From NCBI GenBank assembly GCA_012719295.1, contig JAAYAQ010000209.1, positions 1 through 40,385 on the forward strand: 40,385 nucleotides of DNA, written 5' to 3'. The translations under genes were made by a program, and so were the position numbers. Below, in pieces: positions 1-40,385 of this stretch. Position 1 is the stretch's first letter; every line of letters begins with the position of its first letter. The notes beneath the pieces were generated by a model that was not told the origin of the DNA, ran no database searches, and worked only from the letters and a program-made list of their open reading frames with translations. Source of the DNA: Candidatus Hydrogenedentota bacterium (lineage in GTDB: Bacteria > Hydrogenedentota > Hydrogenedentia > Hydrogenedentales > SLHB01).

Positions 1-1427
1 CCGGCATACGGCGGGCGCACGATTTCCTTCTTGGGCTTGCCGCGTTTGATCTGGCTGAGCGCCTTTGCCAGGCGCTCACTCGATGCGCCCGGCAGCCCCT
101 CGAGACTCGCCACTCCGTCATGAACCACGTTCACCACCGCGGGCTCGGTCAGCAGGGGCATGAGCCACCGCTCCAGCTCGTTTTCAAGAATCCCGCCCAG
201 CAGAAACTCCTCGGGCAGGGGCTGGCTGCCGCTTTTCAACACGCGCAGCATCTGCTGCGACTCCGTCAGGAAGCGTTCCCATCCCGGAAGCCAGGCGTCC
301 AGCGCCTCCCCCGCGCGGTCGGGAATGGTCAGGGTGAGCAGCATGCCGTTCTTCTCGGCAAGGCATTCGACCGTTCCCCCGTGAAGTTCCTGAACGCCCC
401 GGCGGATAGAGGCAAGATAGACCGTCTCGCCCGCGGCGCATTGGGTGCCCTCCATTTCGATCATGGTGGCGACTTGGCGCGCGCGGGCATCATAGTCCGC
501 CATGAACGCCAGCCGGCCGCCGCGGGGCAGCACCATGAAGGCATGCTGAACCGCGCCGTACCAGGCTCTGGCAAGCGCCGGCCGTGTCACGACAACCGGC
601 GGAATCTCCCGCTCCGCGAATACGTCCACCGCGATGGCACGCTCCGCCGCCTCGGGCGTGTTCAGGGAGACGGCATCGCGGATGGTGCGCAGAAAATCCG
701 CGGGGCCGGGCTGCGCAGGGCCGTCAAGCAGGGCAAGACAGGCCTCCGCCTGAGCACAGGCGCCGGTCCAAAGCTCCCCGGTCTCTGCTCTGCTGTCTTG
801 AGCGGCCTGGTACTCCTTAATCGCCCGATTCAGTTTCGATACGTGTTCGACAAGCGGACCGAGGCTCTCGTCTGAGGGTCCCGGTTCGCGCATGCCCTGC
901 ATCCGCAGTTCCAGCCCTGACGGCGTACGGCGGATCCGGCCCCCGCGGGTCGCGACGGTCCAGCGCTCACAGAGCGTCTCGAACGTCACGGGGAGGTCGC
1001 CTCCGACGCGCAGGCGCTCGGGAAACGCGCCCGGGCCATCCAGGGCCAGGGTAATCCGCGGGATTCCGTCTTCCTCAAACATCTCCGCCAGGAGCACCGC
1101 GTCTTCGTAGAGCTGCACGCCGTCCAGCAGCGTCACCAGGCAGGCCCACGCCTGCGCGGGGTCGCACACGCAGGACGGCACAGCATTCGTCACGATGACG
1201 CACCGGTCGTTTTCGAGGCGTTCGGCGTGTCCGTTCAGCCATGCGGCCGGGTCGCAGGTCTCATACACCGGCGGGCGGAACAGGTCGAGATAGAGCCGGG
1301 CGGACGCAAGCGGTTTCAGAACGTCCGCACACGCCTCAGACGGACCGGCGGCTTCGAGGCTTCGCGCCGCAAGCAATTCGCGAACCCGCGCGATCGCCGG
1401 TTCGATCAGAGTGGCTGTCGTATCCAT
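1..1427 (-). CDS. Protein with two degenerate histidine-kinase-like ATPase regions (partial, cut by left edge)
   Basis: This frame is open from an ATG at 1427 to the window edge, giving 475 codons with no stop, so the C-terminus is missing. Two regions look like worn HATPase_c folds. Residues about 75-180 hold 'LVTLLDGVQLYEDAVLLAEM' followed by 'ITLALDGPG'. Residues about 290-400 hold 'YGAVQHAFMVLPRGG' and then 'VQELHGGTVECLAEKNGM' and 'LLTLTIP', which read like the N box and the terminal strand of a sensor kinase. The N-box Asn is His in the second copy, and no canonical G boxes or phospho-acceptor His-box were seen. ATP binding is therefore doubtful. The tail is basic (KRGKPKKE). A promoter-like TGGAAA-N17-TACACT lies just upstream. 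The real function is unknown; a pseudokinase or scaffold in signalling is an inference. Confidence 0.6.
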   Translation of the reverse strand, partial: MDTTATLIEPAIARVRELLAARSLEAAGPSEACADVLKPLASARLYLDLFRPPVYETCDPAAWLNGHAERLENDRCVIVTNAVPSCVCDPAQAWACLVTLLDGVQLYEDAVLLAEMFEEDGIPRITLALDGPGAFPERLRVGGDLPVTFETLCERWTVATRGGRIRRTPSGLELRMQGMREPGPSDESLGPLVEHVSKLNRAIKEYQAAQDSRAETGELWTGACAQAEACLALLDGPAQPGPADFLRTIRDAVSLNTPEAAERAIAVDVFAEREIPPVVVTRPALARAWYGAVQHAFMVLPRGGRLAFMADYDARARQVATMIEMEGTQCAAGETVYLASIRRGVQELHGGTVECLAEKNGMLLTLTIPDRAGEALDAWLPGWERFLTESQQMLRVLKSGSQPLPEEFLLGGILENELERWLMPLLTEPAVVNVVHDGVASLEGLPGASSERLAKALSQIKRGKPKKEIVRPPYA

Positions 1428-1437
1428 GGCACGGCTC

Positions 1438-1466
1438 AGTGTACGGATCCCCTCCACGCCTTTCCA
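1438..1466 (-). promoter_or_regulatory. Putative sigma70-type promoter for the 1427 gene
   Basis: On the minus strand the sequence reads TGGAAA (1466-1461), a 17-base spacer, then TACACT (1443-1438). The -10 ends 11 bases before the ATG at 1427, so the leader would be very short. The match is moderate (4/6 and 4/6). Confidence 0.4.
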
Positions 1467-1544
1467 GCGCGTTTTTGCATGCCGCGCCTCAAAGGCTTAG
1501 AGTATCGGTCAATACAACAGCCATTCCATGCGGAGGGAGTCACC

Positions 1545-2678
1545 ATGGAAATCTACGGAAAGAAGTACAGCACGAAAGAACTGCGCACGCGCGTGGGCAA
1601 CATGGACCAGATTGCGGGCATCCGGACCGTGCAGCTGGATGACGGCAATGAACGGCCGACCCGCGCGGCGATCATTCATACCGGAGCGGGACTCGAGCTC
1701 ACCGTGCTCCTGGACCGGTGCCTCGACATCTCCGCCGCGTCCTTCAACGGCAAAGCCATGGGATGGCGCTCCACCACCGGCGATGTGGCCCCGCAGTATT
1801 ACGAGGCCGAATGGCTCCGGTGGCTGCGCAGTTATTTCGGCGGGCTGGTCACGACCTGCGGCCTGATGAACGTGGGCGCTCCGGACGATGCCAGCGCGCT
1901 CCTGGGTACCGGCCTCCACGGCCGCATCGGCAACACCCCCGCAAAGAACATCAAGATCACCCAGGAATGGCAGGGGAACGACTACGTCCTGAGCGTCTCG
2001 GGCACCATGCGTGAGACGGTCGTCTTCGGCGAGAATCTGACCCTGACGCGCACCGTATCGACCCGGCTCGGTGAAAAACGGTTCTGGATTCACGATGTCG
2101 TGACCAACGACGGATTCAAACCGGCGAAGTACATGCTGCTCTACCACTGCAACATCGGATGGCCGGTGGTGGACCGGGGTTCCGAGATCATCGCGCCCAG
2201 CAGGCACATTGCCCCGCGCGACGCCGAGGCCGAGGCCGGAAGACAGGACTGGTACAAGCTCGATCCGCCCACCCACGGTTACAAAGAGAAGGTCTATTAC
2301 CACGACATGGCGGCCGATCCCCGCGGCAACGTCACGGCGGCCATTGTCAACAGCGGGTTCAAGGGCAAGGGCGAAGGCTTCGGCGTATACCTGAAGTACA
2401 ACAAGAAGGAACTGCCCCGCTTCGCCGAGTGGAAACAGATGGGCGAGCAGGATTACGTCGTTGGCTTCGAACCCTGCAATTGCGGCGTCGAGGGCCGCGC
2501 CGTCGACGACAAACAGGGCCTTCTGCATTCGCTCCGGCCCGGCCAGAGCCAGAACGTGCACCTTGAATTCGGCGCGTTGACCAGCGCCAAAGAAGTTGCG
2601 GCCCTTCGGAAGGCTTGCAGTAAGGTCAAAACGGAAATCGTCGACAGCTACACGCGGTTCGTCAAGAAACCCCGGTAG
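1545..2678 (+). CDS. DUF4432 family protein (aldose 1-epimerase-like fold)
   Basis: This is a 377-residue soluble protein of the DUF4432 family, which shares the galactose-mutarotase-like beta-sandwich. Recognisable stretches are 'GLELTVLLDRCLDISAAS', 'YFGGLVTTCGLMNVG', 'LHGRIGNTPAKN', 'LLYHCNIGWPVVDRGSEI' and 'FEPCNCGVEGR' near the end. The start was chosen at the ATG at 1545 because GGAGGGAG ends five bases upstream; frames extending further upstream run antisense into the neighbouring gene. No signal peptide is present, so it should act in the cytoplasm on a sugar or sugar-acid. The exact substrate cannot be read from sequence. It is divergent from the gene at 1427 and is followed by a strong hairpin. 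Confidence 0.9.
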   Translation: MEIYGKKYSTKELRTRVGNMDQIAGIRTVQLDDGNERPTRAAIIHTGAGLELTVLLDRCLDISAASFNGKAMGWRSTTGDVAPQYYEAEWLRWLRSYFGGLVTTCGLMNVGAPDDASALLGTGLHGRIGNTPAKNIKITQEWQGNDYVLSVSGTMRETVVFGENLTLTRTVSTRLGEKRFWIHDVVTNDGFKPAKYMLLYHCNIGWPVVDRGSEIIAPSRHIAPRDAEAEAGRQDWYKLDPPTHGYKEKVYYHDMAADPRGNVTAAIVNSGFKGKGEGFGVYLKYNKKELPRFAEWKQMGEQDYVVGFEPCNCGVEGRAVDDKQGLLHSLRPGQSQNVHLEFGALTSAKEVAALRKACSKVKTEIVDSYTRFVKKPR

Positions 2679-2701
2679 CCGTCCCGTGCTGGATACCTGG
2701 A

Positions 2702-2732
2702 GCGCCTCCCCCCTCGGTTTCGGGGGAGGCGC
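2702..2732 (+). terminator. Hairpin between convergent genes
   Basis: GCGCCTCCCCC (2702-2712) is exactly complementary to GGGGGAGGCGC (2722-2732) with a 9-base loop. It lies between the stop codons of two convergent genes. There is no clear U tract, so it may be a bidirectional, weak or Rho-assisted terminator. Confidence 0.55.
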
Positions 2733-2748
2733 GCTCCTTGTGCCCCGC

Positions 2749-4293
2749 TCAGCGGGTGTTCGTGGCCGCAACCGCAGCCGGCGCGTCTCCGAACAGGCCT
2801 TCGAGGGCACGGGCCGCCCGCGCGCGCGACCAGTTCCATGTGCGCCAGCCGTCGTCCTCGCGCCTGTGCCATTGCCGCATCAATCCCTCGCGGACGGTGT
2901 CGGCGTCGCGCTCCCCCAGTCTGTCCAGCCCGGCCACGAGCGCCGGGACGGCATCGGCCCCCAGAGAGACCGCGTACCGCGCGTCAAAGGGCTCTCCTGC
3001 GGCGACGCGGCCGAGATTCCACGACACGATGACACCGCACGGGTTCATGGCGTAAAACGCCACCACGAACACCAGTCCGCTCAGGACCATGCCCACCGTA
3101 AACCGCTTTACGCGCCCCCACAGCGCCGTTACGGCGAACCATGCCAGCGAGAAGCCGATCCACACCATGAAGGCCGTGGAATAGAAGCGCAGCTGGGTCA
3201 ATCCATACGCCTCGACGTATAGCTGCATGCGCATCAGGGCGCTGACCATGATCACCGCCACCAGCAGCAGCATGAGCACCGACAAGAGCCGGCAGACCGT
3301 CTTCTCGCGCGGCTTTCCTCCGCGGGACAGCCAATGAAAGAAGTACTGCAGGAGCAGCGTCAAGACGGTCACCGCGCAGAGTTCAAAGAAGCCGCGCCGC
3401 GCATACTCGGAGTAGGTGAGCTCGGCAACGGACTCGATCCGCCCGCTTCCCCCGAAGAAGTACTGGAACTGCACCGCCACGAAGGCCAGGAACAGTGCAT
3501 CCACCGCACCGAACACGATTGCCGCCTCGATCCCGCCGGTCTGGATGTCCCGAAGCGCCTCGTCGTCCGGCAGGTAACGCGCAATCCCGGAGACCATCGC
3601 GCAGAGCAGTCCCGCGGCAAGGTATGCACTCAACGCGAACGCGGCTGCATGGCGCGGCAGAAACTCCAGGTCAAACGTAAACGTCCTGGTTATCAGGTCG
3701 CCGAACGCGCGATCCGCCGAGGCAAACAGCAGCGTAAACACGGCAAGGATCGGAACCGCCAGCAGCACGCCCCGCAACAGGGCGGCGAGCCAGGGTTTCC
3801 GCAAGGCGTCTACCCGCCATTTTCGCGGGTCGGCCGCGGTCAGTGCGCGCCACCCCCCGAAGAGAATCCTGGCGGCACCGCGCAATAGCGCTCCGAAATA
3901 CTCAAGAAATGATGCGAAAGCCGGGGCGAACCCTCCAACAACACCGGCGGCCAGGGCCGCGCACACCAGAAAACAGCCTGCCGCAAGCCACTTCAGGTAC
4001 ACGCTGTCCCGCCAGGCCAGACAGAGCCCGAACGCGGCGCCCGTGCTCAGGAAAGCGGCGGCCCAGACCGGCAGCCGCCGTTGACGCCAGTACAGCAGCC
4101 CCGCCGCACACGCCAGAGCCGCCACGGCCCACACGGCGGCATTCAGTCCGTAAGGCAGGGCGCGCAGCAGGATGTCGCCGAGCACCCCCAGGACGAGCGC
4201 GGCGAAAAGCACGCGGCCCAGCCACACGTCAGGCTGCTCTCCCGCGCTCATTCCATCCGGCGCCGCATGGAAATCCGTGTCTGCCGGTAGCAT
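2749..4293 (-). CDS. DUF4173-family multi-pass membrane protein
   Basis: This is an integral membrane protein of 514 residues with about ten to twelve hydrophobic segments. The DUF4173 signature region is visible: 'FVAVQFQYFFGG' followed by 'LTYSEYARRGFFELCAVTVL', then further membrane spans and a soluble C-terminal tail rich in Arg and Trp. The start is placed at 4293 (MLPADTD) because GAGGAGGGGGAGAGG sits directly upstream. An in-frame ATG at 4353 would add 20 residues but has no clear ribosome site. It follows the winged-helix regulator gene by about 80 bases and is probably the last gene of a three-gene operon starting at 5425. The biochemical role of DUF4173 is not established. Confidence 0.85.
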   Translation of the reverse strand: MLPADTDFHAAPDGMSAGEQPDVWLGRVLFAALVLGVLGDILLRALPYGLNAAVWAVAALACAAGLLYWRQRRLPVWAAAFLSTGAAFGLCLAWRDSVYLKWLAAGCFLVCAALAAGVVGGFAPAFASFLEYFGALLRGAARILFGGWRALTAADPRKWRVDALRKPWLAALLRGVLLAVPILAVFTLLFASADRAFGDLITRTFTFDLEFLPRHAAAFALSAYLAAGLLCAMVSGIARYLPDDEALRDIQTGGIEAAIVFGAVDALFLAFVAVQFQYFFGGSGRIESVAELTYSEYARRGFFELCAVTVLTLLLQYFFHWLSRGGKPREKTVCRLLSVLMLLLVAVIMVSALMRMQLYVEAYGLTQLRFYSTAFMVWIGFSLAWFAVTALWGRVKRFTVGMVLSGLVFVVAFYAMNPCGVIVSWNLGRVAAGEPFDARYAVSLGADAVPALVAGLDRLGERDADTVREGLMRQWHRREDDGWRTWNWSRARAARALEGLFGDAPAAVAATNTR

Positions 4294-4372
4294 CCTCTCC
4301 CCCTCCTCATCCCTGTCCGCAACGGCCCCCGCGAAACCAGAACCCTGCGCCATACAAAGCGCGCGAGACCGT

Positions 4373-4762
4373 TCACTTCTTTCTGACCGCCTTGATCAGC
4401 GCTTCCATGTGGTTCAGGTAATGTTCGAGCGCTTTGCGTCCCTTGGGCGTAATCCGAAACTCGGTCTTTGGCATCCTCCCCTGGAACGATTTTGTGCACT
4501 GGATGTACTCGGCTTCTTCCAGTTTGCGGGCATGGACGCTCAGGTTGCCGTCGCTGGTCCCGATCAGCTTTTTGAGCTCTTTGAACGTCAGGCAATCATT
4601 CACGGCCAGCGCGCTCACGATTGCGAGCCGGATCCGTTCGTGGATGATGCGCTCCATCGGCTCCGAAATGCCCCGGCGCTCCGGACCCTGGATGGCCTTA
4701 CGCAGCATTGAGGTTCTGTCGCCGGCGCCCCCCGCTTCTTCTGCCGCGTTCTGTCTCGCCAT
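4373..4762 (-). CDS. Winged-helix transcriptional regulator (HTH_34/ArsR-like)
   Basis: This is a 129-residue protein with a single winged-helix DNA-binding domain, residues about 38-122: 'HERIRLAIVSALAVNDCLTF', then 'KELKKLIGTSDGNLSVHARK', 'LEEAEYIQCTKSF' and 'TEFRITPKGRKALEHYL'. This is the pattern of small HTH_34-type dimeric regulators, with a recognition helix 'SDGNLSVHARKLEE' and a beta-wing. No effector domain or Cys metal site is evident. GGGAG lies 9 bases before the ATG. It sits between two membrane-protein genes on the same strand, 24 bases after the first. It may autoregulate the operon through the palindrome at 5462-5469. Confidence 0.88.
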   Translation of the reverse strand: MARQNAAEEAGGAGDRTSMLRKAIQGPERRGISEPMERIIHERIRLAIVSALAVNDCLTFKELKKLIGTSDGNLSVHARKLEEAEYIQCTKSFQGRMPKTEFRITPKGRKALEHYLNHMEALIKAVRKK

Positions 4763-4786
4763 CTTCCGTCTCCCGATACCGACGGA

Positions 4787-5425
4787 TCAGCCGCCGTGCC
4801 GCAGAGCAATGATTACGCCAAAAACGATGTGGAGGCCGCCAAACCCGGCGGCGAGAAAGAGGTCGCCTGCCGTCACGGGGCCAAGCACCTCAAAAGCGCC
4901 GTACTCCGGCAACGCCGTTAAACTGCCCGCGAGCGCCATGAAACACATCCCCATCAGGGGCACCACACGAACAGAGAAGGCGCCCCCGGTCACGCATCCC
5001 GCGCCGTACAGGAGCAGCCACGTGAACGGCAACAGGCGCCATAACCCTTCGTGCGCGAAAACGACGGTCAACAACGCGCCCGCAAGAATCGGCGGCGCCA
5101 GACTCAGCGCAAACCGGCGACCCGGCCCCATCCACAGGGATTCCCGGTTCCGCCTGGCTTTGAGGGTCATCGTCACGGCCCCGGCCGTAACGCTCCCGCC
5201 CGCGACGGCCAGCCAGGTGCCGAGCCACGACGCTCCCGGCCTCGTGGCCCAATAACTTCCGGCGAGCGCCAGCAGCCCCATCCCGATCAGCCCCCGCCCG
5301 GGAACCGACGTGAACGACGACGACCGGGTCATGGCCTCGCGTATGAAGGCCAGATTGTCCATCGCCCGCGCGTGAAGCTGTATGGGCGCGCAGGCGTCCG
5401 GGGACTCTTTGCGTTCCGTGCTCAT
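4787..5425 (-). CDS. Small multi-pass membrane protein, first gene of the HTH/DUF4173 operon
   Basis: This 212-residue protein has a short hydrophilic N-terminus ('LHARAMDNLAFIREAMTRSS') and then about six hydrophobic spans, ending 'FGGLHIVFGVIIALRHGG'. The N-terminal segment 'MDNLAFIREAMTRSSSFTSV' followed by 'PGRG' is reminiscent of membrane proteins encoded next to HTH_34 regulators, but no function is known. The ATG at 5425 lies only about 9 bases after a near-perfect -10 box, so the mRNA would be nearly leaderless and no Shine-Dalgarno is present. An alternative start is the internal ATG at 'MDNLAF'. It is co-directional with the regulator and DUF4173 genes downstream. Confidence 0.75.
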   Translation of the reverse strand: MSTERKESPDACAPIQLHARAMDNLAFIREAMTRSSSFTSVPGRGLIGMGLLALAGSYWATRPGASWLGTWLAVAGGSVTAGAVTMTLKARRNRESLWMGPGRRFALSLAPPILAGALLTVVFAHEGLWRLLPFTWLLLYGAGCVTGGAFSVRVVPLMGMCFMALAGSLTALPEYGAFEVLGPVTAGDLFLAAGFGGLHIVFGVIIALRHGG

Positions 5426-5434
5426 CGTACTGCA

Positions 5435-5469
5435 AGTATATCCGAATTCCTTGCGTTTGACAAGTACTT
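5435..5469 (-). promoter_or_regulatory. Near-consensus sigma70 promoter with overlapping palindromic operator candidate
   Basis: On the minus strand TTGTCA (5463-5458), a 17-base spacer and TATACT (5440-5435) form a strong promoter. The perfect palindrome AAGTACTT (5462-5469) overlaps the upstream edge of the -35. The string CGGATATA occurs twice on the minus strand, beside the palindrome and at the -10. Transcription would begin about three bases before the ATG at 5425. The winged-helix protein of the operon is the obvious candidate to bind here; that is inference. Confidence 0.7.
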
Positions 5470-5653
5470 TATATCCGAAAGTAAAGCCGGGTTCCGCCCA
5501 ATCACCAGGCACGCACCTTGTCAGGGAAACACCGGAACAGGTTCCGCACGCCGCCGTGATCCCACGGGCTTTCGGCAAAACTGGCTTCCAGGCAACCCCT
5601 GTCACACGGCAGTGATCCCGCCCGCACCAGGACGGCACCGTGCATGAGGCGAC
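5470..5653. other. Intergenic region with nested inverted and direct repeats, no gene seen
   Basis: The space between the NUDIX stop and the operon promoter contains short dyads (GGAACAGGTTCC, CCGTGATCCCACGG) and a repeated GTGATCCC. On the minus strand some words (TGTGACAGGGG and GGAAGCCAG) recall the core of a cobalamin riboswitch, but the rest of the consensus is absent. No protein gene is supported here. Confidence 0.3.
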
Positions 5654-6124
5654 TCAGGGCAGATCGCGCCAGAGGTTCCCCAGATAGACTGTTTGCGCTG
5701 TTCCGGGGGCGGCCAGGAGATGCATGAGCGGTTCGCGAAGGTCCGGCGCCATGACGAGCGCGTTCAACTCGGTGGAAGGCACAAACCGGACCCGGTTCAA
5801 ACGGAGGTCGTCCCCCTTCCGCAGACTTCCGCCCAGGAGGGTGCACCAGAAGCCGATGTTCACGATATGGCGATGGCGGTCCGGGGGGAGGCTGTCGTAC
5901 ACCAGCGCGACATCGCCCACCGCGACGTCCAGTCCGGTTTCCTCCAACACTTCCCGTCTGAGTGCGTCCGCCAGGGACTCGCCGTAGTCCACGCCGCCGC
6001 CCGGAAGAAGCCAGTACCTCCGCCCGGCCTTTTCGTGCTCGACCAGGAGAAGGGCGTCTTCGTTGGGCAGGAGCGCGGCCACCCGAATCCGGGGTCCCAA
6101 ACCGTGTCTATCCGTTTCGGTCAT
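5654..6124 (-). CDS. NUDIX hydrolase
   Basis: This 156-residue protein carries a complete Nudix box G-x5-E-x7-R-E-U-x-E-E-x-G-U: G43, E49, then 'REVLEETGL' at 57-65. The family hydrolyses nucleoside diphosphates linked to another moiety, using Mg2+ held by the EE of the box. The start at 6124 (MTETDRHG) makes an ATGA overlap with the hflX stop, so translation is probably coupled. Longer in-frame starts would lie inside hflX. The substrate is unknown. The C-terminal half ('NRVRFVPSTELNALVM') is typical of ADP-ribose or NDP-sugar-type family members but not diagnostic. Confidence 0.9.
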   Translation of the reverse strand: MTETDRHGLGPRIRVAALLPNEDALLLVEHEKAGRRYWLLPGGGVDYGESLADALRREVLEETGLDVAVGDVALVYDSLPPDRHRHIVNIGFWCTLLGGSLRKGDDLRLNRVRFVPSTELNALVMAPDLREPLMHLLAAPGTAQTVYLGNLWRDLP

Positions 6125-7410
6125 ACGATGTAATCGGCGATTTGCCGCCGCAAGGCCGCGTCGACCTCGGCCTCCAGAACCACAACGTTGTCTTCGTAAT
6201 CCTGTTGAATGACGCGCCCGCAATCGTGAATGCGCGCCACCACGCCTCCCTTGTGCTGGGGAATGCGCAAGCGCACACGGGAGCGTTGCGGCGTCAGGTT
6301 CGCATCGATGGCGCGAAGCAGTTCCTCGATGCCCTGGCCGGTCCGGGCGGAAACCCGCACGCCGTGGCCGAACCGCGCCTCAAGTTCGTGCGCCTGCATG
6401 GGCGTGGCGATGTCCATCTTGTTCAGCGCGAGCACAGCCGGCTTCTCCCCCACACCGATCTCGTCCAACACGGCGCGCACGGCTTTCATGTGTTCCTCGG
6501 CCGCGGCATGCGAAGCGTCGACGACCATCAGCAGCACATCCGCCTCGTTCACTTCCTCGAGCGTGGCGCGGAACGCCGCGACCAGGGAGTGCGGAAGGTT
6601 CCGGATGAATCCTACCGTATCCGTAAACGTCACTTCGCGGCCGCTGGGGAGCTCCCGCCGCCGCGTCGTGGTGTCGAGGGTAGCAAAAAGCTTGTCTTCG
6701 ACAAACGCGCCCGCATTCGTCAGGGCGTTCAGAAGCGACGATTTGCCCGCGTTGGTATAGCCGACCAGGGCCACCGTGCCAATACCGCCTTCGATGCGCC
6801 GCTTGCGCTGGATACGCCTGCGTTTGCGCGTGCCTTCGAGCTCCGCTTTGAACCGGCGGATGCGGTCGCGCACGACGCGGCGGTCCACCTCGAGCTTTTG
6901 TTCGCCGGGTCCGCGTATCCCGATGCCGCCCTGCTGGCGCATCATGGCCGAGCCGCGGCCGGTCAAACGCGGCAGGAGATACTCGAGCTGGGCCAGTTCA
7001 ACCTGGTGCTTGCCCTCGTTCGACTGGGCGCGCAATGCGAAAATGTCGAGTATCAACTGCGTGCGGTCCACGACCTTCAGCCCGAGCGTGTCGCCGATGT
7101 TGGCGCCCTGGCTGGGGGTAAGGTCGCAGTCGAAAATGACCAGACCGGCCTCATGCTCTTCGCAGGCCGCGCGCAGGGTTTCGAGTTTCCCCTTTCCAAT
7201 AAGGGTCCCCGGACACGCTTTGACGCGGCGCTGTACAAGGGTTGCGGCCACCTCGGCCCCGGCCGTCCACGCCAGCCGCCGCATTTCTTCGAGCGAATCT
7301 TCGACGTCCCGCGGGTCGTCTCCCGGAAGAATGAGCCGCACCAGAATGGCGGTCTCGGTCACCGGCGGGCGTTCCAGTTCAATCAATCGTTCGTTTCTTT
7401 CCTCGGTCAT
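6121..7410 (-). CDS. hflX: GTPase HflX
   Basis: This 429-residue ribosome-associated GTPase has an N-terminal HflX domain ('CPGTLIGKGKLETLR', 'VVDRTQLILDIFALRAQSNE', 'GGIGIRGPGEQKLEVDRR'). A coiled basic linker (RKRRRIQRKRR) follows, and then the G domain. The P-loop 'GYTNAGKSS' is at about 214-222, G3 'DTVGFI' at about 262 and G4 'NKMD' at about 329. In known bacteria HflX binds the 50S subunit and splits stalled ribosomes under stress. GAGGG lies three bases before the ATG. An extended -10 (TGATATAGT) is visible on the minus strand about 40 bases upstream. The gene overlaps the downstream NUDIX gene by four bases. Confidence 0.96.
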   Translation of the reverse strand: MTEERNERLIELERPPVTETAILVRLILPGDDPRDVEDSLEEMRRLAWTAGAEVAATLVQRRVKACPGTLIGKGKLETLRAACEEHEAGLVIFDCDLTPSQGANIGDTLGLKVVDRTQLILDIFALRAQSNEGKHQVELAQLEYLLPRLTGRGSAMMRQQGGIGIRGPGEQKLEVDRRVVRDRIRRFKAELEGTRKRRRIQRKRRIEGGIGTVALVGYTNAGKSSLLNALTNAGAFVEDKLFATLDTTTRRRELPSGREVTFTDTVGFIRNLPHSLVAAFRATLEEVNEADVLLMVVDASHAAAEEHMKAVRAVLDEIGVGEKPAVLALNKMDIATPMQAHELEARFGHGVRVSARTGQGIEELLRAIDANLTPQRSRVRLRIPQHKGGVVARIHDCGRVIQQDYEDNVVVLEAEVDAALRRQIADYIV

Positions 7411-7552
7411 ACCCTCGTCTTTCGTACTGTCAGACCCTTCTTCTCACTATATCACGGGAGCTGGATTGAATCCGTCTCCCTATATTCTTAGTCTATGCAC
7501 ACAGGAACTCGTGGCGTTCCCCGAAGACAACCCCGAAAGGACTGCAAAAACC

Positions 7553-8710
7553 GTGAGGAAGCATTTCATCTCTTACCTGTCTGTTCGGAGACTGTTGGCG
7601 TTGGTGCTGGCGCTGCTCGCCGTGAGCGGCTACGCCGGGGCTGGACAGGCCGCAAACGCGTCCGACGCCGCCCCGCCGCAGGAGGTATTTCCATTGCCTG
7701 AAACACTGTACGACACGCAGACATTCACCGGTAAGGTTCTTCAAGGCGGCGGCAGGGTGGATTTTGTCTTCAGCTCAGATCGCCCCTTCGCGCAGTGCCA
7801 TGCGTCCACCATCGCCCGGGCGCCCTCGGGCGAACTTCTCTGCGCGTGGTTTGGCGGCACCGAGGAAAAGAACCCCGACGTCGGCATCTGGTATGCCCGT
7901 TTCGCCAACGGGGCGTGGGCGCCCCCGAAACGTATCGCGAAGGTGAACGAGACCGCCCACTGGAATCCGGTGCTGTTCACCGATCCCGAGTCCGGCGTGT
8001 TCCTCTTTTTCAAAGTCGGACCCGAAATCCCCTATTGGCAGACCTACTGGATGAAGTCCACCGATGCGGGCTTGACGTGGACCGAGCCCGTCGAGCTGGT
8101 CCCCGGCGACAACGGCGGCCGGGGTCCCGTCAAGAACAAACCGATCATCCTCTCAGACGGGGCCTGGCTCGCGCCTGCCTCGACCGAACTCGGCGCCTGG
8201 AAGCCCTTCTGCGACCGGTCGGAGGACAAAGGAGCGACGTGGACGCGCAGCGCCGATTTCGCCATCGACCCGGTCCAGGTTGTCGGCAAAGGCGCCATCC
8301 AGCCCACCTTCTGGGAGTCCTCGCCGGGCAACGTGCACGCCCTCCTGCGCACCACCGCGGCAAAGATCGGCCGCGCCGACTCGATGGACGGCGGCCGGAC
8401 CTGGTCGCCCATGCGGCTCACCGGAATGCCCAATAACAACAGCGGCATCGACCTCGAGAAACTCGCCGACAATCGCCTGCTGCTGCTCTACAACCCCATC
8501 GGCCAGGATTGGGGACCCCGAACCCCCCTCAACCTCGCCGTCTCGAGCGACAACGGCGAAACGTGGCGGGATCTTGTCAGCCTGGAGACCGCCGAGGGCG
8601 AATACTCGTACCCGGCAATCATCCGGAGCGACGACGGCATCGTCCTGTGCTACACCTGGCGCCGTGAACGCGTGCGCTGCTGGCAGATACCCGCCGCGGT
8701 GTTCGAGTAA
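7553..8710 (+). CDS. Exported sialidase-like BNR-repeat protein
   Basis: This 385-residue protein has a signal peptide starting at GTG 7553: basic 'VRKHFISYLSVRR', then a hydrophobic run and 'AGAGQAANA'. The body is a sialidase-type beta-propeller (BNR_2 family). Four Asp-box motifs S-x-D-x-G-x-T-W are visible: STDAGLTW, SEDKGATW, SMDGGRTW and SSDNGETW. AAAGGA lies upstream with 11-base spacing. Other starts upstream in frame lack a signal peptide. Such proteins in polysaccharide degraders act outside the cell on glycans. True sialidase activity needs an Arg triad and a Tyr/Glu pair that cannot be confirmed by eye. It is divergent from hflX. Confidence 0.88.
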   Translation: MRKHFISYLSVRRLLALVLALLAVSGYAGAGQAANASDAAPPQEVFPLPETLYDTQTFTGKVLQGGGRVDFVFSSDRPFAQCHASTIARAPSGELLCAWFGGTEEKNPDVGIWYARFANGAWAPPKRIAKVNETAHWNPVLFTDPESGVFLFFKVGPEIPYWQTYWMKSTDAGLTWTEPVELVPGDNGGRGPVKNKPIILSDGAWLAPASTELGAWKPFCDRSEDKGATWTRSADFAIDPVQVVGKGAIQPTFWESSPGNVHALLRTTAAKIGRADSMDGGRTWSPMRLTGMPNNNSGIDLEKLADNRLLLLYNPIGQDWGPRTPLNLAVSSDNGETWRDLVSLETAEGEYSYPAIIRSDDGIVLCYTWRRERVRCWQIPAAVFE

Positions 8711-8731
8711 CCAATATCACGAAAGAATGCT

Positions 8732-8764
8732 CGGCCGTGGGGTCCACGCGGGACCCCACGGCCG
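8732..8764 (+). terminator. Long perfect hairpin after the sialidase-like gene
   Basis: CGGCCGTGGGGTCC (8732-8745) pairs perfectly with GGACCCCACGGCCG (8751-8764) around a 5-base loop, 22 bases after the stop of the rightward gene. No U tract follows, but the 14-bp GC-rich stem makes termination likely. Confidence 0.55.
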
Positions 8765-8791
8765 TGCGTGCATTTATGGGCCGGCGCGTCC

Positions 8792-8838
8792 AAAGAAAAC
8801 GGCCCCGTCCACGGAGATACTCCGGGGACGCGGCCGTG
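8792..8838 (-). terminator. Intrinsic terminator of the rplM-rpsI operon
   Basis: Read on the minus strand, ACGGCC and GTCC pair with GGAC and GGCCGT around a loop that itself can fold, and the stem is followed by TTTTCTTT. It lies about 25 bases after the rpsI stop. Stem plus U tract makes this a convincing Rho-independent terminator. Confidence 0.8.
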
Positions 8839-8862
8839 AAATGGTGTGCCGGCTCGAGCGGT

Positions 8863-9267
8863 TTACCGCTTCGAGAACTGGAAACGCTTGCGGGCGCCGG
8901 GGCGTCCGTACTTCTTGCGCTCGACCTCGCGCGCATCGCGGGTGAGCAAACCGTACTTGCGCAGGACGGGACGGTATTTTTCGTCCAGTTCCACGAGCGC
9001 ACGGGCGATGCCCAGGCGCAAGGCGCCGGCCTGTCCGGTCAGCCCGCCGCCGCTGCACCGCGCGCGGATGTCAAACCGGTTCACGGTGTCCGTCACGTCG
9101 AACGGCTGTTTTGCAAGCATCACGAGCACTTCGCGCGCCAGGTAGGCGTCCAGGGGACGGCCATTGACCGTAACCACACCCGTGCCGGGCTTCAGGCGCA
9201 CGCGCGCCGAGGCGTTTTTGCGTCGGCCGATGGCCATCACTTCATTCGTCTTTGCGTCGACTGCCAC
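8863..9267 (-). CDS. rpsI: 30S ribosomal protein uS9
   Basis: This 134-residue protein starts at GTG 9267, with GAGGAGAGG upstream. It shows the uS9 core '[19 protein letters not shown]', 'NGRPLDAYL', '[20 protein letters not shown]', '[20 protein letters not shown]' and the conserved C-terminal 'FSKR', whose terminal Arg reaches the P-site tRNA in known ribosomes. It lies 37 bases downstream of rplM, the universal bacterial arrangement. A few extra N-terminal residues ([10 protein letters not shown]) precede the usual start. Confidence 0.98.
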
Positions 9268-9304
9268 TTGGGGTTCCTCTCCTCAATCCTCGCCTTCGTT
9301 CCTG

Positions 9305-9733
9305 CTAGAAGGTGTGCATTTCCGGATTCTGTGCTTCATGGGGATGCTCGTTACCCGCGTAGATGCGGACGCGCGTGGCGAGCTGCCGCCCCAACCGGTT
9401 GTGGGGCAACATGCCCTTGACCGCGAACATCATGGCGCGCGTCGGGTGCTTCGCCACCAGCTTTTCGTAGGTGGTTTCTTTCAGCCCGCCAAGATACCCG
9501 GAGTGCCGGTAGTATTTCTTGGCCTGCGCTTTCCGTCCCGTGATGCACGCTTTGCTCGCGTTAATGATCACCACATGATCGCCGCAATCCAGGTAAGGTG
9601 TATACTGGGGCTTGTGTTTGCCGCGCAGGAGCCTGGCAGCTTCCGCTGCAACCCGGCCCAGCACCTTGCCATTCGCGTCGATGACCAACCATTTCTTTTT
9701 GATATCTCCCTCACGGGGGACATACGTTTTCAC
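9305..9733 (-). CDS. rplM: 50S ribosomal protein uL13
   Basis: This 142-residue protein has the usual family length. Visible signatures are 'WLVIDANGKVLGRVAAEAAR', 'LLRGKHKPQYTPYLDCGDHV', 'VIINASKACITGRKAQAKKY', 'YRHSGYLGGLKETTYEKL' and 'GMLPHNRLGRQLATRVRIYA'. The start is the GTG at 9733, preceded by AAGGAG at good spacing; the frame continues upstream without a ribosome site. A hairpin (ACGGCC/GGCCGT, 9750-9767) sits immediately before the Shine-Dalgarno and could influence initiation. The operon promoter is at 9812-9840 and rpsI follows. Confidence 0.98.
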   Translation of the reverse strand: MKTYVPREGDIKKKWLVIDANGKVLGRVAAEAARLLRGKHKPQYTPYLDCGDHVVIINASKACITGRKAQAKKYYRHSGYLGGLKETTYEKLVAKHPTRAMMFAVKGMLPHNRLGRQLATRVRIYAGNEHPHEAQNPEMHTF

Positions 9734-9811
9734 CGCTTCTCTCTCCTTAACGGCCGGGTCAGGCCGTAAAAGCACACAACTCAGCAACTTGTGAGGACAA
9801 CGCGAAGCGAA

Positions 9812-9840
9812 AGTGTACCTGACGAAAATCCGAATGTCAA
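9812..9840 (-). promoter_or_regulatory. Promoter of rplM-rpsI
   Basis: On the minus strand TTGACA (9840-9835), a 17-base spacer and TACACT (9817-9812) form a near-consensus promoter. The transcript leader would be about 70 bases and includes the hairpin at 9750-9767 next to the ribosome site, a plausible place for translational autoregulation. Confidence 0.75.
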
Positions 9841-9888
9841 GAAAGACCTGCCTGCCGGAATTTCCGCGTGCTTTGCCCGGTTCCATAT

Positions 9889-9915
9889 GCCCGGCCGCGG
9901 GTTTCGCGGCCGGGC
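9889..9915 (-). terminator. Hairpin downstream of the 9950-11716 gene
   Basis: GCCCGGCCGCG (9889-9899) and CGCGGCCGGGC (9905-9915) form an 11-bp perfect stem with a 5-base loop. It lies 35 bases past the stop of the leftward sialidase-like gene and before the rplM promoter. There is no U tract on either strand. Confidence 0.5.
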
Positions 9916-9949
9916 GTCAAATACCCTCCGTTTGGGGCGGTGATTCGCC

Positions 9950-11716
9950 TCAATCGTCGTTTATATCGACGCTGACGTAATCGACATACATGCCGGCCTG
10001 ATCGATTGCGCCGGCCGTGGAGCGTATCCGCAGGTAGTTTACCCCGCGCGGCTCGCGCAATGCACGCGGCAGGTACACCCGCGGCACGTCGTCCACCGAC
10101 ACCACCGCCATGCGGCCCGGGGTGTCCCATGCGATCTGCAGCGTGCACCACGTGCCCACGTCAAGCGACTCCCGAACGGAGATGTGGCCGTCCGGCTGAA
10201 TGGGAAGCGAAAAAACGGCCTCCTTCTCCCCATTCGGGTCCGTGGGATCGAAAAAGCGGTCCATGAGCGATACCACGGCCCCTCCAAACCCTTCCCGCAA
10301 CAAGACCCGCAGGGTCAGGAGCCCTGTGCGCCCCATCCGGAAATTCCAGACCGCCCCGTCGCCGGCGGCATCGTCCGGCCGCCGCACGTGCAGCACGGTT
10401 CCGCCGCGGGTCTCCGGCGCCTCCACGAGCGCCGGACCCTGCCTGCGGTCCCGCCACCAGCGCGACACCTCGCCGAACGGCTTGAAGGCGGACCAGCCGT
10501 CCAGCCCGGCCGAAAAATCGTCTTCGCGGCGGGTTTCCAGAAGCCAGTCCGGATTGAAACGCAACATGGCGCTGGCCGGCCCCTGCCCGGTCATCACGAT
10601 GACCTTCCCGTTCGGGGCAAGGTACGGATAGGGGTAGGCCGTCCCCCGGTCGCCCGATTTCGGCGGGGTGTCGTTCCGGGTGGGGTCGCGATAGATTTCC
10701 CGGTACCCCCGCCAGGTCCGGCATTCGTCGTCGGAGATCGCGGCGTGGAGCGCGTCGCGGCCGCCATAGACGCCCGCCCCGTCCACGCGCGGCGGCTTTT
10801 CGCATCCGTTCCAGAACACGAGAATGCGGTCGTCAGCCAGCCGCAGGAACCCCGCCGGCGCGTCGGTCCCGAGAAATTCCGTGGGACGCAGGGGCTCCCA
10901 GGCGGCTCCGTCGGGCGAATAGGATTCGTACAGGCAGCCGGCGTCCGTGCGGGCGAGCATGTACACGCGCCCGTCCTTCAACTCGATGATGCATGGCTCG
11001 CACGCGCCATAGCCGCTGCCGTTGAAATCCGTGCAGGTCGGCGCGGTCAACTGCACCGGCGACTTGTGCCAGGTATCGCCGCCGTCGTCGGAATACACGC
11101 ACGTGACCACATTGGCGCCGCACGGAGGGCCCGTCTTCCGGTCCGGCAGCCATTCGGCGAACGGCAGGACAATGCGGCCCGTGCTCAATTGAGTCACGCC
11201 ATTAATGGACCCCACATACCCTTCGAAGATAACCTTGGCCTCTTCCCATGCCGTGCCGCCGTCGCGCGTCTTGATATGCCAGATGTCGATGAAGTAATCC
11301 ACGCCGATCGTGCGCCCCTCTCCTACCCGGCGTGCGATCATGGGAAACAGGTGAATCTCGCCACCCCGGTCGCGCAGCGGCAGAAACGCGCGCGGCCCTT
11401 CGTATTCCAGGGTCGGGGTGCTCCACGTGATCCCCCCGTCTGGCGAAGTCACCGAGAAATTCCGGAATGCGCCGCCTTCGGCGGTTTCGGCGTAAAACGA
11501 CTTCAGGGTCCCGTCCGGCATCAGGATCACGCCGCCCCGGCGATCCCCCAGTCGAACGGGCTCCCAGACATCCTCCTGGCGTGCATCGGCCCGCTGTTCG
11601 ATAACGGCGCCCGGCGGGCTGGCCTCCTGTTCCGCCGCCCAGGCGTATCCCGCGAGAAGACAGCCTTCTACGAGCAGCACAGCCAGTAGCGCCCCGGTAC
11701 GGTGTGTGAATCGCAT
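9950..11716 (-). CDS. Exported sialidase-like protein with C-terminal beta-sandwich domain
   Basis: This 588-residue protein starts at ATG 11716 (GAGG nine bases upstream) with a signal peptide 'MRFTHRTGALLAVLLVEGCL' ending near 'GYAWAAEQ'. Residues about 45-400 form a sialidase-type propeller with Asp boxes SPDGGITW, TRDGGTAW, SDDGGDTW and degenerate SPDGAAW and SDDECRTW. Residues about 415-588 ('DDFSAGLDGWSAF' to 'YLRIRSTAGAIDQAGMYVDY') look like a LamG-like jelly roll, usually a glycan-binding or structural domain. It follows the GT4 gene by 49 bases on the same strand. Substrate is unknown. An ATG at 11731 is the only close alternative start. Confidence 0.87.
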   Translation of the reverse strand: MRFTHRTGALLAVLLVEGCLLAGYAWAAEQEASPPGAVIEQRADARQEDVWEPVRLGDRRGGVILMPDGTLKSFYAETAEGGAFRNFSVTSPDGGITWSTPTLEYEGPRAFLPLRDRGGEIHLFPMIARRVGEGRTIGVDYFIDIWHIKTRDGGTAWEEAKVIFEGYVGSINGVTQLSTGRIVLPFAEWLPDRKTGPPCGANVVTCVYSDDGGDTWHKSPVQLTAPTCTDFNGSGYGACEPCIIELKDGRVYMLARTDAGCLYESYSPDGAAWEPLRPTEFLGTDAPAGFLRLADDRILVFWNGCEKPPRVDGAGVYGGRDALHAAISDDECRTWRGYREIYRDPTRNDTPPKSGDRGTAYPYPYLAPNGKVIVMTGQGPASAMLRFNPDWLLETRREDDFSAGLDGWSAFKPFGEVSRWWRDRRQGPALVEAPETRGGTVLHVRRPDDAAGDGAVWNFRMGRTGLLTLRVLLREGFGGAVVSLMDRFFDPTDPNGEKEAVFSLPIQPDGHISVRESLDVGTWCTLQIAWDTPGRMAVVSVDDVPRVYLPRALREPRGVNYLRIRSTAGAIDQAGMYVDYVSVDINDD

Positions 11717-11765
11717 GTGTATTGCCCTCATTCGTTTGCGCCTGTTTGTCCGGCCGGCCCGCCCG

Positions 11766-14135
11766 TCACTCTCCCCCGGCCTCGGATTCCGAGGCGGCCT
11801 CCAGCGCCTCCTCGGTCTCTTTCTCAACGTCTGGAAGCACCGGAGGTTCCTCAGCAACGGCTTCGGTGTCCGGTTCTCGGATCAGATGTTCGGAGAGTTG
11901 CATCTCCGCGAGGGCCATCAGGAAGGATACCGTCGATTCCGCGCCCTGGTTCTGATTGACGCGATCCGACGACAGCCCGTCGTAGCAGCCGCCCGTCCCG
12001 GCATGATACAGGGGCAGGTGCAGGTCGTTCTTCCCGAGAAACCACTCGAATGCCCGGTGCGCCTCTTCCCACCAGCGTTCTTCGCCGGTCATGCGGTAAG
12101 CCTCGAGACAGGCCGCAACGGTCGAATTCGCCTCGATGGGCTGCTGGTCGAAACGCGCGCGCGGTTCGCCCTTCCGGTAGAACCCGTGGCAGCCGATCGG
12201 CACGAAATGCTGACCTCCCGCGCGTTGCACCTGCACGATCCATTCCAGGGCGCGCAGTCCCGCATCGACCATATGGCCGTCGTTCAGCCACTGACCGCAT
12301 AGGAACAGGGCGTGCGGCAGACGGGCGTTGCCATAGGTCAGAAAATCCTCGAACCACACCCACTCCTCCGAGGCGTTCTTTTCAAACATGGCGAGCAGAC
12401 GGCGGGCCAGGTCGAGGCGCGCGTCCTGCGCGGCGCAATGACCGTAGAAACGCCGCATGTATTCCATAATCCCCAGCAGGGAGTATGCCCAGGCGCGCGT
12501 TTCGCGGAATTCCAGGCACGGTGGGAGGGCCTCGTCAAATAACCGGCAGGCGAATCCGCGCAGGCCGCTGTAGCGGGAACGCCCGGCCACAACGCCCAGC
12601 GCCCAAAGGGCGCGGCCGTGGCTGTCTTCCGAACCCACGTCTTCCAGCCAGCGCCGGTCGTAGCCCATGAAGTTGCGAAACCGGCGGGTTTCGGGATTCC
12701 ACGCGTGGTTCAGGAACGCGAGATAGCGCGATTGAAGCGAGCGCACAAGCGGCATGTTTCCGGCGCCCAACTCCTCGAGCAGCACCGTCAGCACCACCGC
12801 GCGCGCGTTGTCGTCCACCGTGTACCCTTCGTCGTAATTGGGAATGGTGAACATGGCGTGCTGCAAGAGGCCCGTCTCGTCCGTCAGACGCTGGAGGTGA
12901 TCGAGCTTGATGCCCGGCAACTCGCCTTTGGTGTATTCGAGCGGGCGGATTCCCCGGTGCCGGCGCGGTTTGCGAAAACTCTCGCCGCGGGCGCGCTCAA
13001 AGACCTCCCCATACTGTCTGGCCACGTTTGCCCAGACCATCTGGCGCCCATACTCGTAGGCCCGCTTACGCATGGCGTGACGCTCGGCCTCGTGTTCCAG
13101 CAGGTACATGACCTGCTCGGCGATGGCCGCGCTGTCTTTGAATGGCACCAGCCGTCCGCGCCCGTCCGCGAGCAGGTCTTCCGCATACCAGTACGGCGTC
13201 GAGATCACGGCCTTCCCCGCACCGGTCGAGTAGGCCAAGGTTCCCGAGACAATCTGCCGGGGCTCCAGATACGGGGTGATGTACAGGTCCGCGCACCCGA
13301 TGAACTCGATGAGCTCTTCGAGCGTCACGAACCGGTTATGGAAAATCACGCTGCCCTGGACGCCGCGCGACTTGACCAGGCGCTGCAGACTCAGCCGGTA
13401 CGATTCCCCCTGGTCGCGTATCAGATGCGGATGGGTCGCGCCGAGAATGATGTAAACCACGTTCGGAAACCGTTCGAGGATCTTCGGCAGCGCCTCGATG
13501 ACGTATTCGATGCCTTTGTTGGGGGAAAGGAGCCCGAAGGTCAGCAAAACGAGCTTCCCCTCCACGCCAAACTTGTCCTTGAAATAGTTCGGGTCCACAA
13601 ACGGCACGTCCGGAATACCGTGGTGAATCAAGTCGATTCGCTCTTCAGGAACCCCATAGATGGTCTTCAGGAAAGTGCGTCCCCGCTCGCTCATCACAAC
13701 CATCCGGTCAGACAAGGCCGTCAATTCGTCCATGACCTGGCGTTGTGCGGGGTGCGGCTTTTCCAGAACGGTGTGAAGGGTGGTCACGATGGGCATGCTG
13801 AGTTCGCCGAGCAGCTTGATGATGTGGCTCCCCGCCACGCCCCCGAAGATGCCGAACTCGTGCTGCAAACAGACCATGTCGATGTTGTTGATGTTCAGGA
13901 ATTCGGCCGCGCGCCGGTACGAGGCCAGTTCCTGGTCCCGCACTTCAAAACGGACCCGCGGGGGATAGTCGTACCCTTCCTCCACATCGTTCATGGGAAT
14001 CGCGAACACGTCGGCATTCGGGTGCGCCTCGGCAAACGACTCGCACACGTCAGTGGTGAACGTCGCTATCCCGCACTGGCGCGGAAGGTAATTTCCGATA
14101 AAAGCCACCCGCTGATTGTACTCGTTGTGAACCAT
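11766..14135 (-). CDS. GT4 glycosyltransferase fused to an (alpha/alpha)-barrel-like C-terminal domain
   Basis: This is a 789-residue cytoplasmic protein. Residues 1-375 are a GT-B fold group 1 transferase: 'RVAFIGNYLPRQCGIATFTT' at the N-terminus, 'VTTLHTVLEKPHPAQR', and the donor-site half with 'LLTFGLLSPNKGIEYVIEAL' and 'DLYITPYLEPRQIVSGTLAY'. Residues about 405-740 are helical and resemble a glycosidase-type toroid ('MFTIPNYDEGYTVDDNARAV', 'WALGVVAGRSRYSGLRGFAC', 'WFEDFLTYGNARLPHALFL'). The last 30 residues are acidic and probably disordered. GAGGAGG precedes the ATG. The fusion suggests an enzyme that both transfers and processes, or senses, a hexose polymer. The sugar is not identifiable. 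Confidence 0.88.
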   Translation of the reverse strand: MVHNEYNQRVAFIGNYLPRQCGIATFTTDVCESFAEAHPNADVFAIPMNDVEEGYDYPPRVRFEVRDQELASYRRAAEFLNINNIDMVCLQHEFGIFGGVAGSHIIKLLGELSMPIVTTLHTVLEKPHPAQRQVMDELTALSDRMVVMSERGRTFLKTIYGVPEERIDLIHHGIPDVPFVDPNYFKDKFGVEGKLVLLTFGLLSPNKGIEYVIEALPKILERFPNVVYIILGATHPHLIRDQGESYRLSLQRLVKSRGVQGSVIFHNRFVTLEELIEFIGCADLYITPYLEPRQIVSGTLAYSTGAGKAVISTPYWYAEDLLADGRGRLVPFKDSAAIAEQVMYLLEHEAERHAMRKRAYEYGRQMVWANVARQYGEVFERARGESFRKPRRHRGIRPLEYTKGELPGIKLDHLQRLTDETGLLQHAMFTIPNYDEGYTVDDNARAVVLTVLLEELGAGNMPLVRSLQSRYLAFLNHAWNPETRRFRNFMGYDRRWLEDVGSEDSHGRALWALGVVAGRSRYSGLRGFACRLFDEALPPCLEFRETRAWAYSLLGIMEYMRRFYGHCAAQDARLDLARRLLAMFEKNASEEWVWFEDFLTYGNARLPHALFLCGQWLNDGHMVDAGLRALEWIVQVQRAGGQHFVPIGCHGFYRKGEPRARFDQQPIEANSTVAACLEAYRMTGEERWWEEAHRAFEWFLGKNDLHLPLYHAGTGGCYDGLSSDRVNQNQGAESTVSFLMALAEMQLSEHLIREPDTEAVAEEPPVLPDVEKETEEALEAASESEAGGE

Positions 14136-14200
14136 AGCCTCCTCGTCTTTCGCCGGCTCGGCGGTGGTTTTTATTCCGGTTTTGCGCCTAAAGGACCTTT

Positions 14201-14206
14201 ACTATA
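14201..14206 (-). promoter_or_regulatory. Extended -10 promoter element for the GT4 gene
   Basis: Minus-strand TGCTATAGT (TATAGT at 14206-14201) is an extended -10 about 65 bases before the GT4 start codon. No good -35 is seen. The MITE-like element begins only about 40 bases further upstream. Confidence 0.4.
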
Positions 14207-14238
14207 GCATACGAGGGACATTGAAGAGCCGCCGGGCC

Positions 14239-14248
14239 CCTTCGTCAC
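14239..14248 (+). repeat. Target-site duplication, left copy
   Basis: CCTTCGTCAC directly abuts the left end of the element at 14249 and is repeated exactly at 14507-14516. Confidence 0.75.
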
Positions 14249-14506
14249 CAGGGCGATCGCACTGAATGCCCCCCGCACAAATGGTCTTCGTGAGACGGGT
14301 CGTTTGTGATCCCAGTCCCCCGTTCTTCCTGCGAAAGCAGGGGTGCCCACTGGATTCCTGCTTGCGCAGGAACGACGTTGGAAAACGCCGTTTCCTGCGG
14401 AGATCTGCATTTTCTCTTGGCGAATGCGCTGACTTGGGGTAGGTAGAGAGCACCTGTTCTTCCGGCGAACGGACGGTTTCCATCTGGTTTTAGTGCGATT
14501 GCCTTG
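14249..14506 (+). mobile_element. MITE-like non-autonomous element, 258 bp, complete
   Basis: The ends are imperfect inverted repeats: CAGGGCGATCGCACTG on the left and CAAGGCAATCGCACTA read inward on the right (13 of 16 match). The element is flanked by a perfect 10-bp direct repeat. Inside are two stem-loops, CCTGCgaaaGCAGG (14328-14341) and TTCCTGCttgcGCAGGAA (14355-14372), of the widespread type whose translation gives the chance string 'FLRKQES'. There is no transposase frame. The CAGGGC-like end and 10-bp duplication recall ISAs1-family elements, but that assignment is tentative. A diverged copy in the opposite orientation begins at 40232. Confidence 0.8.
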
Positions 14507-14516
14507 CCTTCGTCAC
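14507..14516 (+). repeat. Target-site duplication, right copy
   Basis: CCTTCGTCAC follows the right end of the element and is identical to 14239-14248. Confidence 0.75.
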
Positions 14517-14642
14517 GCGGGGCTGCCGGACGCGCAATGGTCTCGCTTCAACCCGTCCAGCACCTCGAACGCGTTGATCTGCGCAACCCCAATCCGTACC
14601 ATGCGGGCCTGTCAGCTCGCGGAACACCATGGGACGACTCGT
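14517..14642. other. Spacer before the amidohydrolase cluster
   Basis: No supported gene was seen. A 29-codon minus-strand frame (14602-14513) begins 'MVRIGVAQIN', which resembles the first strand of carbon-nitrogen hydrolases, and stops in the target-site duplication. It has no good ribosome site and may be a gene remnant or chance. Confidence 0.25.
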
Positions 14643-15407
14643 ATGATCATTGATTGTCACGGCCACTGTTCCATTGACGGCTCGTACTCTCTGTCGGCGG
14701 ACGATACGGTGCGCAGCCTCGACCTGTACGGTATAGACCAAATCTGCTGTTCCGCCCCCATCACCAGCGGCGAAGCGACCCCGGACCTTATCCGCGCGCG
14801 AAATGATCTTATCCTCGGCGCGATGCGGAAGTATCCGGACCGCATTATGGGCATGTGCTTCCTGAACCCGGGCCATCCCCGCGAGGCCCAGGATGAGATC
14901 ACCCGCTGTGTGGTCGACAACGGGATGGTCGGGGTCAAACTGTACAATCAATACCGTATCTGCGATCCCGTGCAGTTTCCCGTCATCGAACGGTGCATCG
15001 AACTCGGGGTGCCCATTCTCATGCATGCGGGGTATCCCGCCGCGCCGGAATTGCGCGAGCAGCAACCCCGTATCTCCACCGGGATGCATTTCGCCGGCGC
15101 GGCCCGGCGCTACCCCGAGGCCATGTTAATCTGCGCGCACATCGGCGGCGGCGGCGATTGGGAACGCCAGCTCAAGGGCCTCCGCGAAGCCCCAAGCGTC
15201 TTCGTCGACACAGGCGGTTCGGTCATCGACGCGGGCATGCTCGAACGCTGTGTGCGCGAACTCGGAATCGACCGTCTCCTCTTCGCGTGCGACGGCAGCA
15301 TGGAACGCGGCCTCGGAAAGATCCTCGACGCGGGCCTTACCGAAGCCCAGCGCGCCAAGCTCTACAGCGCCAATTTCCTCAACATCCTCGCGAGGAGAAA
15401 GCGATGA
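14643..15407 (+). CDS. Amidohydrolase (Amidohydro_2 family), metal ligands present
   Basis: This is a 254-residue TIM-barrel hydrolase of the amidohydrolase-2 (PF04909-type) superfamily. The metal site is visible: 'DCHGH' at 4-8 (HxH), 'MHAGYP' (His about 128), 'ICAHIGGG' (His about 165) and 'ACDGSM' (Asp about 216). Family members hydrolyse or decarboxylate small ring or carboxylate substrates using a bound metal. The start is the ATG at 14643; the frame runs upstream to 14493 but that part is not conserved-looking and crosses the MITE end. The stop overlaps the next start (ATGATGA), so the two are translationally coupled. The substrate is unknown. Confidence 0.85.
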   Translation: MIIDCHGHCSIDGSYSLSADDTVRSLDLYGIDQICCSAPITSGEATPDLIRARNDLILGAMRKYPDRIMGMCFLNPGHPREAQDEITRCVVDNGMVGVKLYNQYRICDPVQFPVIERCIELGVPILMHAGYPAAPELREQQPRISTGMHFAGAARRYPEAMLICAHIGGGGDWERQLKGLREAPSVFVDTGGSVIDAGMLERCVRELGIDRLLFACDGSMERGLGKILDAGLTEAQRAKLYSANFLNILARRKR

Positions 15408-16168
15408 TCATCGACGCAGACACATGGATCGGCCATTGGCCGTTCCGCTCGCTTCCCAAACGATCCGCCGGGGATTTGCTTGAACAGATGGACCGGCTGG
15501 ACATCACGAAAGCCCTCGTCGGAAACCTCAACGGACTGCTCTACAAGGACGTGCACGAGTCCAACCATGAGCTGGCGGCCGAGCTGCGCCGCCACGGCGA
15601 TCGGCTCGTCCCCTGCGCGCTGATCAATCCGCTCTATGACGGGTGGCGCGACGATCTGCGCCAGTGCCGCGAACAATTCGGGATGCCCGTCCTTCGCCTG
15701 ACCCCCGATTACCACGGCTACACGCTGTCCGATCCGTGCGCGTCTGAGCTGATCGCGGCGGCGCATGGTCTCGGGATGCGGGTCGCATTCTACTGGCGCC
15801 TCGTGGATCCCCGGGGCCGCCATTGGCTCGATCCCGGCCGCGAAACCAGCGAGGCGCTCGTCGAACAGGTGCTGGCCCAGTTCCCCGAACACCCGTTCCT
15901 GATGCTCAATTTCAGGCGCGTGCTCGCCCGGCCGGCTCCCGCCATTCCCTGCCTCTATGACATCCCGCTTTTCCTGGGACGCAACGGGTTGCTGCTCATG
16001 GACCAGATCGCCGCGCACGGGGCCGCGACCTTCGCTCTCGGCACAACCATGCTGATGCGCTACGGTTCCGCACCGCTCCTGGCGCTCGAAAAATGCGATC
16101 TGTCGACCGAGGACCGCGAGGCCATCCTGTGGCGCAACATCGTCAAGTTGATACCCGATTTAGACTAA
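15404..16168 (+). CDS. Amidohydrolase-like protein lacking the metal-binding residues
   Basis: This protein is also 254 residues and starts 'MIIDADTWIGHW', parallel to the upstream gene's 'MIIDCHGH'. The HxH pair is replaced by Asp6 and Trp8. The positions of the later ligands read 'FYWRLVD' and 'MLNFRRV', and the Asp strand reads 'ALGTTML'. The overall barrel pattern is kept, so it is probably a paralogue that has lost metal catalysis. It might be a structural or regulatory partner of the upstream enzyme. GAGGAG lies 7 bases before the ATG at 15404, inside the upstream gene. It is followed 46 bases later by the URO-D-like gene. Confidence 0.82.
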   Translation: MIIDADTWIGHWPFRSLPKRSAGDLLEQMDRLDITKALVGNLNGLLYKDVHESNHELAAELRRHGDRLVPCALINPLYDGWRDDLRQCREQFGMPVLRLTPDYHGYTLSDPCASELIAAAHGLGMRVAFYWRLVDPRGRHWLDPGRETSEALVEQVLAQFPEHPFLMLNFRRVLARPAPAIPCLYDIPLFLGRNGLLLMDQIAAHGAATFALGTTMLMRYGSAPLLALEKCDLSTEDREAILWRNIVKLIPDLD

Positions 16169-16214
16169 TGCAACCATGGTTTAAGGCACATGCTGCACAT
16201 CCGGGGAGGTGGTC

Positions 16215-17369
16215 ATGACAAACCGAGAGCGGGTCCGGGCCATTCTGAATTATCAGCCGTACGATACCATGCCCATTGTCCACTTTGGATTCTGGACCGA
16301 CACCCTCGAGAGATGGGCCGCCGAAGGCCATATCACCCAGGAAGAAGCCGATTCCTGGGGCGACGGCAATCCCGTGGACATCGCCATCAGCGCGAAACTC
16401 GGCTTTGACTTCAATTACTACAGTTGTTTCAGCCCGCACACCGGTCTGTCCCCCGAATTCGAGCGCGAGGTCATCGAGGAACTCCCCGATGGCGGGAAAA
16501 AGGTGCGCAACGCCTGGGGCGTGATCGAACTCGAGAAGCCCGGCGCGACGTCCATTCCCGCCGAGATTGACCACCTCCTCAAGACCCGCCGCGACTGGGA
16601 AGAACACTACAGGCACCGTCTCCAGTTCGACCCCGGCCGCATCACCCAATACAACGTCCTCGTGAATGGCGAAATGGTCCCCTGGACCGAGGGCGGGCTC
16701 GAATTTCTCCAGCAAGGCGACCGCGACTACAACTACGGGCTCCATTGCGGCAGCCTGTTTGGCGAAGTCCGCAACATCCTCGGCGTCACGGGCGCCAGCT
16801 ACCTTTTCGCCGAAGACGACGCCCTGTTCACTGAAATCATCGACACCCGCGCCGAGCTTTCCTACCAGGCCGTCAAGGCGGTACTCGAAAGCGGCGCCCA
16901 ATTCGATTTTGCCCACTTCTGGGAAGACATCTGCTTCAAAAACGGCCCCCTGATCATCCCCTCCGTGTTCGAGGAGAAGGTCGGCCCTCACTACCGGCGC
17001 ATCACCGAACTCGTCAACAGCTATGGCATCAACATCGTGTCGCTCGATTGCGACGGCTGTATTGACGCCCTTATTCCCACCTGGATCAACAATGGCGTCA
17101 ACACCATGTTCCCCATCGAGGTCGGCACCTGGAACGCCAGCATCGCCCCCTGGCGCAAGCAATACGGCCGGGAACTGCGCGGCGTCGGCGGCATGAACAA
17201 GGTCGTCTTCGCGCACGATCGCGCGGCCATCGACGCCGAGGTCGAACGGCTCAAGCCCCTCGTCGACCTGGGCGGCTACATCCCCTGCCCCGACCACCGG
17301 CTGGCTCCCGACGCGAAGTGGGACAACGTCCGCTACTACTGCGACCGCATGCGCAACGCCTTCGGGTAA
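16215..17369 (+). CDS. Uroporphyrinogen-decarboxylase-family protein (methyltransferase-like)
   Basis: This 384-residue TIM-barrel protein begins 'MTNRERVRAILNYQPYDTMP', the standard opening of URO-D-family proteins outside haem synthesis. It continues with 'HFGFWTDTLERWAAEGHI', 'FDFAHFWEDICFKNGPLIIP' and 'IVSLDCDGCIDALIPTWINN'. True HemE keeps an N-terminal 'RxPVWxMRQAGR' motif, which is absent, so haem synthesis is unlikely. The family also contains corrinoid-dependent methyltransferases of the MtaA/MtbA type, but no Zn ligand set could be verified here. GGGGAGG precedes the chosen ATG; a GTG six bases earlier is too close to it. It is probably co-transcribed with the amidohydrolase pair. 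Confidence 0.88.
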   Translation: MTNRERVRAILNYQPYDTMPIVHFGFWTDTLERWAAEGHITQEEADSWGDGNPVDIAISAKLGFDFNYYSCFSPHTGLSPEFEREVIEELPDGGKKVRNAWGVIELEKPGATSIPAEIDHLLKTRRDWEEHYRHRLQFDPGRITQYNVLVNGEMVPWTEGGLEFLQQGDRDYNYGLHCGSLFGEVRNILGVTGASYLFAEDDALFTEIIDTRAELSYQAVKAVLESGAQFDFAHFWEDICFKNGPLIIPSVFEEKVGPHYRRITELVNSYGINIVSLDCDGCIDALIPTWINNGVNTMFPIEVGTWNASIAPWRKQYGRELRGVGGMNKVVFAHDRAAIDAEVERLKPLVDLGGYIPCPDHRLAPDAKWDNVRYYCDRMRNAFG

Positions 17370-17437
17370 GCGCGAGACGGGTCTACCAATTTCAAAACGT
17401 TCGGGCTATGATGACGTCTTCAACAGGGAGAGCAGCC

Positions 17438-19540
17438 ATGGAGCGTATCCGCGTATCGCTATGTGTTGGCATTGCGTTGGTGATGTTCTGCGGACAGGCC
17501 GGCGGGCAGGCGGCCGGGGGAGCGCCGGACGCCGCGCAGGCCCCCGCGGGCGCCAGGAGCAGCACGATGAACGAATTTCCTCGACGGGCCATCCATCTGG
17601 ACACGCACACCATGCCGGGCATCTACGACGTCGGCTCGGAGTTCGATGCGGCGGAGTTCGCGCGCACGTTGAGCGAGGCCCATGTCGACTACATCACCGT
17701 GTTCGCGAAGTGCAACCTCGGGTTCGCTTACTACCCGACGGAGATCGGGCAGGTGTATCCGGGTCTCCAGGTGGACCTGCTTGGCCAGATGGTCGAAGCC
17801 TGTCATGCGCGGGGCATCCGGGTGGCCGCCTATTTCAACGTGGGGATTGACCACGAGCACGCGCGGCTCCACCGCGAATGGTGCAAGGTGGACAAGGAAG
17901 GCCGCGTGTACCGCTTCGCGGAAAAGGGCCACTGGTTCCGCGACCTATGCCTGAACACCGGCTTTCGCGAACACATCCTCGGCATGGTGCGCGAAGTGCT
18001 CGACCGCTATCCCGTGGACGGCATCTTCCTGGATTGTTACGACCTTGCCCCCTGCTACGGCACCGAATGTGTTCAAGCCATGAAACAGCAGGGCATGGAC
18101 GTGTTCAACGACGCGCAGGCCGCCGAATTCTGCTGGCAAACCACCAACCGGTTCATGGAAGAGGTCGAGGGCATGGCGCGGGCCAAACGCCCCGACATCT
18201 ATGTCCTGCACAACGGCATCGCGTACCGCAGGCAGCCCACCCATATCGAGCTCGAGGTGCTGCCCACGGGCGGCTGGGGCTATGACTACCTCCCGATGGC
18301 CATCCGGTACGCCCGCACGGTCGACAAACCCTATTTCACCATGACCGGCCGTTTCCATAAGAGCTGGGGCGACCTGGGCGGCATCCGCACGAAGCATTCG
18401 CTCCTCTTCGACTGCTATTACTCCATCGCCAACGGCGGCACCTGCTCGGTCGGCGACCATTTCCATCCCCGGGGCAAACTCAACGGCGAGGTGTACCGCC
18501 TCATTCAGGATGCCTACAAGGAGGTGCAGACCCTGGAACCGTGGACGGCGGGCGCGCGCGGGGAAGCCGAGATCGTGGTCCTGGAACCTCACATGGCCGA
18601 CTTCCCCAGCGCACGCACCTACAGCGCCAAGCCGGACGGGTTCTCGCTGGACAGCGTCAAGGGCGCCGCACGCATCCTGTCGGAGTTGAAGTGCCAGTTC
18701 GACATCAGCGACGGCACGGAAGACCTGTCGAAATACACGGTGATCGTCCTGGCCGACTCGGTGCGCGTATCGGAAGCCTTGAAGCCCAAACTCGAGGCCC
18801 ATCTCGCCCGCGGCGGCGGCATCGTCAGTTCAGGGTTCGCCGGACTGAGGCCGGACGGCATGGCGTTTGGCCTCAGCGGTGTGGACCTGGTGGCGGAAGG
18901 ACCGGAGCCTTTCAATCCCACCTTCGTTGAAGCGCTCCCGCCGCTCGACAAGGGTTTCCCGGCCATGCCCGTGACCGTCTACCAGCAGGGGCTTGCCATG
19001 AAGGCCGGCCCCGCGACCGAGGTGCTGGCCCGCCTGCACCAACCCTATACGAACCTCCGGTCCTGGGACTTTGAACACGAGACCTTATACTGCCCGCCCG
19101 ATAAAGACACCGGACGCCCCGCGATCGCCCGCTGCGGCAATGTGATCCACTTCAGCTTCCCCCTCTTCCTGGGATATATGCGCGACGCCGTGGTGCCCCA
19201 CCGGATTCTCCTCGACAACGCCCTGCGCCTGCTTCTGCCGCAGCCGATGCTCGAAGTCGCCAACTTCCCCTCGTTCGGCCGCGCCACCGTGACCGCCCGC
19301 GACCGCACACGGCTGGTCCACCTGCTGACGTACGTGCCGGAATCCCGGGGGAGCATTGAGATGATCGAGGAGCCCGTTGTGGTAAGCGAGGTTGCCGTGG
19401 GCCTCCGCAGCGAAGGGCGCGACGTGACTTCGGTGACGCTGGCGCCGGGCGGAGAGACCCTCCCCTTCACCCGCGATGGCGACTACGTGCGATTCACGGT
19501 GCCCCGCGTGGAAGGCTACCAACTCATCGTTGTCGAATAA
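17438..19540 (+). CDS. Exported glycosidase-like protein (GHL6-type barrel plus GH42-like trimerisation domain)
   Basis: This is a 700-residue protein. It starts at ATG 17438 (GGGAG upstream) with a signal peptide 'MERIRVSLCVGIALVMFCGQ' and a short low-complexity linker. Residues about 45-350 form a TIM barrel of the hypothetical glycosyl hydrolase 6 type: 'HVDYITVFAKCNLGFAYYP', 'GLQVDLLGQMVEACHARGIR', 'RYPVDGIFLDCYDLAPC', with Asp and Glu candidates at the strand ends. The middle part ('YTVIVLADSVRVSEALKPKL', 'GGGIVSSGFAG') looks like a beta-galactosidase trimerisation domain, and a beta-rich C-terminus follows. It acts outside the cytoplasm, probably on a glycan. It is the last gene of the rightward cluster from 14643. 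Confidence 0.85.
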   Translation: MERIRVSLCVGIALVMFCGQAGGQAAGGAPDAAQAPAGARSSTMNEFPRRAIHLDTHTMPGIYDVGSEFDAAEFARTLSEAHVDYITVFAKCNLGFAYYPTEIGQVYPGLQVDLLGQMVEACHARGIRVAAYFNVGIDHEHARLHREWCKVDKEGRVYRFAEKGHWFRDLCLNTGFREHILGMVREVLDRYPVDGIFLDCYDLAPCYGTECVQAMKQQGMDVFNDAQAAEFCWQTTNRFMEEVEGMARAKRPDIYVLHNGIAYRRQPTHIELEVLPTGGWGYDYLPMAIRYARTVDKPYFTMTGRFHKSWGDLGGIRTKHSLLFDCYYSIANGGTCSVGDHFHPRGKLNGEVYRLIQDAYKEVQTLEPWTAGARGEAEIVVLEPHMADFPSARTYSAKPDGFSLDSVKGAARILSELKCQFDISDGTEDLSKYTVIVLADSVRVSEALKPKLEAHLARGGGIVSSGFAGLRPDGMAFGLSGVDLVAEGPEPFNPTFVEALPPLDKGFPAMPVTVYQQGLAMKAGPATEVLARLHQPYTNLRSWDFEHETLYCPPDKDTGRPAIARCGNVIHFSFPLFLGYMRDAVVPHRILLDNALRLLLPQPMLEVANFPSFGRATVTARDRTRLVHLLTYVPESRGSIEMIEEPVVVSEVAVGLRSEGRDVTSVTLAPGGETLPFTRDGDYVRFTVPRVEGYQLIVVE

Positions 19541-19612
19541 ACCGGCCTGACAGCCACCGCGAAACAGCGCCGCATCCGGAGCCGGTTGCGCTTCCTCCCG
19601 TGCGTCTGGCGA

Positions 19613-20044
19613 CTATTGTCCGGCCAGCAGGGTCTTTTCCTTCGCCGCAAGCTGCACGAGAAACCGGGACGCGTCCGCCGCGGAAAGCGTATACGGGTCG
19701 AATTTGCCCTTGCCGCCGTATGTCTCGAACGTCTGCGGACTGATGTCGCCCGCCGCGACAAACGCCATGCTCCAGTCCGCGAACTTCCGGTCCGCAACCT
19801 CGCGGTACTCCAGAAGAACGACGTCCTTGTGACGCGGATCCCGCTGAATCTCGGAATAGAGCTGGTTGACGGCCTCCCTCGGTCCTTCCAGGCACTGCAT
19901 GAAAAACGCCGGGTCGTAGCAGAGAATGCCGGTAATCTCCCTGGCCGTGTTGTTGCTGCGGGAAATCTTCAGGACTTTCTGCAGCGCTTCCGTATCGCAT
20001 TCCTCCGTCATCCGGCTCACGTAGACCAGCCGCACCATGTGCAT
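19613..20044 (-). CDS. Short BLUF-domain blue-light sensor
   Basis: This 143-residue protein has residues 1-95 forming a complete BLUF domain that binds FAD. Counting from the family reference AppA, all photocycle residues fall in register: Tyr8 (AppA Tyr21), Asn32 (Asn45), Gln50 (Gln63), Trp91 (Trp104) and Met93 (Met106). Motifs are 'LVYVSRM', 'NNTAREITGILCYDPAFFMQ' and 'CLEGPREAVNQLYSEIQRD'. There is no fused EAL, GGDEF or cyclase output domain, so it is a short BLUF protein that must signal through a partner. AAGGAG precedes the ATG at 20044 and rules out the longer frame. No obvious partner gene is adjacent. Confidence 0.95.
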   Translation of the reverse strand: MHMVRLVYVSRMTEECDTEALQKVLKISRSNNTAREITGILCYDPAFFMQCLEGPREAVNQLYSEIQRDPRHKDVVLLEYREVADRKFADWSMAFVAAGDISPQTFETYGGKGKFDPYTLSAADASRFLVQLAAKEKTLLAGQ

Positions 20045-20306
20045 CGTTCTTAACTCCTTTGTCGCCATGAGGAAATGCACGCATCTTCCGTCCATTCTAC
20101 TGTCCGGCCCCTGATCCGCACAATATGAACCTGCGGAGATGCGGGGAGGACTCTCCCGCATGGCAGGCAACGGGGGCTTTTGGAACCCCGTCACGGCGCC
20201 CCGCGGGAACCGCTTGGAATCCGCGCGATTTTCAGGTACACTAAGTTAAAGTCTTACAGACAGATGCGCGGTTCGTTTGGGGAAACTGAACTGAGGTGAA
20301 CATCCT
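20045..20306. other. Divergent intergenic region
   Basis: This stretch separates the BLUF gene from the exported-protein gene. It contains two stem-loops, TGCGGG/CCCGCA (20140-20160) and ACGGGG/CCCCGT (about 20169-20191), with no U tract, and the promoter at 20214-20242. No gene is supported. Confidence 0.4.
20214..20242 (+). promoter_or_regulatory. Promoter candidate for the 20307 gene
   Basis: TTGGAA (20214-20219), a 17-base spacer and TACACT (20237-20242) lie about 65 bases before the start codon. Each hexamer matches the consensus at four of six positions. Confidence 0.45.
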
Positions 20307-20951
20307 ATGAACAAGGTGATGTGGATTTCGTTGGCACTGTTCTTGAGCGTGGCACTGGCCGGAATGGCATGGGCCGCTGACAAAACCCCGAAAGATCCGA
20401 ACCAGGACTGGGAGAAACATCCCGAGCCTGCGTTGCAGGTGTACAAGACCACGGGACGCGGCATCCATGCCCTGGTGTATCAGTCCCTCCGCTCCCTGAA
20501 AGAAGGCAATGAGCGTCTGCCCATTCTCGGCAGCGTCATGGTGTTTGAAGGCATCGGCACGGGCCTGGTGGAACTGGGCACGAGCATGTATACGGGCATG
20601 GCGGGTTCGAAGCCTCATCGCCCGTACAACCAGTTGAGCAGGCCTAACCGGGTCCTCAACACCGACCCGCTTCTTCGCAACGCCCGGCAGGTGGGCGGCA
20701 CGGCCGCCGTAACCGCGGGTGCGGGGCTCCCGGTAGTGCTGGGGCTCTATGCCGGCCAGGAGGCCACCGACGAATTCCCCCGCGAGGGGGAGAAAGTCGA
20801 CGAGCTCGCAAGTCTTCGCAAACCCGCTGCGAAAAAACGCATGACCATGCCCGATGCCCAGCGGCGCTACGTTCCCCGGCGTGCCGGCTACGGGCGCAAA
20901 ATCGAGCGCGGCCGCGGGAATCTTCTGAAACAGCTGCGTTACGAAGAGTAA
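20307..20951 (+). CDS. Exported protein of unknown function
   Basis: This 214-residue protein has a clear signal peptide: 'MNKVMWISLALFLSVALAGM' with cleavage near 'AWA-ADK'. The mature part has a Gly-rich, moderately hydrophobic central stretch ('LGSVMVFEGIGTGLVELGTS', 'QVGGTAAVTAGAGLPVVLGL') and a very basic C-terminus ('RRYVPRRAGYGRKIERGRG'). This layout faintly recalls small exosortase-associated periplasmic proteins, but I do not recognise the family. GAGGTG sits 8 bases before the ATG. The GT-C transferase gene starts 90 bases downstream on the same strand. Function is unknown. Confidence 0.8.
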   Translation: MNKVMWISLALFLSVALAGMAWAADKTPKDPNQDWEKHPEPALQVYKTTGRGIHALVYQSLRSLKEGNERLPILGSVMVFEGIGTGLVELGTSMYTGMAGSKPHRPYNQLSRPNRVLNTDPLLRNARQVGGTAAVTAGAGLPVVLGLYAGQEATDEFPREGEKVDELASLRKPAAKKRMTMPDAQRRYVPRRAGYGRKIERGRGNLLKQLRYEE

Positions 20952-21040
20952 CGGAGGGATTCAGCCGCTGCCGCCGTTTCGCAGGGTTCGCATGATCTTG
21001 TACGTCTTGAGGACTGTTTTGCGGGGTTCATTGACGTTTC

Positions 21041-22861
21041 GTGGTGTCACTTATCCGTAGACATTTCTGGGTGGTGTTGCTCATCGCGGCCCTGTTCGCG
21101 GTCTTTTTTGAACTGGGCCGCATGGACGTCTGCACCGATAACGAGGGTCAGCGGGCCACGCCCCCTGCCGAGATGTTGCGGTCGGGCGACTACATCGTGC
21201 CCACCATCAATGGTGCGACCTATCTTGCCAAGCCCCCGCTGCTCTATTGGGTGATCGCGGCTGTCTACAGGATGACCGGAGAAATCTCGGCCCTGACCGC
21301 GCGCATCCCCACCGCGGCCTGCGCGGTGGCGCTGGTTCTGGCGGTTTACCTCGTCTTCCGGCGCAGGCTGAACGAATCGGCCGCACGGTTCGCCGCCATC
21401 GCCCTGCTGGCGTCGCCCTATTTCCTCGAACGCTCCCGCTGGGCGGAACTCGACGTGCCGCTAACACTGGCCACGTTCCTGGCGATCGCAGCCTGCTGGA
21501 CCGCCTTCGAGGCAGCGACCGTCTTCCGGCGGGCAGGGTTCACGCTGCTCGGCGGCCTGGCCATGGGCGCGGCAATCATGCTCAAAGGGCCCGCCCCGGT
21601 TCTCTTCCTGGGTGCCGCGTGGGCGGGGCATTTGCTCACCCACGGAGACACCGGGGCCAGAGGGCTCAAGGGGCTGGCTGCCGTCACCGTGAGCGCGCTG
21701 GCCTTCGAATACCTCCTCAAACTCACCGGAGTTTTCGCCTTTCCGTTCGCGCTGATCTCCGCGGCCGTCTACTGCGTGGTATGGGCCTGGCGCTCGGCGC
21801 CCGCGATGCGCCTGAAGGCCACCTGGATCACCGTTGCGGCGCTTCTCGCCGGCGCGCTGCTGGCCACCCCGTGGGCCTTGGCCGTCCTTCACGCGCAGGG
21901 CTGGGAAAACATCCGCAAGCTGTTGAGTTCAGAGGTACTTACCAGAACCCATTCCGCCACCGAAATCAACAGCGGCAGTCCCGTATACTACCTGTTGGCC
22001 ATCCCCCTGCTGCTGGCGCCGTGGTCGTTCCTGTTCCCGATTCATTTCTCCCGAACCCAGTGGCGCGAAAACGGCGTCAATTATCGTTTGTGCACAGCCA
22101 CCGCCTGGCTGAGCATCCTCGTGTTTTCCCTGGTGGCCGGGAAGGAATACGAGTACATTCTTCCGGCCTTTCCGTTCCTGTCGGCCGCTACCGGGGTCAC
22201 ACTGGCGCGCTTCCTGGGCGATGACCTCTCCGGATGGGTCAAGCGCTGGACCGGGCTTTGGGCCCATGTGACCCTCGTCGTCTGCATGGTTCTCGCGGTC
22301 GTCCTGGCGGGGTACGCCGCGACCGCCGAGCATCCCCCCGTATTTGCGATGGAATCCATCGTATTGGGCGCGCTCATTCTTGCCGCGGGCATCTGGGGGC
22401 TCCGGCAGCGCGCGTTCCGGCTTCACTGCGTCGCGTTCCAGGCGCTGCTGGTAGTCGTCGCGGGACTCCTCGCCTCCCGCTCCTTTTACTACACCGGCGT
22501 CAATTCCCCCCGGGAGATCGCCGAAACCACCGGGAGACTGCTCCAAACCGGCCACCGCGTCGAGGCCGGATGGTACCGGTATCCATGGACCCCCGCCTTT
22601 GCGTTCTACGCCGGAACGCCTGTGCCCCTGCAGATGAACTTCGATATCGTGAAGAGCCGGTTCGCCGAAACGCCCCCCTACTACTTTCTGGTGCGGAAGA
22701 AAGACCTGGAAAGCGGGCTGATCTCGCTCGACCCCTCCGCGTATCGCGTGCTCATGGGGCCATACACCAGCAAAGAATACCTCATGATTGGCAATACCGA
22801 CCTCCCCTCCTCCGCGCCGCCGTTGGTACCGGCGGCTTTTCCCCAATCGCCACATAGATAG
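21041..22861 (+). CDS. ArnT/PMT-like GT-C membrane glycosyltransferase
   Basis: This 606-residue protein has about twelve membrane spans and a soluble C-terminal periplasmic part. The first periplasmic loop has the family hallmark: acidic 'CTDNEGQRATPPAEMLRSGD' followed by 'NGATYLAKPPLLYWVIAAVY', the equivalent of the ArnT DE-R and Y-x-KPPL-YW motifs. The family transfers sugars from polyprenyl-phosphate donors to lipid A or proteins. The start is one of two adjacent GTG codons (21041 or 21044), chosen because the first membrane helix follows at once; no Shine-Dalgarno is visible. The acceptor is unknown. The C-terminus ends just before the rnpB promoter. Confidence 0.87.
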   Translation: MVSLIRRHFWVVLLIAALFAVFFELGRMDVCTDNEGQRATPPAEMLRSGDYIVPTINGATYLAKPPLLYWVIAAVYRMTGEISALTARIPTAACAVALVLAVYLVFRRRLNESAARFAAIALLASPYFLERSRWAELDVPLTLATFLAIAACWTAFEAATVFRRAGFTLLGGLAMGAAIMLKGPAPVLFLGAAWAGHLLTHGDTGARGLKGLAAVTVSALAFEYLLKLTGVFAFPFALISAAVYCVVWAWRSAPAMRLKATWITVAALLAGALLATPWALAVLHAQGWENIRKLLSSEVLTRTHSATEINSGSPVYYLLAIPLLLAPWSFLFPIHFSRTQWRENGVNYRLCTATAWLSILVFSLVAGKEYEYILPAFPFLSAATGVTLARFLGDDLSGWVKRWTGLWAHVTLVVCMVLAVVLAGYAATAEHPPVFAMESIVLGALILAAGIWGLRQRAFRLHCVAFQALLVVVAGLLASRSFYYTGVNSPREIAETTGRLLQTGHRVEAGWYRYPWTPAFAFYAGTPVPLQMNFDIVKSRFAETPPYYFLVRKKDLESGLISLDPSAYRVLMGPYTSKEYLMIGNTDLPSSAPPLVPAAFPQSPHR

Positions 22862-22881
22862 CCTCGACGCTTGAATAGCAC

Positions 22882-22910
22882 TTCACCTTTTCTGGCATCT
22901 GGTGTATAAT
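22882..22910 (+). promoter_or_regulatory. rnpB promoter
   Basis: TTCACC (22882-22887), a 17-base spacer and a perfect TATAAT (22905-22910) place the start of transcription at about 22918, right at the 5' end of the RNase P RNA. Confidence 0.75.
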
Positions 22911-22920
22911 CTTGACAGTG

Positions 22921-23290
22921 TGAGTGGGCCGGGCGGTCGCGGTAGCGTCGAAAGGCGGTATCGAGGAAAGTCCGAGCTCCACAGGGCAGGGTGCTTCGTA
23001 ACGCGAAGGCGGGGTGACCCGACGGAAAGTGGCACAGAAAACACACCGCCTACGTCCGCCATGGGCGGGCCGGCAAGGGTGAAAAGGTGCGGTAAGAGCG
23101 CACCAGCGGCTTGGCGACAAGCCGGCTTGCTAAACCCCACCTGGAGCAATTCCGAATAGGGGGGCGATGGAGTGGCCCGCTCCGCCCCCGGGTTGGAAGC
23201 TGGAGGCCTGCGGCGACGCAGGTCCTAGAGGAATGGCCGCACAGGGACGGTTCGCCGTCCTGGACAGAACTCGGCTTACAGGCCCACTCA
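22921..23290 (+). ncRNA. rnpB: RNase P RNA, bacterial class A
   Basis: This is the catalytic RNA of RNase P, which matures tRNA 5' ends. All the conserved blocks are present in order. The P1 5' strand GAGTGGGCC (22922-22930) pairs with GGCCCACTC (23281-23289). The 5' core word GAGGAAAGTCCGAGCTCC is at 22963-22980. GGTGCGGTAAGAGCGCACC follows, then AGAGGAATGGCCGC, and finally ACAGAACTCGGCTTA near 23264. The length of about 370 bases is typical of type A. No U-tract terminator is visible after it, and the CheW gene begins only 86 bases later. Short protein frames overlapping it are spurious. Confidence 0.97.
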
Positions 23291-23375
23291 CCATCTGGGG
23301 CATCGGGTCCCGCACACACGACGCCGAGGGGCCACGGTTCATATGCACGCCGGAAAACCACCGGGGAGGCTGGAT

Positions 23376-23884
23376 ATGAACAAGAATCCCGGGTCAGCAC
23401 GATCCCGAGCCCGGCCTTCGCCGCCCTCCCTGGCCACCCGGGGGGGCAGTACCTCACGTTCGCGTTGGGCCCGGTGGAGTGCGCGATCGAGATCCTGAAA
23501 GTGCAGGACATCGTCGGCATGATGCCCGTCACGCTCCGCGCTGGCGTTCCCGACTTCATCCGGGGAAACATCACTCTCCGGGGAAACGCCATCCCGCTGG
23601 TCGATCTGCGCGCTCGTCTCAGCCTCCCCCCGCAGGACGAAACCGAAAACACGTGCATCATTGTGGTCGAGACTGCCGGAACAGACCACCCCGTCACGAC
23701 AGGCCTGCTGGTCGATACGGTCCGCGAGGTCTCCGAGATTCCGGAGGAGCAGCTGCTGCCGCCACAGGACACCGGCGCTCCCATTCCCCCTGAATTCGTC
23801 CTGGCCATGGCCCATGCCGGCGGCACGCGCCTGCTGGTGCTGGACATTGAACGCGTGCTCGAACCCGCTTCCTCCCGGCCATAA
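23376..23884 (+). CDS. CheW-domain protein, interrupted by a one-base frameshift in a G tract
   Basis: The CheW fold is clear from 'QYLTFALGPVECAIEILKVQ' through 'DIVGMMPVTLRAGVPDFIRG', 'NITLRGNAIPLVDLRARLSL' and 'GLLVDTVREVSEIPEEQLLP'. CheW domains couple receptors to the CheA kinase. The only start with a ribosome site (GGGGAGG) is ATG 23376, but its frame ends after 39 codons. The CheW frame itself has no ATG, GTG or TTG between rnpB and the domain. Adding one G to the seven-G run at 23440-23446 joins the two frames exactly and gives a 169-residue protein with a 24-residue Ser/Arg/Pro-rich lead. This may be a sequencing error, slippage (phase variation or programmed shift) or a real mutation. 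No other chemotaxis genes are in the window. Confidence 0.8.
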
Positions 23885-24211
23885 GACACTGTCACGCCCG
23901 GCCGCACCCATACGGGAATGGAAGCCGGGGCCGAACGCTGGGGAAAGACGTTCGACCCCGCTGCGCGGAGAGGAAGAGCGGGCGCATGAAACGCCCGGGT
24001 AATTCTGGCTTCACGAGTCGTACACCACGGTCTCTGGCCGCGCGGGGCATCGCCCCCCCCGGCATCTTCGAGCCCGCCTTTTTAGGAACGTATTTGCGCC
24101 CCGCAGGTTGACACGCGGGAGGATCTCTCAATCCGTTTGCATTTGAAGGCGTTCAGGCCTCCGAGTAGACTTACGGCAGGAAAGTTCCCCCGAACGAAGG
24201 AGCGGGTTTCC
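23885..24211. other. Intergenic region with stem-loops and a C8 tract
   Basis: No gene is supported. The region holds nested dyads (GAACG/CGTTC inside GGGG/CCCC near 23927-23962), CGGGCG/CGCCCG around 23980-23997, and a run of eight C at 24053-24060. A TTGACA at 24108-24113 lacks a good -10. The purpose is unknown. Confidence 0.35.
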
Positions 24212-25237
24212 ATGCCAAAAGAGAAGATTCTTGCCGCGGCAACCATTGGTGCGGGTTCCATTGCACAGCACTGTCACATGCCGGGATACGCCAAAAGTCC
24301 CCACACCGAACTGGTGGCCTTTGCCGACCCCGCCCTGGCCCGGCACCGGGAGATTAAGAAACTCTACCCCGCCGCTCGGGGATACAAGACCCATGAAGAG
24401 ATGTTCGCCAACGAACGGCTGGATGTCGTGAGCATCTGCACACCCAACAAATTTCACGCCGAAGGCGTTCTGGCGGCCCTCGCCGCGGGGTGCGACGTGC
24501 TCTGCGAGAAGCCCATGGCCACCAAAGTCAGCGACGCCCGCAAGATGTTCGCGGCGGCCCGCAAAGCGCGGAAGAAACTGATGATCGGGTTCACGCACCG
24601 GACGATGGCGGGCAGCAAACAATGCAAGGAACTCCTCGCCAGACGCGCGCTGGGGAAACCGTTCATGATCCGCCTCCGCTACGCGCACGGGGGACCGTTT
24701 CCCGGATGGGCCAAAGACGACTGGTTCTACAGCCAGGACCTCGCCGCCGGCGGCGCCATGCTCGATATGGGCATTCACGCCATCGATCTCGCACTGTGGC
24801 TGATGGGGCCCGTCAAAGCGGTCACGGCCAGGACCGCCACGATCATCAAGCGGATCGAGGTGGACGACAACGCCCTGCTCGTCCTCGAATTCGCCAGCGG
24901 AGCGCTCGGCTACATCGAAGTCGGCTGGACCAGCAAGCCGGGCTTTACGGGATTCGAACTATACGGCACAAAGGGCTCCATCATCTGCGACTACAACAAA
25001 GGCCTCCAGATGTGCGGCGGCAAGGCCTCCGCGGGCGAGGACAGCGTCCTGGAGTGGCAAATGCTGGATCCCGAGCCTGCCCGGGGCGGCTGGCCGGCCG
25101 AGATGGTCGAGTGGATTGACGTCGTGCGCGGCAAACAGCGCCTCACGATGACGGGCCAGGACGGGATTAACGCGCTGGCCGTTGCGCTGGCGGCGTATTC
25201 GTCGAGCAAGAGCGGGCGCCGCGTGGCGTTGCGTTGA
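24212..25237 (+). CDS. Gfo/Idh/MocA family oxidoreductase
   Basis: This 341-residue NAD(P)-dependent sugar or polyol dehydrogenase-like protein has an N-terminal Rossmann domain starting 'AAATIGAGSIAQHCHMPGY', with 'SICTPNKFHAEGVLAALAAG' and the conserved 'CEKPMA' at about 97-101. The C-terminal substrate domain carries 'GGAMLDMGIHAIDLALWLMG', whose D-x-G-x-H-x-x-D pattern supplies the catalytic residues in the family. AAGGAG precedes the ATG at 24212, which excludes the longer frame. It is cytoplasmic and lies 46 bases before a glycosidase-like lipoprotein gene, suggesting joint use on a sugar. The substrate cannot be told from sequence. Confidence 0.93.
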   Translation: MPKEKILAAATIGAGSIAQHCHMPGYAKSPHTELVAFADPALARHREIKKLYPAARGYKTHEEMFANERLDVVSICTPNKFHAEGVLAALAAGCDVLCEKPMATKVSDARKMFAAARKARKKLMIGFTHRTMAGSKQCKELLARRALGKPFMIRLRYAHGGPFPGWAKDDWFYSQDLAAGGAMLDMGIHAIDLALWLMGPVKAVTARTATIIKRIEVDDNALLVLEFASGALGYIEVGWTSKPGFTGFELYGTKGSIICDYNKGLQMCGGKASAGEDSVLEWQMLDPEPARGGWPAEMVEWIDVVRGKQRLTMTGQDGINALAVALAAYSSSKSGRRVALR

Positions 25238-25283
25238 CAGGCGGCCCCCGCGCGCCGCATCCATAACAACTACGGAGACATGC

Positions 25284-27644
25284 ATGAGCGTCAAGCCAAA
25301 ATGGAACGGTGTGATTGTGCTGCTCGCCCTGGCCATCAGCGGTTGCCAGACCAGCCCGGTATACCGGCCGGGACAGGAATACCGCACGATCAACGCCGCC
25401 GAGTACGAAATCGCCATCCAGAAAAACGGCCGCGTGGATGTGCTGCTGCGCTCGGGTCAGGTCGTTCTGGCCAACGCCCAGCCGATGGTGTGGTATGCGG
25501 AAGAAGACGCCCCGGAGCTGCTTCCTGTTCTAGGCCGGTTGACCGTCCGCGAACAGGTCAACGACCGCCTGGGCCAGGGCCAGGGCATGCTGTTCAAACA
25601 GAAGGAATGCGAATGGGCCATCCGCGTGTATCCCGATAAGCCGTTCTTCACGTGTCAGGTCGCCTATGTGAACAACGGGAAAAAACCGGTGAAGATCCGA
25701 GCGCTGACCCCGTGGTCCGTGGGAGAAGAAACGAACGGGCTGGTTTCTCTGGGCAATGAACCGGAATCGACGGTCATCCTGCAGAATCCCACGCCATTCG
25801 CGGGACCGCCCCAGATGCCCGCCGTCACCCGGGGCGAGGGCGAAGGCCTTTGGTATCTCGCCGGATTCAATCCGGTGTCCCGCCAGTCCCTCATCGCGGG
25901 GTTTGTCACGTCCGATACCGGCTACGGCGTGCTCACGCTGGGCAGGACGGAGAAGGCCAAAACGCCGTCGTTGAATCAATTCAGCGCCACGTGCTACTAC
26001 GATCCCCCCGTCGAAGTGCTGCCCGGCGGAAAAGTGCAGTCCGAGGTGCTGTACATCTCCGTGGCGGAGAAGACCCCTCTGGAAGGCCTCGAGCGGTACG
26101 GGCACGCGGTCGCCGCCGTCAACGAAGTGCCCCTCCGCAAGCCTCCCCTGCCCCACGGAACCGCCTCGCTTTCAAAGACCCGCGGTGAATTGTCCGAGCA
26201 GGCGGTACTCGAAGAGATGGCCGTGCTCGAAGCCGACCTCCTGAGATACGGCTGGAACAATGTCGCGATCGGCGGCGGCTGGGAAACCGCCCCGGGCGTC
26301 TGGGAACCGGACCCGGCGGCGTTTCCCCGGGGCTTTGCGCCGCTGGTTCAGGAGATCCACGCGCGCGGGATGACGGCAAGCCTCTTTCTGGACCCGTTTG
26401 TCGTGCCGGCCGGTTCGCCCCTGGCGGTCAGCCATCCCGACTGGCTCGCGCCGGTAGCGGGCTGGGCCGCGCCATTCCTCCCGGAGAACGCCCGCATTCT
26501 CGACGTCACGGTGCCGGAAGCCGACGCCTACGTTCGCGACCTCTTTCAGAAGGTAGGCGCCGTGTGGGGCTTCGACTCGATCGAAGGCGTCAATGTCTCG
26601 CGCGGCATTCTGGCCGCCGAGTCCTTCGCGAACGCGTCACTGACCCGGGCGGATGTTCTTCGCCTGGCGATATCGGCCATTGACCAGGGCCTGGGGGCCG
26701 GAAAAGGCATTGCGGCCGCCGGTGCGCAGTCCGCATTGCACGTGCGCGCCGACGCCGTGGGCCCGTTGGACGCGGTCGCGCCGTTGTGGGAAGGAAGCCT
26801 GGAACGTCCCGGTTGCCGGGAGGCCGTTCAGGCCACGGCCCTGCGGTATTTCTTCTCGCCGTATCTGTACACGCCGTGCATGGGCCCCGCCTACTTCGAT
26901 ACGCCCGCGCTGGCCGCCCGCTGGCCGGAACTCGAGCGTGCGCCGCTCACCACCGGGCAGAGCATTGCCTGGCTCACCGGCATGGCCCTCAACGGCGGCG
27001 TCATGACGATCGGCAACCGGTTTTCCGAGCTCAACGCCGGCCAGAAGGCCATTCTCAGCAAACTCCTGCCGGTGTTGCCCTGGACGGCCCGGCCGCTCGA
27101 CCTGTTTGAGAGCAGTCCCCCGAACGTGTGGTCTGCGCAACTTCGCACAGCCGCTGGCGACTGGCATTACGCCGCGGTGTTCAACTGGTCGTCGACGGAG
27201 CAGCCCGCGACCACGCTCTACCTGGGCGAATTCGGCATGAATCCGCAGAGCATCTACACGGTGTACGATTATTGGAATGACCAGCTCCACGGGCTCGCCC
27301 AGGGGCAGCTTAACGTTCAGGTGCCCCCCGGCAGCGTCCGCCTTCTGGGTTTCCGTCTGTACGAGAACCGGCCGCTTCTCGTTGCTTCGACCACCCATTT
27401 CACGCAGGGCGCCCTCGAAACGACCGCCCTGGAATGGGACGCCGCAAAGCGCGAACTCCGCGGGGAGACCAAAGCCATTCCAGACACCGATTACGGGCTG
27501 CGCATCCTGGTGCCGGAATCGTTCGCCGTTTCCGAGGCCGCGGTATCGGGGATCCAACCCGCTCTGACCCAGAACGGGCAGCTACTCGAGCTGAACTTCC
27601 ACAACGACGCCGCGCCGGATTTCCGCTGGTATGTCAGATTCTGA
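25284..27644 (+). CDS. GH36/alpha-galactosidase-like lipoprotein
   Basis: This 786-residue protein has a lipoprotein signal peptide: 'MSVKPKWNGVIVLLALAISG' then Cys, lipobox 'AISGC'. An N-terminal beta-sandwich (about 30-300) is followed by a barrel resembling the melibiase/GH36 clan: 'YGWNNVAIGGGW' at about 321, 'FPRGFAPLVQEIHARGMTAS', 'HPDWLAPVAGW', and 'YFFSPYLYTPCMG'. The K-x-D nucleophile motif expected after the fourth strand is not recognisable; the equivalent stretch reads 'WGFDSIEGVNVS'. Activity is therefore uncertain. GGAGA lies six bases before the ATG. It is likely to be in one operon with the oxidoreductase. Confidence 0.82.
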   Translation: MSVKPKWNGVIVLLALAISGCQTSPVYRPGQEYRTINAAEYEIAIQKNGRVDVLLRSGQVVLANAQPMVWYAEEDAPELLPVLGRLTVREQVNDRLGQGQGMLFKQKECEWAIRVYPDKPFFTCQVAYVNNGKKPVKIRALTPWSVGEETNGLVSLGNEPESTVILQNPTPFAGPPQMPAVTRGEGEGLWYLAGFNPVSRQSLIAGFVTSDTGYGVLTLGRTEKAKTPSLNQFSATCYYDPPVEVLPGGKVQSEVLYISVAEKTPLEGLERYGHAVAAVNEVPLRKPPLPHGTASLSKTRGELSEQAVLEEMAVLEADLLRYGWNNVAIGGGWETAPGVWEPDPAAFPRGFAPLVQEIHARGMTASLFLDPFVVPAGSPLAVSHPDWLAPVAGWAAPFLPENARILDVTVPEADAYVRDLFQKVGAVWGFDSIEGVNVSRGILAAESFANASLTRADVLRLAISAIDQGLGAGKGIAAAGAQSALHVRADAVGPLDAVAPLWEGSLERPGCREAVQATALRYFFSPYLYTPCMGPAYFDTPALAARWPELERAPLTTGQSIAWLTGMALNGGVMTIGNRFSELNAGQKAILSKLLPVLPWTARPLDLFESSPPNVWSAQLRTAAGDWHYAAVFNWSSTEQPATTLYLGEFGMNPQSIYTVYDYWNDQLHGLAQGQLNVQVPPGSVRLLGFRLYENRPLLVASTTHFTQGALETTALEWDAAKRELRGETKAIPDTDYGLRILVPESFAVSEAAVSGIQPALTQNGQLLELNFHNDAAPDFRWYVRF

Positions 27645-27695
27645 GCGCAAACTCAATTTCACGGAAGCCCGCCCAGGAAACCGGGAATCCGCCCG

Positions 27696-30104
27696 TTAGC
27701 GAATGACCACCTCGCCGGGTTGCGCCGGCACAACGGGGACCTCGCCGCCCAGCTTGGCCCGGCGTTGGGCGAGTTCTTCTTGCGGAGCATTGCGTTTCTC
27801 CGCTTCCGCGAGATGCTGCCGTGCCGCCGGCGCGTTGTTCCGGGCGATGGCCAGGTCGCAGAGGACGAGCCAGGGGGCCGACGCGCCGGGATACTGCTCC
27901 GTCGCGTGAGTGAGGTATCGTTCCGCGGCCGACCAGTCTCCCCGCCCGGCGCAAAACTGTGCCAACTTGGTCCACTGTTCGGCCTGCTCGCCATCGGGAA
28001 CGGGCGGAACAGGCCATTCGGACAGGAACCCCTCGTCCTGCCCCATCCAGGCGCGTGCATACCCAAGCAGGACCCACGCGGCGGACATCGCGTCCTCGCG
28101 GCTCATCACGTGCTCGAGCAGATACCCCGCCTGGAGCGGTCTGTTCTGGAAGATGAGCGATTGCGCCCTGAGAAGCTGCACGGCCTGATCTTCCGGTCGA
28201 GTGTTCTCCACTTCACGCACCCGCTCCTCGAGCAGACGGACCTGCTGCGCCCCCTGCTGCGCCCTCTTCAGCACTTCACTCAACCCGCCCGGAGCCTCCG
28301 GCGCCTGTTCCAGAGCGGCTGACAACGCCTGCGCGGCTTCCTCAAAACGCCCGGCATGCATCAGGGCGGATCCGTACGCGGGCAGGATCTCGGGAGGAAG
28401 CTCGCCGAGCCCGCGCGCATAGTCGTAGTAATCCAGTGCGCGCAAAAGCAGGTTACGGTCAGAGGCGGCCTCCTTCCGGGCCTGCAGCGCCTGCGCCGCT
28501 TCCAGCGCGCATGCCTGGTTTGTGTCGTCCTTTCGCAACGAGGCGAGCAGGGCCTTCAGCGCCGCGTCCGGGTCGCCCGAGCGTCTGTGGGCCATGCCCA
28601 ACAGATACAGCGATTCGGCAGACAGCTGTTCTTCGGGCATTGCGCTCAGGATCTCCCGGCCCGCCCGCAGATGCTCCTCGGCATCGCCGCGCACCTTGCT
28701 TGCCGATGAATCGTATCCATTTTCCGCCAGAAGCGCGGCGTCGGCCAGTTTTTGCGAGGCGCTCCTGAGATAGGCCGTCCCCAGGCGTTCCGCCGCAGCC
28801 GGATCCCCCGGGGCCTTGCGTACGGCATCACGCCACAGCGCGACCTCGCTCTGCCACGTCGTCACACGGACAAATGCCGCAACGCCAAAGCCCAACAGCA
28901 GTCCCGCGCACACCAGCCCAGAAGCCGTGCGTATCCCGGGCGTCCGGGGAAGCTTCGAGAAGGCCCAGGGCACACCCCACACCAGACCGGCCAGCGGTAG
29001 ATAGAGGGCGCTGTCCGCCACGGCATGCCCGGCATCCCCCGTCACGCCCACAGCCAGCAGGGCGATGCCAAACCACGCCACGGCCGCACCCGGGACGTCC
29101 CCCCGGAACACTGCGGCGGCGGCCCCCACTGTCGCCACGAGCGCCACAAGCGCCAACACGGCGCCCGGAAGCCACGGAGACCCCGGAAGCGCGGGCGCGA
29201 CCCGCAATCCCACCGGCCAGAGCGCCCGAAGAGCGGCATCCCCTGCGCCGGTCAGGGCAGGCCCCACCCCTTCCGGCCAGAGGTGCTGACCCGAACCGCC
29301 GGGGAGCCCGGCCCATGCGCCCACCAGGAACACGGCCAGGACCGCAAAATAACTGGCGACGGGCGCCATCCGTCCACCCGAAAACCCCGGACCTCGCACA
29401 ATGACGTCGACCGCCACAACCAGAAGCGGAACACACCATGCGCCGCGGCAGGCCCCAAACGCGCACGCATAGGCCAGCACCGCCAGCCCCAGGGTTCCCC
29501 AGCGCGGGAAAGCCCGGTCGCCGGTGGCCAGTACAAACAGGAGGACCGAGGTCATGCTGAAGAGCGTACCCAGCAACTGAGCGCGTCCTGCGAGACTGGC
29601 CACCGCCTCCACGTTGGCCGGGTGAAGTACAAAGAAGAGCCCCGACAGCATTGCGACCGCTTCAGGCAGGCGTCTTTCGAACAGCCGCCGGCACATGAGA
29701 TATACCAGCACGCCGTTGAGCAGGTGCAACAGCAGGTTCACGGCGTGGATTCCCGCGGAGCCGCCTCCGGTGACTGTCCTGTTGACGGCCAGACTGAACA
29801 GCGTCAGCGGTTCGGGAGCATCCGGCCCGATGGCTTCGGTCCACCGGGCCGCCGTGCCGAGGGTTTCCCCATCGGGAAAGAGTGCCCGGTCGGCCGCGTG
29901 AAAGGGGATGCTCAGGACGCCGGAAAACACGACCAGCCCGGCAATGACGATCAGGAAACCCGCCGCCCACGCCATGGCCTTGTCGAGCCCCACGTTCCCT
30001 CTGAGCACAGGCTGGGCAAGTTGCTCGTCGAGTTCCGCGTTCCCCGTGCTTTCGGACAAATTTTCTGCGGGCCCGGTGGTCTGTTGGTGTGATTCTTCCG
30101 CCAC
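27696..30104 (-). CDS. TMTC/PMT-like membrane protein with C-terminal TPR repeats
   Basis: This 802-residue protein starts at GTG 30104 (AGAGGAA upstream). A 45-residue cytoplasmic lead is followed by about eleven membrane spans up to residue 430. These include the family stretch 'HAVNLLLHLLNGVLVYLMCR' and 'FFVLHPANVEAVASLAGRAQ', as in eukaryotic TMTC O-mannosyltransferases and their bacterial relatives. Residues about 430-785 are tetratricopeptide-type helices ('AERLGTAYLRSASQKLADAA', 'SLYLLGMAHRRSGDPDAALK', 'WTKLAQFCAGRGDWSAAERY'). A role in protein O-glycosylation is possible but unproven. It is the last gene of a leftward set headed by the TetR gene, 93 bases after its neighbour. Confidence 0.83.
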   Translation of the reverse strand: MAEESHQQTTGPAENLSESTGNAELDEQLAQPVLRGNVGLDKAMAWAAGFLIVIAGLVVFSGVLSIPFHAADRALFPDGETLGTAARWTEAIGPDAPEPLTLFSLAVNRTVTGGGSAGIHAVNLLLHLLNGVLVYLMCRRLFERRLPEAVAMLSGLFFVLHPANVEAVASLAGRAQLLGTLFSMTSVLLFVLATGDRAFPRWGTLGLAVLAYACAFGACRGAWCVPLLVVAVDVIVRGPGFSGGRMAPVASYFAVLAVFLVGAWAGLPGGSGQHLWPEGVGPALTGAGDAALRALWPVGLRVAPALPGSPWLPGAVLALVALVATVGAAAAVFRGDVPGAAVAWFGIALLAVGVTGDAGHAVADSALYLPLAGLVWGVPWAFSKLPRTPGIRTASGLVCAGLLLGFGVAAFVRVTTWQSEVALWRDAVRKAPGDPAAAERLGTAYLRSASQKLADAALLAENGYDSSASKVRGDAEEHLRAGREILSAMPEEQLSAESLYLLGMAHRRSGDPDAALKALLASLRKDDTNQACALEAAQALQARKEAASDRNLLLRALDYYDYARGLGELPPEILPAYGSALMHAGRFEEAAQALSAALEQAPEAPGGLSEVLKRAQQGAQQVRLLEERVREVENTRPEDQAVQLLRAQSLIFQNRPLQAGYLLEHVMSREDAMSAAWVLLGYARAWMGQDEGFLSEWPVPPVPDGEQAEQWTKLAQFCAGRGDWSAAERYLTHATEQYPGASAPWLVLCDLAIARNNAPAARQHLAEAEKRNAPQEELAQRRAKLGGEVPVVPAQPGEVVIR

Positions 30105-30197
30105 GCGTGGTTCCTCTTCGGCGTTGCCTCATTGTCTGGTCTGCGAAGAAGCCCAATCATAACACGCGCGAAGAGGGTTCAAAAACTGCGCGTGAGG

Positions 30198-31685
30198 CTA
30201 TGCCGGCCGCCGTCGCCCCATCACCTGGGCGAGCGCGGCCGCCGCCAGAATCGCCCCCGCCGCGCCCAGCGCATACATGCCCCACTGTCGCGCTGCCGGG
30301 GACCGTGGAAGTTCCAGATACAGGGTCGCCCAGTCCTCCGGCAGCCCTGCCCCGGCCGCCTGCTGCACGGTCCAGCCGCCCGCGCTCGCCACGGTGTCGC
30401 GGTGGAGCACAAGCGTTCGTGTTGCGCCGGATTCCTCAATTTCCAGTGAGTAGACGGGACCAATCTCTTTGGAGAGCGGCTGGAACTCGACGGCGCAACC
30501 GGGCAGGATGACCGCCTCGCCCTGCCGAAATCGCAGGATGCGGCCCGGCCCTTCCAGAGCGGCTTCCTGCAGCGGAGAGTCTTCCCGGCGCAGATAGACC
30601 GCGGAGTCGAGAGCCTGGTCCAGTCGGAACGCGTAGGGGGTCGAGTCCAGGGTTGCGATATCCCCGGCCCTCAGCACGCCGCCGCCCGCCTCCTCGCCAT
30701 TCCGGTAGAGTTGAAACCGCATGGCGCCGGTCTCCCAGGCGCAGGCCAGCAGCACGCAGGGCGCGAGCGCGGGATAGGAAAAGTGCAGCAGCCCGTCCTC
30801 GGACGCGCTGTTCGCGGCAACCCAGACGTCTTCAACGGCCCCCTCGCGCACGACCTTGAAACAGAGCGCCGGGCTTTCGGGACCACCGGTGGATTCGGCC
30901 CCCCGCACTGCAGACAGCACCACCGCGGTCCCGTCTGCGAGTTCCAGACCACTGCCGGCCTGGAACGAATCAAACCAGTTCATCACGCCCTGTTCCTGGA
31001 CCCCCCAGCGCGCGGAGGCCATCCCGGGTATGCCCTGCGCGAAGGTCTGTAGAGCCTCCTCTTCGGAACGCACCCAGAGGAACCGGAACACCAAGTCCGC
31101 GTCCAGCTTCAACCAGTCGCCGTGCTGGGCGACGATGTCTTCCGTCCAGGGGCTGTCCATCCGGCGCAGCGCCACGACCGCCAGGGGCGTGCCGCCCGAT
31201 TCGGGCGGTTCCGGGAGAATCCCGCCCCAGGGACGAATCTCGCGCATGGCGAACGTCTCCCCGGCAAGGACAACGGATTCACCGGTCTCGAACGGAACCA
31301 CGCGCTCGCCTGTACCATCGGTTATTTTCAGCCGCGCTGGAGTGATTTCTCCTGTCTCGTATTCGACCGCCTTCAGGGTCACAGAGAACGGCAGCTTCAC
31401 GCTCTCGTACGCGTGCTGGAGCTTGTTGAGACGCGGCGGCTCCTCGGGGAAAAGCGTCATCACATCCTGTCCGGCGAGCGGAACAACCTCGAGCGGGGAT
31501 ATGTCCAGAAGCGGGGTCTCCGGCGAATCCGGCCGCAGGACCAGCCTCGACGGCACCTCCAACGGCAGCCACATTTCACCAAAAAAGAGCGGCGCGGCGG
31601 GTTCACCGGAGGAACCGAAGAGCAACAGGGCGCCGCCCGTCACGAGAAGCACGAGCCCGATCGCGAACCCTGCGCGGTGCGCCAT
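30198..31685 (-). CDS. Two-TM protein of unknown function coupled to the RND permease gene
   Basis: This 495-residue protein has one membrane segment at each end: residues about 6-24 ('GFAIGLVLLVTGGALLLF') and about 470-490 ('MYALGAAGAILAAAALAQVM'). Between them is a large beta-rich extracytoplasmic region with several repeats of a 'V.L.AGE.F.ML/EI' type (for example 'ESVVLAGETFAMREI' and 'EAVILPGCAVEFQPL'). I do not recognise a family. The ATG at 31685 comes one base after the RND permease stop (TGACATG), so translation is almost certainly coupled. This suggests an accessory envelope role for the pump or for the TPR protein that follows. No signal for lipidation is present. Confidence 0.75.
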   Translation of the reverse strand: MAHRAGFAIGLVLLVTGGALLLFGSSGEPAAPLFFGEMWLPLEVPSRLVLRPDSPETPLLDISPLEVVPLAGQDVMTLFPEEPPRLNKLQHAYESVKLPFSVTLKAVEYETGEITPARLKITDGTGERVVPFETGESVVLAGETFAMREIRPWGGILPEPPESGGTPLAVVALRRMDSPWTEDIVAQHGDWLKLDADLVFRFLWVRSEEEALQTFAQGIPGMASARWGVQEQGVMNWFDSFQAGSGLELADGTAVVLSAVRGAESTGGPESPALCFKVVREGAVEDVWVAANSASEDGLLHFSYPALAPCVLLACAWETGAMRFQLYRNGEEAGGGVLRAGDIATLDSTPYAFRLDQALDSAVYLRREDSPLQEAALEGPGRILRFRQGEAVILPGCAVEFQPLSKEIGPVYSLEIEESGATRTLVLHRDTVASAGGWTVQQAAGAGLPEDWATLYLELPRSPAARQWGMYALGAAGAILAAAALAQVMGRRRPA

Positions 31686-31686
31686 G

Positions 31687-34600
31687 TCAGACCCGGTCTT
31701 CCGCCAGGGTCTCTTTGACGGCGTCCGGCTCGGCGAATGGCATGTCCGCGGTTTCGGCTCTTGCCTCGACCGCGCCCACGGCATGCGACAGGCCGGCCAT
31801 GGCGCTGTAGAGCGTCGGGACCACGATGAGCGTCATCAACGTGGCGAAGGTCAGGCCGAAAATCACCGCCACAGCCATGCCGCCCCACCACTGGCTCATC
31901 TCGCCGCCGACGATCAGACGCATGGCGCGAAAATCGAAGCTCACTCCGACGGCCATCGGCACCAGCCCGAGAATCGTGGTGACCGCGGTCAGCATCACTG
32001 GACGGAACCGCGTCACGCCGGCCGTGACGATGGCCTCGTTCAGCTCCATGCCACGCGCCCGCAACTGGTTCGTGTAATCGATCAGCACGATCGCGTTATT
32101 GACCACCACGCCGGCCAGACTCACGCATCCGATCCCCGACATCAGGATGCCGAACGGCATGCGGAAAATGTACAGCCCCAGGAACACCCCCGCCAGAGAG
32201 AGGATCACCGAGGTCAGGATGATGAACGGCTGCGTCAGGGAATTGAACTCCGTGATCAACACCAATGCGATGAGGAAGACCGCCACGACGAACGCCTTGA
32301 ACAGGAAGAACTGCGTCTCTTCCATGTCCTCGTTCTCGCCCGTGTAATCAATCGTGTAGTCGGCGGGCAGCGGAAAATCCTGGAGTTTGGCCTGCACCGC
32401 CTGCAACAAACGCTGCTGGTTGAAATCCGGGTGGACATCCGCGGAGACCGTCACGGTCCGTTTGCGGTCAATCCGCTGGATCGAACCCAGGCCCGCCCCC
32501 TGTTCGATGCGGGCCACGGAAGAGAACGGCACCCGCCGTCCGTCCGTCGCAATGAGGTTCATGGTGTTAATGTTCGCCAAATCTTCCCGGAATGCTTTGG
32601 GAAACCGCACCGTAACATCGTACTCTTCGTCGCCTTCACGGAAATCCGCGGCTTTTCTGCCATTGATCGCGGCCTGCACCGTGAGCCCGATGAGCTGGGT
32701 GCTCAGCCCCATCCGCCATGCCTCCTGGCGGTCCACAACCACCTGGACCTCCGGCTTTCCCTTGTTGTAATCGTCGCGGAGATCAACCAGTCCCGGCACA
32801 TCCTTGATCTCCTGCCGGATCTCCTGAGCCAACCGCGCCAGCGTCGCGAAGTCGTCGCCGCTGATTTCAACGTTGATGGGCGGCCCGGTCGGAGGACCCA
32901 TATCCATCTGCTCGATCCGGATGTCGGCGCCGCTCAATCCCTGTATGGCATCCCGAAGCTCACGAAGGACCTCTGACGGCAGCTTCTTGCAGTCGCCGAG
33001 CTCGGGGAAATCCAGCGAGACCCGGCTGATATGATTGGCTTTCGAGCTCCCGGTCGTCCCTCCGGCCTCCGGCGTGACGCCCAGTGACCCCACGCTCGTG
33101 ACCACGCTTTCCACATAGGGCGTATACGGCGCGATCATCTCTTCAACCTGACGCGCATAGTAGTCGGACGTGGCGAGATTCGTGCCTTCCGCGCACTCAA
33201 TGTCGATATATGCCTGTGGCGGTTCCGTTATGGGCATGAAGATGGTTTCGGCGGTCGAGAAAAACACCGTTGCGATCACCACGAGCAAGCCCACGGCCGA
33301 CAGCACGGTCACCGCCCGCCAGCGCAGCGCGGTGCGCAGGGCAGCCGCATAGGATTTCATCACGAATCCGGCGCCGGTGATGCGGCGCATCGTCCTCCCT
33401 TCGTGCACCTGCATGAACACGGAAGCCAGGGCCGGATTAACGACCAGCCCCATAAACAGCGATGCCAGCAACGCCACGATCACCGTGTAGGGAACGTAAT
33501 ACATGAACTCGCCGAAAATCCCCGGCCAGAAAAAGAAGGGCACAAACGCGGCCACCGTGGTCAACGTCGACGTGGTGATGGGCCAGGCGACCTCGGCCGT
33601 GCCGGCCTTGGCAGCCTCAATCTTGCTCAGTCCCATCATCCGGTGGCGGTAGATGTTCTCCACCACCACGATACCGTTGTCCACCAGCATGCCCAGCGCA
33701 AGGATCAGGCTGAAAAGCACCACCATGTTCAGCGTGACCCCGCTCATGTACAGCACGGCGAACGTGATCAACATCGATACCGGAATCGCCAGCGCCACGA
33801 AGATCGCGTTTGCGAATCCGAGAAAGACGAAAATGACCACCAGCACCAGGAGCATCCCGCTCAGAATGCCGTTTTCAAGCTCCGACACGATCTCGCGAAT
33901 GTAATCCGCCTCGTTCCAGGTCACCGATACGGCCAAGCCCTTAGGGAGTTTGGCCAGCATCCGGTCGATTTCCTCCTGCACTTCATCCGCGATCTGGATG
34001 ATGTTCGCCCCGGACCGCTTGATCACGGTCAACGTGACCGATGGTTCGCCGTTCAGCCGGGAAATGGTCTCGACATCCTTGAATCCGTCGTAGACCTTCG
34101 CCACATCGCGCAGGAACACGGTGCCTTCGGGACTCTGTTTCACCACCAGGTCATTGATATCGTCGGGATTCTTGAACTCGCCCGGCGTCCGCATCAGGAA
34201 CTTCGCTTCGCCCAGCTCCATCGTGCCCCCGGGCGTATTGACGTTTTCCTGGGCCACCACGCCCATCAGATTCCCAAAAGAAATCCCATACTGCGCCACA
34301 CGCTCCGGATCCACTTCGATCTGGATTTCCCGTTCGACGCCGCCAATGACCTCGACATCGAGCACGCCCTCGATCGTTTCGATCTGGTCTTCCAGGTCCT
34401 CGGCAATCTGGTCGAGCATGGAAAGCGGAAGACCCCCCGACAACGACATGATCATGATCGGGAATTCCGCCGTGTTGATCTCATTGATTACGGGGTCATC
34501 AGCCTCCTCCGGAATATCCGGCTCGGCCAGATCCACCTTATCGCGGACCTTCTGCAGCGCATCGTCGATGTCGATATCCGGCTCAAACTCCAGGAAGATG

Positions 34601-34869
34601 TACGAGAGGCCCTCCACGCTGGTGGATTTCATCTCCTTCACGCCGGAGAGTCCCGCCAGACGCCGCTCGATGGGGATCGTGATGAGCGACTCGATGTCCT
34701 CGGGCGCGACCCCTTCGTACGGCACGCTGACGGTGATGTACGGGATCACGACCTCGGGATTGGATTCGCGCGGCAGGCTCATGTAGCTGAAAACGCCCGC
34801 GACCAGAATGAGCAGCAGGAGCACGAGAACTGTCGTGCTGCGGTTTATGGAAACATCACTGACGATCAT
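31687..34869 (-). CDS. RND efflux permease
   Basis: This is a 1060-residue AcrB/HAE1-like inner-membrane pump, normal in length. Two repeats of one plus five membrane helices and a large periplasmic loop are visible. The N-terminus is 'INRSTTVLVLLLLILVAGVF' with 'SLPRESNPEV' after TM1. TM4 reads 'LALGMLVDNGIVVVENI' at about 395-411, with the proton-relay Asp present but the second Asp of the HAE1 'VDD' replaced by Asn. The second half carries 'GCVSLAGVVVNNAIVLID' in TM10. It uses the proton gradient to export drugs, lipids or metabolites. Its start overlaps the adaptor stop (ATGA). No outer-membrane factor gene is nearby. Confidence 0.95.
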   Translation of the reverse strand: MIVSDVSINRSTTVLVLLLLILVAGVFSYMSLPRESNPEVVIPYITVSVPYEGVAPEDIESLITIPIERRLAGLSGVKEMKSTSVEGLSYIFLEFEPDIDIDDALQKVRDKVDLAEPDIPEEADDPVINEINTAEFPIMIMSLSGGLPLSMLDQIAEDLEDQIETIEGVLDVEVIGGVEREIQIEVDPERVAQYGISFGNLMGVVAQENVNTPGGTMELGEAKFLMRTPGEFKNPDDINDLVVKQSPEGTVFLRDVAKVYDGFKDVETISRLNGEPSVTLTVIKRSGANIIQIADEVQEEIDRMLAKLPKGLAVSVTWNEADYIREIVSELENGILSGMLLVLVVIFVFLGFANAIFVALAIPVSMLITFAVLYMSGVTLNMVVLFSLILALGMLVDNGIVVVENIYRHRMMGLSKIEAAKAGTAEVAWPITTSTLTTVAAFVPFFFWPGIFGEFMYYVPYTVIVALLASLFMGLVVNPALASVFMQVHEGRTMRRITGAGFVMKSYAAALRTALRWRAVTVLSAVGLLVVIATVFFSTAETIFMPITEPPQAYIDIECAEGTNLATSDYYARQVEEMIAPYTPYVESVVTSVGSLGVTPEAGGTTGSSKANHISRVSLDFPELGDCKKLPSEVLRELRDAIQGLSGADIRIEQMDMGPPTGPPINVEISGDDFATLARLAQEIRQEIKDVPGLVDLRDDYNKGKPEVQVVVDRQEAWRMGLSTQLIGLTVQAAINGRKAADFREGDEEYDVTVRFPKAFREDLANINTMNLIATDGRRVPFSSVARIEQGAGLGSIQRIDRKRTVTVSADVHPDFNQQRLLQAVQAKLQDFPLPADYTIDYTGENEDMEETQFFLFKAFVVAVFLIALVLITEFNSLTQPFIILTSVILSLAGVFLGLYIFRMPFGILMSGIGCVSLAGVVVNNAIVLIDYTNQLRARGMELNEAIVTAGVTRFRPVMLTAVTTILGLVPMAVGVSFDFRAMRLIVGGEMSQWWGGMAVAVIFGLTFATLMTLIVVPTLYSAMAGLSHAVGAVEARAETADMPFAEPDAVKETLAEDRV

Positions 34870-35960
34870 TCAAGGACTTCCTGAACGTCCACCTTTTCCC
34901 CGGGCCGCGCTTCGTATTGCCCCTTCACAATCAGGCGCTCGCCCGGTTTCAGACCTTCCGTGACCTGCACGGAGCTGCCCTGAACCAGCCCCACCGTGAT
35001 GGGGCGCAGTTCCGCGATGCCGTCTTTCTCAACGAAGGCCACGCGCTGCTCGTCAAGCAGAATCGCCGTGAACAGCGGGATCATCAGCGAATCCGGGTAG
35101 GTCTCCCGCACAAAGGTCCCGCGGGCAATCATGCCGGGCTTCAGGAGACCGTCGGCGTTCTCCACTTCCACTTCCGCCTTGAAGGTGTGCGTGCTCATGT
35201 CGGCGCTCGTCGCGATCCGGTAGATGATCCCGTTGAAGGTGCGGTCCGGTATCGCGTCCATGCGCACCCGAACCTGATCGCCCATCTTGAACTGGGCGAT
35301 GTCGCGTTCCGGAATGCCGAACATCACCTTCACCTTGTGCACCTGCACCATCCGCACCATCGGCGTGCCAATGTCGACAAACTCATCCTGGTCCACCAGC
35401 ACCGCATCGACGACACCGTCGAACGGGGCTTTCACCACGCTCTTCTCCAGTTCGATCTGAAGCATGCGGAGCGAAGAATCCGCCACGTCGCGATTCGCCA
35501 CCGCGCTGTCCAGACTCTGCGCCGTGCCCGCACCGCTCCTGGCAAGCCGCTCGATCCGTTCGAGTTCCTGCAGCGCCAGCTTGTGCTGCGCCTGAGCCTG
35601 CCCCAGCCGCGCCCGGATCGATTCCGTATCCACCCGGTACAGCTCCTGCCCGGACTTCACGGTGTCGCCCTGTTCAATCCCCTTCTTCTCGATCTTCCCG
35701 CGCACTTCCGAACTGAGGATGACCTCTTCCCACGGCTGCACGCTGCCCGTCAACACCAACTGGTCTTCAACGGTCTCGCTTTTCAGCACACGCACACTGA
35801 CCTGCGGCAGGCGTTCGATGACGCCCTCGGTCTCCGTCTTCGCCTCGGAGGGCGCCACCCGCGCCGTCACGGCGATTACGGCCGTGACGCCGGCCATGAT
35901 CCCCAGGCAGATGACAATGCTCCAAAGCGTCCGGCCAAAACTGCGCTCATTCTGTTTCAT
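34866..35960 (-). CDS. RND efflux periplasmic adaptor (HlyD/AcrA-like)
   Basis: This 364-residue membrane-fusion protein has an N-terminal membrane anchor (about 11-32, 'LWSIVICLGIMAGVTAVIAV') and no lipobox. The split lipoyl domain follows ('VILSSEVRGKIEKKGIEQGD' and 'ELEKSVVKAPFDGVVDAVLV') around a short helical hairpin ('RARLGQAQAQHKLALQELER'). Beta-barrel and membrane-proximal domains end with 'EGLKPGERLIVKGQYE'. It joins the RND permease to an outer-membrane channel encoded elsewhere. GGAG lies upstream of the ATG, 9 bases after the TetR stop, and the stop overlaps the permease start. Confidence 0.95.
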   Translation of the reverse strand: MKQNERSFGRTLWSIVICLGIMAGVTAVIAVTARVAPSEAKTETEGVIERLPQVSVRVLKSETVEDQLVLTGSVQPWEEVILSSEVRGKIEKKGIEQGDTVKSGQELYRVDTESIRARLGQAQAQHKLALQELERIERLARSGAGTAQSLDSAVANRDVADSSLRMLQIELEKSVVKAPFDGVVDAVLVDQDEFVDIGTPMVRMVQVHKVKVMFGIPERDIAQFKMGDQVRVRMDAIPDRTFNGIIYRIATSADMSTHTFKAEVEVENADGLLKPGMIARGTFVRETYPDSLMIPLFTAILLDEQRVAFVEKDGIAELRPITVGLVQGSSVQVTEGLKPGERLIVKGQYEARPGEKVDVQEVLE

Positions 35961-35969
35961 AAATCGTTC

Positions 35970-36647
35970 TCAGCTCCATGCACCACCTTCGCGAACCTGA
36001 ACCAGGAACGGATTCGGCAGAGAAAGCCGTTCCACGCCTCCCGGCCCCGCTCCCCGCAGGAAGAGATCCACCAGACCCTTTCCCAAATCCGGCGTCAGCG
36101 TGACGCTAGGATAGCGTGATTTAACCATCATGTGAAAGTCCATCAGCGCGTTGAACGCCAGCGCCAGGGCCTCGGGTTCGCCACCCGACAGCTCGCCCCG
36201 GTCCAGTCCAGCCTGCATAATCTTCACCAGGCGCGCGAACCACTCATCGAGCAGTGGTTCGTCCAGCATGCCCGGCGCCTGTTCCGGCGGATTGAAGATC
36301 ACATGCACCAGAAGACGCACCGCATCGAGGTTTCGCTCCGCCCGCTCGAACGCGTTGCAGATCAACATCTCCAGACAGGACTGACACCCGTCGGCCTGCT
36401 CGAGAACGGCGTCAGCGTCCGCAATCATCTCGGCCAGACACTTGCGCACCAGTTTCCGGAATAAATCTTCCTTATTCTTGAAATAGTAATAAAGAACCGG
36501 CCGTGTGACCCCCGCCTCCTCAATGATCTCGCGTACGCTCGCCCCTTCATAGCCCTTTTTGGAAAAAAGACTTAGGGCTCCTTCCAGCAAACGGATCTCC
36601 GCCCCGTTTGCGGGGTCGCTCGCGCCGTTGGAGTGCGTTCTTCCCAT
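35970..36647 (-). CDS. TetR/AcrR-family repressor of the RND operon
   Basis: This is a 225-residue protein with the TetR helix-turn-helix at about 18-65: 'EIRLLEGALSLFSKKGYEGA', 'SVREIIEEAGVTRPVLYYYF' and 'KNKEDLF'. The C-terminal ligand domain is divergent, as usual for the family. It is the first gene of the TetR-adaptor-permease-unknown set, so it probably represses its own operon and responds to a pumped compound. The start ATG at 36647 has no clear Shine-Dalgarno; the leader from the promoter at 36686-36714 would be about 30 bases. A dyad operator candidate lies within that leader. Confidence 0.93.
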   Translation of the reverse strand: MGRTHSNGASDPANGAEIRLLEGALSLFSKKGYEGASVREIIEEAGVTRPVLYYYFKNKEDLFRKLVRKCLAEMIADADAVLEQADGCQSCLEMLICNAFERAERNLDAVRLLVHVIFNPPEQAPGMLDEPLLDEWFARLVKIMQAGLDRGELSGGEPEALALAFNALMDFHMMVKSRYPSVTLTPDLGKGLVDLFLRGAGPGGVERLSLPNPFLVQVREGGAWS

Positions 36648-36659
36648 GGGTATGCTGAC

Positions 36660-36673
36660 CTACCGTTCGTTAG
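36660..36673 (-). promoter_or_regulatory. Dyad operator candidate for the TetR repressor
   Basis: Minus-strand CTAACGAACGGTAG has the symmetric pattern CTA-n-CG-nn-CG-n-TAG (10 of 14 positions). It lies 13 bases upstream of the TetR start codon and downstream of the -10, a usual place for autorepression. Confidence 0.45.
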
Positions 36674-36685
36674 ATAACCGCAGCA

Positions 36686-36714
36686 ATTGTACATCGCAAC
36701 CCCACGAATGTCCA
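36686..36714 (-). promoter_or_regulatory. Promoter of the TetR-RND operon
   Basis: Minus-strand TGGACA (36714-36709), a 17-base spacer and TACAAT (36691-36686) each match the sigma70 consensus at five of six positions. Confidence 0.75.
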
Positions 36715-36814
36715 GCAAATTCTCTCTTGACAACACCACCCCAGTGCCCCGCTCAGACGACGCCATCTCCAATCCACTTGCGAACTGCCACTCCCACGGT
36801 CCGGGCCTGCCGCG

Positions 36815-38017
36815 CTATCCTTCCAGGGCGGATGCATTGCCCCCCATGATCGGCACGCGCGCCCCTTTTCCGGGCACAAGCCACGAGAATCCCGCCACCA
36901 GCATCGCCAGCGCTCCCGCAGCCGCGAAGACGATCTGAAACCCCAATTCCTTCCACATGAGCCCTGCCCAGAACGGGATCACCATCGACGCGATGTGATT
37001 CACCGTCACGCCGAGCGATAAGGTGCCGGTGAGCTCGTCGGGGTCCGACGCCAGGCGCGAAACGTACACGGTACGGCCCGTTCCCAGTGCGAAAAGCAGG
37101 TTGTCGAGGATGAAGCACGTGCCCGCGATGAGCAGGGCCACCCGGGGACCGCCCGGAAAGAGCCCCGCGAACCCGTACCCCAGACACACCAGCGTCAGGG
37201 TAAGGCCATCGCCGACCATCACAACGCGCTCCCCCCATTCATCCATCGCCCACCCGGCAACGGGTTTGAAAACGAGGCCGATGCCGGAGGCCAGCATCAG
37301 GAGAAATGCGATGTCGCCGGGAGAAAGCCCGTACACATGAATCAGCACCCACGGACCAAAGGTGATGAAGATCTGTTTTCGCGCTCCGAACAGAAACTCG
37401 AGCACGTAATAAAGCCAGAACTTGCGGCGCATCACGAAGAACGACCTCCGGTAATGCACGCCGGAGACCTTTAACCGGGAGTAGATAGCGGCTGCGACGA
37501 CTCCCCCGCCGGCGGCGCACAGAAACCCGGGCAGGTACTGAGGCGCCTCGTCGCTGAAGGACAGCCAGATCACCCCCGTTCCCAGAACCGTGCCCAACGT
37601 TCGCATGCCGCCCAGTTGCCCCAGCCGGAACCCGCGCCTGTTTTCCTCGCTCATGGCGATCGTGAGCGAATGCGATATCGGCTGAATCAGGTGCATGCCC
37701 ATGCTGCCGACCAGCATGGCGGCGACCATGAACGCGTACGAATTACCCGCGAGTCCCAGGCCCGCCGTGCCGGCCGCAAACACCACCGCGGCCAGCGCGC
37801 CCATGCGCGTAAGCGACAGCGCGCCTAGAATCCCGGCAAACACCACCACCAGGAACCCCGGCAGTTCCCGCGGGAATTCGAGGCCCCCGCGCGCCTCCGC
37901 GGTCATCTGGAAGGTGTCCGAAAGGTAATTGTTGAAGATCGACTCGTTGATTCCCATGGACGCCGCCATGACAATCTCGGCGCCGAAAAACAGATAGAGC
38001 GACGAAAGGCGTTTCAC
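36815..38017 (-). CDS. MFS transporter
   Basis: This 400-residue protein has twelve predicted membrane helices in the usual two halves. It starts at GTG 38017 and begins 'KRLSSLYLFFGAEIVMAASM'. Visible MFS-like features are the helix 2-3 junction with 'LGALSLTRMGALAAVVFA', a basic central loop ('SRLKVSGVHYRRSFFVMRRK'), and in the second half 'GWAMDEWGERVVMVGD', which corresponds to the GxxxDRxGRR loop. The substrate cannot be predicted. It follows a GT-C-like gene by 27 bases on the same strand and probably shares its transcript. Confidence 0.9.
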   Translation of the reverse strand: MKRLSSLYLFFGAEIVMAASMGINESIFNNYLSDTFQMTAEARGGLEFPRELPGFLVVVFAGILGALSLTRMGALAAVVFAAGTAGLGLAGNSYAFMVAAMLVGSMGMHLIQPISHSLTIAMSEENRRGFRLGQLGGMRTLGTVLGTGVIWLSFSDEAPQYLPGFLCAAGGGVVAAAIYSRLKVSGVHYRRSFFVMRRKFWLYYVLEFLFGARKQIFITFGPWVLIHVYGLSPGDIAFLLMLASGIGLVFKPVAGWAMDEWGERVVMVGDGLTLTLVCLGYGFAGLFPGGPRVALLIAGTCFILDNLLFALGTGRTVYVSRLASDPDELTGTLSLGVTVNHIASMVIPFWAGLMWKELGFQIVFAAAGALAMLVAGFSWLVPGKGARVPIMGGNASALEG

Positions 38018-38044
38018 AAGATACGATCCACCGCGAGTCGCGGA

Positions 38045-39349
38045 TTACGAGGGGGTGCTTGGACCCAGGAACCGGCAGGGCCATTCCTGCCCGGAATATG
38101 CGGTGCCCCGGGTGGCCTCCCACGCGGAGAAAAATGACATCCCGAACATGAGGCCCACCACAATCCATTCCCACCGGGCGCGCAGCTTTTCATACACAGG
38201 CACCCCCATCAGCATCAGCACCGGCATGGCGGGGATGTACCACCGAAACCCGTACAGCACGCCGCCGTAGTTGTTGGTCTTCAGACAGTAATACGTCGTG
38301 AGAATCACAAAGCCCAGCGCGCCGAGGAGGAGCGGGCGATGATACCGCAGCGGTTTTCTCAGGAAATAGCGCACCGGGCTCAAGAGCCCCGCGAGCAGCA
38401 CGGGATACATGATGAATACGCCGCAGCGCCCGAAGGTCATGTGAAACAGATAGGTGCCTTTCGGCTCATTCAGTCCGTCGATGCCGGTGGGATGACGCCA
38501 ATACGAGTTTTCAAAAAGATACATTTCCGGATGCACCTGCACGGGGAACGGACTGCCCGTTACGTGCATCATGACGCCCGCATGCACGGCCACGGGCGCC
38601 GCCACCGCCAGCGCAGCCCATCCGAGTGTTTTCCGCGGGAAATGATACATCAGGCAGAATCCCGCAATGGCCGCCCAGATCGACGCCGGCATCTCCACGG
38701 TCAGCACCAGGCCCGCCGACAACCCGAACAGCGCAAACCGCCACGGCGCAGGCGCCCATTTCCGGTAGATGAGTCCCAGCGCCAGATACAGACACAACAC
38801 CAGAAAGAAAGTCCCTGGAATGTGGTTGTTGATGGAGAGGCTGTAACCCCAGAGCTGGGTCCCGAAGGCCAGAAAGAGCGTCACGATCCACCGGATCAGC
38901 GGGTCGACGTCAAACAACGCGACCGTGCGGTCAAACAGCAAGACCGTCAAAAAGAATGGCACCCAAACAAAAGTGAACGTAAGCACGCGCATGACCTTGC
39001 CGCGGTCCGCCTCGTTCTTCAGGTCCAGCCCGAACACGCTTCGCAGCACCACGTACTCCCCCGTCATCATCAGGGGCAGGATCGGCGGTTTGCTGCTGAT
39101 CTCGCGGCCTCGCGCCAGAACCTTGTCGACGGTATTCGACGCAAACGGATTGGGCTCCCGCCCCTCCGGCGCATCGAGGTAGAAACTCCCGTACTCGGTC
39201 AGGCTGTACATGGTCGCCAGGCGGCTCAGGGCCAGATCGTGGCGCGCGGCGGGAATAGCGCACGCCCCGAGCACGCCGAATACGGCCAGAGCCGCATAGA
39301 GGAGAATGTTCAAGACAAAAACGACGTTGGGCTCACGGGACCGGTCCAC
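38045..39349 (-). CDS. Multi-pass membrane protein, GT-C glycosyltransferase-like
   Basis: This 434-residue protein has about ten membrane spans. The first periplasmic loop has 'TEYGSFYLDAPEG' and then 'ISSKPPILPLMMTGEYVVLR', which resembles the KPP loop of polyprenyl-phosphate-sugar transferases. Later features are 'FGTQLWGYSLSINNHIPGTF' and 'FRWYIPAMPVLMLMGVPVYE'. No clear catalytic Asp-Glu pair was identified, so the class is likely but the activity is not. The start is GTG 39349 with GGGAGAAG upstream. It lies between a lipoprotein gene and the MFS gene on the same strand. Confidence 0.8.
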   Translation of the reverse strand: MDRSREPNVVFVLNILLYAALAVFGVLGACAIPAARHDLALSRLATMYSLTEYGSFYLDAPEGREPNPFASNTVDKVLARGREISSKPPILPLMMTGEYVVLRSVFGLDLKNEADRGKVMRVLTFTFVWVPFFLTVLLFDRTVALFDVDPLIRWIVTLFLAFGTQLWGYSLSINNHIPGTFFLVLCLYLALGLIYRKWAPAPWRFALFGLSAGLVLTVEMPASIWAAIAGFCLMYHFPRKTLGWAALAVAAPVAVHAGVMMHVTGSPFPVQVHPEMYLFENSYWRHPTGIDGLNEPKGTYLFHMTFGRCGVFIMYPVLLAGLLSPVRYFLRKPLRYHRPLLLGALGFVILTTYYCLKTNNYGGVLYGFRWYIPAMPVLMLMGVPVYEKLRARWEWIVVGLMFGMSFFSAWEATRGTAYSGQEWPCRFLGPSTPS

Positions 39350-39453
39350 GATTTCTTCTCCCGGCGGTTTCTCACAACCATGCGGATCTCAGTGCGCGGT
39401 GGCTCCGGACAGAGCGCGACACCCCGCGGCCGCGGCCTCGCCCTGCGCCCCAT

Positions 39454-40101
39454 CTAGCGGCCGAAAATGCCTCCAAACATGCGCCTGAAGAACCCCTCAT
39501 CCTCGCCCTGGAGATCGAGCTCTTCCTTTATCCGCGGCTCGACGGCGCGCCAACCCGCGCCGTCCGGTTCTTCCTTCACGTCCACGACAAACAGACTGGC
39601 GACTTGCACCCATCGGCCATTGCGCCACTGGTACGTCAGGGTTTCGCTCCCCGTTTCGCGGTAGAAAAGCGCATCCTCCCGCGCCGCATCCTTTTTCCGG
39701 TGCATCTCGGTGGCAAAACGCTGTTTGGGCAAGGTGACCTCACCCACCAGGGGAGCCATGCGCGATTGCGTCTCCTGAAGCCGAACCTCCATGCCCGCCG
39801 CGCCCTGCGGATACAGCGAATACTCTTTCAAAAAAAACGGTTCGCGCCTGACGACGGGCGCGTTCTCCGGAGAGTCCACCCGGGACGCATCGGCCACGAG
39901 TTCCTCGACGGACTCGCGCAGTTGCTGTTCCTTCGATGTGGCAGACGCCTCTTGACGTTGGGCTTCGGGCGTATCCGAAGCGGTCATGGAGGAATCCACC
40001 TTCCCCCCGTCCCCGAACATGCCACACCCCGGCAAAACGGCCAGCGCAATCACCACCAGCCCGGTCCAGAACCCATTTTGACGCACGATACCTTTATCCA
40101 C
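39454..40101 (-). CDS. Lipoprotein of unknown function
   Basis: This 215-residue protein starts at GTG 40101, chosen because AAGGAG lies 8 bases upstream and it gives a normal lipoprotein signal peptide 'VDKGIVRQNGFWTGLVVIAL' with lipobox 'VLPGC' and Cys26. A frame from ATG 40146 would add 15 residues. A Ser/Glu-rich linker follows ('SATSKEQQLRESVEELVADA'). The rest is a small folded region ('EVRLQETQSRMAPLVGEVTL', 'TYQWRNGRWVQVASLFVVDV') and a Gly/Phe-rich tail. No family is recognised. A promoter candidate lies at 40184-40211. It probably anchors to a membrane. Confidence 0.8.
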   Translation of the reverse strand: MDKGIVRQNGFWTGLVVIALAVLPGCGMFGDGGKVDSSMTASDTPEAQRQEASATSKEQQLRESVEELVADASRVDSPENAPVVRREPFFLKEYSLYPQGAAGMEVRLQETQSRMAPLVGEVTLPKQRFATEMHRKKDAAREDALFYRETGSETLTYQWRNGRWVQVASLFVVDVKEEPDGAGWRAVEPRIKEELDLQGEDEGFFRRMFGGIFGR

Positions 40102-40183
40102 CGGCCTGCTCCTTGAATTGGCGAGAAATTGCCGCACCACTCCCATTTCCACGCATCGCTCCCACTCCGCGCAAACGGGACTT

Positions 40184-40211
40184 AATATACCACAGACGCG
40201 TGGAAAGACAA
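40184..40211 (-). promoter_or_regulatory. Promoter candidate for the lipoprotein gene
   Basis: Minus-strand TTGTCT (40211-40206), a 16-base spacer and TATATT (40189-40184) sit about 80 bases before the chosen GTG. Confidence 0.55.
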
Positions 40212-40231
40212 TACGCGCCGCCGCTCGGGCA

Positions 40232-40385
40232 CAGGGCAATCGCACTAAAAACCAGATAGAAACCGTCAGTTCGCCGGAAGAACCACTGTTCTCTATTTGC
40301 CGCAAGTCAGCGGATTCGCCAGAAGAAAATGCAGAAGCCCGCAGGAAACAGTGTTTTCCAACGTCTTTCCGCGCAAGCAGGAAGG
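40232..40385 (+). mobile_element. Second copy of the MITE-like element, cut by right edge
   Basis: It begins CAGGGCAATCGCACTAAAA and runs to the window end. Over about 154 bases it matches the reverse complement of 14506-14352 at roughly 80-85% by eye, including the GTTCGCCGGAAGAAC and GAAAATGCAGA words. Orientation is opposite to the copy at 14249. The far end and right target duplication are outside the window. Confidence 0.8.

Follow-up and report, generated by a model that had tools for sequence, protein, structure and literature searches.

Bacterial MITEs, such as the 147 of Anabaena sp. 90 (PMC3542288) and the IS1182-type MITEPye1 (PMC11578231), are short, multi-copy, non-coding and foldable elements, mostly intergenic, with inverted ends and duplications. 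The element described here resembles them in all these traits but has another end sequence and belongs to another family and, in contrast to them, its palindromic payload occurs in the genus as a free repeat as well. The ISAs1 family (NF033564; PF13808 + PF01609) is its closest relative by the ends: the terminal inverted repeats of these IS agree base for base with the MITE consensus, CAGGGCAATCGCACTTAA... and ...TTTAGTGCGATTGCCCTG, and the target duplication is 10 bp in both. Unlike an ISAs1 IS, the MITE contains no transposase gene, and the two have only about 15-19 terminal bases in common. REP/BIME-type intergenic palindromes, which are known targets of IS (PMC1525189), are similar in that they form inverted hairpin pairs, and an IS-like end is likewise found inside the MITE palindrome on contigs C52 and C138. 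In contrast to REP/BIME, nearly all good palindrome copies are here inside a transposable element and not free between genes. Our literature searches returned no published description of this MITE, which is a further family within a well-known kind and stands out by its unusual payload.

The element lies between two genes of the window, that is, the whole stretch of 40,385 nucleotides that was analysed (Table 1). A first-pass annotation had proposed a complete 258-bp MITE-like element at this place, with perfect 10-bp duplications as evidence of transposition. Direct reading and about 30 relatives in the genome confirm the element: both copies of the duplication are identical and directly abut it, and the insertion brought a net gain of 268 bp (258 + 10). 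The inverted ends that had been claimed are indeed present, 18 nt long and imperfect, with 83% complementarity. We consider it very probable that this is a MITE which a DDE transposase of the ISAs1 family mobilised in trans and which carries a palindrome doublet. The ends, the duplications, the copy number, the element-free syntenic site in a genome of the same genus (G001) and the ends in common with intact ISAs1 IS of other genomes are observed. Thus the observation made in the first-pass annotation is real and its interpretation is supported in the main points.

Table 1. Features of the MITE locus and of the second copy in the window.
Feature	Position	Strand	Basis
Left target-site duplication CCTTCGTCAC	14239..14248		Read from sequence; border-repeat test
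Non-autonomous ISAs1-type MITE, 258 bp	14249..14506	+	Sequence, copies, duplications
Left terminal inverted repeat CAGGGCGATCGCACTGAA	14249..14266	+	Inverted-repeat search; same end type on intact ISAs1 IS
Palindromic core, folding as two hairpins (14326-14343 and 14355-14372) or as a single long stem	14316..14382		Folding; stand-alone in sister species
Right terminal inverted repeat TTTAGTGCGATTGCCTTG (inverse = CAAGGCAATCGCACTAAA)	14489..14506	-	Inverted-repeat search
Right target-site duplication CCTTCGTCAC	14507..14516		Read from sequence; border-repeat test
Second MITE copy, ends in its palindrome at contig end	40232..40385	-	Genome search
Flanking gene, GT4-type glycosyltransferase, 789 aa	11766..14135	-	ORF + domain match
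Flanking gene, amidohydrolase (Amidohydro_2), divergent from GT4 gene	14643..15407	+	ORF + domain match

Across the GT4-amidohydrolase locus, G001 is about 90-92% identical to the window. There the two divergent genes are conserved, about 253 bp apart, and the MITE is absent; the spacer of the window measures 507 bp, or 239 bp once the 268-bp insertion is subtracted. The middle of the G001 spacer is too diverged from the window for a base-exact alignment of the junction. When 12 candidate places were scored in each of G001 and G002, no MITE was seen in either genome and the matches concerned the palindrome only. Measured from the borders of the MITE, the distance to the start codon is 113 bp for the GT4 gene and 136 bp for the amidohydrolase gene. 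It had been suggested that removal of the element would bring the GT4 promoter about 300 bases closer to the amidohydrolase cluster; such a shift exists, but its size is 268 bp. Between 14100 and 14700 we found no sigma-70-like promoter, and a weak terminator-like site is located at 14396-14409, within the MITE. An effect of the MITE on neighbouring expression is possible. An Rfam scan of the window gave only RNase P RNA (bacterial class A, 22921-23294).

The assembly to which the window belongs (G000; 4.79 Mb, 641 contigs, 94% complete) contains 49 stretches matching the MITE on about 30 contigs, two of them in the window. Of the full-length copies, for which the first-pass annotation had proposed a search, seven have pairwise identities of 83-92%. 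Many copies are interrupted by contig ends, and the MITE family is therefore probably one reason why the assembly is broken. Nine copies are assembled at both ends, and eight of them have direct repeats of 10 bp or more at their borders. The longest repeats of the nine measure 10, 10, 14, 0, 11, 14, 10, 11 and 16 bp; those of 11 bp include one base which also fits the element end. When left flanks were paired with the right flanks of other copies as a control, the longest repeat in 72 trials was 6 bp, hence the repeats of 10-16 bp are not due to chance. On C616, C515 and C558 the repeats of 13-16 bp reach 3-6 bp into one element end, where the outer bases are changed, and the copy on C378 is the one without any border duplication. 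The earlier annotation had counted copies lacking duplications or ending at other positions as evidence against its reading, and these copies are in part of that sort.

Although the copies diverge from one another by 8-17%, their duplications have stayed free of mutations, and the larger part of the divergence therefore probably predates these insertions. Judging from the sequences, several diverged source copies were probably active. A longer variant of about 550 bp on C215 has the target-site duplication CCCCCGAATT and several hairpin units, and on C87, C234 and C319 a unit of about 120 bp that includes the palindrome doublet is repeated in tandem. A left-end fragment of the MITE, which shares 92% identity with the window over 76 bp, was also found at 2879-2964 of JAKLFY010000229.1 (L049), in a MAG labelled Verrucomicrobia whose genome otherwise has no match to the window region.

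The end pattern CARGGCAATCGCACTWAA occurs, among the matches listed, at more than 100 places in genomes of many phyla, against about 30 places expected by chance according to our own estimate. Three IS loci encoding an ISAs1 transposase (L056, L064 and L167) share the ends of the MITE. In Methylobacter KS41, a 1203-bp IS is bounded by ends of this type, in several cases with duplications of 10 bp or longer; the one checked encodes a 371-aa transposase which matches NF033564 (ISAs1) with 410.7 bits. An IS-like locus with the same ends in a gammaproteobacterial MAG encodes a transposase scoring 403.4 bits with the same model, and both proteins match PF13808. Closer to the window genome, G034, which is from the same order, carries a 1333-bp ISAs1 IS with the ends CAGGGCAATCGCACTTAA and TTTAGTGCGATTGCCCTG and the 10-bp duplication CGCGAAGGGC; this locus is 100% identical to that of the Hydrogenedentota MAG USDE_maxbin.110, and the window genome is accordingly assigned to Hydrogenedentota. 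Two further loci, L131 and L137, were discarded as IS: they appear to have long pairs of terminal inverted repeats but the transposase ORF is absent.

The initial guess, ISAs1 first, was thus a good one, since matching ends bound intact IS of this family in other genomes. A transposase with the same ends was found only there: searches of G000 with NF033564 and PF13808 detected no ISAs1 transposase, and none was found in the genomes of the same genus. The partner transposase would have been lost from the genome or left out of the assembly. As it was not found in an assembly that is 94% complete, the MITE is not necessarily still mobile; the absence of the transposase bears on present activity and not on membership by origin.

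The own genome does contain an IS4-family transposase (C340); no other DDE_Tnp_1 transposase was detected in the assembly. Such an enzyme, which also makes 10-bp duplications, could be supposed to move the MITE. Its element has TATTGTGTCC on both flanks when read by eye and its ends have a GCACTTA core in common with the MITE. However, these ends, GAATGGCACTTACTTAAG, depart from those of the MITE at the outermost positions, on which transposases usually depend, whereas the ISAs1 IS ends fit throughout, and the protein matches transpos_IS4_1 and not ISAs1. We consider this partner very unlikely and rejected it on its ends. The C340 element (L048) extends from about 115 to 1985 and contains a second ORF of 119 aa.

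Two internal stem-loops had been noticed in the first-pass annotation. The core of the MITE has two hairpins, at 14326 (TTCCTGCGAAAGCAGGGG) and at 14355 (TTCCTGCTTGCGCAGGAA), which can also pair into one long stem with 26-nt arms. The fold of the whole MITE as DNA has a z of -3.7, and none of 200 shuffles was equally stable. Compared with other MITE copies, the TCCAG...CTGGA part of the doublet is partly deleted in the window copy. The full doublet has the form CGTCA-hairpin-TCCAG...CTGGA-hairpin-TGACG; G001 and G002 have it on its own, without the MITE ends, and it is therefore probably older than the MITE. In the own genome, clear palindrome copies are in the MITE context, the exceptions being two copies on C533 and one fragment on C464. 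The idea of a palindrome family carried inside the MITE is thus borne out by the sister species, but free copies of the palindrome are not common here.

That the doublet stands alone in sister species, and is reiterated within some MITE copies, could also mean that the palindromes are themselves the mobile unit, REP/RAYT-like or part of a homing system, with the ends and duplications being incidental. We judge this extremely unlikely. The moving repeats of the own genome share ISAs1 ends and 10-bp duplications, and REPs moved by RAYT are not known to produce such duplications. Moreover, the C515 copy lacks the first hairpin, yet its ends and duplication are present, and the unit dispersed with duplications stops at the ISAs1 ends and not at the palindrome.

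Under the preferred reading, a MITE moved by an ISAs1-family transposase, the enzyme would recognise the CARGGCAATCGCACTWAA ends in trans and the element would be inserted into a 10-bp staggered cut, the repair of the gaps giving the flanking duplication. The palindrome doublet may have been captured between ISAs1 ends; it would then be copied with each transposition and reiterated in tandem in some copies. The result is a clear example, in a little-studied phylum, of a MITE family whose transposase family could be identified through shared ends and in which a probably older intergenic palindrome was multiplied by riding in a transposon.

Similar arrangements exist elsewhere. In HYD1, a 182-bp ISAs1-ended element encloses the same type of doublet, and short ISAs1-ended elements of SJ408 (G294), USPA_maxbin.121 (G293) and Loclat (G298) have other palindromes inside. 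In these last three genomes parts of the palindromes are also found outside, with the pair of terminal inverted repeats at none of 12 partial-match loci; these were chosen for being partial and show the existence of free modules, not their frequency. A comparable folding excess is small or absent in the ISAs1-ended elements of Ozemobacteraceae, Longilinea and Prevotellaceae, so the pattern of a palindromic interior is not universal. Tentatively, and with less than even confidence, we propose that MITEs with ISAs1 ends have repeatedly served as vehicles for intergenic palindromes: in several genomes not related to one another they would enclose the palindromic repeat of the genome concerned and make static REP-like repeats transpose.

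Free palindrome doublets were also seen beside genes for short GIY-YIG nucleases, on C533 of the own genome (L198/L215) and in G001 (L032), G008 (L214) and G033 (L234). Such hairpins are present at three of nine short GIY-YIG loci versus none of 21 UvrC-like loci; a GIY-YIG neighbour was found at only one of the palindrome loci of the relatives, and the link is a weak lead.

Finally, the same IS end is inserted within the MITE palindrome, between CGCAG and TTAGGATGAG, on C52 (L206, at about 775) and on C138 (L240, 17-122) of G000. It reads MNKGITVGLDL..., and these first residues suggest that it may be IS110-like. The two contigs overlap at this inserted end and probably adjoin.
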